From Xanthostigma xanthostigma (lineage: Eukaryota > Arthropoda > Insecta > Raphidioptera > Raphidiidae), in contig OY754468.1 of assembly GCA_963575645.1 (NCBI GenBank), positions 51,967,665-52,031,664 of the forward strand: 64,000 bases of DNA. The letters are read 5' to 3'. Each line of letters starts with the position of its first letter. Within the stretch, counting starts at the first letter, position 1. This document shows, in pieces, positions 1-64,000 of this stretch. The notes under the pieces were generated by a model. It saw only the letters and a program-made list of their open reading frames with translations, was not told the origin of the DNA and made no database searches. Position numbers and translations under genes: made by a program.

Positions 1-573
1 AAAATTGGTTGTCTGTAAAGTCGGTTTACGGACGATAGTTTTACGTGATAACGTATTCCGTAATACATAACCTAAACTTCCCAAAATTTGGTTTCAATCC
101 GCTTATCCTTGGTGTCGGAATGATAAGAAATGTCAAAAGTGACGTTTACAACTGTCAAAGTATTATGTTCTAATATATAATTAGTTATTCCAATACTTAA
201 CTTAGAAGGCGTTGCATTTCACAGAATACTAATGTCAAAAAATTGAATTAAACATTAGAAATTCAGCCGTTTTCATGTTGCATTTATACAGCTATTTTTC
301 TATATAAATTTGTATAAAAAAACTGTTTAGGCAAATTCTGTTATACGAAATCTATGTAAAATGTTCTCCTCTTTCGTTTAAGACTGGTTTCAAACCGATC
401 TGATTTAAATTGAGCGAGAAATTAGCAAAAAGCACGCACAGGTTCAGGCGGAACGTTATGCGTTAGGAACGTTAGGAACGTTACGTTACACTTTTTCGTG
501 CATGCAGTCGGTGTTTTATCAATTTATAAGATTGGTGATTCATCAATTTATAAGACGTTATCACGTCAAAAAT
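1..573 (-). mobile_element. Family A repeat (TTGGTTGTCTG...), copy 1
   Basis: This begins with TTGGTTGTCTGTAAAGTCGG and ends with GACGTTATCACGTC followed by A-rich DNA. The same two ends recur at 9394-9554, 9551-10127, 40470-40886, 49785-49991 and 57209-57418. Subterminal ACGTGATAACGT-type blocks at opposite ends form an inverted repeat. Copies lie in T-runs, so the target may be T-rich. Internal lengths differ between copies, and no coding capacity is seen. The class is not assigned. The element may begin before the window. Confidence 0.7.
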
Positions 574-880
574 ATATTGAAGAATTAGTTTTTTTTTTAA
601 TTCCTAAACCAAGAGATACAAAAATGTAGGTACTTGTGTTTATGTCCTATATCCTTTTTTTCTTTGCGTAGATGGTTATTTATTATTACTTATTTTAAAC
701 TCAAACCTCCATTTTTAATAAAAATATTTTTTAAGTAATACTTATTTCTTTTAAATCAATAATTACTGTATAATTAATAAAATATAATAAATATTTAATT
801 GAAATTAATTTATTTAATTGTTAAAATGCATCGTTGTTTTTTATACTTCCTGTCCAATTTCTTATTTTATCCACTTTCAG
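574..880. other. AT-rich intronic or upstream DNA, nothing recognised
   Basis: This stretch between the family A repeat and the first visible exon is very AT-rich. It ends in a pyrimidine tract and the AG of the exon acceptor at 880. No further feature is seen. Confidence 0.5.
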
Positions 881-3800
881 ACACAACTGCTACGTAAAAC
901 ACACAACAACTGGACGAGTACCGCACGGGCCTCGACTTCCGACTGTTCTGGAGCACCCGGGTGACTTGGGCATCGCGTATTACAGCGAAGACGACGAGGG
1001 CGACGGATGCACCAGCGACGCCGCCCCGATTTACGAACACCCACCCCCAGCCGTCACCCAAGCGGCATACAGAACCAGGTGAGACTCTGCCTCTTCACTA
1101 TGTTGAAATATTCGCGCAAAAAGAAATTGTTGGCAAAACCAAAAGTGCACATCCCGCAAGTTTTCCACTGTACATATTATAGGTAATGAAAAAAAATTGA
1201 GAAAATAGATTTAAAAAAACCAATTAAAAAAATAGAAAAAAAAATAAAAATAAAATGGAATAGAAAAAAAAATATTACTTGTGTCAGCGGGAATCGAACT
1301 CGGCACCTTGCTATTACTGGACTACGCGTTTAACCGCTCGGCCATTCCGATATCTCGGCTTGCGTTGTTATTGTGGTATAGAAGTGGAGCAGTTATTCTA
1401 CGTAATACACTACATATTTTACAATAACAGTAATAGGTATTTTTTCGTTTTTTTAAGGTTTTTTATTTTAACTATTAGCTGTCAAAAATAATAAAATAGA
1501 ACTGTTTATAAAAATTAAACTACTGAACATATTTATTCTGGTCTGATACTAAACAAAGTGAATAAAATATAACCCAAGGCAATCCGACCAAAATTGCGAT
1601 CTGTAGAGTCGTGACGTACATACGTTCATACGTACATACATACAGACCAACCGACAACTGCTGTTTGTAATTTTCAATTACAATTTTAATAATATTTATG
1701 AACTCGAATTGATTTAAAAATGGTTTTGTTTTATAGATCAGAATCTCCTCTTTTCAAAAAGCTTCAATTTGAATGGATTTCGTGTGAAATTAACTTAGAT
1801 ATAACTTCTTATATGAACGAAAGTCAGCTCTGACGCACAAAGCGATAATAAAGCACATACCGCTAGTTTAGCGGTATGTGCAAAAAAACGCGTGAACCTC
1901 AGTGAAACTTCTTTCAAAATTATTTACTGCAGCTGAAATGATGACGTAGTCACAGAAAAATTCAAACAGATATGTCGTTAAAGAAGTTTGACTTCAAAAG
2001 AAATTGTGCGCGTTACCTTTACGCGCTGTAGAAGTGAGGCACATAAAGTGTTACAGAGCAATAGCACCCAAACTATTGATCATATCCAAAAATGTTTTAG
2101 ACAAAAGTTTTAGTGTTCGAGAAGGCCGTCATACTGGACCACCCTATTTTTTTATCGGTGGAGGCGCTGAAGCTACGTCAAGGTCAACTTCACTTTTTTA
2201 AACGAAACCATGTATTTTTTTTCGATGAGATTATTAGTGATTTTAAGACAAATTCAGCAACCTACAACACAAGGTCATTCTTATCACGCAAAATCGTAGT
2301 CGAAAAATCTAAACATATCGGAATATTCACTTTTAAAGGATCTACTAACCTTTGCTTGGGTCTACCTACGGAAGATGCTCGAAATGATGACATTTGTGGT
2401 GTAATTTCGGTCTTACGTGACTATTTTGAATATTCTGAATATTGAACAGAATATTCTAAAAATAAAAATTTTGAATTTTTTTAAATAAATAAAAATAAAA
2501 TAATTTGAATGACCTTGTGTTGTAGGTTGCTGAATGAGCCTTTTTCCTGAGAATAGTGCAGCGAAAGTGTCACGAGAGGCAGCACTAGTAGTAGGGACAA
2601 ACATAAAATATTTACATGCCAACCAATGTTATTTACGTGATATTATTTTATTATTTAAAAATATAAATCTGAAATAAAAAAAATTTTGAACTGATAAACT
2701 TATCACTGAGAGTCATCATTTACATATGTTATCGAAATTATTTTTAAAATTAATTAAATGAATAAAAAATGAATAGTAAATTTTTCACAGTTTATTACCA
2801 TTGATTAGAATGAGATATAACCTCAATCTTTTATTAAATTATATTCATTTATTATATTTAATTAAATTTATTTTATTACCATATATTTTTGATTCATATT
2901 TCATTTGGAAATAAATCTGAAATTCATAATTATTTTCAATTTCTCTTATTACAGTTTGAATTTATCGCTAATATTTTACTAGAGTCTGCATACTAACCTG
3001 TCTATTAATTCATTTTTTTTCCAGATACTTTTAAATTACGACACGCAAGCCAACGTTTTAATGTTACTACATTGTTATCTTTTACAGTTGCAAATTTAGT
3101 TTTGCTCCAAGAACATCATCTTCTGTTAAAAACATTTTTTTTCAAGTACAGTTTAATGTGTGTTTATATGGGGATTTGACAGTGTTTGTCCCTACCGAAC
3201 TACTAGCGCTACTAGTGAGTGATTTTTCGTACTTCAGGAAAAAGGCTCATTCGTCTTAAGGATGTGTATAAGGTCAAATTGTGTAGTACATCTAATTAAA
3301 TTTTCAAAATCATAAATATATAAAAATTTTCATTTGCGAAGACTGTGTGTTAATTTTAATCATTTTTTATGGTAGATTTTCTAAAAATTTTCCTATAATT
3401 AAATATTATGAACAAATATTTAACATTTAATTTGACTACTGTGACTTTAGTCAAAAACAATCAGGCAACATGGCTGTCCACGTGGTCTTCTGACACTCGG
3501 AAACATAACGTGGAGATAGAATTTCTGACCTCAAAAATTTGAAGCTATGGATACTATAAAAATAATAATAAATAAAAATGTCAAATCAAAATTCAAAGAA
3601 AGTTTTTTTATTATGAATTATTATCAAGCAATTAAAGTGGTGATTAAGAAATCAATTATCATTACGCAAAGTAATAAACTGATACATAAAGTCAGTAAAT
3701 TAAAGTTTACTTTTGGCAGATTTTTGTTAAAGCAAAGTTTTTTCAAATTAATTGCAGATAATCTGTACTAACATTTTAGTTTTCCAAACAAAAATAAATA

Positions 3801-5656
3801 TCTCAAATCTTTTACATACTTTTGTTACATTACAGCGTTTATCCGACATATAAACGCATTTTGTGTTCTAAATGCACATAAATCTCAAAAATGACAGGTC
3901 CAGAATAATTGACAGTTGGTTCACGTGATATGACATTTCATAAATGCGATTTTTATTATCGACATGCAGGAACGCGACGTTGCCTCATTGTCTCATTACA
4001 TCCGCCATTAATTAAGATTAAGATTCGGAGAATTGATTTCATCACTTTCAAAATAAAATATTTCCGTGAAATTGCCGGTAACTCCACGTTTTTTTGGGCT
4101 TGAAAATTCGCAAGTTGTACAAAGAAACTGATAATAAGTTTTTGAATCATAAATCTTTGAAATAAAATGATAAATGTTTTAATCTTCTCAAAATTTTTAA
4201 CACTTCCGGTAGAAATAACATTGAGTGAATGGTGATTTTAAAATGAATTTTTTCATAAAAAAGGTCGGTAAGGAATCTATTTTTTGGTTTTAATCGATGC
4301 AGGAGGTCTAATTCTATAACATATTTTAAATTTAGGCAAAAATGTTTGAATTCAAAAATGTTATATACATCCTTAAAATCGCTAATAATGTCATCGAAAA
4401 AAAAATACATGGTTTCGTTTAAAAAAGTGAAGTTGACCTTGACGTAGCTTCAGCGCCTCCACCGATAAAAAAAATAGGGTGGTCCAGTATGACGACCTTC
4501 TCGAACACTAAAACTTTTGTCTGAAACATTTTTGGATATGATCAATAGTTTGAGTGCTATTGCTCTGTAACACTTTATGTGCCCCACCCTGTATATCCCG
4601 TTACACGTGACCCATAATGATTTGATTTACTCCGCCGTGAAAGTAAAAAAACACAGCTAAAAAACTTTTAGTTGAAAAAAATGAATTGGTACTAGGCCCA
4701 GATAATGTTTTGCTTCAGGCGACGCAGCAGTCCGCACTTAGTGCAGCGGGGCGTCGTTGCGAGCGGAAGTAAAGATTCGATTGTCAAACAGCGAACAGTG
4801 TCGAGCGCAGGCGCAATACACCACCGTCATCACAAGATGCCGACTGCCGTCGCGACCAAGTGAGTAAGAAAAAAGACAGATGTCCGGTTGCAGAAAACAT
4901 TGAATATTATAACATTAGACTGTTCCTACATTTTATATAAAGACTCTAATTGTATGATCGCAATGTGAGATCGTAGTTGACTCAAAAACATTTTTAGCAG
5001 TGCGTTCTGCCACCCGGAAACGTCATATTTTGAAGGCGGCCATTTTGTATATCTAATATATAAAATTCTCGTGTCACAGTTTTCGTTGCCAAACTCCTCC
5101 GAAACGGCTTGACGGATTTTGATGAAATTTTTTGTGCTTATCCGGTATCTATGAGAATCGGCCAACATCTATTTTTCATCCCCCTAAATGTTAGGGGTAG
5201 TCCACCCTTAAATTTTTTTTCTTCCTTTGATTATAATTATTATTAAAGACACGAATTTTTTTTTAAATTCGTATCCATGGTTTTAAAATATAAACAGCCT
5301 TATGTATGATTTGAAAAAATTCTGTCAAAAATTAAAAAAACATTGATTTATAATAAACCATTGTGCGAGTCATTAGGATCAGTTTTTCTGACAATTATAT
5401 TGACAAAAATATATAATTATAATTCAATAAATTTATTGAATTATAATTATATATTGTCAATATAATTGTTAGAAAAATTGGTCGATAATTTATTTATTGA
5501 AGAGTACTAATCAGACGTTAATCAAAGATTCAAATATCCCCATTCGTTCTTTTGCACCGGGCACGACGGCGCAGCCGGAGTGCTCGACATACACACATAT
5601 ACGTCCATGTATATTTTAAAATAAATAAAATAGATAGATAGATGTTCCAATTATAT

Positions 5657-5740
<84 letters not shown>

Positions 5741-8700
5741 CTGTTAGGCGGTACGAAGTTCGCCGGGTCCGCTAGTAATAAATAAAATTATCGACCAATT
5801 TTTCAGACAATATATTAACAAAATATATAATTAATACATTAACGTTTCGATTCAGAACTGAACTAAAAAATATAAAAAATAATTAATATTTAATTTCTAA
5901 TTTGCTTTTTATAAAATTTTATTTATTGAAGAGTTCTAATCAGACGTTAATCAAAGATTTGGACATTTTGTATACAGTATGTAGACACGTAAGGTGCACA
6001 TAGGGAAATTAACATTGAGAAAAAATGACTGGATCAGAGTAAGCCTCGAAATCTTGTTTTTCAATTTGACAGATAATATTCTTTTGCAAAATGAATGTGT
6101 ATACTACCGAAAAAAATATTCAAATGATTACTACATAATCGGACTTTTTTTATTAATGGGACATTAAATTCCCAAAAATACTTAAATATGGTGCGAGATC
6201 AAATATCTCCGCCTATTCGAGTTGAACCTAAAGACATTGGGTCACTGAATTACCAACGCGCATACGTCATGCCAGTATGACAATTTTTGAATGAAATGTT
6301 TCCAAACAGATGGAGTTGTTTTTTAATTTTATTTTTGTACAAAAAAATTAAAATAATGATTTATAAGAGCTTTTTATTGTTAAAAAAGCCAAGTAAAATA
6401 AAAATAAATCAAAATAAAATTGAAATCCTCAAGATTAACACGATAATTCAATAGAAATAACAATTAATGCAGTCATGGCTAACTCTGATCCAAGTATTTT
6501 TTTCCAATGCTAATTTCCCTATGTGCATCTTACGTGTTTACATACTGTATAGTTTGCTATTCATAAAATGTAGCAAAAGTCCATTCAAAAATAAAATTAT
6601 GCGTTAGCAGTGATCAGTATTATTTTATTGCACATTAATGACCTCAGATGTCGAACGTCTATAATTCTATCTCTCTCTTCCCCTCTGTCTCACTCTCTCT
6701 CCCTTTTACACACACTTTATTTTCTTATATTCTGTAGAAAGATAGTCGGAAGTTTCTAAAACTACATCACAAGCAGGCAATATTAAAACATTTATAGGTT
6801 GAGGTAAAAATTTAAGGTGCAACTATACACCAATTATTACGCGAAGTGTGTATTATTTGGCATGTCTCCCCCTTAACAGAATGCGTTTTGATAAAATTGG
6901 GAAAAAAAGATGTGTGCACTTATGTACGCGCAAAAGTATATTAAATTCAATTTTTGCGACTTTTTCAAAGCGAACCCCTTTAAAAAATGCGATTTTTGAC
7001 GAAAATCTAAATCTGTCGGACCTTTTGCGAAATCATCATGCTTATAGAAAAAAACACGCCGAATCCAATGAGCACAAACAAACGTCTGTATGTCTTTTAG
7101 TTTAGAAGTTATGTGCGTTTATAGTTTTCAGAAAATCATATAAAACCTTCAAACGGCCGTAGTTTCCAAACTAAAAGAGATACAGACGTTTGCTTAAGCT
7201 CACTGAATTCTATAAGCATTCTCAATTTCAAAATTGTATTAAAGCATTCGATTATTGAGATTTTTTCAAGGCATACCCCTTTAAAAAAATGCGATTTTTG
7301 ACGAAAACCAAAATCTTTCGAAACTTTTGCAAAATCATCATGCTTATAGAAAAAAACACGCTGAATCCATCAATAGTAACCTTAAAAAGGATTATCCGCG
7401 CCGACATAGTGCATAACTTTTTTTATAGAAACTGTTTTAATTATAAAGATCTTTGGTAAAGCTTTTTGCGTAAGCCTTATGCTTTAAAACTTAAAAAGTT
7501 GATTAAACTAGCTGTTATTATTAAAAATTATTTTTACAAAGTGCAAACTTGTAATTTAGAAAGTTTATTTTTCTCCGAACAATATGTGTATAAAATAACG
7601 GAAAAACACGCGTGGAAAAACACAAAAGAATCTTTTTAATGAGCAAAAAATTGCTTTAGAAATTTGAGTGAAATGTACAGATAGTTCTAAAATCGCTTAG
7701 CTAAAGCGGTCAATTGCACAAAAAAAGAAATGAGACATCCAACATCTTCATTAATATCCCTGCCAAAGAAGTTAACAATTCTGATTTTAATTCTGATTTA
7801 GCGATACATTTTTTTTAAGAATAAAACCGTTGAGGCTCCATCAAGTAAGCTATAATTTTATATAGTAAGTGACAAAGATGGTAAACGTAATCACTAAAAT
7901 TGACGATAAATTGGATATTAAATTTGATGAAATAAATTTGATAGTAAAATTGAAAATAAAATTTCTAGTAAATTTAAAGGAAAATTGGATAATAAATTTG
8001 ATGTCAGAACAGTAATCTGCAAACACGGTGCATAATCAAATTTTGCTCAACTAAACTATAAAATTCTGAAGCAGACAAAAAGTTGGCGTGATATAAAACA
8101 AATTTTTAATTCCCATGCAATTAATTTATTGTAATAAAATAAGGAAAGAACTGGAGTGAGATATAATCACAACTAACAAATGTTTTTAAGAAGATTGTAT
8201 AATTTATAAACACACTAGCGGTCCGGCCCGGTTTCACCCGGGTGCGATAGATATAACTCTTCAAAATGTATTTCGTTTGCGGCTCGGCTTAGAGCAAACC
8301 CTACCAGATTTGCTTCTGAACTAATAGCTTTGAGCGAATGCTATCAGATGTCGCTACTTGGTTCTAAAACAGTTTTTTTTGTTTGCTTCTGAACTAATAA
8401 CTTTGAGTAAATGCTATGAGATGCCGCTACACGTTACTAAAGCAGTTTATTTTTACAAAACATCGTGATTTTGTACAAAATATTTAATAAAAACTATCCT
8501 ATCTCGAAAACCAATGACTTTACAACAAACTAACAAGTGTACATTATTGACTTAGAAAATATCAAAAAAATTAAAATTATAGTCAAAATTAAAATTTAGA
8601 CAGCGGCGTAACATTTAGAAGGGGTACAAGCATTACTTACTCCTGCCGTACGCCACTGGTAGAGCGAGTAACATTTTATCTAAGCATATTTCGCTTAATC

Positions 8701-11700
8701 GTTTTATTTTGAATTGGAGAATCTGCGGTTGTTCTATGTCCCATTCTTAATGGGACACCCTGTATATAAAGATATGTATCTAATTTCTATTCATATTGAA
8801 ACAAAACATCACCTGACATTTGTCATAAATATTAGCTATTTTAGATTTTCAAACGATGCGTTATCAGTCGAATTTTTGGTAAACGTGCTTAAAACCAAAA
8901 TATTTAACAATACGTCCCAAATGTATAACATAAAAAATGTCGCCATTAGATAAACATAATTGAGTTTATCCGTCTTATTGACAGAACCGAAAAAATAGAT
9001 CTTGAATGTATCTCTTTTCGAAATAGGTAATAGGTACCAGTAATTCAGTTTGCTTTTGTATATAAACACCATCGATGTACTTAGTTCCATTTCAGCTAGT
9101 AGTTCTGTCGTTAAAAACTCCACTGAGACACGATTATAAGAGAACTGGCGCTGAAAATACAGCGTGTCCATGAATTTTTATAGTAGTAACACGACAAAAA
9201 GCAGTGCGCTAAAGAGATTTTGTTTTATATCGGCGGTAAAACAAAAGAGAAAATAAGTTCAATTTAAACATTTGCGTTGTTTAGACAGAAACCGTGTCCA
9301 GAGTAAAAAGTATCCCACACTTTAAGTTTGACAGTTCCAAAAATCGATCCAGCCGGTCTCGAATGATATACCAGTACAGGAAACGAGAAAAGGTTTTTGA
9401 CGTGATAACGTCTTATAAATTGATGAAACACCGGCTGCACGCACGAAAAAGTGTCACGTTCCGAAATGTGTCACGTTCCGCCTGGATATTCGAGCGGAAT
9501 ACGTTATCGCATAAAACTATCGTCCGTAAACCGACTTTACAGACAACCAATTTTGACGTGATAACGTCTTATAAATTGATGAATCACCAATCTTATAAAT
9601 TGATAAAACACCGGCTGCATGCACGAAAAAGTGTAACGTTCCTAACGTTTCGCCTGACCCTGTTCGTGCTTTTCTCGAAAACGGCCCTAACGATTTGGAT
9701 GAAATTTACTGAAAAGGGATTTTGGGGGGCAAAAAATCGTTTTAGCTAGGTCTCATCTCTCGAAAAAATCGTTTTCATACAAATTTTATCATTATAAAAA
9801 TCAATTTTTTGACGTATGAAAATACTTAAATATTGTAAGTAGGTTTTGTAATTTTATATAAACAGTGAAACAATTGTTTTCAAAATATTATGACAGCTAA
9901 TCTTTGAGACTTAAAATAAATACGAAAGAAAGAAAGTTAAAACAAACAATTATATTATAGGTGGTAAGTAATTTTAATAAATAAAATTAACCTAAATTTG
10001 AAGCAAAAGATGCAATATCATAGATTCGAATTATTATAATTATTATATAAATTTAGGTTATGTATTACGGAATACGTTATCACGTAAAACTATTGTCCGT
10101 AAACCGACTTTACAGACAACCAATTTTTTTTTTATATATTAGTATATTTATTGTGAAATAAAAATCAGCGAGAACGTTGTACAGACTGATTAGATAATGT
10201 CAAATATTCGTGGACACGGTGAACACGAAACCGAGCGTCTATCGGAGTGGAGCTAAGGAGCCGTATAACATGATTCATGTATTTCCTGCCACGAGATGCA
10301 AATTTCTAAATGTAATGTGGTATCATTTTGAAAGAAAACAGCATAAAGAGCTCTGAATATGTACTGAAAAATAACAGCGAGTCTTTTGCAGAATTTCCTA
10401 CGAAACTGTTACGGAACGCGAGCACGAAAAAATGTACTTACATTTTATGATTTTATTAAAGGAGCTTCCAAACTTATTCGTGAAAAGTTTGATAAGAAAA
10501 AAAATAAATGTCATTGCATTACATTATTTACTTCGAAAGTTTTCAACTAAATCAAATCAAGGTCTGTCGTACATGAACGGCAGCTCAGGCACAAATAATT
10601 ATTTAAACAATACTTATTATAAACCGTAAAGGAAGGACCGATTTCAATGAAATTTTGTACACGTTTACAGTGTGGTCACTTAAGTGTGCAATATATGGAA
10701 AAATTTTAATTAAATGCACAATCAAAATATAAATATTGCCAAAAGTTGGTGCATGTCCGATAATCATTTTAGGGAAACTCAAACAGCATACAGGGTATTT
10801 AATATCGTTTCAATAAACATAAAGTTTGTGATTTCATAAAAAATTAAAAATCTAAGTTAATTTTACAAATATGCCTGAATTTGAACAAAGTTATGCGAAA
10901 TTGATTTGATTTTGAATAATTTATTAGTGTGTTTAAGGTAAGTATAAAAAAAACTTTTCAAAAAAATTATAATTTTGGTTTTTAAAAAAAAAAATTTTTT
11001 TTCTTAGAAGGCCATGTTTTAGTATTTGGACATAACTTTTAATTCGAAACAACTTTTTCCTATAACATTTCGCTGAATTTTTTGAAATAAGGGCACTTTA
11101 CTCTTGAACAATTTTTATATTTTTTTTCCCACCCTGTATGCTGTTTGAGTTTCAACAAAATTCTAAGAGCACCTAAAATGATTATCGGACATGCACCAAC
11201 TTTTGGCAATATTTGTATTTTGGTTGTGCATTTAATTAAAAATGTTCCCATATGTTGCACACTTAAGTGACCACTCTGTATATATAGTGCTGTTAAACTC
11301 AAAGGACAGACTACTTATTTGGCTTCGGTCGCGTTAAGGCTGTGCTCCAATAAACACAAAAACATTTTTCATAGAAAAATCAACAAACGACAGTCAAATT
11401 TGTATTAAGGGGCGTGGACAATGAAAGGGCGTAACTTTATGCACATTGATTTTATCCATAAGTGTATTCCCGGTGGATTAAAACGTTATTATTACCTAAA
11501 CTAATTAGTGTATTTGCCATAAGGCACTTACACTATTGGCGTCGGTCGGATGGCGGGACCTAGAGGTTGGATCAAAATTTCTCGACGTTTCATAGCCTCC
11601 TAAACACTTTGGCACTATTTTTGGAAATGTGTTGGCACGATAACTCTCGACAGATTTGATCGATTTAAACGAAATTTGGTCTACACGTTATAATTCACCA

Positions 11701-13270
11701 CCGCACGAGCCCTATTTAAAGTATGCCCAATCGGGCCACTCTAAGGATGGGTTTTAGGGGTTGAAAAATTTTTTTGGGTCCTAAAAAATACCGAAAAAAT
11801 TCTCAGAATCGTTTCAAATTTGAAATGTAAGCCTTTAGTAATTATTAAAATGTGCTGTTAAAATTTTAAAAAAATCGACCCGACAGGACCGGACTTACAA
11901 ATTTTATGAAAACACAAGTTTACTGATATAGATTTATATACTGAAGGGTGTATATAATTTGATACAGATGTTGAATTGATATGCAGTATTGAAATGTTGT
12001 TTTAAGGGGTAATTTTTTTTTATTTTGTCCAAAAACAAAGTTAAGTTCATACAATAGAGCCACACTGCCTATAAATGCAAATACACTATATTGTCGGCAG
12101 GGTTTGGCACTGCGACCTGAGTTTTTAAAGTATGTATAGCATACTGTTTGAGGACATGCATGCGCTACCCGTGAATCAAATACACCAATTAATAGAACAT
12201 TACAGTTTTCACGCGGAATTACTAATTATACTGAATCACTGAATCCATCAAGTGGCTTCTGCTGGCAAAGCTGACGCTTACGAGAGCGAAGCCGCCGGCA
12301 AAAACTAGTAAATAATCAACTGAATTTTCCGTCTGTACAAAATGCAATATATTTTTTTTTGTTTTATAATAGATATTACAGACGTTCTGCAGCGTCTAGC
12401 AACGCGTCGCTCTACAAACGACCATCCAAGTTGTGTTTGCCGTTGGCGTGTCAACCGGAACGTGCCGTCCCCAGCGCCATGGCCGCCGCATACCGCAGGC
12501 ACCATCAACATCATCGCGCACCCGCCGGCAGCAGAGGGGCCGCGCCCCCGACAAGGTCAGTTGTTTATATAACGCTGCATTGTGTGGAACCGTCGAGTAG
12601 TAAATATCAGTGAACTCAACTTTATTGCTATACCACCCAGTTGCGTTTGATGTCAACCAACATCTGGGGGCACGGCAGTGCCCCCGCCAAGTCGAGCGCG
12701 AAGCAAACACTGCCGTACCATCCTTTACTGGAATCATTTCGCCGCATTTTCAGGCCCCTATTTGAGAACCTCTGGATAAGACCAGAACGCAGAAATTTTC
12801 GTCATCCAGTTAGCTATAATCACATACTTAAAATCCAAAATTTCAAGTGTGTAGGTCATTTAGTTCCGAAGTTAAGCGAAAGCAAAGTTTCGCATTTATG
12901 ACACTCATTCATACACTCACTCACTCATGATCATCATTCAACATCATTTACTATAATAATAAAAAATCGCAGTAAGGAACCTTAGACTTGGCACGACTTT
13001 GTCTAGATTTCATTACTTTTTAGAGATAAACAAGCAGCTCCATCGAGACTTGGCTAGTTTTTTACAGAATGTTTTTGGTGGGATAATATTGACATGTTAA
13101 ATGTCCCCATTGGATTTAGGTTATTTCAAAATAGTATAGGCTTAAGCTAGTAGAGTTACAGAGGTCGCCTAGTCCATCTGACCAGTCAGCGTAAGCGCGT
13201 GAATGACGTCAGCTGGCGGACTTTTCAAATGAAGTACAAAGATAAACGCTAAAAAATGAAAATTTAGGTT

Positions 13271-13309
<39 letters not shown>

Positions 13310-16300
13310 CGTTTAACGTCCGTTTCTCGACTTTATGTCATAACAGCCGCCATTCGCACCATTACTATTTTCCATCTACCACACACTTCCCGTTATTTTC
13401 TACATTTTTAAACATCCACTTAATTAATAGCGAATGAAGGAATTTTAGGACATTTTAGGCAAATTTTGAGCATAGCAGTTTGACAGATAATCGGCCATGG
13501 CTTTGAAGAAGAAACCATCTCGATATTTATCTAGAGTTATTGAGGGAAACCATGGAAAACCTTAACAAGATGACCGGTACAGGAATTACCATTTTTTGAC
13601 GAGAGACAGCAGGAAAAAGCCCCAGCCACATCTGCCCCCGCCGGGATTCGAACCCATTACCTTCCGAATGCGAGTCTAGTGCTCTCACAACTACGCCACC
13701 CCGCTCGGTTTTAGGTTAAATAATATCCGTATAAACTAACAAAAAATTAAATAATGCCCAAGAAATGGTAGACATTGTTAAATAACTAAATGTTTTTCTG
13801 TCTTCTGTTTCAGATGTTTGTTTTTTTTTTGTATTGATTTATTTTATTTTTTTGTTGAGATATTCAGTATGGACCTTTGTCGACAAAATTATTTAAAAAT
13901 ACTCGCAATGTATTGCAAATATAATCAATATTGTCTTCTGATTTCTTTGACATTTGTTAAAAACTTTCATGAATAATTATAATTAAACAACATCATTTGA
14001 CAGGTCCGCCCGATTGCGTCATACTGCCACTACTATTCAACGGAACGAGGCAAACTACTCTACTAGCCTTGCGTCACCATAAAATAGTGGAAATGACGAG
14101 TTAGTCGCGGAAAATTATAAATAAAATTAAACACGCTCAATTAATAAAATTGCCGTGAATCATTTCATAAGTTATTATACTGGCTATAATATACGACGTG
14201 TCCATCCATAAATGGCACATAGGTCACCGACTATTATGAAAGAAAAAAATTAGAGAATAACACGTAGAATTTTTAAAGTAGGTGACCAAACAATTTAATG
14301 CGAAAATTCCATGAGCAAAACTTTTTCGATTTCGTCTAATTCCACACTCACAAAAAGAAAGTTGTTATATGTTTGAGTCTTGTAAATCTATCTATTTATT
14401 CCAAAACTAATTCTTCAACCGATTTTAATGCGTTTTTTGTACGATTTAACGTTCGCAAAGGGAAGTACAATACATGTATAAAACGCAAATCGAATATCTT
14501 CAATATAAAACCATAAAATATTGCTTCACTTATGTAATAAAATAACTTCATCATATTCTTATTTCTCGAACAACCTATGTACCATAAAAAGATGAACATC
14601 AATGCCGACTAGATAATAATACAGGAACATAAAAATTCCGTTCCTTTTACGCAACTTACAGAAAAACATTTAATTTGCATAATTTTATGGGTCAACGGAA
14701 ATACTTCATCTTTCAGCTATGTTATAAAAGCGGAATTTTGTTCGACTTGAAAAAAATTTAAAACAACGACTGTCATTTGTTTGGCGATCATCTGACACAC
14801 CGCAATAATGTTCGAATGCTCGACATTGATGCGAAAATATACAGGGTGTCCCATGAAGAATGGGACATAGAACAACCGCAGATTCTCCAATTCAAAATAA
14901 AACGATTAAGCGAAATATGCTTAGATAAAATGTTACTCGCTCTACCAGTGGCGTACGGCAGGAGTAAGTAATGCTTGTACCCCTTCTAAATGTTACGCCG
15001 TTGTCTAAATTTTAATTTTGACTATAATTTTAATTTTTTTGATATTTTCTAAGTCAATAATGTACACTTGTTAGTTTGTTGTAAAGTCATTGGTTTTCGA
15101 GATATTCGCAGTTAAAGATAGATAGACATGTACTTTTTATTTGTATTATTATTAATAATATTCATTTTTACAATTTTGTCTTAAAAAAACTGAGAATATC
15201 TCGAAAACCAATGACTTTACAACAAACTAACAAGTGTACATTATTGACTTAGAAAATATCAAAAAAATTAAAATTATAGTCAAAATTAAAATTTAGACAG
15301 CGGCGTAACATTTAGAACAGGTACAAGCATTACTTACTCCTGCCGTACGCCACTGGTAGAGCGTACTGAACTATTTTTTTTATTGTTAGGAGCATTGCGT
15401 GCCGATTTGAGTAAAATTATACGGTGTATTAAAAAAATTATGGACATTAATAATTTTTCAGTTTTCAACTTCAACACCCCGTATTTCGAAAAAGAGTAAC
15501 ATTTTATCTAAGCATATTTCGCTTAATCGTTTTATTTTGAATTGGAGAATCTGCGGTTGTTCTATGTCCCATTCTTAATGGGACACCCTGTATACAAATA
15601 ATCGCCGTCAATTGTCTATCAAAAAACTTGTGTTTTTTATTTATGAAGGGCGGTTATTTATAACAGAGAATAAAATATTTCTACACTAAAAAATGTCGGC
15701 GCGTCTTTTTGTCTGTGCGGATGTTTTACGGCATGTCAAAGTCTCTGCAATTGTTTCGTGATCGTTTTTCGAACAATGTGTATAAAAGTTTTATTTGAAA
15801 AATGATCCCGTCTCAAGCTTCACCGGTAGATAAAGTTTATACATAAAATCTAATAAACACGAGTCAGTGCTTCTTTCACGGCTTTCAGATTAATTTTCAG
15901 TTTTTAGTTTTCACTAGACTGAAAGAAGATATTTTTGAAAATATTTTAAATAGTATATTGTGCAACTAGTGCGACAATGCCGCACGAGTTGCACATACTA
16001 TTTTTCATTACGAATTAAATTAAATTAAAATTTTATTACGAATTAAAAAAAGAAATTAGAAGTAATAAAAATTGAAATTAAATCATTAAAAAGTTGAAAA
16101 TTCAGTTAAAATTGTTAAAATTGTCAAGAATAAAAGTCCATAATCGAAAATTTTAACCTCAAATCTGCTTCAAATGACAGTTTGTTTCGTTGACATTAAC
16201 ACCGTTATTATTTTTTTTTCTCTGAATTTGTGTGCGCCAAACAATAATTTCATAAAAAACAAATTAAATAATTGTAATTGCTTATACAGAGTGATTCCAA

Positions 16301-19300
16301 AGTTGACGTTATCCATTCATCAGCGAGTAGAACTTCAACAAATAAGATTTTTTTCCTTTTCCTTTTTCAACATCAACGGAGATACAGAGTGACAAAGTAT
16401 TATTTTTTTACTCGAAAGCGGTGCGCCGTACCAAAAAATAATAAAAGAGCTTTTCTTTTTAGAATTGAAGAGGGAATTCAATAACATTTTTTATTTTTAG
16501 AAAAATCAGTGGCATACCATTTTTTTTTTTAAAAACATTAAACAACTTTTTTCTATACGTTGTACACCCGTTCATGTGCAACCCGTTCCGTCGCCATAAT
16601 ACCCGCACCTCCACCACATATACCCATAACTTCCACCACCACAACACGTTTCAAAACTTGTTTCGATACTTTTCGAACATTTTGCTCAAAATATTTTTTC
16701 CCCGCCTATACTCCACTCCCTACCTTTGTCTCACAGAAAACGCTCAAACAAATCGCATTTTGATAGGTTGGCATATTATAGACCAAGTGTTTAGTGTGAA
16801 TCCGCCTTAATTTTGAATTATAAAATGCTATACAATTTTGTTAATTTTTATTAAAATATTTTTTAGTTATTATTCAGTCTTTTGCATTGCAATAAAGTTT
16901 TTTTCTTCTGTTCCGTTATCAAAATTTTTATTTTCTCTACACACAAAACACGAAGCCCCAGGTCAGTCGAGGAACGCTTGCCAGTTGTTTGCCTTGAAAA
17001 AATGTGCACGTGAAAAATGATTTCCATATTTTGTTTTTCTTACGGAAACGGTCGAAGCACGTCGTGTGTATCGGGATAACAGCACAGAACGTAAGACGTG
17101 ATGGTAAATTGGCCAGAGTTAGGCCAAGGGACTACACGCACTGCAAACTGTCCCCTGTTCGACCTTTGCAAGATATAAGCTCATGTGTTGTAAGGTCGGT
17201 GGCGGGGGTCGCTTCTCGAATACAATGAACAACCTTGATATAATATACGACGATCCATGCTTATACGTAATGTGTATTTAGGCGTTTTTAAAACCTATTC
17301 CGGTAAAGGAAGAAGCGCTCATTTATAAAAAACTAGCGGCCCGGTACGTGCTTCGCTACGTATAAAGTGAAATAATAAAAAAATTTAATTGGAACATCAA
17401 ATTCATTTATTCAAACAAAAAAATATTTTATTAATTGCTAGCTATTTTAAAATATACATGTGTGTATGGAAATATATATGACTGCATACGTTAATATATA
17501 TGTCATTAAATAATTCATTTTTAAATCGACGTGCTTCCATCTGTTACAAAAGAATAAAACACCCGTATGCACACAATATGTTTTTTCAAATAAAGAAACA
17601 CACATACATATACATGTAATTCACTTCAACAGTTCAAAACTTACCGTTTGTGTAACTGCGTTTGACAATTTAATTCAAAAAAAGCCTGTAAACGATATGA
17701 AACACCGACGGCTCACTAAAAAACTGAGAAAAGTACACGCACACATATACATAGTACATTTAAACAATTCAAGACTCACCGTTTGTGTGAATGCACTTAA
17801 CAATATGTTTAAAAATATAAACACAAAGCAATAATTATCGCTGACAATTTGCTTTAATCGAAGCACGTCCAAAATGAAATGACCGCATGAATGACATGCT
17901 TGTACTGTCAACACTGAAAAAAGTTTCAATTTGACAGCACAGTCCCCATCCGAAAAAAGTTTCAATTTTACAGCAAAATCCCCATTAACAAAATGATCCG
18001 CCATTTATTGAATTCATTTGTTACAAAAAATGTGATAAATGAAGAACCGCTCGACCGATTTTGTGCAAACTTCACATAAACCATCTACTAAATAGTCCGA
18101 ACAAAGCCTAAACATTTGGTTTGGATAGGTGAGCCCGTTCTTGAGTTACAAAATTACAACGAAAAGTGGCATTGATTTTTATAGATATAGATATAAAATT
18201 TAAGGAGGTTGAGCCGTTTTACGAAGATAATGAAAAAAAATCCGAAATTAAATTTTTTTAATAGACTTTTTTATGACAAAATTTTCTGTAAAAAATCCAA
18301 AATCATTAGGAGATTTGTAAAGTTAAAAATTAAAAAAAACTTTTACATGTAGTCTTATGGAAAATATGTCAACCTAGCATGCAAACTGTTCATTTTAATT
18401 TTTTGCAAATAACCAAATAATGTCAGCAGTTCCGAAAACTAACTATGTAAAGCATCGATGTCTTACGCATATTTTAATATTTGTTTCCAATTTAATTAGG
18501 AGACTTTTAATCAATAAAAAAATTATTAAACCTTAGCACTTTTCGATTATCGACTTTTATTCTTGACAATTTTAACAATTTTAAGTGAATTTTCAACTTT
18601 TTAATGATTTAATTACAATTTTTATTACTTTTAATTTATTTTTTTAATTTTTTACTGCAAAAAATATGTAAAATACAGATATTTACATAAATTTATTTGT
18701 TTTAACCTTTGTACAAAAAATTCAAAATACTGAAATAATTAATTAATATTAAAAAAAATTATTTTTTTATGCCTTTATGACAATAATTTATTGGTATCAT
18801 CGACTTATACTTAACCTTTTGTAAAAATTTATTATGGAAAAGTTCCCATTTAGAATTCGACTTACTTTTGATTGGGACTGTAACGCATCAACCTCCTTAA
18901 AACGATGGTACTAAATTTAAAAATAAAATTTATATACAAGATCATAAGATGACCAGTAACCATTTTAATTCAATGGATCCCTATATCTAAAATCTTGCTA
19001 AACACATCTGTAGCTAAAAATCTGTTGGTTTTTAGGCTATGCGCCCATGAACACATTTTAAGGTAGTTTGGCAACCAAATGACAAACTTGACCCTACATT
19101 TTTTTATATTTATTCAAAAGATTATAATTTAAGACACCTACAGAAAAATAATCAGATTTTTTTACCACACCGTTTAAGAGATATAATTAATTAAATTTAT
19201 GCAAAAATACACGAGCCGTTATGAGTGTCCTTATTCAATAACTCCGGAAATTGAGGGTTTGTAAAAAATTGACAAACTTGACCACACAAAAAAAAACTTT

Positions 19301-22300
19301 TAATGGATAGAACGATGTCTGAAATACACACTGCAAAAATTTCAGAATAATTTACCACGTACTTTTGATTTTATTAATTTTTTAATACTGGCATGTGGCC
19401 TCTATCTCTGTTGTTTATCTCTGTTGTTGTAGTGACAGTGACTAGTGACAGCTGAGTACTAATCAATTAATATTTTATTAATTACATTAACTTTAATTAT
19501 TTAATTATATTTCGCATTAAATTAAATCAAATAAATTTTTATATGAATTTCTATTAATTAATTATAGCATGATTCGGGTAATTATTTGAGAAAAAAAAGT
19601 CATTTATTTGACTTGGGATTGCGGCTCCCAAACTACCTTAATTTAAAAAAAATCGACAGAAATTGATGAATTTCTTATATTTATTTTCTACCTCTGTACA
19701 TCGACACTAAACCTTGATCGCTGTCATCTAACAGAAACAAGACAAACTAAAATTTCCGGCCACACTGTTCCATTAGAAATAAACTTCTATACAGTCCGTC
19801 TTCTCTGTCTTTTCGTAGAAATTACTTTAATAATCATTTTACCATTCCAACACAAGTGAGGACTAGTGCTAATTCATTTTTTTTTTTTCAATTTATGTCG
19901 TAGATCGAAGATGCCTTGCTACTTGAACGAGTACGGCGAGCCGGCGACTTGCGGCGACAGCGACGATCTAGTTCGGCCGATGACGCCGAACAATTGCCGA
20001 TCGGCCGCAGCCAAATCCAGCAAGACGAGAATGCGTCAGCTGGTGGCGCCGGTCAACCAACACGCCGGAGACTACGTCGACGTAACAGCGTCGAACTGCA
20101 GGTACGATTCGGAGATCACAAAAGTATATAATCTTTCCCGCAAACAGAAACCGTTATCGCGCGAGCAGCACATGCTCTGCTGCTGTCTGGCTATATATAA
20201 GCCATAGATTAGATAGTTTTATAGATAGTTCACTTGACGTTCAAGGTCAAATTTAGTTTTTAGTTCTTCCTCAGGTCACTGATGCTACTAGCGTTTCCAT
20301 GGCTCCTCTATTAGACTATTACAAGCCCCCTATTCCCAGATACTAAACTGATAATTATTAAAATTATCAATTGGATTTTCAATTCATTATAAAAAAATTA
20401 ATTGAATAGACACCTGAAAGGATAATATTTGTAGGTTTAGAATAATATAAATTCTTACTTCTCTTCAAAATGATGATTTATTTAGACTAATTTCTTATTT
20501 ACAGTTTCATTATCAATTGAATATTAATTTACAAATTTTTTACTTTATTTATGGTAAATATTTCATCTTTTTTAAATATTAGTTATGGAAGTCTATTTAT
20601 AAAAAAGAAATACTTATTTAATCTCAAACACGAAAAAAATTATCCAGTGATTTAAATTTCGCAGACATATAAATTCGAACCGGGGCCTGTGAATTAGTTC
20701 CATCTACAGCTGTTGCATATTCTAATATTCATAACGTGAACCTGCAACAAAATCAGAAGATTAAAGCGAATACTGAGAAAAACTTGTATTAAAACTGTTC
20801 TAAATATGGGTTGCATATTGGACAAAATTATAATAATTTGGTTTCAAGTCAACAAGAATTTTTAAGAATTAAATGCATATTTTTGTAGATATTATATTTA
20901 TATAAAATACTCGGAATATTACATGAGAATATTCTTGTTTGGATATTTACTGAAGGGAATATTAAATTAATAAAAACAGATTTCTTACCTTGTGATTACC
21001 AGAAAAAAAGTGTACAATCTCACTTTAGATTTTTCCACAAACAATCCAAACACTTTTCAGTAGTAAATAATATTATTAAAAATTACTATAAAAACAATAA
21101 ATTTTGTTAGCATTGATCGCTTGAACACAAAATCGTTATCTATGTATGAAAAAATGACAGGAAAACAAAAATGAATTTTTGAAATTACAGTCAGTGAACT
21201 CTGGATCATTTATAATTAAAATTAAAATAAAAAAATCGATCTATGCGCCTTGCCGTGAACTGAGGAAGAGTTAAATTAGAAATTCTATAATAGAAGTATA
21301 CTGAATGAGCATTGCCTGATATAGGCTCTGATTGGTTGCTCTACTGTGTTGAGTTTCAAACGACCGGTCATAATAAAATATACTAATCACTGCAGAACAT
21401 CCGAAAATTAAAATTCAATTTTCTTGTACAGAGTGATTTTTTAGTTGATTCTTCTTTTTTAACAGCGTGTAAAAATAAGAGAGAAACAGCCTTTCTTAGT
21501 TTAATTAATTTTTTTAATTAATTCAAAAGCTCGGTTAACACACGCGAAGAAATGATAGCACGAATCGAAAATGTATCCCAAATAATTCGCGGAAGGCCCT
21601 TATCCCTACCACAAGCATGGCTACGACGCACGCATCTTTGTGTCCAACAAAACGGGGACAGCTTCGAACAATTTCTGTGAATACTTGATAATGACATAAC
21701 ATATTTCCATAGTGACATAACATAACAACAGGACCGACCTCAAAATTTGATAAAATTTAATGAAACTTTGAAAGCCTGTTTCTATTTCATTTTTGAGTTT
21801 TGATAAAAAAGTTACTTTAAATATTTATTTTGACTATTTAATTGCAGATATGACGTGGAAACGTGCGCGTCAGATTTGGATACACTTTTGGAGCAATACG
21901 AACATTTATTGGACACGAAACGTAGACGAGCTCTGTCGAAATTCCATGTGAAATCGGCCAAACCGTCTAACTTAAAACCAGACGAATCCGCGTTAAAACC
22001 AAAGGTAATTTCGGCCTTGAACATAATAATAACTGAACTGCGGCCCCGTCGAAATTCCGCGATATTTGGAAAAGTATTTTAGAGTTAGAAATAAAGAGGT
22101 CATAAGCTCGCGGGGAAAATAAAACATCTTTCGAAATTAAGTTACTCATTTAGATCGTAAAAAGTTGTATTATTTGTGTAGTATCGAATCAGAAAGTGTG
22201 CTATAATAATGAACAGTCATTGTCACCCGCTCGAGCAGTCACTGTCATCCGCACGAGCTGTTCGCTAAAACTACGTCACGAATCGATTTCGTTTGATCTG

Positions 22301-25300
22301 CACACTATTATCCGTTAAAAATAAACTATGTAGGCCTAGAACATCCTGTATATCCGTTGCCATCGTAATAATTACGTGCCAATCATTCACTGATGGAAGC
22401 TTTGATCTTTTCCCACCCCCGATGGTGTAGGCACAACAGTTCAACAGATAGTAAGTATAGTTACCCGAAGTAAAAAAAAATATCTTTTACATGCACAGAT
22501 GCCGCTCTCTGTGAAAGAAAACTTGAAGAATTTGAATATGCATCTGACATCGTCAAAGGAAAATGTCGGCGAGGAAAGCGACAACGGAAAAACCAATAAA
22601 GAAAACGCTAATGAAAATAAAAAGGGCTCCGACAAAGGACTGACTGATGGCCGCGCGCAGGACAAGGCTGAAAAGACTAAGCAGCCGCAGAGGAAGACGG
22701 CAGACAAGCCGGTCGTCGAGGAAATAACAACCGAAGTTCTGGACAGGATGCTCGAGGATCTAATGAATAGCGGGTAGGGATGAGAAATGTCGTTATTTAT
22801 TTATGCTTAAACGCCGCCACCGACGCTAATTGTTACTAAGGTTGTGTGCACGAAGCCTACTAGCGCCGCCAGTGGGTAATAGAGAATTATTTAACTCACT
22901 TTTATGGAAATCGCGACATGTTTCTATGGTGATGTCAAAAACTTTAGTTGGCCATGATGTAATAAGAAAAACTGTTGTTAATTTTATATACAATAAAATT
23001 CAGATTGTAAACCATTATATAAATAGCATAACATAAAAGGTACGTGACAATTATTTATTTACCAATTATGAAGTACAATATATATCATATATATTAATAC
23101 GCTAAGGTTAAAGATGTTTGCCTCCCTTTTTAGAAAAAACGTCACAATTTCTCCACATAAATTATATATCATTTTACAGATAATTGCTTGCTCTACTGAC
23201 ATCGACAACTAAAAAATTTATTATTGCTTTTGTTTTTGTAAATTAATTAAAATACAGCAACGCTGAACACCGTCTGCCATCTGACGGCTTTAATTTTGAA
23301 ACAACGTCAACACTCCGATCTATCATCTGACCTTCATATTGTAATACAACAGACACAATACTGCATGATGCCATCTGACGGCTTAGCTCTACGCTTTTGC
23401 TACTTGCGCCTCTATATGACAATTTTAGTAAAATATTTCTTCGATCTGTCATCTGAGCGTCATATTGTAATACAACAAAAAGAAGAACGTTATAAGCAGT
23501 GTGCAAAATTAGAAACGAATTGAATACCTGCAATCATATTTAAAAAATAATTTTGTAAAGTGATAATTATTATACTTATTTAATGCAAATAATTCGCACA
23601 GGTCACACTAGTAAATAATTAATTTGTTTACACTGACAGCGTAACATCGAATTATGGCGCCAATAATCTTTATTGTACTTAAATCGTCATCAGCGGAACA
23701 GCCCGGAACACAACAAGCGTTTCAGGATCGCCTAGTTTTGCCAATGTTTTCTTTGTAATTAAAAAACTTTATAAAATTATAACTATTTTCACTTTTAATA
23801 AACATTGTTCACTGACATACGGAAAATCTGAGTTGGAAGTTTCCGCTAGTGCTCACCACAAACGCTCGCATCGATTCGTAACTCCGCCTCCCTGCACATA
23901 GCCCATAGGCACAACTCGTTAACTTCTGTTATATTTTTAATGTTATACAATTCTATGAATAAATTTATAGGATACGCGCCTCCTGCCTTGGCAAACTAAC
24001 AACGCGCAACGACAACCGGAAGACAAAAAGCAAATCCCGTTTTGATTTTTTTATCTAATTTAGTTTCTATCCACGCCTGCAGTTATGGAACAAGCGTCAA
24101 CAAAGGTGACAAGGACAATGCGACGCATGACCAATTGCAAGAGACGGTCGGCGAGACAGCTACATTACCAGTCGCCGAGCGACCGAGACGCAACGGCGAA
24201 GACGCGAAAACCCCGTCGACAGCGACCAAAGTTAACGAAGCTTCACAAAAAGTATGTATGTATAATGCCGATAGACCGGTGACACTGTAGAGACCCTTTA
24301 AACAAAGACTGGACACGAACTATGCCCGCCATTTTTTTTTTGTCAAAAATCATAGAAAAATGTTTGATCCTATCTCTCTCCTTCTTTGATATACACATTT
24401 GTTGAAATTTTAGAGGCCGTTTTTTCTCTCTACAGTGACCCTTTAAGAAGAGACTAGACAAAAAACTAATAAAATAAATGCCTGCGACAGAACCAACTTC
24501 AAAAATATTGAAATTAGGACATATATTAGTAAAATAAAATTTCTGTTAACGCGTGCGCTGACGCGGATAACGGCTAGTAATAAATAGTATATGGTTACAT
24601 AAAATAGATAACTGATTTCTTTTTGACAGATCTTCAGAACAAAGCACAGCTCTTCAAAATATTTCCGAAACTGATACGTTTAGAAAAAAAACTCTTTTTC
24701 ACAGAACTTTCTTGTAAATATAATTAGAATAAAAAACCGTTATGAAAAGTATACCATTACGATAAAAAAAACAACGTTATAACATATATCTCTTCTGCGC
24801 ATGCGCCGATTCTCCCCAAAAACAAAATGGTTCTACATGTTATTTACATTTGGGTAGTATTTAAACGAGTGACTGTAAATTACAATTTTGGGTGACAAAA
24901 ATAATCAATTTGGGTTACTGTATTACTAAGTGAGCGACTGACTGCGCGTGACGAGAAAATAATAGTTTGGTGTCTAAACTACTAAGTGAGCGACTAAGTT
25001 ACTAAGTTGTTAATAGTTAATTGTTTGATTTCTAAAAAATATATATATTTAATTGACTGTCAATTAAATATACATTTTTTAGAAAACGCAGTTCTATTCA
25101 AACAATTAACTATTTATTTCGCATACCCCGTTATCGTTCACCCAGGAATTACAATTCGCATACCCGTTTATCGTTCACCCCGGAATTATTTTTTTAAAAA
25201 CTCCACCTTTGCCCCATCGCGTTTCACGGAGAGACAATTCGCATACCCCTTTATCAAAAAAAGCGGTGGTTTTCAATCTTCATGAAAATGTGAGTTTTAA

Positions 25301-28269
25301 GTTGTAGTCTCAAAGTGAAAAAAAAAAATAAAAGTAAAAACAAAAGAAGATATCTGCTTCAAAATTATCGAAGGCATTCTAGTCGCTCACTTAGTAATTT
25401 AATCACCCAACTATTATTTTAATATCTCAAGATATTAAAACAGTATCTCATCATCAGTTACCAAAATTTTTTTTATTCGACCGTTTTATAATTCCCCTTT
25501 ACATTTCAAACATCTTCCGAAAATATGTTTTCCATCCGCTCATTTAATTTCTAGATTAAACATTTATTCATTTCAATTCTTATTGCCCCGTGCATTTCTC
25601 TAGTGATCTATTTCAACAGTCACAGAAGCGTAAGATGCCGACCGGTGCCGACGCTAGCCGAGAGTCGCATCAAAAGAACAGCTTCAACTATCGCGAGTTG
25701 TCGCAGTTGCATCCACAGCCGCCTCAGTCGCCGACGGGCTTCGCGTCGTCAACGGAAACGGCCGACACTTCGTCAACCGTGCAGACCGTCATCCATCACC
25801 GTCACCGACACCACCAGCAACAACAGCCGAAACAGTCGACGGAAGACGAGAACAAGGCGCTCGATGTCGGCGGCCAATCGTCTCAGAGCACGCAAACGGC
25901 TCGCGCGAGTAACTTGAACGCGGTCAGCAAAGGTTCGTGCACAAAACTGTTTTCTATATACAGTATGTAAACACGCAAGGTGCACATAGGGAAATTAACA
26001 TTGGGAAAAAATGACTGGATCAGAGTGAGCCTTGAAATCTTGTTTTTCAATAAGACAGATAATATTCTTTTGCAAAATGAATGTGTATACTGCCGAAGAA
26101 AATATTCAAATGATTACAACATAATCGGACTTTTTTATTAATGGGACATTAAATTCCCAAAAATACTTAAATATGGTGCGAGATCAAATACCTATCTCCG
26201 CCTATTCGTGTTGAACCTAAAGACATTTGGGTCACTGATTTACCAACGCGCATACGTCATACCAGTCAGACAATTTTTTAATGAAATGTTTCCAAACAGA
26301 TGGAGTTGTTTTTTTGTTTTATTTTTGTACAAAAAAATTTAAATAAAGATTTATAAGAGCTTTTTATTATTAAAAAAGCCAAGTAAAATCAAAATAAATC
26401 AAAATAAAAAAGAAATCCTCAAGATTACCACGATAATTCAATAGAAATAACAATTAATGCAGTCTTGGCTAACTCTGATCCAAGTATTTTTTCCCAATGC
26501 TAATTTCCCTACGCGTTTACATACTGTAGATCACGGAAACTCTAAACAGTGACTAATACTTCAAGTGTCACAGTTTTTTGCATGAGAAAATCCGAGAGCG
26601 GATATGCTGTACGATTTTTGAAAAAATAAAAAAAAATCTTTCAAATATCCCTGACGCTGGAGACCTTTCTCGAATGAGACCTGTGTCTCTTTTAGTTTAG
26701 AACGTTTTTAAAAAACGCGTATGGGCTATGTGCAAGGAGGCGGAGTTACAAATTTATCGATGCGAGCGTTTGTGGTGAGCACTAGGGGAAACTTCCGACT
26801 CAGTTTTTCCGTATGTCAGTGAGCAATGTTTATGAAAAGTGAAAATAGTTATAATTTTATAAAGTTTTTTGAATTACAAAGAAAACGGGAGCAAAACAAG
26901 GCGAACTGGAAATGCTTGTTGTGTTCCGGGCTGTTGCGCTGATGGCGATTTAAGTAAAATAAAGATCATTGGCGCCATAATTTATGGCACGCCGTTTTAC
27001 TATTTAATAGTATAATATTTTTCCAGAAATTATAAAAATATTTAACAATTTTAATTTCAGAAAAAAAATTTGAGTGAATTTTTTTATGTGGTGACATAAT
27101 AAAAATACAATATAATTATGTCAAGACAATAAAAATACAATATTATTATGTCATGACATAAAATTAAATGCTTATACATACGAAGAGATAGGAAAGACGA
27201 CGAATTATAATTATGGCTTGACATAATAATATTGTATTTTTATTATCTTGTGACATAAAAATAATTACAAATAATTTTGTTGTGTGTAGAGATAATAAAT
27301 ATTTTTTAACTAAAAGCATTCGGACGAAAAATTTAAATTTTTCATCATAATATTTTTAGTTAAAAAAATATATAGTATTATCTCTAGACATAATAAAATT
27401 ATTTATAATTATTTTTATGTCACAAGATAATAAAAATATTTTTATTTGTCCAAGAGAAGAATCCTAAATAATTATAATTATGTCACCACATAATTATAAT
27501 TCGTAGTCTTTCCTATCTCTTCCTATGTATAAGCATTTAATTAATAATTAATGACATAATAATATTGTATTTTTATTATGTCACGACTTAAAAAAAATTC
27601 ACTCAAAATTTTGTTTTCTGAAATTAAAATTGTTCAATATTTTTATAATTTTTGAAAAAATATTTTACTATTAAATAGTAAAACAGCGTGCCATAATAAT
27701 TTGACGTTACGCTGTCAATGTAAACAAACTAATTATTTAAATATTGTACGTCATAATTGATAAATAAATAATTCTCACGTTCCTTTTATGTTATGCTATT
27801 TATAGAATGGTTTATAATCTGAATTTTATTGTATATAAAATAACAGCAGTTATCCTTATTACATTTTCGATGGCCAAGTAAAGTTTTTGACTTATAACCA
27901 TAGAAACATGTCGCGATTAAAAGTGAGTTAAATAATTCTCTATTGCCCACTAGCGACGCTAGTAGGCTTCGTGCACACAGCCTATACAAGATCGTCTAAT
28001 TAACTTACGTTCTATTCCGAACATTTAACAAATACGGCCTCTATTCTTATCTACCGGTTATGTCAGTTCAAACGGACGTCGCCAGCACAATCGCGTCGAC
28101 CGAATACTGCGTTCAAGCCGACGGCACCGTCGCCACCCTGGAACTGCACAGGTCGAAGAGCTACATTCTCAATCTGATAGATCGGGCGCTGAGCCGGGAA
28201 CTGGGAACGACACGCGAACCACGTCTTTCCACAATCGGTACACAGGTAATAATAACGTATTATTTCCAT

Positions 28270-28328
<59 letters not shown>

Positions 28329-31300
28329 GATAGCGGATGCCTATCCTTGAGCATTGTGCGGAATGGTTCCAATTAGAAGCCATTTTGTACGTGGAAAACG
28401 CCGTATAAAGCGCGCGGGATTCAAAAAGATTAAATATTCTATAATATGATGTTAATGGAAAAACAATAAAACTCGCAGTAAACAGTGATATTTCGCTCCA
28501 AAACCTATTTTTATATTGAAACGTTTCAAAAATTACAAAACTGCTCATAAATATAATATAAAAGCTTAGAACATATTGGTAACAGATTGGCATCAATGCT
28601 TGTCAACCTTGATGCCAAATTGACAATGTAAAATGTTCTAAGCTTTTACATTATATTTATGCTCAATTTTGTAATTTTTGAAAATTTCAGTATAAAAATA
28701 GGTTTTGGAGCGAAATATCACTGTTTATTGTGAGTTTTGTCGTTTTTCTCAATAAAATCATATTATAAAATAATTTATATTTTTGAATCTCGTGCGCTTT
28801 TTACGGCGTTTTCCACGTACAAAATGGTTTCTAAAAAGTACAGGAGGCGATAGTGTATCCGCAATCTATTAAATATATATCTATGATTATTTCTTACAGA
28901 CAAAGGATGCTCAAGTAGTACACCGGCTCTCCATATATGCACCTCGTAGGTGTAAGTTTGTGTGTATGTATGTATGTTTGTAAACTCGTTTGGACTACAG
29001 CAAGTGGTTTATATAGTGGTATAATATGCCAGCACTGTAAGTACACTGGCTAGCCGTACGGTCTAAGGCACGGGTCTTCGCTGACGTCAACTCTCGGAAT
29101 CACGGGTCGTGGGTTCTAATACCGTCCACGCCGGAAAAAAAATTGTTTTTTTTTCGGCAAATTTTTGACAATAAATCGAACTAAAAAGTGGAAAATAAAT
29201 ATAGTTTTAAAAAAAACTAAAAAACACGCTTTATATCGAACTAAAAAGTAAAAAATATTTTTTTTAAATAAGCTTAAAACAATAATGAATAAAAAATACA
29301 AGCATTATTGTGAAAAAAGCGTGGGGCGCTCGATGTACGAAAATGTGGAACAAAGCGCCCCACGCTTTTTTCACAATAATACTTGTATTTTTTATTTATT
29401 ATTGTTTTAAGCTTATTTTAAAAAAATATTTTTTACTTTTTAGTTCGATATAAAGCGTGTTTTTTTAGTTTTTTTTAAACTATATTTATTCTTGCTAGGT
29501 GCTGTGCTTGTTCCGATCAAGAAACAGTATCTTGTCACGTGGGAGACATGAACAAACGCCCACAAACCAGCATGGCGTCAGTCTGATCAGAGTCAGACAG
29601 CGCACACGTTTTGCTCTGTGTTTTTATATTTGAGCTGTCACTGCGCGCGCACCGGATTTATCCACAAAACAAGCTTGAAAAGACGTCTCGTGTGAAGCGA
29701 GCACATAAAAGTAATTAGGAAAAAACAGCGCTGGAAAACTAGTAGTCAAATCTAGCAAGGAATCTAGCGGCAAATTCAGCCTCGTGTGCGACTGACGACT
29801 TGTTTCTATTGTTGCACCAAAGCCAACTTGTCACGAATCGTTGAATTCAGAAAAAAAATGCACTCCGGGAGTGCCGGCAGAAGTGAAAACTTTAATATTA
29901 ACGTCTTACGAATTTTCGATCAGGTCACGTGACCTGACGCGAGTTTAACATTTTTTACCCATTACAAAAAAAAGTGTACAAAAGTTTTCGTCTTACGAAT
30001 TTTCGATCAGGTCACGTGTCCTGACGCGAGTTTAACATTTTTTACCCATTACAAAAAAAGTGTACAAAAGTATTCGTCTTACGAATTTTCGATCAGGTCA
30101 CGTGTCCTGACGCGAGTTTAACATTTTTTACCCATTACAAAAAAAAGTGTACAAAAGTTTTCGTCTTACGAATTTTCGATCAGGTCACGTGTCCTGACGC
30201 GAGTTTAACATTTTTTACCCATTACAAAAAAAGTGTACAAAAGTATTCGTCTTACGAATTTTCGATCAGGTCACGTGACCTGACGCGAGTTTAACATTTT
30301 TTACCCATTACAAAAAAAAGTGTACAAAAGTTTTCGTCTTACGAATTTTCGATCAGGTCACGTGTCCTGACGCGAGTTTAACATTTTTTACCCATTACAA
30401 AAAAAGTGTACAAAAGTATTCGTCTTACGAATTTTCGATCAGGTCACGTGTCCTGACGCGAGTTTAACATTTTTTACCCATTACAAAAAAAAGTGTACAA
30501 AAGTTTTCGTCTTACGAATTTTCGATCAGGTCACGTGTCCTGACGCGAGTTTAACATTTTTTACCCATTACAAAAAAAGTGTACAAAAGTATTCGTCTTA
30601 CGAATTTTCGATCATGTCACGTGTCCTGACGCGAGTTTAACATTTTTTACCCATTACAAAAAAAGTGTACAAAAGTATTCGTCTTACGAATTTTCGATCA
30701 GGTCACGTGTCCTGACGCGAGTTTAACATTTTTTACCCATTACAAAAAAAGTGTACAAAAGTATTCGTCTTACGAATTTTCGATCATGTCACGTGTCCTG
30801 ACGCGAGTTTAACATTTTTTACCCATTACAAAAAAAGTGTACAAAAGTTTTCGTCTTACGAATTTTCGATCAGGTCACGTGTCCTGACGCGAGTTTAACA
30901 TTTTTTACCCATTACAAAAAAAAGTGTACAAAAGTTTTCGTCTTACGAATTTTCGATTAGGTCACGTGTCCTGACGCTAGTTTAACATTTTTTACCCGTT
31001 ACAAAAAAAGTGTACAACGCCGCTAAAGAAGTTTTCACTTCAAAAATTTTAACGCGAGTCGAACGGGGTATAATTTCATCGCAGCCATATTAAATTAAAG
31101 GTCCTTTCAAACAGGTCAGTCGACAGATGCGATGCACCGACACAGTCAGTCTGACCAGTCGACTCGACGACACCGACAGCGCCGTCGAAGGGGGCGGCGG
31201 CGTTTGCCTGCAACAGAACGACGCGGCCGAGAAACCGCTGAGCCTGCGGCACGCGGATCCTTGTCCGGGAATGCAAAGACACGCCGCGTACGGTGGAGCG

Positions 31301-34300
31301 GCGGCAACGACGTCCGGCGCCGCGACGCTATCCAGAAACAGACGCGACACGAGAACTAACGCGATAGGTCAAACGGGCAACCAATCGGGCAGTTTTTCGG
31401 CGACGGCAAACGATGAAGGTAACTTTCAAATCTATCAGACATAAACTTATTATGCATTGGCGTAGCGAGAGGGGGGGGGGCAGGTGAGCCTGGCCCACCC
31501 TGCAACATTATCTCGCACGTTGAAAACAAAAGTGGCATTATGTAAAAAATGACATTTTACAGTAGAGCATTTTTTAGTTTTAATATTACTGTTTTGTCCT
31601 AAAAAAGTTACTATTAAAATACTGCTTATAGAGATTCTTTTGTTAATAATGAGACAATTTATTATTGTTTTAATTTATTTTTTGACCACAATGTTAAAAA
31701 TAAAGTTATTAAAAAAAAGACCTTTTTACAATAATTTTTTGTTTAGTGTCATTGTTGTCATAACCGATAATCAGTAAATTGGAGACTTCAACTGCAAAAA
31801 GTGTCACTAAACAAAATGTGTCATTTTATGTATTTACTTACTTGCATTAATTTTTGTAGCAACTGTAATCGCAATAAACTGTCGTTTAACAAAATGTGTC
31901 ACTTTTTCACTTACAGCGACGTGCGTACCAAACAACTGCTTTGACACAATCAAAATAGTGTCGTTATATCAGTCATGACCATGGGCAATTCTTTCAAAAT
32001 ATAAAGTGACACTAGCTCAGTCTAGCGGAAGTAAGTGGGTTTATGAGCAAACGAAAATTTTCGTATAGTGACACTTTTGCAGTAAAACATGAATCTTACA
32101 AAAGGTGAAAAGTCAACTTTTTTATATAGTGTCACTATTGTTTTCAACGTGCGATTTGTGTTCTCGTACAAATAACAAGATAAATCTACAATAATCTACG
32201 TTTTCTTTGTCGTGAAATTTCTCCAGAAAATCGTGTTGCTCGATTTTGCTTCTATGAACAGTTTTCAAATTATATATAAGTAGCAGTAATGGTAGGTAGA
32301 GTTGAAAATTTGGCTCCCCCTACGATAAAATCGTTGCTACGCCTATGGCGAAATGCGGCTAATGGTTATTCATAATAGACGGAGAGCTAGCTACGGAAAT
32401 AGGTTTGCAATTTATAGAGCAACGAAATTGATTTTACAACCCCTTTGTTGCCCATCCACTCTCACACCCACCGCTGAACAGCTGCCAGGCGCCCGGATTA
32501 ATTAATAATGATAGTATGGCACACTAACTAGAGGGATTTCGTTGCTCTATAAATTGCAAACCTATTTCCGTAGCTAGCTCTTGGACTATAAAGGAAATCG
32601 AATGTTGGGCACTGAAAGTCAAGGCTTTTCCCGTTAAAATGCTTTATTAAAATAATTACGATCTTTTTCCTCAAAATTACAAAGTTCTAAAAATTATTGA
32701 TGTTTGACTTCATAAAAGTTAGATTAACATTATGTTACAAGTACCTACGAACCAATATTATAAAAATGGCTGTATAAATAAATGCCTTTTTTATAAGGGT
32801 GAAATCAGCCCCGGATCTAGGGGGGTAAATTGGGGCAGTTTCATGGGGCGCCAAAATCATAATATAATATAGTTGAAAACCACACCCAATCTACCCTTTT
32901 TTCGATTTTTTTTTAAGTAATTTATCTCAAACGCCGGAGAGAGGGGACGCTATTATTGAGTTTCTGCCCCGGTTCGAAAAAATCGTAAAATAAAAAGAAA
33001 TCGACTTACATTTGACTCAAGCTCTGGAGGGGGGATCCGGACCCCCCTCTCTACCTACGCCACTGATTAAGGGTAAACAACATATCACTAACTAGAACTT
33101 TTCAGTAAAAAAACTGAAAACTCTCATGTGATAAAATCATATTTCTCTCAAAAAAACAGTGCTATCAAAATAAATTTTAAATTTCATTTATTGTTATATA
33201 ATCATAATCATTACAAAATAATAATATGTACATAATTATTAAAACTAAAATTATTACACAAAGTGTATAATTATACGTATTATAAACATCGGGAGCGAAA
33301 CAAAAAAAGTTCATACGATGTCCAACTCCCGAAATTTGTAAAAGATATCCATTTACAAATATTAATATCAGGTACAATCACCGTGCAAATAAAATATTTA
33401 TAATTATCGTTCCTTTTAAAATATCAATTTGTAATATCAAAAATGCATTTTAAACACTTTAAACTAAAATGTTACACCACAAGGACCGAAAGTGTGATAA
33501 TCTTGCCCTGTGCGCGAGGGGCAATGATATCACACTTTCGTCCAGTGTGGTGTATACTATTTTTCTTCATACCTCGGTCGTAAGCACGCTTATTAAATAC
33601 ATTAATTAATTACATAATAACAACACAAATAAATTCCAAGCAAGAAGCTTTGAGGTTATGCGTCAAAACAAGAATGACAGCTGTTCGCGACTATTAGCTA
33701 AACTGTAATAGAGTTGCTATGGAAACGGCATCTAAACAAATTGGTTGTTTTTGCTTTACTACCGCACGAACTTCCCGTATTGTAAGCATGTAATACCACC
33801 AAGGAGTGAATGTTAGACTATCTGCCTTTCAATTGGTGCCGAAAGTATGCACTTTCGAACGAGATATGAAGAAAACAGCAATTTATTTCGTGGTTTTTAA
33901 TTAGTATTGCTAAAAATTTGAATAAAAAAATTTACACTTTTATTTTTCCCAAAATTCAAAGTTCATGACTTGCCCGTACCATCTCTTTCGATAGAAAACA
34001 TCCTTTTATTTCGTGGTTTTTAATTAGTATTGCTAAAAGTTTGAATAAAAAAATTTACACTTTTATTTTTCCTAAACTTCAAAGTTCATGACTTGCCCGT
34101 ACCATCTCTTCCGATAATCTGAAATAGATTCGACCAAAACCTTCGGATTACCGTTAAAACTTGACGGCACGTATTCAAAATCAATTACCCCCGTGAGATT
34201 GTCTTCATCACTGAACCCATCTTTCGCGAAATATCTAGTCCTTTTCGACGGCCTACCAGCAGCTGCTGAAGTACGTCGTCTTTTCTTGCAATTACCATTT

Positions 34301-37300
34301 TTCTGATATGCGGCCAGGTCTTCGTTCGATGGCGATGAATATTCAACGCTCATAAAGCTAATCTTCCGATCTCTGTGAACATTTTCAAAGGAATTTAGTT
34401 TTACGGACGCAAAAGAGCGATCTTTTCCGCCAAATTGTGTTTTAGAATAGCTGGACGGCGACGAATATTCAACGCTCATCATACTTACGGTTCTCTTGCG
34501 ACCCCTATTTTCTTCAGAATCGCTGCTGTATGATTCCGTCGGCATTAATGTCGTATTTTCAGAAACATTATTGATATTTTCATCATCTGTGGTCGTATCT
34601 TCATCCGAAGACATTTCAGAATCTTCATTGAACGATGACAGATCATCATCATAAGTTATATCGATATAGTCATCATCATCATCGTCGCTGGTATCATCAG
34701 CCGATGAATCATAATAAGTATCCGAACCTTCGGGTGATAAGGTCTTATCTAATGCTTGAAACGATGATCGAAAACTGCTAGCATGTCCACGAGACGTCGA
34801 AGGTAAATTAATATTTTCGTAAGGCGTCGGATCAACGTCCATGAAACTAATCCTGTCCCGAGTAGGTTCAGAACTGGTGGATGGAATGTTTTCGAAATCC
34901 ATCAAACTCCCTTGGCGCTCGGGTTTCGCCCTCACTTGTCGATCGCGTATCGTCCACATGCGTTTTTCGTGTCTCGTCTTCAGTCTTTTGTCAGGTATCG
35001 CTCTCATTTTTCTTTGAGTTCGCGTCCAAATTTTCCATTCGTCTGCATCTGCTTTTCTTTTCAATCCCGACGAGTCTTCCGTCTCGTTGGCTTCGCGTTG
35101 TTTCTTTAATTTGAGTTTTCTCTCTCTTTCTAGCGCGCGCATTTTTTCAGGAGTTTCGTCAATTTTCGAGGTAATAGTTTTCTTGACTCTTGTGAGCGGT
35201 CTATTTTTGGGCAAGTTCTTGATCCGTTTTTCAACGGTAGATCTTAGCGGTTTACCTTTCGAGAAAAGCAACACTTTAGCGACCAAGGACTGTATTTTCT
35301 CTATTTCGGCTTCTGATAGATTGGAATGTTTCAACTGGAAAAAAAGAAACAAAAAAATAGAAACTTGATGACTTCAAATACAAATACATTTATAAATAGA
35401 CTAGCTCTTCGGTCCGGCTTCGTCCGAGTAGATTTTCGTTCGACAACGAAATAATTAAGATCAACAAATTTAAATCGCGAGCGGAAACCCCATCTTGCTT
35501 TAATATTTGCACACGCCATTTTGAATGAAAAACACATAAAAATGGAAATTAGCAGCCGTAAAAATTGACAGATTTAATACCGTGATATTATAAAACGTCA
35601 CGGATTTCATTTTCAATTAAGTTTGGATGCAAATGTTTCCCTTATTCGAGCAAAATGCTCTGCCATCAGAATGATGTCCGTTTGACAAATCCCTATAAAA
35701 AATAATATTGACATAATATAAATATAAAAAAAATGTTTATATTACTTATATTCACGAATTTAATCCCATTTTCGCCCGAGAAGCTAGCAAACAAAACACC
35801 AAAGTAAATTAATTGTTTTGACAGTTAATTTAAAATTATTGTTCTTTTGGGAAAGCATCTACGATTACAAAATATATTTCACTAAAAAATTTATATACTC
35901 ACCAACAACCTTTTCAACACTTTTTTTAAATACTGCAGTTGAGCGGTACGAAAATGCATTTTGACACTTTAAAACTAACTGTTCAAATGTTAGGATGATA
36001 TTAAATTATTGTTAATGGTAATATACACTCTAAACTGAGGTTATGTTAATAAGTACGTTAAAACAGATTCAAAATCAATTTATAAAACCAAAATCACTAC
36101 CTGTGTTAAGTATTCCTTTCCATAGACTTTCTGATACGATTTTCAATTTAAATTCGAAATTTAAAAATTTCAACTACCTACATTCTACAGATTTGAAATA
36201 GCATCAGACACCGAATATTCAAAGCAATGGCACGTCAATCCGGTGTCGGAGAGGCAACCGGATGGCGAGTGGTAATCTGGGCCTATGAGTGGTGCAGAAC
36301 CCCCTGGTAGCGGCCAAAGTGACCCCAAATGGACGGGGGCGGCGATATGGGGGTGGGGCAAAATCGAAAAATGTTTGAAAAGGCAACCGGATAAAAATGC
36401 GGTTGCATTGAAGGAAATACCCTAATTATATAATAATTTTTTTTTGCCATCCGAACCACGCGGGCCGTTTTTGCACTAGCGAATGAAAAAAAAATTAAAA
36501 AAAAACTGAAAAAGCAACCGCTTCAAAATTAGTGAGCATACTTATTGACACCACCAAACGTTGGAAAAAAATTGCCATCCGATCCTGATGGGCAGTTTCG
36601 GAGAAACAACCCTTCAAAGTCGCCGAAAAACACTTTTTTTCGATTTTTTCAACAATAAGTAAAAAAAACACACTAAAAATTGTTCAAATCGGATGGCATT
36701 CGAAATTTATACTGTCCTAAGTACAAATAATAGTGTGTATCAATGCCATCCGATTTCGATTAAATTTACCCCTATTTAGCCACCCCCAAAACTCATGAAA
36801 ACAACAATTTTATGCAGCGTATGGCATTATTTTTATTGTTATTGAGTTTTGGGGGTTGGCTAAATAGGGGTAAATTTAATCAAAATCGGATGGCATTGAT
36901 TCACACTATTATTTGTACTTAGGACAGTATAAATTTCGAATGCCATCCGATTTGAACAATTTTTAGTGTGTTTTTTTTACTTATTGTTGAAAAAATCGAA
37001 AATAACGGTTTTTCGGCGACTTTGAGGGGTTGTTTCTCCGAAACTGCCCATCAGGATCGGATGGCAATTTTTTTCCAACGTTTGGTGGTGTCAATAAGTA
37101 TGCTCACTAATTTTGAAGCGGTTGCCTTTTCAGTTTTTTTTTTATTTTTTTTTTATTCGCTAGTGCAAAAACGGCCCGCGTGGTTCGGATGGCAAAAAAA
37201 ATTTATTATATAATTAGGGTATTTCCTTTAATGCAACCGCATTTTTATCCGGTTGCCTTTTCAAACATTTTTCGATTTTTCCCCACCCCCATATCGCCGC

Positions 37301-39810
37301 CCCCGTCCATTTGGGGTCACTTTGGCCGCTACCAGGGGGTTCTGCACCACTCATAGGCCCAGATTACCACTCGCCATCCGGTTGCCTCTCCGACACCGGA
37401 TTGACGTGCCATTGCTTTGAATAGAACATTTTTCATTTGTATTTAAAGACCAATTCGCCCTTCTAGTTCTACCTAGTTTAATCATACAGGTAAGAAAATC
37501 TACGTTGATATAACTTTGGACCAAATCTGTTCATACATTTGTGGTGACTGATTATCTTATACAGTAACTACCCTAGCGGTAGAGTAGGGGCAGTAAAAGT
37601 CGAAATTTCCCTAATTAAGAATTATATCTCACAATAACAATTTTATTATTTTACACTGGACATTGGAAAATGGAAAGTAGTGATCTTAGGTACAGTGATC
37701 TCCCTGGAAATGTAAATTAAAATCAACTGATTTGATTGGTATATTTGGTTTATCATTTCCTTGAATGTAATCAACGCGTGTAAATAAAATATTGTATGCT
37801 CGTGCCATAAGTTAAAAAATGATCATATTTTTGAAGAATTTTATAAAGCACTAGCGGCCGGGTGCGGCTTCGTCCAAATTTGTAAATTGCCACCGTTTTG
37901 TCTGTCGACTTACGTTGCAAAATTGGTCTCCACAAAAATATTTAACGCGACTAAATGTAGCCTATGTCCGCGCTGAAGATCCATTCTAAATATCGGTGAA
38001 AAGTGTTTTTTTGAAATCGAATGAGTAGTTACGAAGAAAGCCCTCTGTACACACACAAACACAAAATTCACACTGAGCACTCTACCTTTGTAATATTAAG
38101 TATAGATTTATGTGGGAGAATTGATGGTGCCTTTTACAAAGGTACATGCCTACAATAAATTATTAAGGTATCAACTTACAGGGGTTAATTTGGTTTTATT
38201 ACCAATTCTCAGATTTTATTTGGATGTCATAAACCGTAATAGGTAGGTATAAAAGTCAATGTTATTAGGTAAAACTGAGAAATAATAATTGAACATACAT
38301 TTCAAATGTTTCCTGACATATTGACAATTTCTAGAAATCGGCAACTTATATTTTCTTACCTGGACACGTTTCCGTCGATATTTTCTTGGGATTCCTTTAC
38401 ATTCCATTTTGCAATTTAACTTTTTTTTTTAACAATACACAATAAAAGCACTCGTCTTCAAAGAATTTTTAAAATAAACTGAAAACAAATCAAAGTATAA
38501 CACTGTTTGACATTGCAATCATTCAAATTCTTACGTAATTATGATAAAAATTATTTCATAACACCAAAATGCACTAAACACCGTAAATTAGATATTATTA
38601 ACATTATTTTATGCAAAAGTACAATTTGCTAAAACATATTTTACATAAAGCCCCGCATTAATGAATAAAAACCAATTACAATACCTAACGCCTTGGTATT
38701 CGTGAAAGATGTCAAAGATTTTTAGAACATCACTCAAAATCTGGCATTTTAAATATGAAAATTTAAAGTATCTAAAAAATTAAGAACCGTTTCAAATTTC
38801 AATATTAGTCCGTAATATCGATAAAAAAAACTAACAAAAAAAGTTGTCAGTGTGCGTATACTTGGTTGCCTACATTCAGGGATTCCCAAACAAGGAGTAA
38901 AACATACTAAATTGCATTCGGCAAAGCTGACTTGCACGTAACTTTAGTTGCCTACATTCAGGAGTTTCATTCAAAATTTTAGGTTTAATTTTCGAGGGAG
39001 TCTAACTATAATATTATCCAAAATTTCAACAATTACTTTTAAAAAAGAATGCGTCAGACTCTCGCGCGTTAGAAGTGAAACTTCTTAGAGTCTAGCATTT
39101 GTTGACTATTTTATTATTTGGGGATTAGTTAATGTGGAATTTGTTAGCGTGGCTAGAGTGCCTATGACGCTTAGACAGAGAGAGTAGAAACGATTATTCC
39201 ACTCTTTCTTTTCAAATGCCGGTTGAAGTCGAAGAACGGGAAACGTTTCATTTTTTGTCTGATCCAGATCAGTTTACAATACGCGCCACGAATCTAAAAG
39301 GCTCGGAAGTTAGATGCGAATGCGGGCTTGCGCTTGTACAGTCTGTTTAAAAACTACAAACTCGCAACTCAACAAAACTAAAATAACAAGAACAACTTGA
39401 CAATAGCGTAATCGACTGTACTTTAAAGCAGGAAAGTGACAAAGGTGACGAGCGATCACAGCCAATCACCGACGAGCGCACGTTCCGCGCAGGTAGCCGG
39501 GAGGTGGTGGGAGTATCAACGGCTCTAAAATGTGTCTTTGCGACGCTGTTTGTGACTAACTTACGAACCTTTTAGATCCGAGGCGCGTATTGTAACTAGT
39601 TTCACTTCAAAAATTCACGAATCGGTTTTCGTCAAACAAAATATATTCATAACAACTTGTTTTTCAGTCGAAGAGCCCATTTACATGAAACAATTGAGAC
39701 AGCTTCGTTGGGGACACCTCAAGCACATTCAACAAGAAATCAGAAGACTTGAAGATTTAGAAAGATACTTAGACTCAGTACCGTCGTATTATAATTTTTC
39801 CAACATGTGA
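881..39810 (+). CDS. Unrecognised large multi-exon gene (5' end missing), about 706 residues visible
   Basis: Ten exons join in matching phase: 881-1078, 12373-12555, 19904-20101, 21848-22004, 22499-22773, 24083-24251, 25620-25932, 28067-28245, 31115-31418 and 39668-39810, ending in TGA. All have AG acceptors and GT donors; the exon 7 donor (GTTCGT) is weak. The first visible exon starts mid-codon, so the start lies upstream or in an alternative first exon near 4837. I do not recognise the family. Most of the protein looks disordered: an acidic patch in exon 1 (SEDDEGDG), a His/Gln-rich stretch in exon 7, and a Lys/Asn/Glu-rich exon 5. Three parts look structured: exon 4 ([18 protein letters not shown], then basic), exon 8 ([17 protein letters not shown]), and the last exon, a predicted amphipathic helix [20 protein letters not shown] followed by LERYLDS and a C-terminal FSNM. 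The exons are GC-richer than their introns, supporting real coding. The last intron (31419-39667) holds an antisense gene. Confidence is high for the gene, nil for its function. Confidence 0.8.
1127..1886 (+). mobile_element. Family G repeat with a tRNA-like insert and terminal hairpin, copy 1
   Basis: It shares both flanks with 44364-45209 in the same orientation. The left part is TTGGCAAAACCAAAAGTGCA..., and the right part ends in a hairpin made of GCACATACCGCTA and TAGCGGTATGTGC. Between them, on the minus strand (about 1350-1280), is a tRNA-like block with a box A-like TGGCCGAGCGG and a box B-like GAGTTCGATTCCC. The corresponding block in the second copy is a different tRNA-like sequence. 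This is a non-autonomous element of unknown class; the tRNA part is not a functional tRNA, since the acceptor ends do not pair. Confidence 0.65.
2029..4599. mobile_element. Long terminal-inverted-repeat element with a nested insertion
   Basis: About 2029-2250 is the reverse complement of about 4376-4599, with matching blocks such as GGCACATAAAGTGTTACAGA and GTCAAGGTCAACTTCACTTT. The right end is ...CCACCCTGTAT, an end type shared with other repeats in the window (14840-15592). The left arm is interrupted by a nested element, 2532-3252, plus a small inverted repeat (about 2262 and 2508). No intact transposase is seen in the interior. The short ORFs here lie within the repeat arms. Confidence 0.65.
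2532..3252. mobile_element. Nested TIR element
   Basis: Inverted ends are GAATGAGCCTTTTTCCTGA at the left and TCAGGAAAAAGGCTCATTC at the right. Both are followed inward by a diverged match around CTAGTAGTAGGGACAAAC and its reverse. It lies inside the left arm of the larger 2029-4599 element, so it inserted later. The interior is AT-rich and non-coding. Confidence 0.6.
4837..4859 (+). CDS. Possible alternative first coding exon of the 881-39810 gene
   Basis: A GC-rich island in AT-rich DNA (about 4715-4860) contains an ATG at 4837, seven codons (MPTAVAT) and then AA|GTGAGTAAG, a strong donor. The exon ends in phase 2, exactly the phase needed to join the exon at 12373 (A TAT TAC...). The GC-rich sequence upstream looks like a 5' UTR or promoter. 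This would give a shorter isoform that skips the exon at 881. It is inferred only from phase, donor quality and base composition. Confidence 0.4.
5391..5469. repeat. Near-perfect AT-rich hairpin
   Basis: ACAATTATATTGACA at the left and TGTCAATATAATTGT at the right flank a further palindrome centred on TAAATTTA. About 80 bp of almost pure A/T could form a long stem. It lies inside the CTAGCGG-headed element. Confidence 0.6.
5659..5736. repeat. (AT)n microsatellite
   Basis: About 78 bp of uninterrupted AT dinucleotide preceded by GATAGATAGATG and followed by TATACTG. It is part of the surrounding mobile element. Confidence 0.9.
5975..6547 (+). mobile_element. Family B mariner-like MITE, copy 1
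   Basis: Terminal inverted repeats start CAGTATGTAGACACGTAAGG and end with the reverse (CATACTG). TA dinucleotides flank both ends (5973-5974 and 6548-6549), as expected for Tc1/mariner-type insertion. It is about 573 bp with no coding capacity. Sister copies are 25961-26526 and 54978-55542. Confidence 0.85.
6973..7375 (+). repeat. Direct duplication of a ~100-bp block about 300 bp apart
   Basis: The block ACCCCTTTAAAAAATGCGAT... through ATCATGCTTATAGAAAAAAA occurs at about 6973-7076 and again, diverged, at about 7275-7375. Between them is an inverted pair around CAGACGTTTG/CAAACGTCTG. It looks like old repeat debris; the short ORF across it is not considered a gene. Confidence 0.6.
7376..8213. 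other. Intronic AT-rich DNA, no gene seen
   Basis: A diffuse AT-rich stretch with simple 'ATAAATTTGAT'-like repetition near 7905-8000. No exon-like GC-rich block and no clear transposon ends are seen. Confidence 0.5.
8214..8764 (+). mobile_element. CTAGCGG-headed repeat followed by a truncated ACAGGGTG element
   Basis: It begins with CTAGCGGTCCGGCCCGG, a head family also seen at 17331 and 37854. From about 8505 to 8764 it matches the right arm of the 14840-15592 element, through CTATGTCCCATTCTTAATGG to ...CACCCTGTA. This is a truncated copy. The 8714-8953 ORF starts inside it and is not a gene. Confidence 0.6.
9394..9554 (+). mobile_element. Family A repeat, short copy 2
   Basis: It runs TTTTTGACGTGATAACGTC... 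to ...CTTTACAGACAACCAATTTT. It is a 161-bp minimal version of the family, directly followed by a second copy sharing the junction TTTT. Confidence 0.75.
9551..10127 (+). mobile_element. Family A repeat, copy 3 (head-to-tail with copy 2)
   Basis: It starts TTTTGACGTGATAACGTC immediately at the end of copy 2 and ends ACAGACAACCAATTTTT. The interior is longer, about 577 bp. The right-hand ~70 bp matches the left end of the window in reverse. The 9294-9749 ORF runs through the two copies and is rejected as a gene. Confidence 0.75.
10666..11280. mobile_element. Double foldback element with nested inverted repeats
   Basis: The outer arms (10666 onward, TACAGTGTGGTCACTTAAGTG; and its reverse ending at 11280) run about 135 bp inward, through GTTGGTGCATGTCCGATAAT and its reverse. 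The inner boundary carries CATACAGGGTA on the left and CACCCTGTATG on the right, suggesting a second element between the arms. The short ORF 11060-11302 lies in the arm. Confidence 0.65.
11290..12330. other. Intronic DNA with probable repeat debris, no gene seen
   Basis: This is a mixed AT-rich stretch. A somewhat GC-richer portion around 11530-11760 reads like degraded repeat sequence, and 12270-12305 ends in AGCGAAGCCGCCGGC. No exon with usable splice sites is recognised until the acceptor at 12372. Confidence 0.45.
12617..12960 (+). repeat. Interspersed repeat with a 20-nt perfect stem-loop
   Basis: Shortly after the exon donor at 12556, the sequence contains GGGGGCACGGCAGTGCCCCC (12666-12685), a fully paired hairpin, in a GC-richer body of about 200 bp. 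Its 3' side degenerates into ACTC/ATTC-type short tandem repeats (about 12903-12945). It is probably a non-coding mobile element. The ORF 12641-12901 lies within it and has no splice or start context of a gene. Confidence 0.5.
13271..13709 (-). mobile_element. tRNA-derived SINE with 8-bp target duplication
   Basis: On the minus strand the element starts CCGAGCGGGGTGGCGTAGTT, contains a box B GGGTTCGAATCCC, and ends in an (ATT)n tail (13271-13308). Both flanks carry TTTAGGTT (13263-13270 and 13710-13717), a target-site duplication typical of LINE-mobilised SINEs. The tRNA-related head does not close an acceptor stem, so it is not a functional tRNA. Confidence 0.85.
14840..15592. mobile_element. 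ACAGGGTG-ended TIR element with a second nested palindrome
   Basis: The outer TIR is about 100 bp (TACAGGGTGTCCCAT... and its reverse ending ACACCCTGTA). Inside it, a second inverted repeat joins about 14935-15105 to about 15190-15365, including the block ACCAGTGGCGTACGGCAGGA and its reverse. An asymmetric insert (about 15366-15495) sits between inner and outer right arms. A truncated copy is at 8505-8764. Confidence 0.75.
15951..16001. repeat. Hairpin TAGTATATTGTGCAACTAGT
   Basis: The arms TAGTAT.TTGTGCAACT and AGTTGCACATACTA fold around GCGACAATGCCGC. A related motif with GTGCGACTAGTG occurs at 40912-41040, so this is likely a small dispersed repeat. Confidence 0.5.
16015..17326. other. 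Intronic DNA, no gene seen
   Basis: AT-rich with a small GC-richer part around 17030-17230 that contains no convincing splice-bounded coding block. TACAGAGTGATTCC near 16288 resembles a repeat end also seen at 21428. Confidence 0.4.
17327..18195 (+). mobile_element. CTAGCGG-headed interspersed element
   Basis: It starts ACTAGCGGCCCGGTACGTGC and ends in ATAGATATAGATATAAAA, a short-repeat tail of the kind left by LINE-type retrotransposition. There is a mid-body duplicated block around AAAGTTTCAATTTGACAGCA. It is non-coding. Confidence 0.55.
18200..18900 (+). mobile_element. Family D TTAA-flanked MITE, copy 1
   Basis: TTAA sits at both ends, with short inverted repeats GGAGGTTGA and TCAACCTCC inside. 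TTAA duplication is characteristic of piggyBac-type transposition. It is about 700 bp, AT-rich and non-coding. Sister copies: 42705-43413 (inverted) and 52955-53650. Confidence 0.8.
19058..19641. mobile_element. TTAA-flanked MITE with GGTAGTTTGG ends
   Basis: TTAA-GGTAGTTTGG at the left and CCAAACTACC-TTAA at the right. It is about 580 bp with no ORF. It is a second, sequence-unrelated TTAA family close to family D copy 1. Confidence 0.75.
20102..21847. other. Intron between exons 3 and 4 of the first gene
   Basis: No second gene is seen. Weak inverted similarity joins 20220-20275 (CTTGACGTTCAAGG..., TTCTTCCTCAG) and 21250-21285 (CTGAGGAAGAGTTAA), suggesting an old foldback element spanning most of the intron. 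The rest is AT-rich. Confidence 0.4.
22838..23912 (+). repeat. Left arm of a large inverted repeat bracketing two exons
   Basis: Apart from the Helitron at 23085-23611, this arm is the reverse complement of 26721-27983 (itself interrupted at 26983-27695). Shared blocks include GTGTGCACGAAGCCTACTAG, ACATGTTTCTATGG and CCCGGAACACAACAAGC. The arm begins 65 bp after the exon 5 donor and ends 170 bp before exon 6. Confidence 0.8.
23085..23611 (+). mobile_element. Non-autonomous Helitron, copy 1
   Basis: The 5' end is TCATATATATTAATACGC and the 3' end CAGGTCACACTAG, with a degenerate hairpin around AATAATTCGC about 10 bp before CTAG. It is inserted between A and T. The homologous position in the right arm (around 27725) lacks it and reads ACAATATTTAAATAATTAG, giving an internal empty site. 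Helitron ends (TC...CTAG, 3' hairpin, A/T target, no duplication) are all met. Sister copies: 59326-59905 and 62512-62959. Confidence 0.85.
24902..25410. mobile_element. Possible TIR element with CTAAGTGAGCGACT ends
   Basis: TTACTAAGTGAGCGACT occurs near the left end, and its reverse (AGTCGCTCACTTAGTAA) at about 25380-25400. Inside is a hairpin of TAGTTAATTGTTTGA against its reverse, and a twice-repeated 'CGCATACCCCGTTATCGTTCACCC' type block. No coding sequence is seen. Confidence 0.45.
25961..26526 (+). mobile_element. Family B mariner-like MITE, copy 2 (28 bp after a splice donor)
   Basis: CAGTATGTAAACACG... to ...ACATACTG with TA on both sides (25959-25960, 26527-26528). It begins 28 bp after the end of exon 7 (25932) of the first gene, whose donor is weak. 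It lies just before the right inverted arm. Confidence 0.85.
26721..27983 (-). repeat. Right arm of the large inverted repeat bracketing two exons
   Basis: Reverse complement of 22838-23912, with a nested palindromic element at 26983-27695. It lacks the Helitron found in the left arm. Together the arms enclose exons 6 and 7 (24083-25932). Confidence 0.8.
26983..27695. mobile_element. Palindromic TIR element with a 6-bp target duplication
   Basis: The ends are TATGGCACGC... and ...GCGTGCCATA, with arms of 90 bp or more. Flanking ATAATT (26977-26982 and 27696-27701) matches the single ATT ATGGCGCC context of the uninterrupted left arm, so boundaries are supported by a paralogous empty site. 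The interior has several more AT-rich inverted tracts. No transposase is seen. Confidence 0.75.
28270..28322. repeat. (TA)n microsatellite
   Basis: About 50 bp of TA dinucleotide, 25 bp after the exon 8 donor at 28246. A shorter TATATAT copy borders the other end of the adjoining foldback (about 28872). Confidence 0.9.
28324..28870. mobile_element. Foldback element centred near 28600
   Basis: The left arm (GTACGTGGAAAACGCCGTA..., CAGTGATATTTCGCTCCAAA) and right arm (TTTGGAGCGAAATATCACTG..., TACGGCGTTTTCCACGTAC) pair over about 230 bp each. Outer ends contain AATAGATAGCGGAT and its partial reverse. The 28063-28596 ORF runs through the arm and microsatellite and is not a gene. Confidence 0.75.
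28958..29492 (+). mobile_element. Family F: tRNA-like head plus long hairpin, copy 1
   Basis: After a (TATG)n tract comes a tRNA-like region (29047-29135) with a box A-like TGGCTAGCCGTACGG and a box B-like GGTTCTAATACC. A near-perfect hairpin (about 29155-29490) follows, with AAAGCGTGGGGCGCT pairing AGCGCCCCACGCTTT at the tip. The same assembly occurs in reverse at 52363-52905. It is a SINE-like element; the hairpin is unusual for a SINE. Confidence 0.75.
29902..31017 (+). repeat. 86/87-bp tandem repeat, 13 units, each with a CACGTG box
   Basis: The unit starts CGTCTTACGAATTTTCGATC and ends GTGTACAAAAG(T)(T/A)TT. Each unit contains GTCACGTG; units 1 and 5 have the full palindrome GGTCACGTGACC and the others GGTCACGTGTCC or TGTCACGTGTCC. 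Units 1-8 alternate between 8-A/TTTT and 7-A/TATT versions (87 and 86 bp), and units 1-4 repeat as 5-8. Units 9 and 11 share a TCATGTCACG variant. The last unit is diverged. Short inverted ends GAAGTGAAAACTT (29881) and AAGTTTTCACTTC (about 31028) flank the array. It lies in intron 8 of the first gene and is not CRISPR-like. Confidence 0.9.
31513..32155. mobile_element. TIR element with CGCACGTTGAAAACAA ends
   Basis: TCGCACGTTGAAAACAAAAGT at the left and its reverse ATTGTTTTCAACGTGCGA at the right. The interior repeatedly carries 'AGTGTCACT' type blocks. It is about 640 bp and non-coding. Confidence 0.65.
32393..32581. repeat. Short foldback, ~45-bp arms
   Basis: AGAGCTAGCTACGGAAATAGG... and its reverse at 32561-32581 enclose about 100 bp. 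No coding sequence is seen. Confidence 0.7.
33473..33552. repeat. Hairpin ACACCACA...TGTGGTGT
   Basis: Arms containing CGAAAGTGTGATA and TATCACACTTTCG fold around a G/C-rich loop region (GCCCTGTGCGCGAGGGGC). It is followed at about 33568-33876 by another inverted pair (TTTTCTTCATACCTCG and its diverged reverse), so this is a patch of small foldback elements downstream of the antisense gene. Confidence 0.55.
33882..34116 (-). repeat. 123-bp tandem duplication of the 3' end of the antisense gene
   Basis: Positions 33882-33993 repeat 34005-34116 with few changes. The inner copy holds the last ~15 codons, the stop and the 3' UTR start of the gene ending at 34072. In the outer copy the stop codon TAG is replaced by TGG, so it is not a functional terminus. 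The AATAAA at 34062-34067 is also present in the duplicate. Confidence 0.85.
34072..38407 (-). CDS. Antisense nested gene: 436-aa Ser/Asp-rich, basic-ended protein of unknown function
   Basis: Exon 1, 38407-38360, encodes [16 protein letters not shown] and ends CAG|GTAAGA in phase 0. Exon 2, 35334-34072, starts after TTTTTTTCCAG in phase 0 with [15 protein letters not shown] and runs 420 codons to TAG. The N-terminal third is strongly basic with coiled-coil potential ([30 protein letters not shown]). The middle is a run of Asp/Ser ([20 protein letters not shown]). The C-terminal part has Lys/Arg clusters resembling nuclear localisation signals ([15 protein letters not shown]). A motif recurs at least four times: [52 protein letters not shown], with a fifth weak form DFEYVPSSF. 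No family is recognised; a chromatin or RNA-associated role is a guess. It lies wholly inside the last intron of the plus-strand gene. AATAAA is at 34067-34062. Confidence 0.75.
35395..36215. other. Intron of the antisense gene, repeat head only
   Basis: A CTAG-headed GC-rich fragment (CTAGCTCTTCGGTCCGGCTTCG, about 35401) resembles the CTAGCGG family. The rest is AT-rich with no gene. Confidence 0.45.
36218..37421. mobile_element. 1.2-kb near-perfect foldback with TA target duplication
   Basis: Two ~580-bp arms are reverse complements with very few mismatches, around a loop at about 36796-36842. The ends are TTCAAAGCAATGGCACGTCA and its reverse, flanked by TA (36216-36217 and 37422-37423). 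The arms repeat the short word GGATGGCA and GGCAACCGGAT several times. It looks young because the arms hardly differ. There is no coding capacity. It is in both the last intron of gene 1 and the antisense gene's intron. Confidence 0.9.
37425..37853. other. Intronic DNA, no gene seen
   Basis: An AT-rich stretch between the foldback and the CTAGCGG repeat. No splice-bounded coding block and no clear element ends are seen. Confidence 0.4.
37854..38107 (+). mobile_element. Short CTAGCGG-headed retroelement
   Basis: It starts CTAGCGGCCGGGTGCGGCTT and ends TTTGTAATATTAAGTATAGAT, after a CA-rich stretch. This head and tail pattern is familiar from short non-LTR or SINE-like repeats of insects. About 254 bp, non-coding. 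Confidence 0.55.
38408..39077. other. Upstream region of the antisense gene
   Basis: AT-rich. It would contain the promoter of the antisense gene, whose ATG is at 38407. 'TTGCCTACATTCAGG' is repeated at about 38866 and 38948. No other gene is seen. Confidence 0.4.
39078..39613. mobile_element. TIR element with GAAGTGAAACT ends
   Basis: AGAAGTGAAACTTCTTAGAG at the left and TAGTTTCACTTCAAAAA at the right. An internal inverted pair joins ACAATACGCGCC (39274) and GGCGCGTATTGTAA (39584). End sequences resemble those around the 29902 satellite and the 44032-44341 element, suggesting one family. It ends 54 bp before the last exon of gene 1. Confidence 0.55.
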
Positions 39811-39952
39811 ATCTTAATTGCGCATCGATTCATTTAATTAGTGTTTATATAAGAGTACGATGTTAAACTGTCGCATTATTTATACAAATATAATCGAAAA
39901 TTGCGTTGTCAGAGCTAAACATGACACATTCACGGTGCCGTTTTAATTTCGT

Positions 39953-40001
39953 AATAAAAAAAGACCCACAAAATTGTAAATAGTTGTGGGTTTAAAATAA
40001 A
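39953..40001 (+). promoter_or_regulatory. Polyadenylation signals of the 881-39810 gene
   Basis: AATAAA occurs at 39953-39958 and again at 39996-40001, about 145-190 bp after the TGA. A short stem (CCCACAAAATTG...TAGTTGTGGG) lies between them. This is consistent with a 3' end here, before the convergent Suv3 gene ending at 40207. Confidence 0.55.
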
Positions 40002-40172
40002 GTGTAATTTACAACTAATAATTAAATTTGTTTATTAAATAAAGTCAATTGACATCTTACCTTCGATTGTTTTGAATGACCTTCACTTGTTTGGGAGTCA
40101 TTTACAGATGAGCTAGGAGAGGAAACAGCTATAAAGAAAAAAGTAGAAAACAAACAGACTGTAAAAATTATT

Positions 40173-40178
40173 TTTATT
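40173..40178 (-). promoter_or_regulatory. Polyadenylation signal of Suv3
   Basis: AATAAA on the minus strand 29 bp after the Suv3 stop codon, inside an A-rich stretch. Confidence 0.5.
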
Positions 40179-40206
40179 TTTTTTTTATAAACAATCTAAT
40201 TAATAA

Positions 40207-43200
40207 CTAGTATTTTCGTTTACGTCTACCTTTACCGCTCGGTTTATTATTCCCGTTCGGTGGTCCGGGATCTTCACTTTGGTTCCATTCCTTACGCAAT
40301 TCTTTTAACATCGCCGGCGTTAATAAACCTTGCGATAATAACCGATCGGTTAAGCGGCCTTTACCAACACCTAATTCTTCAGACAGACTTTTCTCCGTTG
40401 ATTCTACAAAAAGAACATTTAAATCATTCACCCGTGGTCGGTAAAAAAACGAACTTCTATACAACGAACTTTTGACGCGATAACGTCTTATAAATTGATG
40501 AAACACCGGCTGCACGCACGAAAAAGAGTAACGTTCCGCAAGCGAGAGCGCGATAGTCTCTCTCTTCTCGCGTAACGTCAGAGAGTAGTGTGCGTTCAAC
40601 ATTTTTTTCGGCTGTTCCAGCGAAAGCTACATCTGACAGATGGCCAGATAAATTATACGGTTTGTTAACAAATATATAATATATATACATACATTCTTTT
40701 AAATGTCTTTTATAATTGCTTAAAAATATGTATTTTGCTTTGGTTGATCAAATTATTAGTCGATAAAAATATAGTTTGACAGCTACTAGAATTTAGGTTA
40801 TGTATTATTAAATATGATATTCGAGCGGAATACGTTATCACGTAAAACTATCGTCCGTAAACCGACTTTACAGACAACCAATTTTTTTTGTCAGATCCAG
40901 TGCTATAATAGTATATTGTGCGACTAGTGAGAGAAGGAGAAGATTCCATGAGCGTGAAATTTGCCGCAAGAGCGTAGCGAGTGCGGTAACACGCGAGTAG
41001 AATCAATAGTCGCACATAATACTTTATTCAACTAGCACGAGTAGTATGTAATCGGGGCCCTGATAAAAGAGGGAAAAATAATAAATCACTTCATTGATTG
41101 ACGTACCCACCGCCCTCGATGCACACGATGGCCCTGACTTTCGCTGAATTGCGATGCTGTTTTCATATATACAAATCGCTACCGCGTTCCTATTGGTCCA
41201 GAAACTATGCAGTAATAATTCATTACCGTACAGTTTCGGCTCGCTACCACGTTCCTATTGGTCCAAAACTATGTAGTTATACATTATCGTACAGTTTCGG
41301 CTCATTATTAGCACTCTACGCGTCAACATGAAGTAATTTATTATTTCTCCCGAATTTAGCAGGGCCCCAAAATTATATATTACTCAAGAGTGTTGAATAA
41401 AAGTATATACTTCCATTTAGCGTGACGTAAACTGGTTTTTAATAACTACCTTTAGAGATGTTTCGTTTTCGGCGTCCCGTGTTCCAATTTTCTCCGAACG
41501 ATTCAACCCCTGTACCTTCAGAATTCTTAACCAAGCGCGTTAATTGAAATACTCCGTCTTGAATTATTAAATCCAATTCTTGTTGCATTTCCCGAACGAT
41601 ATTCGCATCCGGGAATAAATCGGAAAACCGGTAACTGAGACAATTAAAACCAAAATAAATGAATATCGGTCGTGTACGGTTAAGCAAAACAATTTTGCAT
41701 TCGAGGTAGGTCTACGTGTCTATAAATAATTACCTTAGCCACAGATAAAGATCTAAAACGTCAAAAACAGTTTCGAGTTGTACTAAATCGATAAGATTTT
41801 TCGGAGCTGCCAAAGGCCAACCGATAGTCCTCCGAAGCCAACTATACGTAATCGTTTCGTTTTTACTATATTGTCGAGCAAACTAAAACATACGACAAAA
41901 TTATCGACACATTTGTTCCGATATTAAAACTAAACGACTTGAAATCGTTAGAATCATAACGTACCTTCGTAAACATCATGCAAACAAAAGGCATTTTTTT
42001 GTTTATCGGCGCGCAGCAGAAATCGTATCTAACTACTAACGGAAGAGGTACGTGTTGAATCAAATCGGCTAAAAATTTAAAATCTTCGATATTGCACATA
42101 AAATATAAAGAGTCGTCGAGTCTACATAAGCTAACAAAAATGTCCTGCAAAAGAAAAACGAACCATAATCAATATTATATCATTACGCAACCTTAACCCA
42201 TTGTGTGCTGGCGGTACCTACAAGTACCACATATTTTTACCTTTTGTTCCCAGCCTTGAAATGTATAGTTGTGTGCTGACGGTACTCTTAAGTACCACAA
42301 ATTTGAACCTCTGTATTCCCGGCTTTGATTTTTTTAAAGATTGTGTAATATTTTTCATAATTTTATGTTTATTTGCTACAAAAAGGAATAATGGATTGAT
42401 TTTGTCATCAAAATTATTTTTAATCATCAGACCGTTTTATGTAAAATAACTTCAACTGTAAATGCTGCCAACACAAAAATGATTTCTAAAACGTTTATAA
42501 ACATAGTGACCGAGAAGTACCAACAGTTATGCAGTCAAAAAACTATTCAATTTTATATTTATCAAACGTTGAAACGTTCGGTACTTTGAAGTACCGTGAG
42601 CACACAACTACGTATTTTAAGGTTGGGAACAAGAGGTAAAAATATGCGGTACTTGTATGTACCGTCAGCACATAACTATACGTTTACAAGCTGGACACAA
42701 TGGGTTAAGGAGGTTGATGCGTTACAGTGCCAATCAAAAGTAAGTCGAATTCTAAATGGGAACTTTTCCATAATAAATGTTTACAAAAGGTTATAAGTCG
42801 ATGATACCAATAAATTATTGTCGTAAAGGCACAAATAAATCATTTTTTTAATATTAATTAATTATTTCAGTATTTTACTTAATGGACTAACTTTTGAATT
42901 TTTTGTACAAAGTTAGGTTAGAAAAAATTAATTTACGTAAATATCTGTATTTTAGATATTTTTTGCAGTAAGTAATTAAAAAAAGAAATTAGAAGTAATA
43001 AAAATTTAAATTAAATCATTAAAAAGTTGAAAATTCAGTTAAAATTGTCAAGAATAAAAGTTTATAATCGAAAAGTGCTAAGGTTTAATAATTTTTTTTA
43101 TTGATTAAAAGTCTCCTAATTAAATTGGAAAAAATATCAAAATATGCGTAAGACATCGATGCTTTACATAGTTAGTTTTTGGAACTGCTGACATTATTTG

Positions 43201-46200
43201 GTTATTTGTAAAAAATTAAAATGTACCGTTTGCATGCTAGGTTGACATATTTTCCATAAGACTACATGTAAAAGTTTTTTTTAATTTTTAACTTTATAAA
43301 TCTCCTAATGATTTTGGATTTTTTACAGAAAATTTTGTTATAAAAAAATCTACCATAAAAACTTTATTTCAGATTTTTTTCATTATCTTCGTAAAACGGC
43401 TCAATCTCCTTAAAACAAAACACAGTGAAACTTCGATTATACGAGCCTGCCTCGAATAATACGAACTTTTTAAAGATTTAATGAAACATTACATATTTCT
43501 ATCGTCACTTAAAATAATTGTCAATCACACAAAAAAAATCGTACTGCTCGAATAACCGGGATTCTTATTTGCGAAGGTTCGGTTAATACGTCGATTAAAA
43601 CTTGGATGTAACTTCGCGAACTCGGATAAAATAAGCTCGGTTAATCTAGTTTCAACTGTAAACGAAAAATTTTAATGAAATTCCTCACCATAATATTGCT
43701 AAGCGTTGCATTTGGTAAATACATAGAATACGTTTGTATTTGATTGGCAGTGGGTAACAATCCGGCCTGCGTAATGGGTTCCGGAAACTGACTAAGTATA
43801 TGCTTCAAGGTCTGTAAGTCGTCGGGTCTATAAGTTGTCACAAAACCCTTTTCCCACTGAGTGCCGTAGCGTCCGGCTCGACCGGCGATTTGCAATGCGG
43901 ACGATACGGATATCGTATCCATTTCTTTCTCCCCTTTCTCGTTAAGTTTCGGCTTGATCAACGAATAAAATATCACTCGTCGTATACTCCTAAAAAGACA
44001 TTAAAATAATACCCTCACGAGGATCAAACAAGTGAAACTTTTATTGGATTGTAGACACTTATCCATCACGATTAATTATAAGCAACAATATTCACATGAA
44101 TACACGAATAAAAACATGTAAACACTGTACAGCACTTGCCCGCATGACAGACTGACTATGTGTTATGCATACTACACGGTCAGCTGATGCTAACCATGGG
44201 CGCCGCCATATTGGTCTTGGCTGCTCTACCGAGCGCCTACTCCGAACGCCTTTCACTTTACCCCTACTCCGCGGCCGCCTGTAATGCGACATGCAACAGA
44301 CGGCCAGAAAAATTCGGGGCGATAGAATAAAAGTTTCACTTTAAAATCACGTAAGTAAAAATAGTTGGCAAAACCAAAAGTGCACATCCCGCAAGTTTTC
44401 CACTGTATGATAAAAAAAAATAACAATTCAAAAATATTTTTAATAAATTTAAAAAGATTTAAAAATTTAAAGAAATAAATAATTAAAAATTGAAAAAATA
44501 TTTTTTTTAAGTTTGCAAAAATAAAAAAAATTGAGAACTATACATAATATAATATATAATTAATATCAAGTGGAATAAAATAAAACAAAATAAAAAGAAA
44601 AAAAAAAGAAAAAAATCAATTATTTCATAAGGAATCAAACCCAGGACCTTGCCCTTGGGGATCCAACGGCATAACCATTACGCCACGAAGCCTACTACGC
44701 GTAGTGGTGTTATCACGGTATAGAAATGTAGCACTTGTTTTATGGATTACACTATATTTACACAGCAATTATTATATTGTTTTTTTAAACTATTAGCTGT
44801 CAAAAATAATAAAATAAAACTGTTTATAAAAATAATTAAACTACTGAACACATTTTAGTGAATTTAAATAGGGTTCTGGTCTGATAGTAAACAAAGTGAA
44901 TAAAATATAACCCAAGGCAATCCGACCAAAATTGCGATCTGTAGAGTCGTGACGTACGTACATACGTACAGACCAACCGACAACTGCTGTTTGTGATTTT
45001 CAATTACAATTTTAATAGTATTTATGAACTCGAATTGATTTAAAAATGGTTCTGTTTTATAGATTAGAATCTCCTCTTTTCAAAAAGCTTCAATTTGAAT
45101 GGATTTCGTGTGAAATTAACTTAGATATAACTTCTTATATGAACGAAAGTCAGCTCTGACGCACAAAGCGATAATAAAGCACATACCGCTAGTTTAGCGG
45201 TATGTGCAATTTACTCACAAGTTAAGTCCCATTCCGATAGCATCGGTCGCGACTAATATTTTACAGCTGTGGTTTACATCGTTAAACTTTTTCGCCTGCG
45301 CTAGTTTAGTTCCGGGCGGTAACCCGCCGTATATCACTGCCACTTCTTTTCCGAGTCCTTCGATAGTTCTTGATACCGAATATATATCGTTTTTACTGAA
45401 GCAAACGATGCAATCGCCCGGTTCCACATTTTCTAAGCCTCCTAGGGCTTTGTCTTCCACTGCTAATTCGGTTAATCTTTTATATTCACGCACCTAAAAA
45501 TTATAACTAACTTTTTTAATGCTCCTTCCCCAGAAGTCTGCGTCACGGCAACAAATTTCAACAATCGAAATTGTTTGAACGTCTTTCTACTAGGCTCGGA
45601 CAACTATGATAATTGATGATAGAAAAAATCTTGCTGCACTATCTCCAAACAATAGGGTTATTGACAAAATTTCAAAAAATTAAAGAATAAAGGTATATGT
45701 ACCCGTAAAAAATATTTTTTCTAATAAATATAACAGATTTGACTCATTATTAGTTGTTTTTTATTTTGACTTTAAACTCTGCGCCAAAACGTCAATTGAC
45801 CTTGACAGCCATGTTTACTGATTGCCTACGTCACAGTAGGCAATCAGTAAACACTAACCAAGCGGGTACAACGTGACATATAGCATTATAACCAACAAAG
45901 TGTTGCATTTAATATGATTGACAGAGTACAATGAATACACTGAACAGAGATAACGAATACACATGGGGCAGTCAGTGGCACACAGCTACCGGCCATGTTG
46001 ACTGATTAATGACGTCACGCGCTGTGATTGGTGTTTGAAATCACGTGACACATAGGTTAAAAATCGCGATTTTATTTATTTATTTTAATATATTTAACGC
46101 ACTTATTTAATAAAAATAATAATTCTAAACGATATTTTAGACCATAAACTTTCATTATAACAGTTTTATATTTAATTTTAATCACTGTCAATAACCCTAT

Positions 46201-49200
46201 TATATACCTTCCTAGAACGTGACTAAGTCAGTCAATCCGAGAAAAAATAATTAAAATTTTACCTCGACAGTTTCGTTTGTCGTTAAGCACAATTGTTGAA
46301 TTAAATCGATAGCTCCTGCTTCTCCGCAAACATGAATTTCATCGGCTATGATGCCGAGAAGCGCCCGCGTCCATGCCCAGCCTCGGCCCATGTCTTTCAT
46401 CATTTGTATCTCATCGATTACCGCAACGTCGTCTGATAAAATGTATTTTGAAAACGCAAATTCAATGTGGAGAAAAACAACATTTTAAGGACGTAGTCTG
46501 GTGTTCGGGTTTTGAAAAAACGAATTTATTTTTTTTACATTTTTAGTAAGTATAATATATTGAGAAAATACTGTAAAAATTTTAGACCGAAATATTAAAT
46601 ATTTACAAAGCTATAGCATATAGTCGAGAGCAGCAACGGTCTTACGGTAAGACTCTTACCTGCTCTTACCTCTCAATTTTTATACCTTTACACTCTCGCA
46701 GAGTAGAGCAAAAAAATTAGCACAAAACGATGCCTTTGAAGAAACGGAAGGTCTACTATACACCAGGCATAGCTGATTAGTGTAAATATTCATTTTTATT
46801 TTTTTGTAAGAAATCTGGAATTAAAACTTTAAACGCGTTTTTCTCAAAACTACGTTTTTCTAAGCGGCGCGGGTGATTGAAACAATTGTATACAACCGAT
46901 TGCTTTCAGTTTTGCACAGGGTATTCTACACAACAATAGCTCCGTCCGGTACAAGAATTACTTAATTATAAAAATTATTTCTATTTTTTTTATCAGATTT
47001 TCAACGAAAAAATCACGATTTTCTCGTTGTTTTTTTTCTAAAACCCGCCATTTTGTTATTTATCAATAAAAATGTTTATTTCTAGTACGGGAACATCGTC
47101 ATTCCAACAAAACTAATAGCGACTTTGCTGATACTCAAAAAAATGACAGGCATATACCCGCGGCCAGGGTCGGTCTAGGATCTAAAAAATTACCGGGAAA
47201 ATTGTCAAACACCTCTACAAGACCGCGTAACTAAGAAGAAATAAATCCGGACCGGCCCACGGACAACCGGCGGCCCATCGGAGAAAATCCCAGTGTTTCC
47301 TGAGGCTAGACCGACGCTGCCCGCGGCCACAAATATCTTTACATACAGTGTGCTTTGAAGTTAGTCATTTCAACAGTGCATGACACGTGACTAGCTTCAT
47401 TTCCTTCTCCCTGCACATATTTCCTTTCTTCTCCAGTTACTAAGTCGCAGGGAATACCCTACAAAAACAAAATTTGGGCGCGAAATTAAAAAAAAAACTG
47501 TATCAATAACATAATTTGGTTTTAAATTAATAAACTGTCTTACTCTGTCGTTTGTTTTAATGAAAACTTCATTGGCTAATAATTTTAAGGGACCACAATA
47601 TACACCGGATTTCGAGGTCATGAAACGTTCTAAGGCATGATACGTTTTCCCCGAATTTGTGGGTCCCGCGTGAAAGATTATCTTTCGGGTTAGTTTTCTT
47701 GCCTCAGGGTACCTATAAATTAATAAACAAAATATATCCGCATTGTTAAGTAACAAGGTTAACCAGTTTTAAATTCGCATAAACATTCTGATCAGTAATC
47801 GAATTGATTTAATTTAAGTGGTAGTGCAAGTTTCAATTAAGTTCTGGTAAGTAAACGAAAAATTGGTAAAAATTCTTTTTTTTTTAACAGCGCTGCCCTG
47901 TTGCCTAAACAGAACACGATTTTATTTACTATCAGGAACAACTTCCAAAGTGTTGAAAATGTATCACAATATATTGTATTTAAAATGAATTGTTGGGCTT
48001 CGCTTGCGTTGTTGTCGGTTTTTAGTTGTAGTGCAATGATGTACGGGCCATTCTACATCTTTTAGAACAGCGCGATCAAAATCGGCTCAGCCGTTTTTTA
48101 GTTTAGTCAGTTGACGAACAAACAAAATTCTGAAAATGGCTAATTCAGCCTTGGCATAAACTGTACAAATACAGTGTAACCTCTTTATAACGTCCTTCGT
48201 TATAACGAAAAACTCCCTATAACGTAGAAAATTTTACAGTTTGGTTGGTATCTATACATACCTCAAAATGTGCAGCATAAATTTATGAAGAAACAATAAA
48301 CGCAAAAAGTATAAGGATAGAAGATCGGCTACTGGTCAAAGACAAGAGTCAGGCCAAAAAACAAAAAAAAAAAAAAAAAAAAAAAGTTTGGTTGGTTTAC
48401 CTTAAAACCCATACATTAATACCCTCTTTATAGCGTAACAACCATTCTCTATTACGATGAAATATGTTCATATTTAGGCGTATTTAACAGTGTAATTGTT
48501 TTTATACAACAAAATGAAGATGAAGAAGATGATAAAGAGGACGATTTTTAACCATCATCAACTATTCAACAAGCACTTGATGCCGCTAAACTTATCGAAA
48601 CATTCCTATTGTTTAATGAAGGTGATTCCACCACATCCCAAGAGTCAAGACATGCATAATACTTAATAAAATACAAAACAAATATTGGCATAGCAAAAAC
48701 GCCAAGCAAAGTTAACAGACTACATGGAATAAATTAATTAGGTGAAATTTGGTTATTTTTCTTTCTTCCCTCCATATAACGAAAACTATAACGAAAAAAA
48801 ATGCTCGGTCCCTTGAGATTCGTTATAAAGAGGTTACACTGTAAGTAGTAATTTCGTTAAAACTACAGTCATGATTTTATTTATATTTTGTGTTGATTAC
48901 TGATCTCAACACAGTTTTTTATCTACTTTATGGCGCTGCCGTGATGATAATAATTAGCGACTAAATAATAAAAATTCGCTACACAACTGCCTGCTGGGTA
49001 TTTTTTGCGTAACAATACCTGATGGCCGGTTAACAAATAACAACAAAGTCAAACGGTTTCAAGGTAAAGAGATGTAGATGTTATCTTATCTTTCAATATG
49101 TTGGTAAACAGTTTTGTGTACTTTATATAATTACGTTTTTATTAGTCACTGAAATCAATAGGTTCCTGTTTATCATTTAAACACTAATTAAAATCATGTG

Positions 49201-50713
49201 CTAATAATTTGTTTCCAGTTAGCTCCATTCTTTTAAAATATAAACTAGATTCATTTGTTTCTGAAAATATATTATTTATATTCAATCAAGTTGTCTTTTT
49301 TGTTTAAATAATCAAATTATATAAATGAACCGACGGTATATTGCGTTGGAAGAGGAAAATTTATATATTATAAGACAAGTCAGGCCATTGACACTAATTT
49401 AAAAAAAATCTATTTGGAATCATTATTATCGGCGTTTCAAAAATAGTAAAGTTCGGTAAGTTTTCATAATAACTTACCATGCTGCCGGTGTTCGAAGATC
49501 GGATTCATTTTTAAGTTCGTCCATATATTCTAAGTGGGGAAACATTTGTTTTGCGAAACGTAAAAAATAAGGAAAAATATCGTCCACATGACCGGCGCCT
49601 TGTAAAATGTCACTAACAACGACGTGTAAATCTTCCGGTAAGACAGCTGCATCCAAACAGTATTTTCTAAAACCGATATAGGCTTGGTGTTGCAAATTTT
49701 CTAAAATTTTAACGATATTTTGCAATTAACAATCATGCTAGTTTATTCCATCGTTTTAATTTAATCATTTGTTTTTTGTCAATGTTTTTGACGTGATAAC
49801 GTCTTATAAATTGATGAAACACCGGCTGCATGCACGAAAAAGTGTCACGTTCCGAAATGTGTCACGTTCCGCGCACGATCGGCCCAAGTTTGACAGCTAC
49901 TAAAATTTAGGTTATGTACCTATTATTCGAGCGGAATACGTTATCACGTAAAACTATCGTCCGTAAACCGACTTTACAGACAACCAATTTTTTTTAGAAA
50001 AATCGCTCTTTTATGATTAAATCGATTTGAAAAATGTTTGGGTAGTCGATGCGTTTAAAATTATTTAGTTGACAGTACATTTATTTTTAATTCAGGCAGA
50101 ATGTTGACTTTTTTAAAACCCATTCCGAGTATCATTTATTATTATTAAACAACTGACTATCTTGTATGCAGCTTTCAATCGTCAATAACTGTGTCGATAC
50201 GAAATAACATCCAAATTAAGTCCGTAAGACTGCGATAGTAGAGTTTTTAAAAAGGACACTCTTTACTTATCGATATGTGACTGCTGGTTTTTTTTCATAA
50301 GCGTTTATGTTATATAATCTTAAAAATGTATATACATATTTTTATCAAATTTTCTGTACATAATACAAAGGGAACTTACGATCGAGTCCATACTCTGCAC
50401 ATAAATATTTTATTTCTTTCTTTTGGTAAAATTTATTTAATATTTTTAACAAATCGGACTTATTTACGGGTCCGGTCAGTTCTGCCCCGACATTGATATC
50501 ATCAGGATTCGGTTTCACAGGAACTGGAATGAATAATGATGATAAATTCGAAGAATCATTCTTTTTGCCATTATCTCTTTTGCCGCGAAACTGTTGAATA
50601 TTAGTCAATTTATTTAATAATGGACTACACAAAACTGTATATTTATGTTGCGAAATACGAACAGAATGCGCAAATGAGCAAATTTCAGTTAGTTTTAAAG
50701 TGTTTTTTAACAT
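40207..50713 (-). CDS. Suv3: ATP-dependent RNA helicase SUV3, mitochondrial (SUPV3L1 orthologue), complete
   Basis: Eleven exons give 764 aa (human about 786): 50713-50380, 49700-49478, 47712-47544, 47458-47347, 46432-46263, 45493-45219, 43989-43689, 42144-41965, 41882-41734, 41634-41450, 40403-40207. All phases match. SUV3 is a DExH/Ski2-related helicase that, with PNPase, unwinds and degrades mitochondrial RNA in the matrix. Visible motifs are GPTNSGKT (Walker A, exon 3), [10 protein letters not shown] (motif II, exon 5), [15 protein letters not shown] and [15 protein letters not shown] (exon 6) and [10 protein letters not shown] (motif VI, exon 7). The C-terminal helical domain follows ([37 protein letters not shown]). 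The basic, hydroxylated N-terminus ([21 protein letters not shown]) fits a mitochondrial presequence. An upstream in-frame TTG is ignored; ATG 50713 is used. The tail is basic (GKGRRKRKY). Introns carry at least ten transposons. It is head-to-head with sideroflexin. Confidence 0.97.
40470..40886 (+). mobile_element. Family A repeat, copy 4 (Suv3 intron 10)
   Basis: It runs from TTTGACGCGATAACGTC to ACAGACAACCAATTTTTTTT, about 67 bp upstream (in Suv3 sense) of the last Suv3 exon. A GAGAGCGCGATAGTCTCTCTC block distinguishes it from other copies. Confidence 0.75.
40890..41440. other. Suv3 intron 10 remainder, repeat debris
   Basis: It contains a CTATAATAGTATATTGTGCG motif related to the hairpin at 15951 and its inverted partner (TAGTCGCACATAATA, about 41010). 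It also has a duplicated 'CGCTACC(G/A)CGTTCCTATTGGTCC' block (about 41178 and 41242). Non-coding. Confidence 0.45.
42193..42708. mobile_element. piggyBac-like MITE (TTAACCCATTGTG ends)
   Basis: TTAACCCATTGTGTGCTGGC at the left and CACAATGGGTTAA at the right, with subterminal repeats of GGTACTT.AAGTACC-type palindromes. TTAA targets and CCC-starting inverted repeats are the piggyBac pattern. It lies in Suv3 intron 7 and shares its right TTAA with the next element. Confidence 0.85.
42705..43413 (-). mobile_element. Family D TTAA MITE, copy 2 (inverted), abutting the previous element
   Basis: It starts TTAAGGAGGTTGATGCGTTA and ends GGCTCAATCTCCTTAA. It is the reverse orientation of 18200-18900. 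Its left TTAA is the same four bases as the right TTAA of the 42193 element. Confidence 0.85.
43423..43658. mobile_element. Short pogo/Tigger-like MITE
   Basis: CAGTGAAACTTCGATTATACG at the left and CGGTTAATCTAGTTTCAACTG at the right, followed by TA. The end sequence is typical of pogo/Tigger elements of the Tc1/mariner superfamily. It is only 30 bp from the Suv3 exon 7 donor. Confidence 0.65.
44032..44341. mobile_element. Short TIR element with AGTGAAACTTTTAT ends
   Basis: AAGTGAAACTTTTATTGGAT at the left and AATAAAAGTTTCACTTT at the right. The GC-rich centre (GGCGCCGCCATATTGG, GCGGCCGCC) is unlike the intron. It lies in Suv3 intron 6. The 44092-44292 ORF lies inside it and is rejected. Confidence 0.6.
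44364..45209 (+). mobile_element. Family G repeat, copy 2, ending 10 bp from a Suv3 splice donor
   Basis: It shares flanks with 1127-1886. Here the minus-strand tRNA-like block (about 44695-44640) has TGGCGTAATGG and GGTTTGATTCC as box A/B-like motifs, unlike the first copy. The terminal hairpin ends at 45209; Suv3 exon 6 ends at 45219 with donor GTGAGT. Confidence 0.7.
45652..46202. mobile_element. TIR element with AATAGGGTTATTGACA ends (Suv3 intron 5)
   Basis: AATAGGGTTATTGACA at the left and TGTCAATAACCCTATT at the right. It contains a hairpin TGATTGCCTACGTCACAGTAGGCAATCA-like at about 45818-45848. Non-coding. Confidence 0.65.
46470..47340. other. Suv3 intron 4 with a small GC-rich foldback
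   Basis: Mostly AT-rich. Positions 47158-47329 form a foldback whose arms contain CCGCGGCCAGGGTCGGTCTAG and its diverged reverse. No gene is seen. Confidence 0.55.
48172..48841 (+). mobile_element. pogo/Tigger-like element, internally deleted (Suv3 intron 2)
   Basis: CAGTGTAACCTCTTTATAACG at the left and CGTTATAAAGAGGTTACACTG at the right, both flanked by TA. Near 48515-48660 there is a degraded coding remnant: an acidic stretch, a stop, then ([19 protein letters not shown]). This resembles the C-terminal tail of pogo-type transposases. It includes a ~25-nt poly-A run at about 48362. Confidence 0.8.
48845..49470. other. Suv3 intron 2 remainder, nothing recognised
   Basis: AT-rich DNA between the pogo-like element and the exon 2 donor. 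No repeat ends or extra exon are seen. Confidence 0.45.
49785..49991 (+). mobile_element. Family A repeat, copy 5 (Suv3 intron 1)
   Basis: TTTTTGACGTGATAACGTC to ACAGACAACCAATTTTTTTT. About 207 bp, with the duplicated TGTCACGTTCCG block also seen at 9454. Confidence 0.75.
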
Positions 50714-51588
50714 TTTAGACAATTTACTAATTTATTGACAGCCATCAGTACACAAAACGTCAACTAAAAAAAAATAGGTTATAAAATTGCCATGTGACAC
50801 CGGCACCAAGGAGGATTAAAGCAGCTCTCTTTTTTTGGCGCCTAAAAAATATTTTGAAACAAACCATGATTTTTATTTTCAGAAATACCGTTGCTTTGTT
50901 CAGTTTAAACTTGCGTTTTGTGATAGATCTTTTCAAAACTGTATCATTTTAAAAAGAATTTGAAATTTCAAAACTAGATTTCGAAATGACACAGCGAATA
51001 TTGATTTTTAGATGCCTACATAACATTTGCATAATATGTATCATTGGGCTGTACGTCTCGCAATAAAAAACCGAAATGGCAGTTTTAATTAATTGCAGGA
51101 AGATAGATAAATCGTAGATTATATAGACGCTCAACAGCTGAGGTCATCGGTGTTTATTTAATCAATTGCGAAATATGATCATTGATCAATTCTTATCGTA
51201 AAAAAATAAAAACTAAGATCATAGTAGTGAACTTGAACATAAACAAAATTATAATGTCAAACTGATAAGTGTTTCAAAAATACGAAATACATTTAATTTA
51301 CATTTACTGTAAGTCCTTCATATAATTGTTTGTAATTTATCAGTAAAACGTGTTTTTTGGCAACCTTTCATTTACAATTCATATCAGTTTCATAAGAGTT
51401 GAAAACTATAAAATAAATACGACGTACGTAATGCTTTTTATAATTTTAGATTTCACAATGACGTTATTGTTATAATAAATTCATGTAAGTAAACCTTGCA
51501 CAGTTAAACAGGTAATATTTTTCAACATAACATTTGATCTTAAATTGATATACGCCATTACAATAGAATTTTTCGATTTAGTTTTAAA
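50714..51588. promoter_or_regulatory. Divergent promoter region between Suv3 and sideroflexin
   Basis: The two ATG codons are 875 bp apart and point away from each other. Both 5' UTRs and both promoters must lie here unless untranslated exons are elsewhere. The region is AT-rich with no clear TATA or CpG island and no recognised transposon. Both products are mitochondrial, which makes co-regulation plausible. Confidence 0.55.
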
Positions 51589-54337
51589 ATGAGCAAATTG
51601 GACGATAATATCAACATCGACGAACCTCGGTATGATCAAAGCACTTTCGAAGGAAGGGCGTGTCATTTTTTTGTCGTCACTAATCCGATAAATATATTCG
51701 CAACGAGCAAACAACTAAATTGGGCCAAAAATGTGGTGACAAGATATCGGTATGTATGTACCTATTTGAAATTATTTATTAATTTCTATAATTGGAGGCA
51801 AATTTCGAACGAAAACTTAAATGCGTTTAGTGTACAATTTTAACTATTTTGACATAAAAATATATTCCAAACAGAAACAAAGAAACACTACCGGGATGTA
51901 TAGACGAGGAAACTTTGTGGAGAGCGAAAGCGCTTTACGATTCGGCTTTTCATCCCGAAACCGGAGAAAAAATGATGCTGATCGGAAGAATGTCGGCGCA
52001 AGTACCGATGAACATGTTGATAACCGGAGGAATGATGACGTTTTATAAATCGAATCCGGCGGTCATTTTCTGGCAATGGTTAAATCAAACGTTTAACGCC
52101 GTTGTTAACTACACAAACCGCAGCGGAAGTTCACCAATATCGACCGGACAACTGTTAATCTCGTACGTACTGGCGACGGGCGGTGCTACGGGCGCGGCGT
52201 TGGGTTTGAATCGAATCGCTTGTTCTTTTCCTCCGATTGTTGGACGAATGGTGCCGTTCGCTGCGGTGGCCGTTGCTAATTGTATTAACATTCCATTAAT
52301 GCGATCTCAAGAATTAAAAGAAGGTAAATAATCGACTTTAGTCAAGGGTACAAACCTATATAAATATAGTTTAAAAAAAAACTAAAAAACACACTTTATA
52401 TCGAACTAAAAGGTAAAAAATAATTTTTTTTAAAATAAGCTTAAAACAATAATGAATAAAAAATACAAGTATTGTGAAAAAGCGTGGGGCGCTTTGTTCC
52501 ACATTTTCGTACATCGAGCGCGCCACGCTTTTTTCACAATAATACTTGTATTTTTTATTCATTATTATTTTAAGCTTATTTTAAAAAAAATTATTTTTTA
52601 CTTTTTGGTTCGATATAAAGCGTGTTTTTTAGTTTTTTTTAAACTACATTTATTTTGCACTTTTTAGTTCGATTTATTGTCAAAAATTTGCCGGAAAAAA
52701 AACAATTTTTTTTTTCGGCGTGGACGGGATTAGAACCCACGACCCGTGATTCCGAGAGTTGACGTCAGCGAAGACCCTTGCCTTAGACCGCACGGCTAGC
52801 CAGTGTACTTACAGAGCTGGCATATTATACCACTATATAAACCACTTGCTGTAGTCCAAACGAGCTTACAAACATACATACTTATATACATACATACAAA
52901 CTTACAAGTGAAACTAATATAAAGCGTGTAAAAAATAATTCCAGAACACACACATTAAGAAGGTTGAGCCGTTTTACGAAAATAATGAAAAAAATCTGAA
53001 ATAAAGTTTTTTTAATAGATTTTTATGACAAAATTTTCTGTAAAAAATCCAAAATCATTAGATTTATAAAGTTAAAAATTAAAAAAAACTTTTACATGTA
53101 GTCTTATGGAAAATATGTCAAGCTAGCATGCAAACTGTTCATTTTAATTTTTTGCAAATAACCAAATAATGTCAGCAGTTCCGAAAACTATCTATGTAAA
53201 GCATCGATGTCTTACGCATATTTTAATATTTTTTTCCAATTTAATTAAGAGACTTTTAATCAATAAAAAAAATTATTAAACCTTAGCACTTTTCGATTAT
53301 GGACTTTTATTCTTGACAGATTTAACAATTTTAACTGAATTTTCAACTTTTTAATGATTTAATTTTAATTTTTATTACTTCTAATTTCTTTTTTTAATTA
53401 TTTACTGCAAAAAATATGTAAAATACAGATATTTACATAAATTTATTTTTTTTAACCTAACTGTACAAAAAATTCAAAAGTTAGTCCATTAAGTATAAAG
53501 TACTGAAATAATTAATAAATACTAAAAAAATTATTTTTTTATGCCTTTATGACAATAATTTATTGGTATCATCGACTTATATACTATAAAAATTCCCATT
53601 TAGAATTCGACTTACTTTTGATTGGGACTGTAACTGATCAACCTCCTTAACGCAGTCGCATCTATATTACTTACGGTCAAACTCCTACGAACGCATCGAT
53701 AAATAATTTTTTCGTTCTCCGATTATAAGCTTTCTATTTTACAGGCATCGTAGTGACAGACGCGAATAAAAACGAACTCGGCGTATCGAAGAGAGCAGCA
53801 AAAGTCGGTATCGCAGCAGTAGTTCTCAGTCGTATTATTATGGCCGCTCCGGGAATGGCTTTGACTCCTTTTGTAATGAATCGACTGGAACGAAGAGGTA
53901 CGCTGTGTCGATATCCGTGGGCCACACTTCCGATACAAATAGGACTGCTCGGTGTTTGTCTCACATTTGCTACCCCATTGTGTTGTGCGCTCTTTAGACA
54001 ACGACCCGGCATCAAAATTGAACGTTTGGAACCCGAACTTCAGGTAATTTTTGTTTTCGAGTTGAATCGTGAACCGGTCGAAAAAGTCGCTTAGTAGTAA
54101 AATAAATGTCAGTCCGCGTTTATTGCGCTTTAAGGTGATCTAAAAGTCTGATGCCAGGGTTTTAGTGAATTTTTCAGGGCTAAAAAAAGCATTCGTTTTG
54201 CTACTATGCGTACATTTGGATCCCTATATATCAGGGATTACCAATAGTGCTAATAAAATTGTCTTGATTTCTTCCAGGAAAAAATCCTCAGTATGGAATG
54301 CCCGCCAAAAGTAGTTTACTTTAACAAAGGACTATAA
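51589..54337 (+). CDS. Sfxn1-3: Sideroflexin (SFXN1/3 type), mitochondrial inner-membrane amino-acid carrier, complete
   Basis: Exons 51589-51749, 51875-52323, 53745-54043 and 54278-54337 give 322 aa, the standard family length. Family hallmarks are [16 protein letters not shown] near the N-terminus, [85 protein letters not shown] and the C-terminal VVYFNKGL. Sideroflexins are multi-pass inner-membrane proteins; SFXN1/3 import serine for one-carbon metabolism. The first exon continues in frame past its donor (AGATATCG|GTATGT) but the joined product matches the family. Intron 2 holds a tRNA/hairpin element and a TTAA MITE. AATAAA lies at 54452-54457. The subfamily (1/3 rather than 2) is judged by eye. 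Confidence 0.96.
52363..52905 (-). mobile_element. Family F: tRNA-like head plus long hairpin, copy 2
   Basis: Reverse orientation of 28958-29492. The hairpin is at 52363-52675 (tip GTGGGGCGC...GCGCGCCAC) and the tRNA-like part at about 52805-52717 on the minus strand (box B-like GGTTCTAATCCC). A (CATA)n tract follows at about 52875-52905. It lies in sideroflexin intron 2. Confidence 0.75.
52955..53650 (+). mobile_element. Family D TTAA MITE, copy 3
   Basis: TTAAGAAGGTTGAGCCGTTT at the left and TGATCAACCTCCTTAA at the right. Same orientation as 18200-18900. It lies in sideroflexin intron 2, 94 bp before exon 3. Confidence 0.8.
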
Positions 54338-54811
54338 TTAAACATTAAATAGAAAGAAAATTGTTATTTTTTATTGTAATTTTTTTAGCAGGCTACAAAT
54401 ACTTTAGTAGAAATGATGTATTTTATTTAAACCGTATTTTTGTTGAACAAAAATAAATCAAAGCAAAATATTTAAAAAATGTTTTTAAATTTACTAAATA
54501 CCCAATTGATTTTACGGCTGTATTATTATTTAACAAAAGAATACAGTGAAAACAACTGAATCCTCACCAGTAGTTCAAATTTTTTATAACCTAAAAACTG
54601 TAAACAGACATTACTTGTTTATAATAATAATTTATAAAAAATATGTATGCGATTATTTTATCAAACGAATTTATTTTCAATCATTTAAAAACAACAAACA
54701 TATTTTTTCACTAAAAAACAAGACTATTTGTAAATAGTTTGATGGTCACAAAATGTTTTTCTTTAAAAAAAGTCTGTACAAATAAAGGATTTTTAATTTA
54801 CGATGATTTAG

Positions 54812-57800
54812 TTAAACAACAAATCGACTGTTTTCTGGGAAAGCAGCAGGTTTCATCATTTTCCACGCAGCGGTAATAGCTACGCTCGGAGTATGCGTTA
54901 GCCGGACTGTTTCGCTGAATTCGGGGAACGTCATATAATATCCTAGAAACAAACGTTTTATACTTACACAAAATCTACAGTATGTAAACACGTAAGGTGA
55001 AATTAACACTGGGAAAAAATGACTGGATCAGAGTGAGCCTTGAAATCTTGTTTTTCAATTAGACAGATAATATTCTTTTGCAAAATGAATGTGTATACTA
55101 CCGAAGAAAATATTCAAATGATTACAACATGATCGGACTTTTTTTGTTAATGGGACATTAAATTCCCAAAAATACTTAAATATGGTGCGAGATCAAATAT
55201 CTCCGCCTATTCGTGTCGAACCTAAAGATATTGGGTCACTGATTTACCAACGCGCATACGTCATACCAGTCAGACAATTTTTGAATGAAATGTTTCCAAA
55301 CAGATGGAGTTGTTTTTTTGTTTTATTTTTGTGCAAAAAAATTAAAATAAATGATTTATAAGAGCTTTTTATTATTAAAAAAGCCAAGTAAAATAAAAAT
55401 AAATCAAAATAAAATAGAAATCCTCAATATTACCACGATAATTCAATAGAAATAACAATTAATGTAGTTATGGCTAACTCTGATCCAAGTATTTTTTCCC
55501 AATGCTAATTTCCCTATGTGCACCTTACGCGTTTACATACTGTATACACTTACACTCATTGATTCAAGATAGCAATCCGGAACGCTAGTTTGTAAGTGAA
55601 CAAAGTTATGCGGTTCAACCAACGACGACTAAACTGTACGAAAGCCAAATGTCTGTTTTATACTAATGGGGTTACGCGACAATTTTGCTAATCCCTAAGG
55701 GATCCGCAGGCGACAAGTTTGGAAAACACTGCTTACCCGGAAACCAAGGCGGTAGAGTTGAGCCGCGCAACTGAACTTTATTTGAATGTCTTGGAGGCTC
55801 GGGTATCAATAAATATTCCAAGCCGCGAGATTCCAACGACGGCATATCATTCGCTTGGGCCTGTGTCGAAGAAGGCGCAGCGCCGATCAGTTCACTCATG
55901 GCCGTGTCGTCTAAATTCGGTGCATCTTTTTCATCGTCAGTTTTCTTAGATTTCTTCGGCGATCTTATTGTCCGCCACGAATCTCTGCCCGACTCGGAAT
56001 AAATATGATCGTGTGGTCTTTGAGAAGTACTCTGTGTTATTATAACGGCCCTTTCAAATTCTGAGTTCATCGTGCTTCTCTGCTGCGCCGACGGGCTTGA
56101 AATCGGAACTACAACGTCCTAAACAAAATGACGGTCGATAAAACAAGCGAAAGTTTCGAACAGCCAAAAGCGTTTCATTTAAGGAAGTACCCTCGATAAA
56201 TAAATTAACAAACAGAAAATTACGAAAATTTGCAGATATGTCGAAACCTTTTCAAAAATGACTCAGTTAAATTTTTGTGATCTTTGGTTGACTTTGAAAA
56301 AAGATATTGATAATTTTATTTCGCTGCACTTAACATGGAGTCTTATGGGAATCTGTGATTTTGACGCACTCCATCATTTATTACGTTGGAATTGACAAAC
56401 AGATTTTGATAAAATTTTGAGGAAATATAAACGAATATTCTAAGAACATTTTTCTTTTTCCAAAACGTACAAAGCTTGCTTATGTTAATAGAAATAACTT
56501 AAACAAAGCCGAGATTTTTTAGCAATTCATAAACATGGCTACACCGCAATATTATAGGTTATGGCGCTTTATTCCAAGGTAAGTTACGAAACTGCAGCAA
56601 TTTCGATAACGTTAGAACATACGTAAATTGAGTAAATGCTAAATGCTATCGTACAATTTTTTGGAAACTTTTCTTCCCTTCCAATAATATCTTTTTTCGC
56701 TCATTTTCATAAATTAATGTCAATTTGACGAATATATACGGATACCGCGTGCTGACTATTCTATGCTGCGTACACTACAGCAAGGAGTGCGGTGTTGCCA
56801 AATTATATACTACGTTACTCAAGTAGAAGACTGAAATTCTTTGACTTACTGCGTACCGAGGGTACTTCCTTAAATCCAAATAACGATAATAAAAACAACC
56901 GCAAACAATTGAATCACTCACCTGTAATGGAGCAGGACCAGCCGAACTGACTCCAATAACGGGTTCTCCACTTTCGGGAAACAAATAGTTGTATATTCGT
57001 GTCGGGGGAGAACCCAATGTAAGACCTTTCTCCTCCGTATGCATTATCGCAGCTGCCACTTCCGGTTGCATTTCTTCTGTCGGATCGTCCGCGGTAATAC
57101 CCAATTTCGATGACTTGAAATAAAAATAAAATCGATTCAAAACGTGCACGGACCGATATCTGATTTTTACGGAACGACCGGATATGCAAGTAACCGAAAT
57201 AAATAAAGAAAAATTGGTTGTCTGTAAAGTCGGTTTACGGACGATAGTTTTACGTGATAACGTATTCCGTAATACATAACCTAAATTTTAGTAGCTGTCA
57301 AACTTGGGCCGAAGCATACTGCGCTCTCGCTTGCACGCACAGGGTCAGGCGGAACGTTACACTTTTTCGTGCGTGCAGCCGGTGTTTCATCAATTTATAA
57401 GACGTTATCACGTCAAAAAAATTAAATTAATTACTTCTTCCAGTATCACCATAGAACGGGACTGGGCACGCATTTGGTTCAACTTTCTTCTTAGCACATA
57501 TTTTTCAGGCTTAAATGAAGCTAGTTCCATCGGCATCAAATTCATCGCTATATCAACGTCTTCATTTTCTTCTTCGATTAACTGCTTTACTAGTCTTGGA
57601 TCGTTGTCTGGAGTTCTTTTTGAAGTCTAAAATTTTTTTTATTGATACATTTTTTTATCTTACGGATAAGTATTAAAATAATCAATACATACGACAGTGC
57701 TCGTTGAAATTACAGTTTCCTTCGACGGTTTTGTAAACTTCTCCGTTACGGTAACAATGTCATCTCCGGTCGCTGATTTCGAATGCGTCTTTTTAAATTG

Positions 57801-60800
57801 AAAATCGGTGTTAGACAAATCGACAAAGTTTAAAAGATAATTTGATAATATCGAATAAAAACTCATAGAATAAATTAGGTTCGTTCCAAGCAGCCTCGAA
57901 CGGTAATGAAACCGTATACAGTCTTGTCACTGCGCAAGACTAATTTGCGCACTAGCTCAAAAATCGATACTGCGCAAGACAGTCTTGCGCAGTAACAAGA
58001 CTGTGTACGGTTTTGTTACCGTTCACGGCTGCTTGGAACAAACTTATTATAAACACACCACTGATTTTTCGTGTATCGAATCATCACCGGAAGACACTTC
58101 TGCCCATTGCGGTGCAGATATATTAGATATATCTAGCTCGGGACTTCCGGCAGATGATTTGTATGAAAACGGTGACCAACTCGGTGGAGTAACATCTAGT
58201 CTTGGTGTTCGAGGACTCCTAATTGGCGACCTCCTCGGTGTCCGAGGACTTCTGATCGGAGATCTTCTGGGAGCCTGTGCTATTATAGAACTATCGTGTA
58301 TCGGCGTCCTCGGGCTCCTTTGTGGAGATTTTTTAAAAGACTGAAAGCATTTGTTTATTAATTCAGACACCATTTCGTTGCGTACTAACATTCGTTCGCG
58401 TAATGCCGATTCTGACAGAAATTACATCTTAACTTATAAAAAATGTTCTAGATACTCGGATACCAACTACGAATCGATAGCGTGCCAAATTTCATCAAAA
58501 TCGGACCAGTCGTTCTCGAGTGACGCGCGTACAAATAGACAAAAATTTCAAAAAACGCGCAAGAAAACAAAATTAAAGATTAGTTCAATTAAATAAATGT
58601 AAGTAAAGTTATTTACAACTGATTCAGCATCAGATGGCAGTTCGTCCCAATTTGGTGGCGTCATTGCAAAAATATCCCGCTCCGGGCTCCCAACAGACGA
58701 CTTATATGAAAACGGTGACCATGCCGGAGGAGTTACATCTAATCTTGGTGTTCGAGGACTTCTGGTCGGAGATCTTCTGGGAGCCTGTGCTATTATAGAA
58801 CTATCGTGTATTGACTTCCTCGGGCTCCTTTGTGGAGATTTTTTAAAAGACTGAAAGCATTTATTTATTAATTCAGATATGTATACGTTGCTCCTTAACT
58901 TATAAAAATTATTCTAGATATGCTTTACGTTTGGATACTAACGACGAATCGATAGCGTGCCGACTTTCGTCAAAATCGAGCCAGTCATTCACGCATATAA
59001 AAAGGCAAAAATTCCGAAAATCGCGCAAAAAAGCAAAATTAAAGATTAGTTTCATTAAATAATTGTAAGTAAAGCTATTTACAACTGATTCAGCATCAGA
59101 TGGCAGTTCGTCCCAATTGGGTGGCGTCATTGCAGAAATATCCCGCTCCGGGCTCCCAACAGACGACTTATATGAAAACGGTGACCATGCCGGAGGAGTA
59201 TCATCAAATCTAGGTGTCCGAGGGCTTCTGATCGGAGATCTTCTGGGCGTCTGTTCTATTAAAGTACTATGGTGTAACGTTGTCCTCGGGCTTCTCTGTG
59301 TAGATTTTTTAAAAGACTGAAAGCATCATATATATTAATACGCTAAGGTTAAAGATGTTTGCCTCCCTTTTTAGAAAAAACATCACAATTTCTCCACATA
59401 AATTATATATCATTTTACAGATGATTGCTTGTTCTACTGACATCGACAACTAAAAAATTTGTTATTGCTTTTGTTTTTGTAAATTAATTAAAATACAGCA
59501 ACGCTGAACAACGTCTGCCATCTAACGGCTTTAATTTTGAAACAACGTCGATCTGTCATCTGACCTTCATATTGTAATACAACAGACACAATACTGCATA
59601 CTGCCATCTGACGGTTTTTATTTTGAAACAGCAAGCAACGCTGAACAACGTCACAGCAATGCTGCATGATGCCATCTGACGGCTTAGCTCAACGCTTTTG
59701 CTACTTGCGCCTCTATATGACAATTTTAGTAAAATATTTCTTCGATCTGTCATCTGAGCTTCATATTGTAATACAACAAAAAGAAGAACGTTATAAGCAG
59801 TGTGCAAAATTAGAAACGAATTGAATACCATATTTAAAAAATAATTTTGTAAAGTGATAATTATTATACTTATTTAGTACGAATAATTCGCACAGGTCAC
59901 ACTAGTTTGTTTATTAATTCAGACATCATTTCGTTGCGTACTAGCATTTATCAACATTTCCATTTGCGTAATGTAGGTTCTGACAGAAATTTTATCTTAA
60001 CTTATAAAAAATATTCTAGATATGCTTTACGTTTGGATACTGACTACGAGTTTCGTCAAAATCGAACCAGTCATTCACGCATATAAAAAGGCAAAAATTC
60101 CGAAAAACGCGCAAAAAAACAAAATTAAAGATTAGTTTCATTAAATAACTGTAAGTAAAGCTATTTACAACTGATTCAGCATCAGATGGCAGTTCGTCCC
60201 AATTGGGTGGCGTCATTGCAGAAATATCCCGCTCCGGGCTCCCAACAGACGACTTATATGAAAACGGTGACCATGCCGGAGGAGTTACATCTAATCTCGG
60301 TGTCCGAGGACTTCTGATCGGAGATCTTCTGGGCGTCTGTTCTATTAAAGTACTATGGTGTAACGTTGTCCTAGGGCTTCTCTGTGTAGATTGTTTAAAA
60401 GACTGAAAGCATTTATTTATTAATTCAGAAATCATTACGTTACTCGCTAGCATTAACCAGCATCTCCGTTTGTGTAATGTCGGTTCTGACAGAAATTTTA
60501 TCTTAACTTATAAAAAATAGTCTAGGTATGCTTTATAGGCCCCACTCACGATCAAACTTCATGCCACAGTTCAGTGTTCAGTGAAGTTGGACCGATTAAT
60601 CGAAAGACTGACTGGCACCACACACAGTTCATGCAAACTGTTCATTTTTTAAAAATTTTTTGTGTTCAGTTTGGTTCAGTTGTTGGCATACACTCGTCGA
60701 GTATAGATGCATAAGATATATTATATATATTATATACACACTATAATATTATACTATAGAGTATAGTTCATTAATAAGAACTAAATGAGTAATTTAAATG

Positions 60801-63238
60801 GTGAGGATTGGCTGTTCATAGCTATGGGATTATATTTAAAACAGAAATAAGAAAAAAAAGAAGAATATGGGTGAAAAATTGGTTAGAAATGCGTAATTCA
60901 AGAAGTCATGTTTATTTGATTAATGAATTACATCTTAGCCGCTTGATTGGAATAATTATTTACGAATGGATGAATTAACTTACAATTATTTACTGGAATT
61001 AGTTACCCTATTTATTAAGAACCAGGACTCAAATATGCAAAAATCTATTTCTGCCCAAGAAAGACTTGCAGCAACATTGAGATTTTTGGCTTCTGGTTGT
61101 ACAAAACACAGAACTCCAAAAACTGAACTGAAAAAAACCCACACACACAGCAGTTTACTTGAACACTGAAGTCGTTCAAAAATCAAGATGCATTTGATGA
61201 GTTCATGCTTGACTTCAGTGTTGGTTTCAGTGTTTATTTGTCCCACACAGTATCATGCTTCACTGAACTATAAGTTTGAACACTGAACTGTGGCATGAAG
61301 TTTGATCGTGAGTGGGGCCTATTAAGTTTGGATAGACTACGGATCGATAGCGTGCCGAGTTTCGTAAAAATCGAACCAGTCATTCACGCATATAAAAAGG
61401 CAAAGATTCCGAAAAACGCGCAAGAAAACAAAATTAAAGATTAGTTCCATTAAATAATTGTAAGTAAAGCTATTTACAACTGATTCAGCGTCAGATGGCA
61501 GTTCGTCCCAATTGGGTGGCGTCATTGCAAAAATGTCCCGCTCCGGACTCCCAACAGACGACTTATATGAAAACGGTGACCATGCCGGAGGAGTATCATC
61601 GAATCTAGGCGTCCGAGGGCTTCTTCTTGGTGTTCTTGGACTCCGTCGTGGTGATCTTTATATAAAAAAATTATTTTAATATGCAAACAAAAGTCCGCAT
61701 TGATTTCGAAAAAACCGAACGCGTATTTGAAAAAAAATCTTACTTGTCTGATTCAGACGAACCGTCAAACCGTTGAGTCCTGTCAATCTACAAACAAAAT
61801 ATTTATCATTAAAATTACTTGCTGGGTTGCAGAAAGGATTGTCAAACAATTTGATTTGACAATGAGTGATTAAATCTGCGCAGCTGACTTGAACTCTTAC
61901 TCTCTGTTCCAAGAAGTCAACGCCTGGAATCCGTCTACGAAATTCGTCGTCCGATACGGCAGTCGGTCCGTAATAAACACTGCCACTCTGGACATCTTGC
62001 TCACGGTAATAATCCAGATCAGGATGTGCTGGCACGTGTTTATCTCGCCAGTTGTATTCAAGGTCGAGTGGTAAATTTTCTCTTAATTGTTCCCGCAATT
62101 CTCCCTGCAGTCAAACAAATGAATCACAACAATTGACTATATAACCCCGCCATTTTACATTTCAATTGAGTTTTGCAGCTACGCTTACGCTACCTTACGA
62201 TTAAAATCGAAACTAAATCATGATTACTTTCAGACAGGCCTGCGATATTACGTTAGGTAGTTTTTAAGCATTCATTTATGTTGATAATTCTGAATTATGT
62301 TGCATAATTCTTTCATCAATGTGACAGCTGACCCGCATGCATAAATTCCTAAAATACCGTTTGTTAATTGATTATTAAACACTGACGACGTCAGCTGTCG
62401 AGTATCTATAATTTACAAGCTATCTATCTTAATTGATTCCGATGGAATTGTCTTTTTTATACATTATCTGTTTTGTTTAGGTACATGAAATTTTAATCTA
62501 TTTCTATATCATCATATATATTAATACGCTAAGGTTTAAGATGTTTGCCTCCCTTTTTAGAAAAAACCACACAATTTCTCCACATAAATTATATATCATT
62601 TTACAGATAATTGCTTGCTCTACTGACATCGACAACTAAAAAATTTATTATTGCTATTGTTTTTGTAAATTAATTAAACTCTGAACAACGTCTGCCATCT
62701 GACGGCGTAACGTTAACACTTCGATCTGTCATTTGACCTTCATATTGTAAATACTGCATACTGCCATCTGACGGGCAACGCTGAACAACGCTTTTGCTAC
62801 TTGCGCCTCTATATGACAATTTTAGTAAAATATTTCTTTTACAACAAAAAGAAGAACGTTATAAGCAGTGTGCAAAATTAGAAACGAATTGAATACCTGC
62901 AATCATATTTAAAAAATAATTTTGTAATTAGTGCGAATAATTCGCACAGGTCACGCTAGTAACCTCTTGAAGTAATAACATTTTCACATACCGGACTTGA
63001 ATAAACAACATCTTGGTCAGGTCTCGTGTACTGCATAGGTATTCGGTAAGGACCAGCTGAAACGGACAATTTACGAAATTTCAAAAAACCGGCAATACAA
63101 ATAATATTGTTTTCAATAAACAAAACAGCTCAAAGCAAATTTCATCATTTACCTTTTGGTTTGACAGCAATTTCCCTAATAACGGTCCGCGAGCCATCGG
63201 GTTTTACAATCTTAGTTTTTGAAACAGTAACCTTTGCC
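54812..63238 (-). CDS. Unrecognised Ser-Pro/Arg-rich protein with a five-exon tandem array (5' end missing)
   Basis: Fourteen exons join in phase into about 846 residues: 63238-63153, 63056-62992, 62104-61901, 61787-61744, 61655-61478, 60402-60169, 59316-59083, 58850-58617, 58340-58059, 57788-57693, 57626-57450, 57113-56922, 56118-55737, 54942-54812 (TAA). The first exon needs two bases from an upstream exon; none with a start was found. N-terminal part: VSKTKIVKPDGSRTVIREI, GPYRIPMQYTRPDQDVVYSS, LDYYREQDVQSGSVYYGP, VSDDEFRRRIPGVDFLEQR. The middle repeats RRSPIRSPRTPRLD...WSPFSYKSS...SPE five times. The C-terminal part includes LVKQLIEEENEDVDIAMNLM and YMTFPEFSETVRLTHTP. No catalytic motif or membrane segment is seen. 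The S-P/R-S-P sites suggest heavy proline-directed phosphorylation (inference). It converges with sideroflexin. Confidence 0.78.
54978..55542 (+). mobile_element. Family B mariner-like MITE, copy 3
   Basis: CAGTATGTAAACACGTAAGG to ...GTTTACATACTG, TA at both ends (54976-54977, 55543-55544). It lies in the last intron of the minus-strand Ser-Pro gene, 36 bp upstream (gene sense) of the last exon. Confidence 0.85.
56120..56920. other. Intron of the Ser-Pro gene, nothing recognised
   Basis: AT-rich stretch between the exons at 56922 and 56118. 'GGAAGTACCCTCGATA' (56185) and 'GAGGGTACTTCCTTAAA' (56859) form an inverted pair, suggesting a foldback or TIR element spanning about 56180-56880. Confidence 0.5.
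57209..57418 (-). mobile_element. Family A repeat, copy 6
   Basis: AAAATTGGTTGTCTGTAAAG to GACGTTATCACGTCAAAA. It lies 31 bp after the donor of the exon ending at 57450 of the Ser-Pro gene. Confidence 0.75.
57893..58039. mobile_element. 147-bp foldback MITE next to a splice donor
   Basis: GTTCCAAGCAGCC... and ...GGCTGCTTGGAAC ends, with inner matches GGTAA..AAACCGTA(T/C)ACAGTCTTG and CTGCGCAAGACT. It begins 19 bp beyond the donor of array exon 5 (exon end 58059). Confidence 0.75.
59326..59905 (+). mobile_element. Non-autonomous Helitron, copy 2, 8 bp from a splice acceptor
   Basis: TCATATATATTAATACGC to CACAGGTCACACTAG, with ACGAATAATTCGCAC just before the end, inserted between A and T. In gene sense the element's 5' end is joined directly to TGCTTTCAG, the acceptor of array exon 59316-59083. 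Flanks GAAAGCA|TTGTTTATTAATTCAGA restore the sequence seen uninterrupted in sister units. Confidence 0.88.
60536..61321 (+). mobile_element. PIF/Harbinger-type element, internally deleted
   Basis: The TIR is TAGGCCCCACTCACGATCAA and its reverse, about 40 bp, flanked by TTA duplications (60533-60535 and 61322-61324), as expected for Harbinger. It lies in the intron between array units 1 and 2 of the Ser-Pro gene. It carries a broken transposase remnant. Confidence 0.85.
60784..61120 (+). pseudogene. Harbinger transposase N-terminal remnant
   Basis: The segment reads MSNLNGEDWLFIAMGLYL, then an in-frame stop, then a basic stretch ending WLEMRNSRSHVYLINELHL. A frame change follows to MDELTYNYLLELVTLFI and ISAQERLAATLRFLASG. 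The last parts resemble the conserved region before the DDE domain in PIF/Harbinger transposases. The catalytic domain is absent, so the copy is dead and would need trans help to move. Confidence 0.75.
62512..62959 (+). mobile_element. Non-autonomous Helitron, copy 3
   Basis: TCATATATATTAATACGC to CACAGGTCACGCTAG, with GTGCGAATAATTCGCAC, a perfect 7-bp stem, ending 9 bp before CTAG. Inserted between A and T. It is shorter than its sisters through internal deletions. It lies in the intron before exon 62104 of the Ser-Pro gene; the element's 3' end is 32 bp from the end of exon 62992. Confidence 0.88.
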
Positions 63239-63361
63239 CTAAACAAACAAGACAACTCGTAATGAAATATTCAAATTTTTAATTTATATAGAAAAAATCA
63301 GAATGTCCACTTACTTTGAAGGTCATGGGCTGTAGTATCAATGATATAATATGTAATCTTA

Positions 63362-63615
63362 AGCCTCCACTACACACGTGGCCAGCACCTCCACTCAAAT
63401 AAGTGCCTATCATCGCCGCGATGATTGCCTAGCCCTCCATACAATCGTGCCGGTCCGATTGTGTGTACGGGCGCACGATGCTGGCCACGCATTCCTTTGA
63501 TGTACCGACAATCAACCGATTACAGGCGATTATGTCCACGCACCGACGAATATGCCCTCTACACAATCGTGAGTGCCTGTAAGTGGCGGTGCTAGCCACG
63601 TGTGTAGTGGAGGCA
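63362..63615. mobile_element. 254-bp MITE with GCCTCCACTACACACGTGGC ends
   Basis: AGCCTCCACTACACACGTGGC and its reverse (GCCACGTGTGTAGTGGAGGC), with TAA-like flanks. The interior is GC-rich relative to its surroundings and has further short inverted words (TCGGTCCGATTGTGTG type). Non-coding. Confidence 0.75.
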
Positions 63616-64000
63616 TAATAATGATTTTACGCTTTTTTATAAACAAAAATATCTGTGGCTTAGTTCACTAAGGTCCGAAGTCACAAATTTAAAACTTTAC
63701 AGGAGAGCTAAATTACCGATTTTTGACCTTTTGAGATCATTTTTTAGTGGTACCATTAGTTTAAAAAAAAATAAATAAAAATAAATTAGAAAGATCTTTA
63801 TTAATTTAATAAGCTAACATAAATATTTTCGACCTTATTATACCAGCAATTAAAAAAAAAAATATTAATGGACAACAGTCTTCTGTGAATATATTTTTAA
63901 TTGAATCATATTAGACGGGTGTCCATTTTTTTATAACAAAATAACTGAAATTTATTCTTAAACAGCGGTCAAGAACGTTCATTTTATTTTAAAATATTTC
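63616..64000. other. AT-rich DNA at the window edge
   Basis: No exon or repeat ends are recognised. The missing first exon(s) of the Ser-Pro gene probably lie beyond 64000 or are too short to see here. Confidence 0.4.

Follow-up and report, generated by a model that had tools for sequence, protein, structure and literature searches.

How does a gene come to carry five closely similar coding exons in a row, and how might it use them? The question is raised by a 64,000-nt window (the whole stretch of DNA analysed) in which an earlier note described five related exons of one gene. We find that the array is real. Exons U1 to U5 lie in a minus-strand gene, from 61655 down to 58059, and their ends fall where that note had placed them (Table 1). 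A repeat scan recovered four 300-nt copies, with 85-97% identity between the fourth and each of the other three, together with a 165-nt family whose five members have 64-72% identity to its reference copy. In searches of the 623-Mb genome, in which match counts are lower bounds, the DNA of U4 matched at least five places, every one an array unit, and the protein of U5 matched at least five places among seven candidates scored, all of them array units without stops. Given the two repeat families and the five genome places found by both DNA and protein, the array is not a product of chance. The 204-nt exon that precedes the array has at least one DNA match in the genome. An assembly artefact is unlikely: the three 78-codon units differ from one another at 7, 21 and 23 of 234 nt, U5 has 75% identity to U4 over the matched part, and the units carry distinct insertions.

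The five units and eight predicted exons join into a stop-free model of 13 exons and 859 codons, with GT-AG ends at all 12 introns. The model runs from an ATG at 69734, past the window end, to 56922, and more 3' exons likely lie beyond it (open frame at 55675-56118). A Pfam scan of the array and the given flanking exons found no family above cut-off, the weak matches below it being rubredoxin (E 0.23), P9_TM (E 0.24) and DUF6907 (E 0.18). Searches of PDB sequences (E up to 1) and of plasmids, the latter a negative control, gave no match. The predicted first intron contains open frames (about 66304-68439, minus strand, window numbering) that are transposon-derived in appearance; of two pieces scanned, one has a match to Pfam DUF7869 (E 1e-6) and the other has none. 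Elsewhere in the window are a sideroflexin gene (plus-strand open frame 51858-52328; Pfam SFXNs, E 1.1e-67) and, at 34075-35373 on the minus strand, a 433-codon open frame that is serine-rich, includes an acidic stretch and matches no Pfam family.

Table 1. Predicted exons, repeat blocks and transposons in and around the array, in window numbering.
Feature	Position	Strand	Description
Predicted upstream exon AKVTVSKTK...	63153-63238	-	86 nt
Predicted upstream exon AGPYRIP...	62992-63056	-	65 nt
Predicted exon GELREQ...FLEQR, preceding array	61901-62104	-	204 nt, phase 0/0
Predicted exon before U1	61744-61787	-	44 nt, phase 0 to 2
U1 (sister exon A)	61655-61478	-	178 nt, phase-2 acceptor, phase-0 donor
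U2	60402-60169	-	78 codons, phase 0/0; hybrid, B-type 5' half and A-type 3' half
U3	59316-59083	-	78 codons, phase 0/0; hybrid; acceptor 9 nt from Helitron-like insertion
U4	58850-58617	-	78 codons, phase 0/0; hybrid
U5 (sister exon B)	58340-58059	-	94 codons, phase 0/0; predicted donor GTG/gtgtgt
Predicted exon after U5, THSKSATGDD...	57693-57788	-	phase 0/0
Predicted downstream exon TSKRTPDN...	57435-57626	-	phase 0/0
Predicted downstream exon SSKLGITADD...	56922-57113	-	phase 0/0
Repeat block R1	60296-61604	-	U1 3' half, intron, U2 5' half; MITE inserted
Repeat block R2	59210-60295	-	interrupted by Helitron-like element
Repeat block R3	58744-59209	-	
Repeat block R4	58234-58743	-	
786-bp MITE, U1-U2 intron	60536-61321		inverted ends TAGGCCCCACTC..., TTA on both sides
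580-bp Helitron-like element	59326-59905	+	5' TC; 3' end a near-palindrome followed by CTAG; flanked by A and T

The array has the structure of a tandem exon duplication, with adjacent homologous predicted exons in one gene and on one strand, separated by duplicated intron sequence (four blocks; intron distances 0.078-0.176). Several features reported in the earlier note are borne out. U2 to U5 share the acceptor context gctttcag/TCTTTTAAA, U1 to U4 share the donor GAATCAGTT/gtaaat, U2, U3 and U4 are each exactly 234 nt long, and no unit contains a stop. The same note described a single phase-0 exon. This holds for U2 to U5, which are symmetrical, but not for U1, which is 2/0. U5 contains an extra in-frame 33-nt copy of RSPIRSPRTPR, and if it is left unspliced its frame closes at a TAA three codons on.

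Intron DNA was indeed duplicated along with the units, in four repeat blocks. The proposal that whole exon-intron units multiplied is thereby supported, and it can be made more exact: a repeating block is not an exon plus an intron, but starts midway through one exon, takes in its 3' half and the intron that follows, and ends with the 5' half of the exon after it. Without the two transposons, R1 to R4 measure 520, 506, 466 and 510 nt. The introns preceding U2 to U5 are mutually homologous; the R4 intron matched the R3 intron and had no match in the DNA that flanks the array, either ahead of U1 or past U5.

The two halves of the internal exons have different relatives. U2, U3 and U4 share 93, 93 and 101 of the 108 nt of the 5' half with U5. 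Of the 126 nt of the 3' half, 119, 121 and 119 agree with U1 and only 87, 86 and 86 with U5. Maximum chi-squared analysis places the switch from U5-like to U1-like sequence at exon nt 107, 104 and 107 in U2, U3 and U4 when the first RSPIRSPRTPR copy of U5 is aligned, and at nt 122, 89 and 122 when the second is; in each of these six tests, 0 of 5000 permutations gave a switch as strong. The break zone is thus at or near the RSPRTPR repeat. U2 to U4 combine the 5' half and acceptor of sister exon B with the 3' half, donor and intron of sister exon A. The internal units are hybrids of the end exons with the break in homologous sequence, as in an array formed by unequal crossing-over.

U1 and U5 themselves differ widely, with dN 0.216 and a dS of about 2.0 that is near saturation. 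From this divergence and the hybrid pattern, U1 and U5 are most likely old sister exons that existed before the hybrids, with U2 to U4 arising later. The break in U3 is unlike that in U2 and U4, which implies more than one exchange or a later conversion; gene conversion could be the source of part of the hybrid pattern. Overall distances between blocks range from 0.069 to 0.131, the closest pair being R1 and R2, and the differing values suggest that the events were not simultaneous. U2 and U3 differ at 4 of 107 sites of the 5' half, and U4 and U5 at 6, compared with 14-19 across these two groups.

U2 to U4 therefore appear, on comparison of the present copies, to have been made from A and B by repeated unequal crossing-over within coding sequence. 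In the mechanism we propose, the sister exons would mispair at their common coding core, RSPRTPR...TPPxWSPFSYKSS, and then cross over unequally. Every such event would add one block (A 3' half, intron, B 5' half) and with it a hybrid exon bearing the donor of A and the acceptor of B. U2, U3 and U4 would be the products of repeated events, in an order that we infer from the array. A hybrid spans 78 codons and has phase 0 at both of its ends, and for this reason each event would lengthen the protein in frame. One could envision that the array is still recombining within its exons, so that the number of phosphorylation/docking modules varies between individuals or related species and is further tuned by skipping of units that are weakly spliced, as a rheostat, both genetic and splice-based, of one disordered protein, but we consider this extension doubtful.

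Two transposons lie within the array. The larger, whose inverted repeat is 90% complementary (its ends were read by eye), we take to be a PIF/Harbinger-like MITE by its signature; the other has what we assume to be the marks of a non-autonomous Helitron. As each interrupts one block only, they are probably passengers that inserted once the blocks already existed. Only 9 nt of native intron are left before U3, and its branch point must therefore lie in the Helitron-like element or beyond; the TATTAAT-containing end of the element may now supply it. A second, shorter copy of this element is present in an upstream intron of the gene (62512-62959), with 89-92% identity over the three longest pieces that match. 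A palindromic MITE-like element at 57871-58051, with 84-nt arms that are 83% complementary and a 13-nt spacer, starts 7 nt past the predicted donor of U5.

What would the joined units encode? The array comprises 387 residues, of which 19% are serine, 17% proline and 11% arginine, and 79% are of types common in disordered regions (by a residue list rather than a disorder predictor). The consensus for proline-directed kinases of the CDK/MAPK type is S/T-P, or S/T-P-x-K/R. The array has the dense S/T-P sites of a multisite substrate of such kinases, with 48 sites compared with 6 in the other 472 residues of the predicted protein; 17 of the 48 have the S/T-P-x-K/R form. PPxW-type motifs occur twice in each unit, with APQW as the second one in U5, and the module TPPxWSPFSYKSSxGSPExDI is identical in all five units save at the x positions. 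This composition leads us to infer a region that is disordered and multivalent, and accessible to proline-directed kinases. Of the two readings offered by the earlier note, a repeat-growing phosphorylation region is the better on the sequence, with 48 of the 54 predicted S/T-P sites falling in the array.

If most mRNAs join several or all units, the product would contain a disordered region of about 387 residues, in which proline-directed phosphorylation sites and paired PPxW-type motifs are multiplied. Many weak sites of this kind could together mediate partner binding, or switching. We favour joint inclusion of the units as a multivalent region, perhaps with some units skipped where splice sites are weak. 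Taken as a whole, an account in which a pair of exons came first, grew by unequal crossing-over and is now spliced jointly into a multivalent, predicted disordered region seems to us reasonably probable.

The frame of possible joins bears on how far inclusion might vary. We tested 12 joins, and nine are open: six that keep the 44-nt exon and U1, and three that drop both. The remaining three, which part U1 from the 44-nt exon, contain 6-7 stops. The earlier claim that any unit can be joined or skipped without a frameshift thus stands for U2 to U5, but U1, with its phase-2 acceptor, is not skippable alone. Leaving out one or more of U2 to U5 while keeping the 44-nt exon and U1 preserved the frame in all five cases tested. 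This is what would be expected of cassette exons, included variably by tissue or stage, such that splicing tunes the module count from one (U1) to five. We regard this alternative as possible, if tentative.

Splice-site strength points in the same direction. The donor of U1 to U4 is weak. Its duplex with U1 snRNA has an energy of -1.6 kcal/mol, and the median of 416 GTs of the region is -1.5; nine other donors of the model range from -1.9 to -12.4 kcal/mol, with U5 at -4.3 and the first exon at -10.2. In a search for stronger donors of U1 to U4, which began at exon nt 60 and ran until the open frame closed, the in-frame candidates were TCT/gttggg, 78 nt inside the exon (-2.7), TCA/gttgta, 3 nt inside (-2.3), and, in three of the four units, TGC/gtgaat, 90 nt beyond (-2.0). 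We retained GTT/gtaaat (-1.6) because it aligns with the better donor of U5, not for its strength, and since the in-frame GT 3 nt earlier is slightly better, the exact donor is uncertain. The acceptors of U2, U4 and U5 have 7 pyrimidines of 15, and that of U3 has 9; among the other exons, six of the seven scored have 8-13 and the seventh has 5. Past the predicted donor, the reading frame continues without a stop for 46-57 codons in U1, U2 and U3 (61477-61339, 60168-60018 and 59082-58911, minus strand) and for 22 in U4, and a retained intron after U1, U2 or U3 would append a short tail.

Regulated exons typically have weak donors and acceptors poor in pyrimidines, and the weakness of the U1 to U4 donors makes unit skipping plausible. 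Displacement of the U3 branch point into the Helitron-like insert or beyond could also lower the use of U3. However, exonic enhancers may offset weak sites. Moreover, the donors are near-identical copies, and their weakness is one inherited fact rather than four.

Alternatively, the old exons U1 and U5 may be the only ones used, with U2 to U4 recent by-products that are mostly skipped and drifting. The earlier note had suggested comparing Ka/Ks between units. This gave a moderate dN/dS of 0.31-0.42 among U2 to U4, compared with 0.15-0.18 between these units and U5, a difference that suits drift. The weak splice sites and the transposons inside two introns adjoining U2 to U4 are also consistent with drift, as is the 5' exon half, which changes at about the rate of the intron: in total change it is faster than the intron in R1R3 (p 0.027) and R2R3 (p 0.012), slower in R3R4 (p 0.012), and no different in the three other pairs.

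Other features argue against such drift, and we consider it unlikely that U2 to U4 are by-products. All three are stop-free, although open frames alone are weak evidence, since 10.6% of 20,000 neutral simulations left four units open. The aligned exon halves are gap-free, whereas the aligned introns have several gaps. In the 3' exon half, 2-7 of 127 sites differ between blocks, compared with 7-16% of intron sites. This half is slower than the intron in all six block pairs, with p below 0.01 in three (R1R4 0.0072, R2R4 0.0003, R3R4 0.0007; the others 0.41, 0.13 and 0.053), although the six pairs share branches and, in either exon half, the comparisons are not independent. Between U1 and U5, the 3' half has pS 0.65 and pN 0.23, which also points to coding constraint. 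Among U2 to U4 its synonymous sites are slow too (pS 0.016-0.05), and homogenisation, rather than protein constraint, could account for this low synonymous change. For the 5' half, each of the three pairs among U2 to U4 shows more synonymous than nonsynonymous change (p 0.03-0.05). Finally, the donor of U2 to U4 is that of U1 and their acceptor is that of U5, and at these ends the hybrids are therefore no weaker than the old exons.

Mutually exclusive use, also raised by the earlier note, in which competing RNA pairing or frame would limit each mRNA to a single unit, accords with three exons of equal length but is very improbable: the phase-2 acceptor of U1 means that the units are not interchangeable at both junctions, all six joins that keep the 44-nt exon and U1 are in frame and any number of phase-0 units remains so, such that decay would not clear multi-unit mRNAs, the inter-unit introns (at least 232 nt) are long enough, U2 and U3 are 96% identical in protein and a choice between them would mean little, and docking/selector pairing of three flanking introns with the repeated introns was equalled by 7, 5 and 18 of 40 shuffles (one window size).

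Joint inclusion of units grown by unequal crossing-over, the reading we prefer, would make this array a worked example of in-frame growth of a likely disordered repeat region. Parents, hybrids and break zone are all preserved at one locus, along with transposons from which a relative order can be read. Should mRNAs carry the units joined, recombination inside exons would be tied to the number of phosphorylation sites in a protein. The general process, in-frame repeat growth by unequal exchange, is already known; in the open-licence literature we found no paper that combines exon duplication with disorder, repeat number or phosphorylation sites. Dscam-type clusters, in which tandem homologous exons of one gene are mutually exclusive, resemble this array in having tandem homologous exons within one gene. 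Unlike in such clusters, we found no feature that would enforce exclusion in the joins and the three introns tested, and U1 is not interchangeable with the other units.

Tandem exon duplication is well described, obscurin being one case, and nebulin and dpy are named as outliers in the cited portion of PMC9013439. In obscurin, as in this array, one gene contains homologous exons similar in length, and the introns between them carry repeated sequence. The obscurin exons are there attributed most likely to non-homologous recombination, whereas the breaks here are in homologous coding sequence (PMC9013439). The same portion of that source reports that Drosophila hydra has alternative first exons, seven of nine flanked by DINE-1, a rolling-circle-type element. 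Both loci thus show recurrent exon duplication near an element of this type. However, the hydra units are alternative first exons, while those here are internal coding exons with the element beside one unit only, and the Helitron-like element was for that reason probably not the driver of duplication.

The closest case is teleost piccolo b (pclob). According to the cited sections of PMC3484663, a central frame-0/0 zinc-finger exon was amplified 8-16 times, with copies gained and lost singly; it was proposed that adjacent exons crossed over unequally at their homologous coding parts, and the other gene structure is unchanged. The piccolo b exons are 702-1350 bp long in zebrafish and encode a zinc finger, whereas the hybrids here are 234 nt long and have a composition that suggests disorder. 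The history of piccolo b was drawn from several species (PMC3484663, same sections); here, both parents and the hybrid break are found in one genome.
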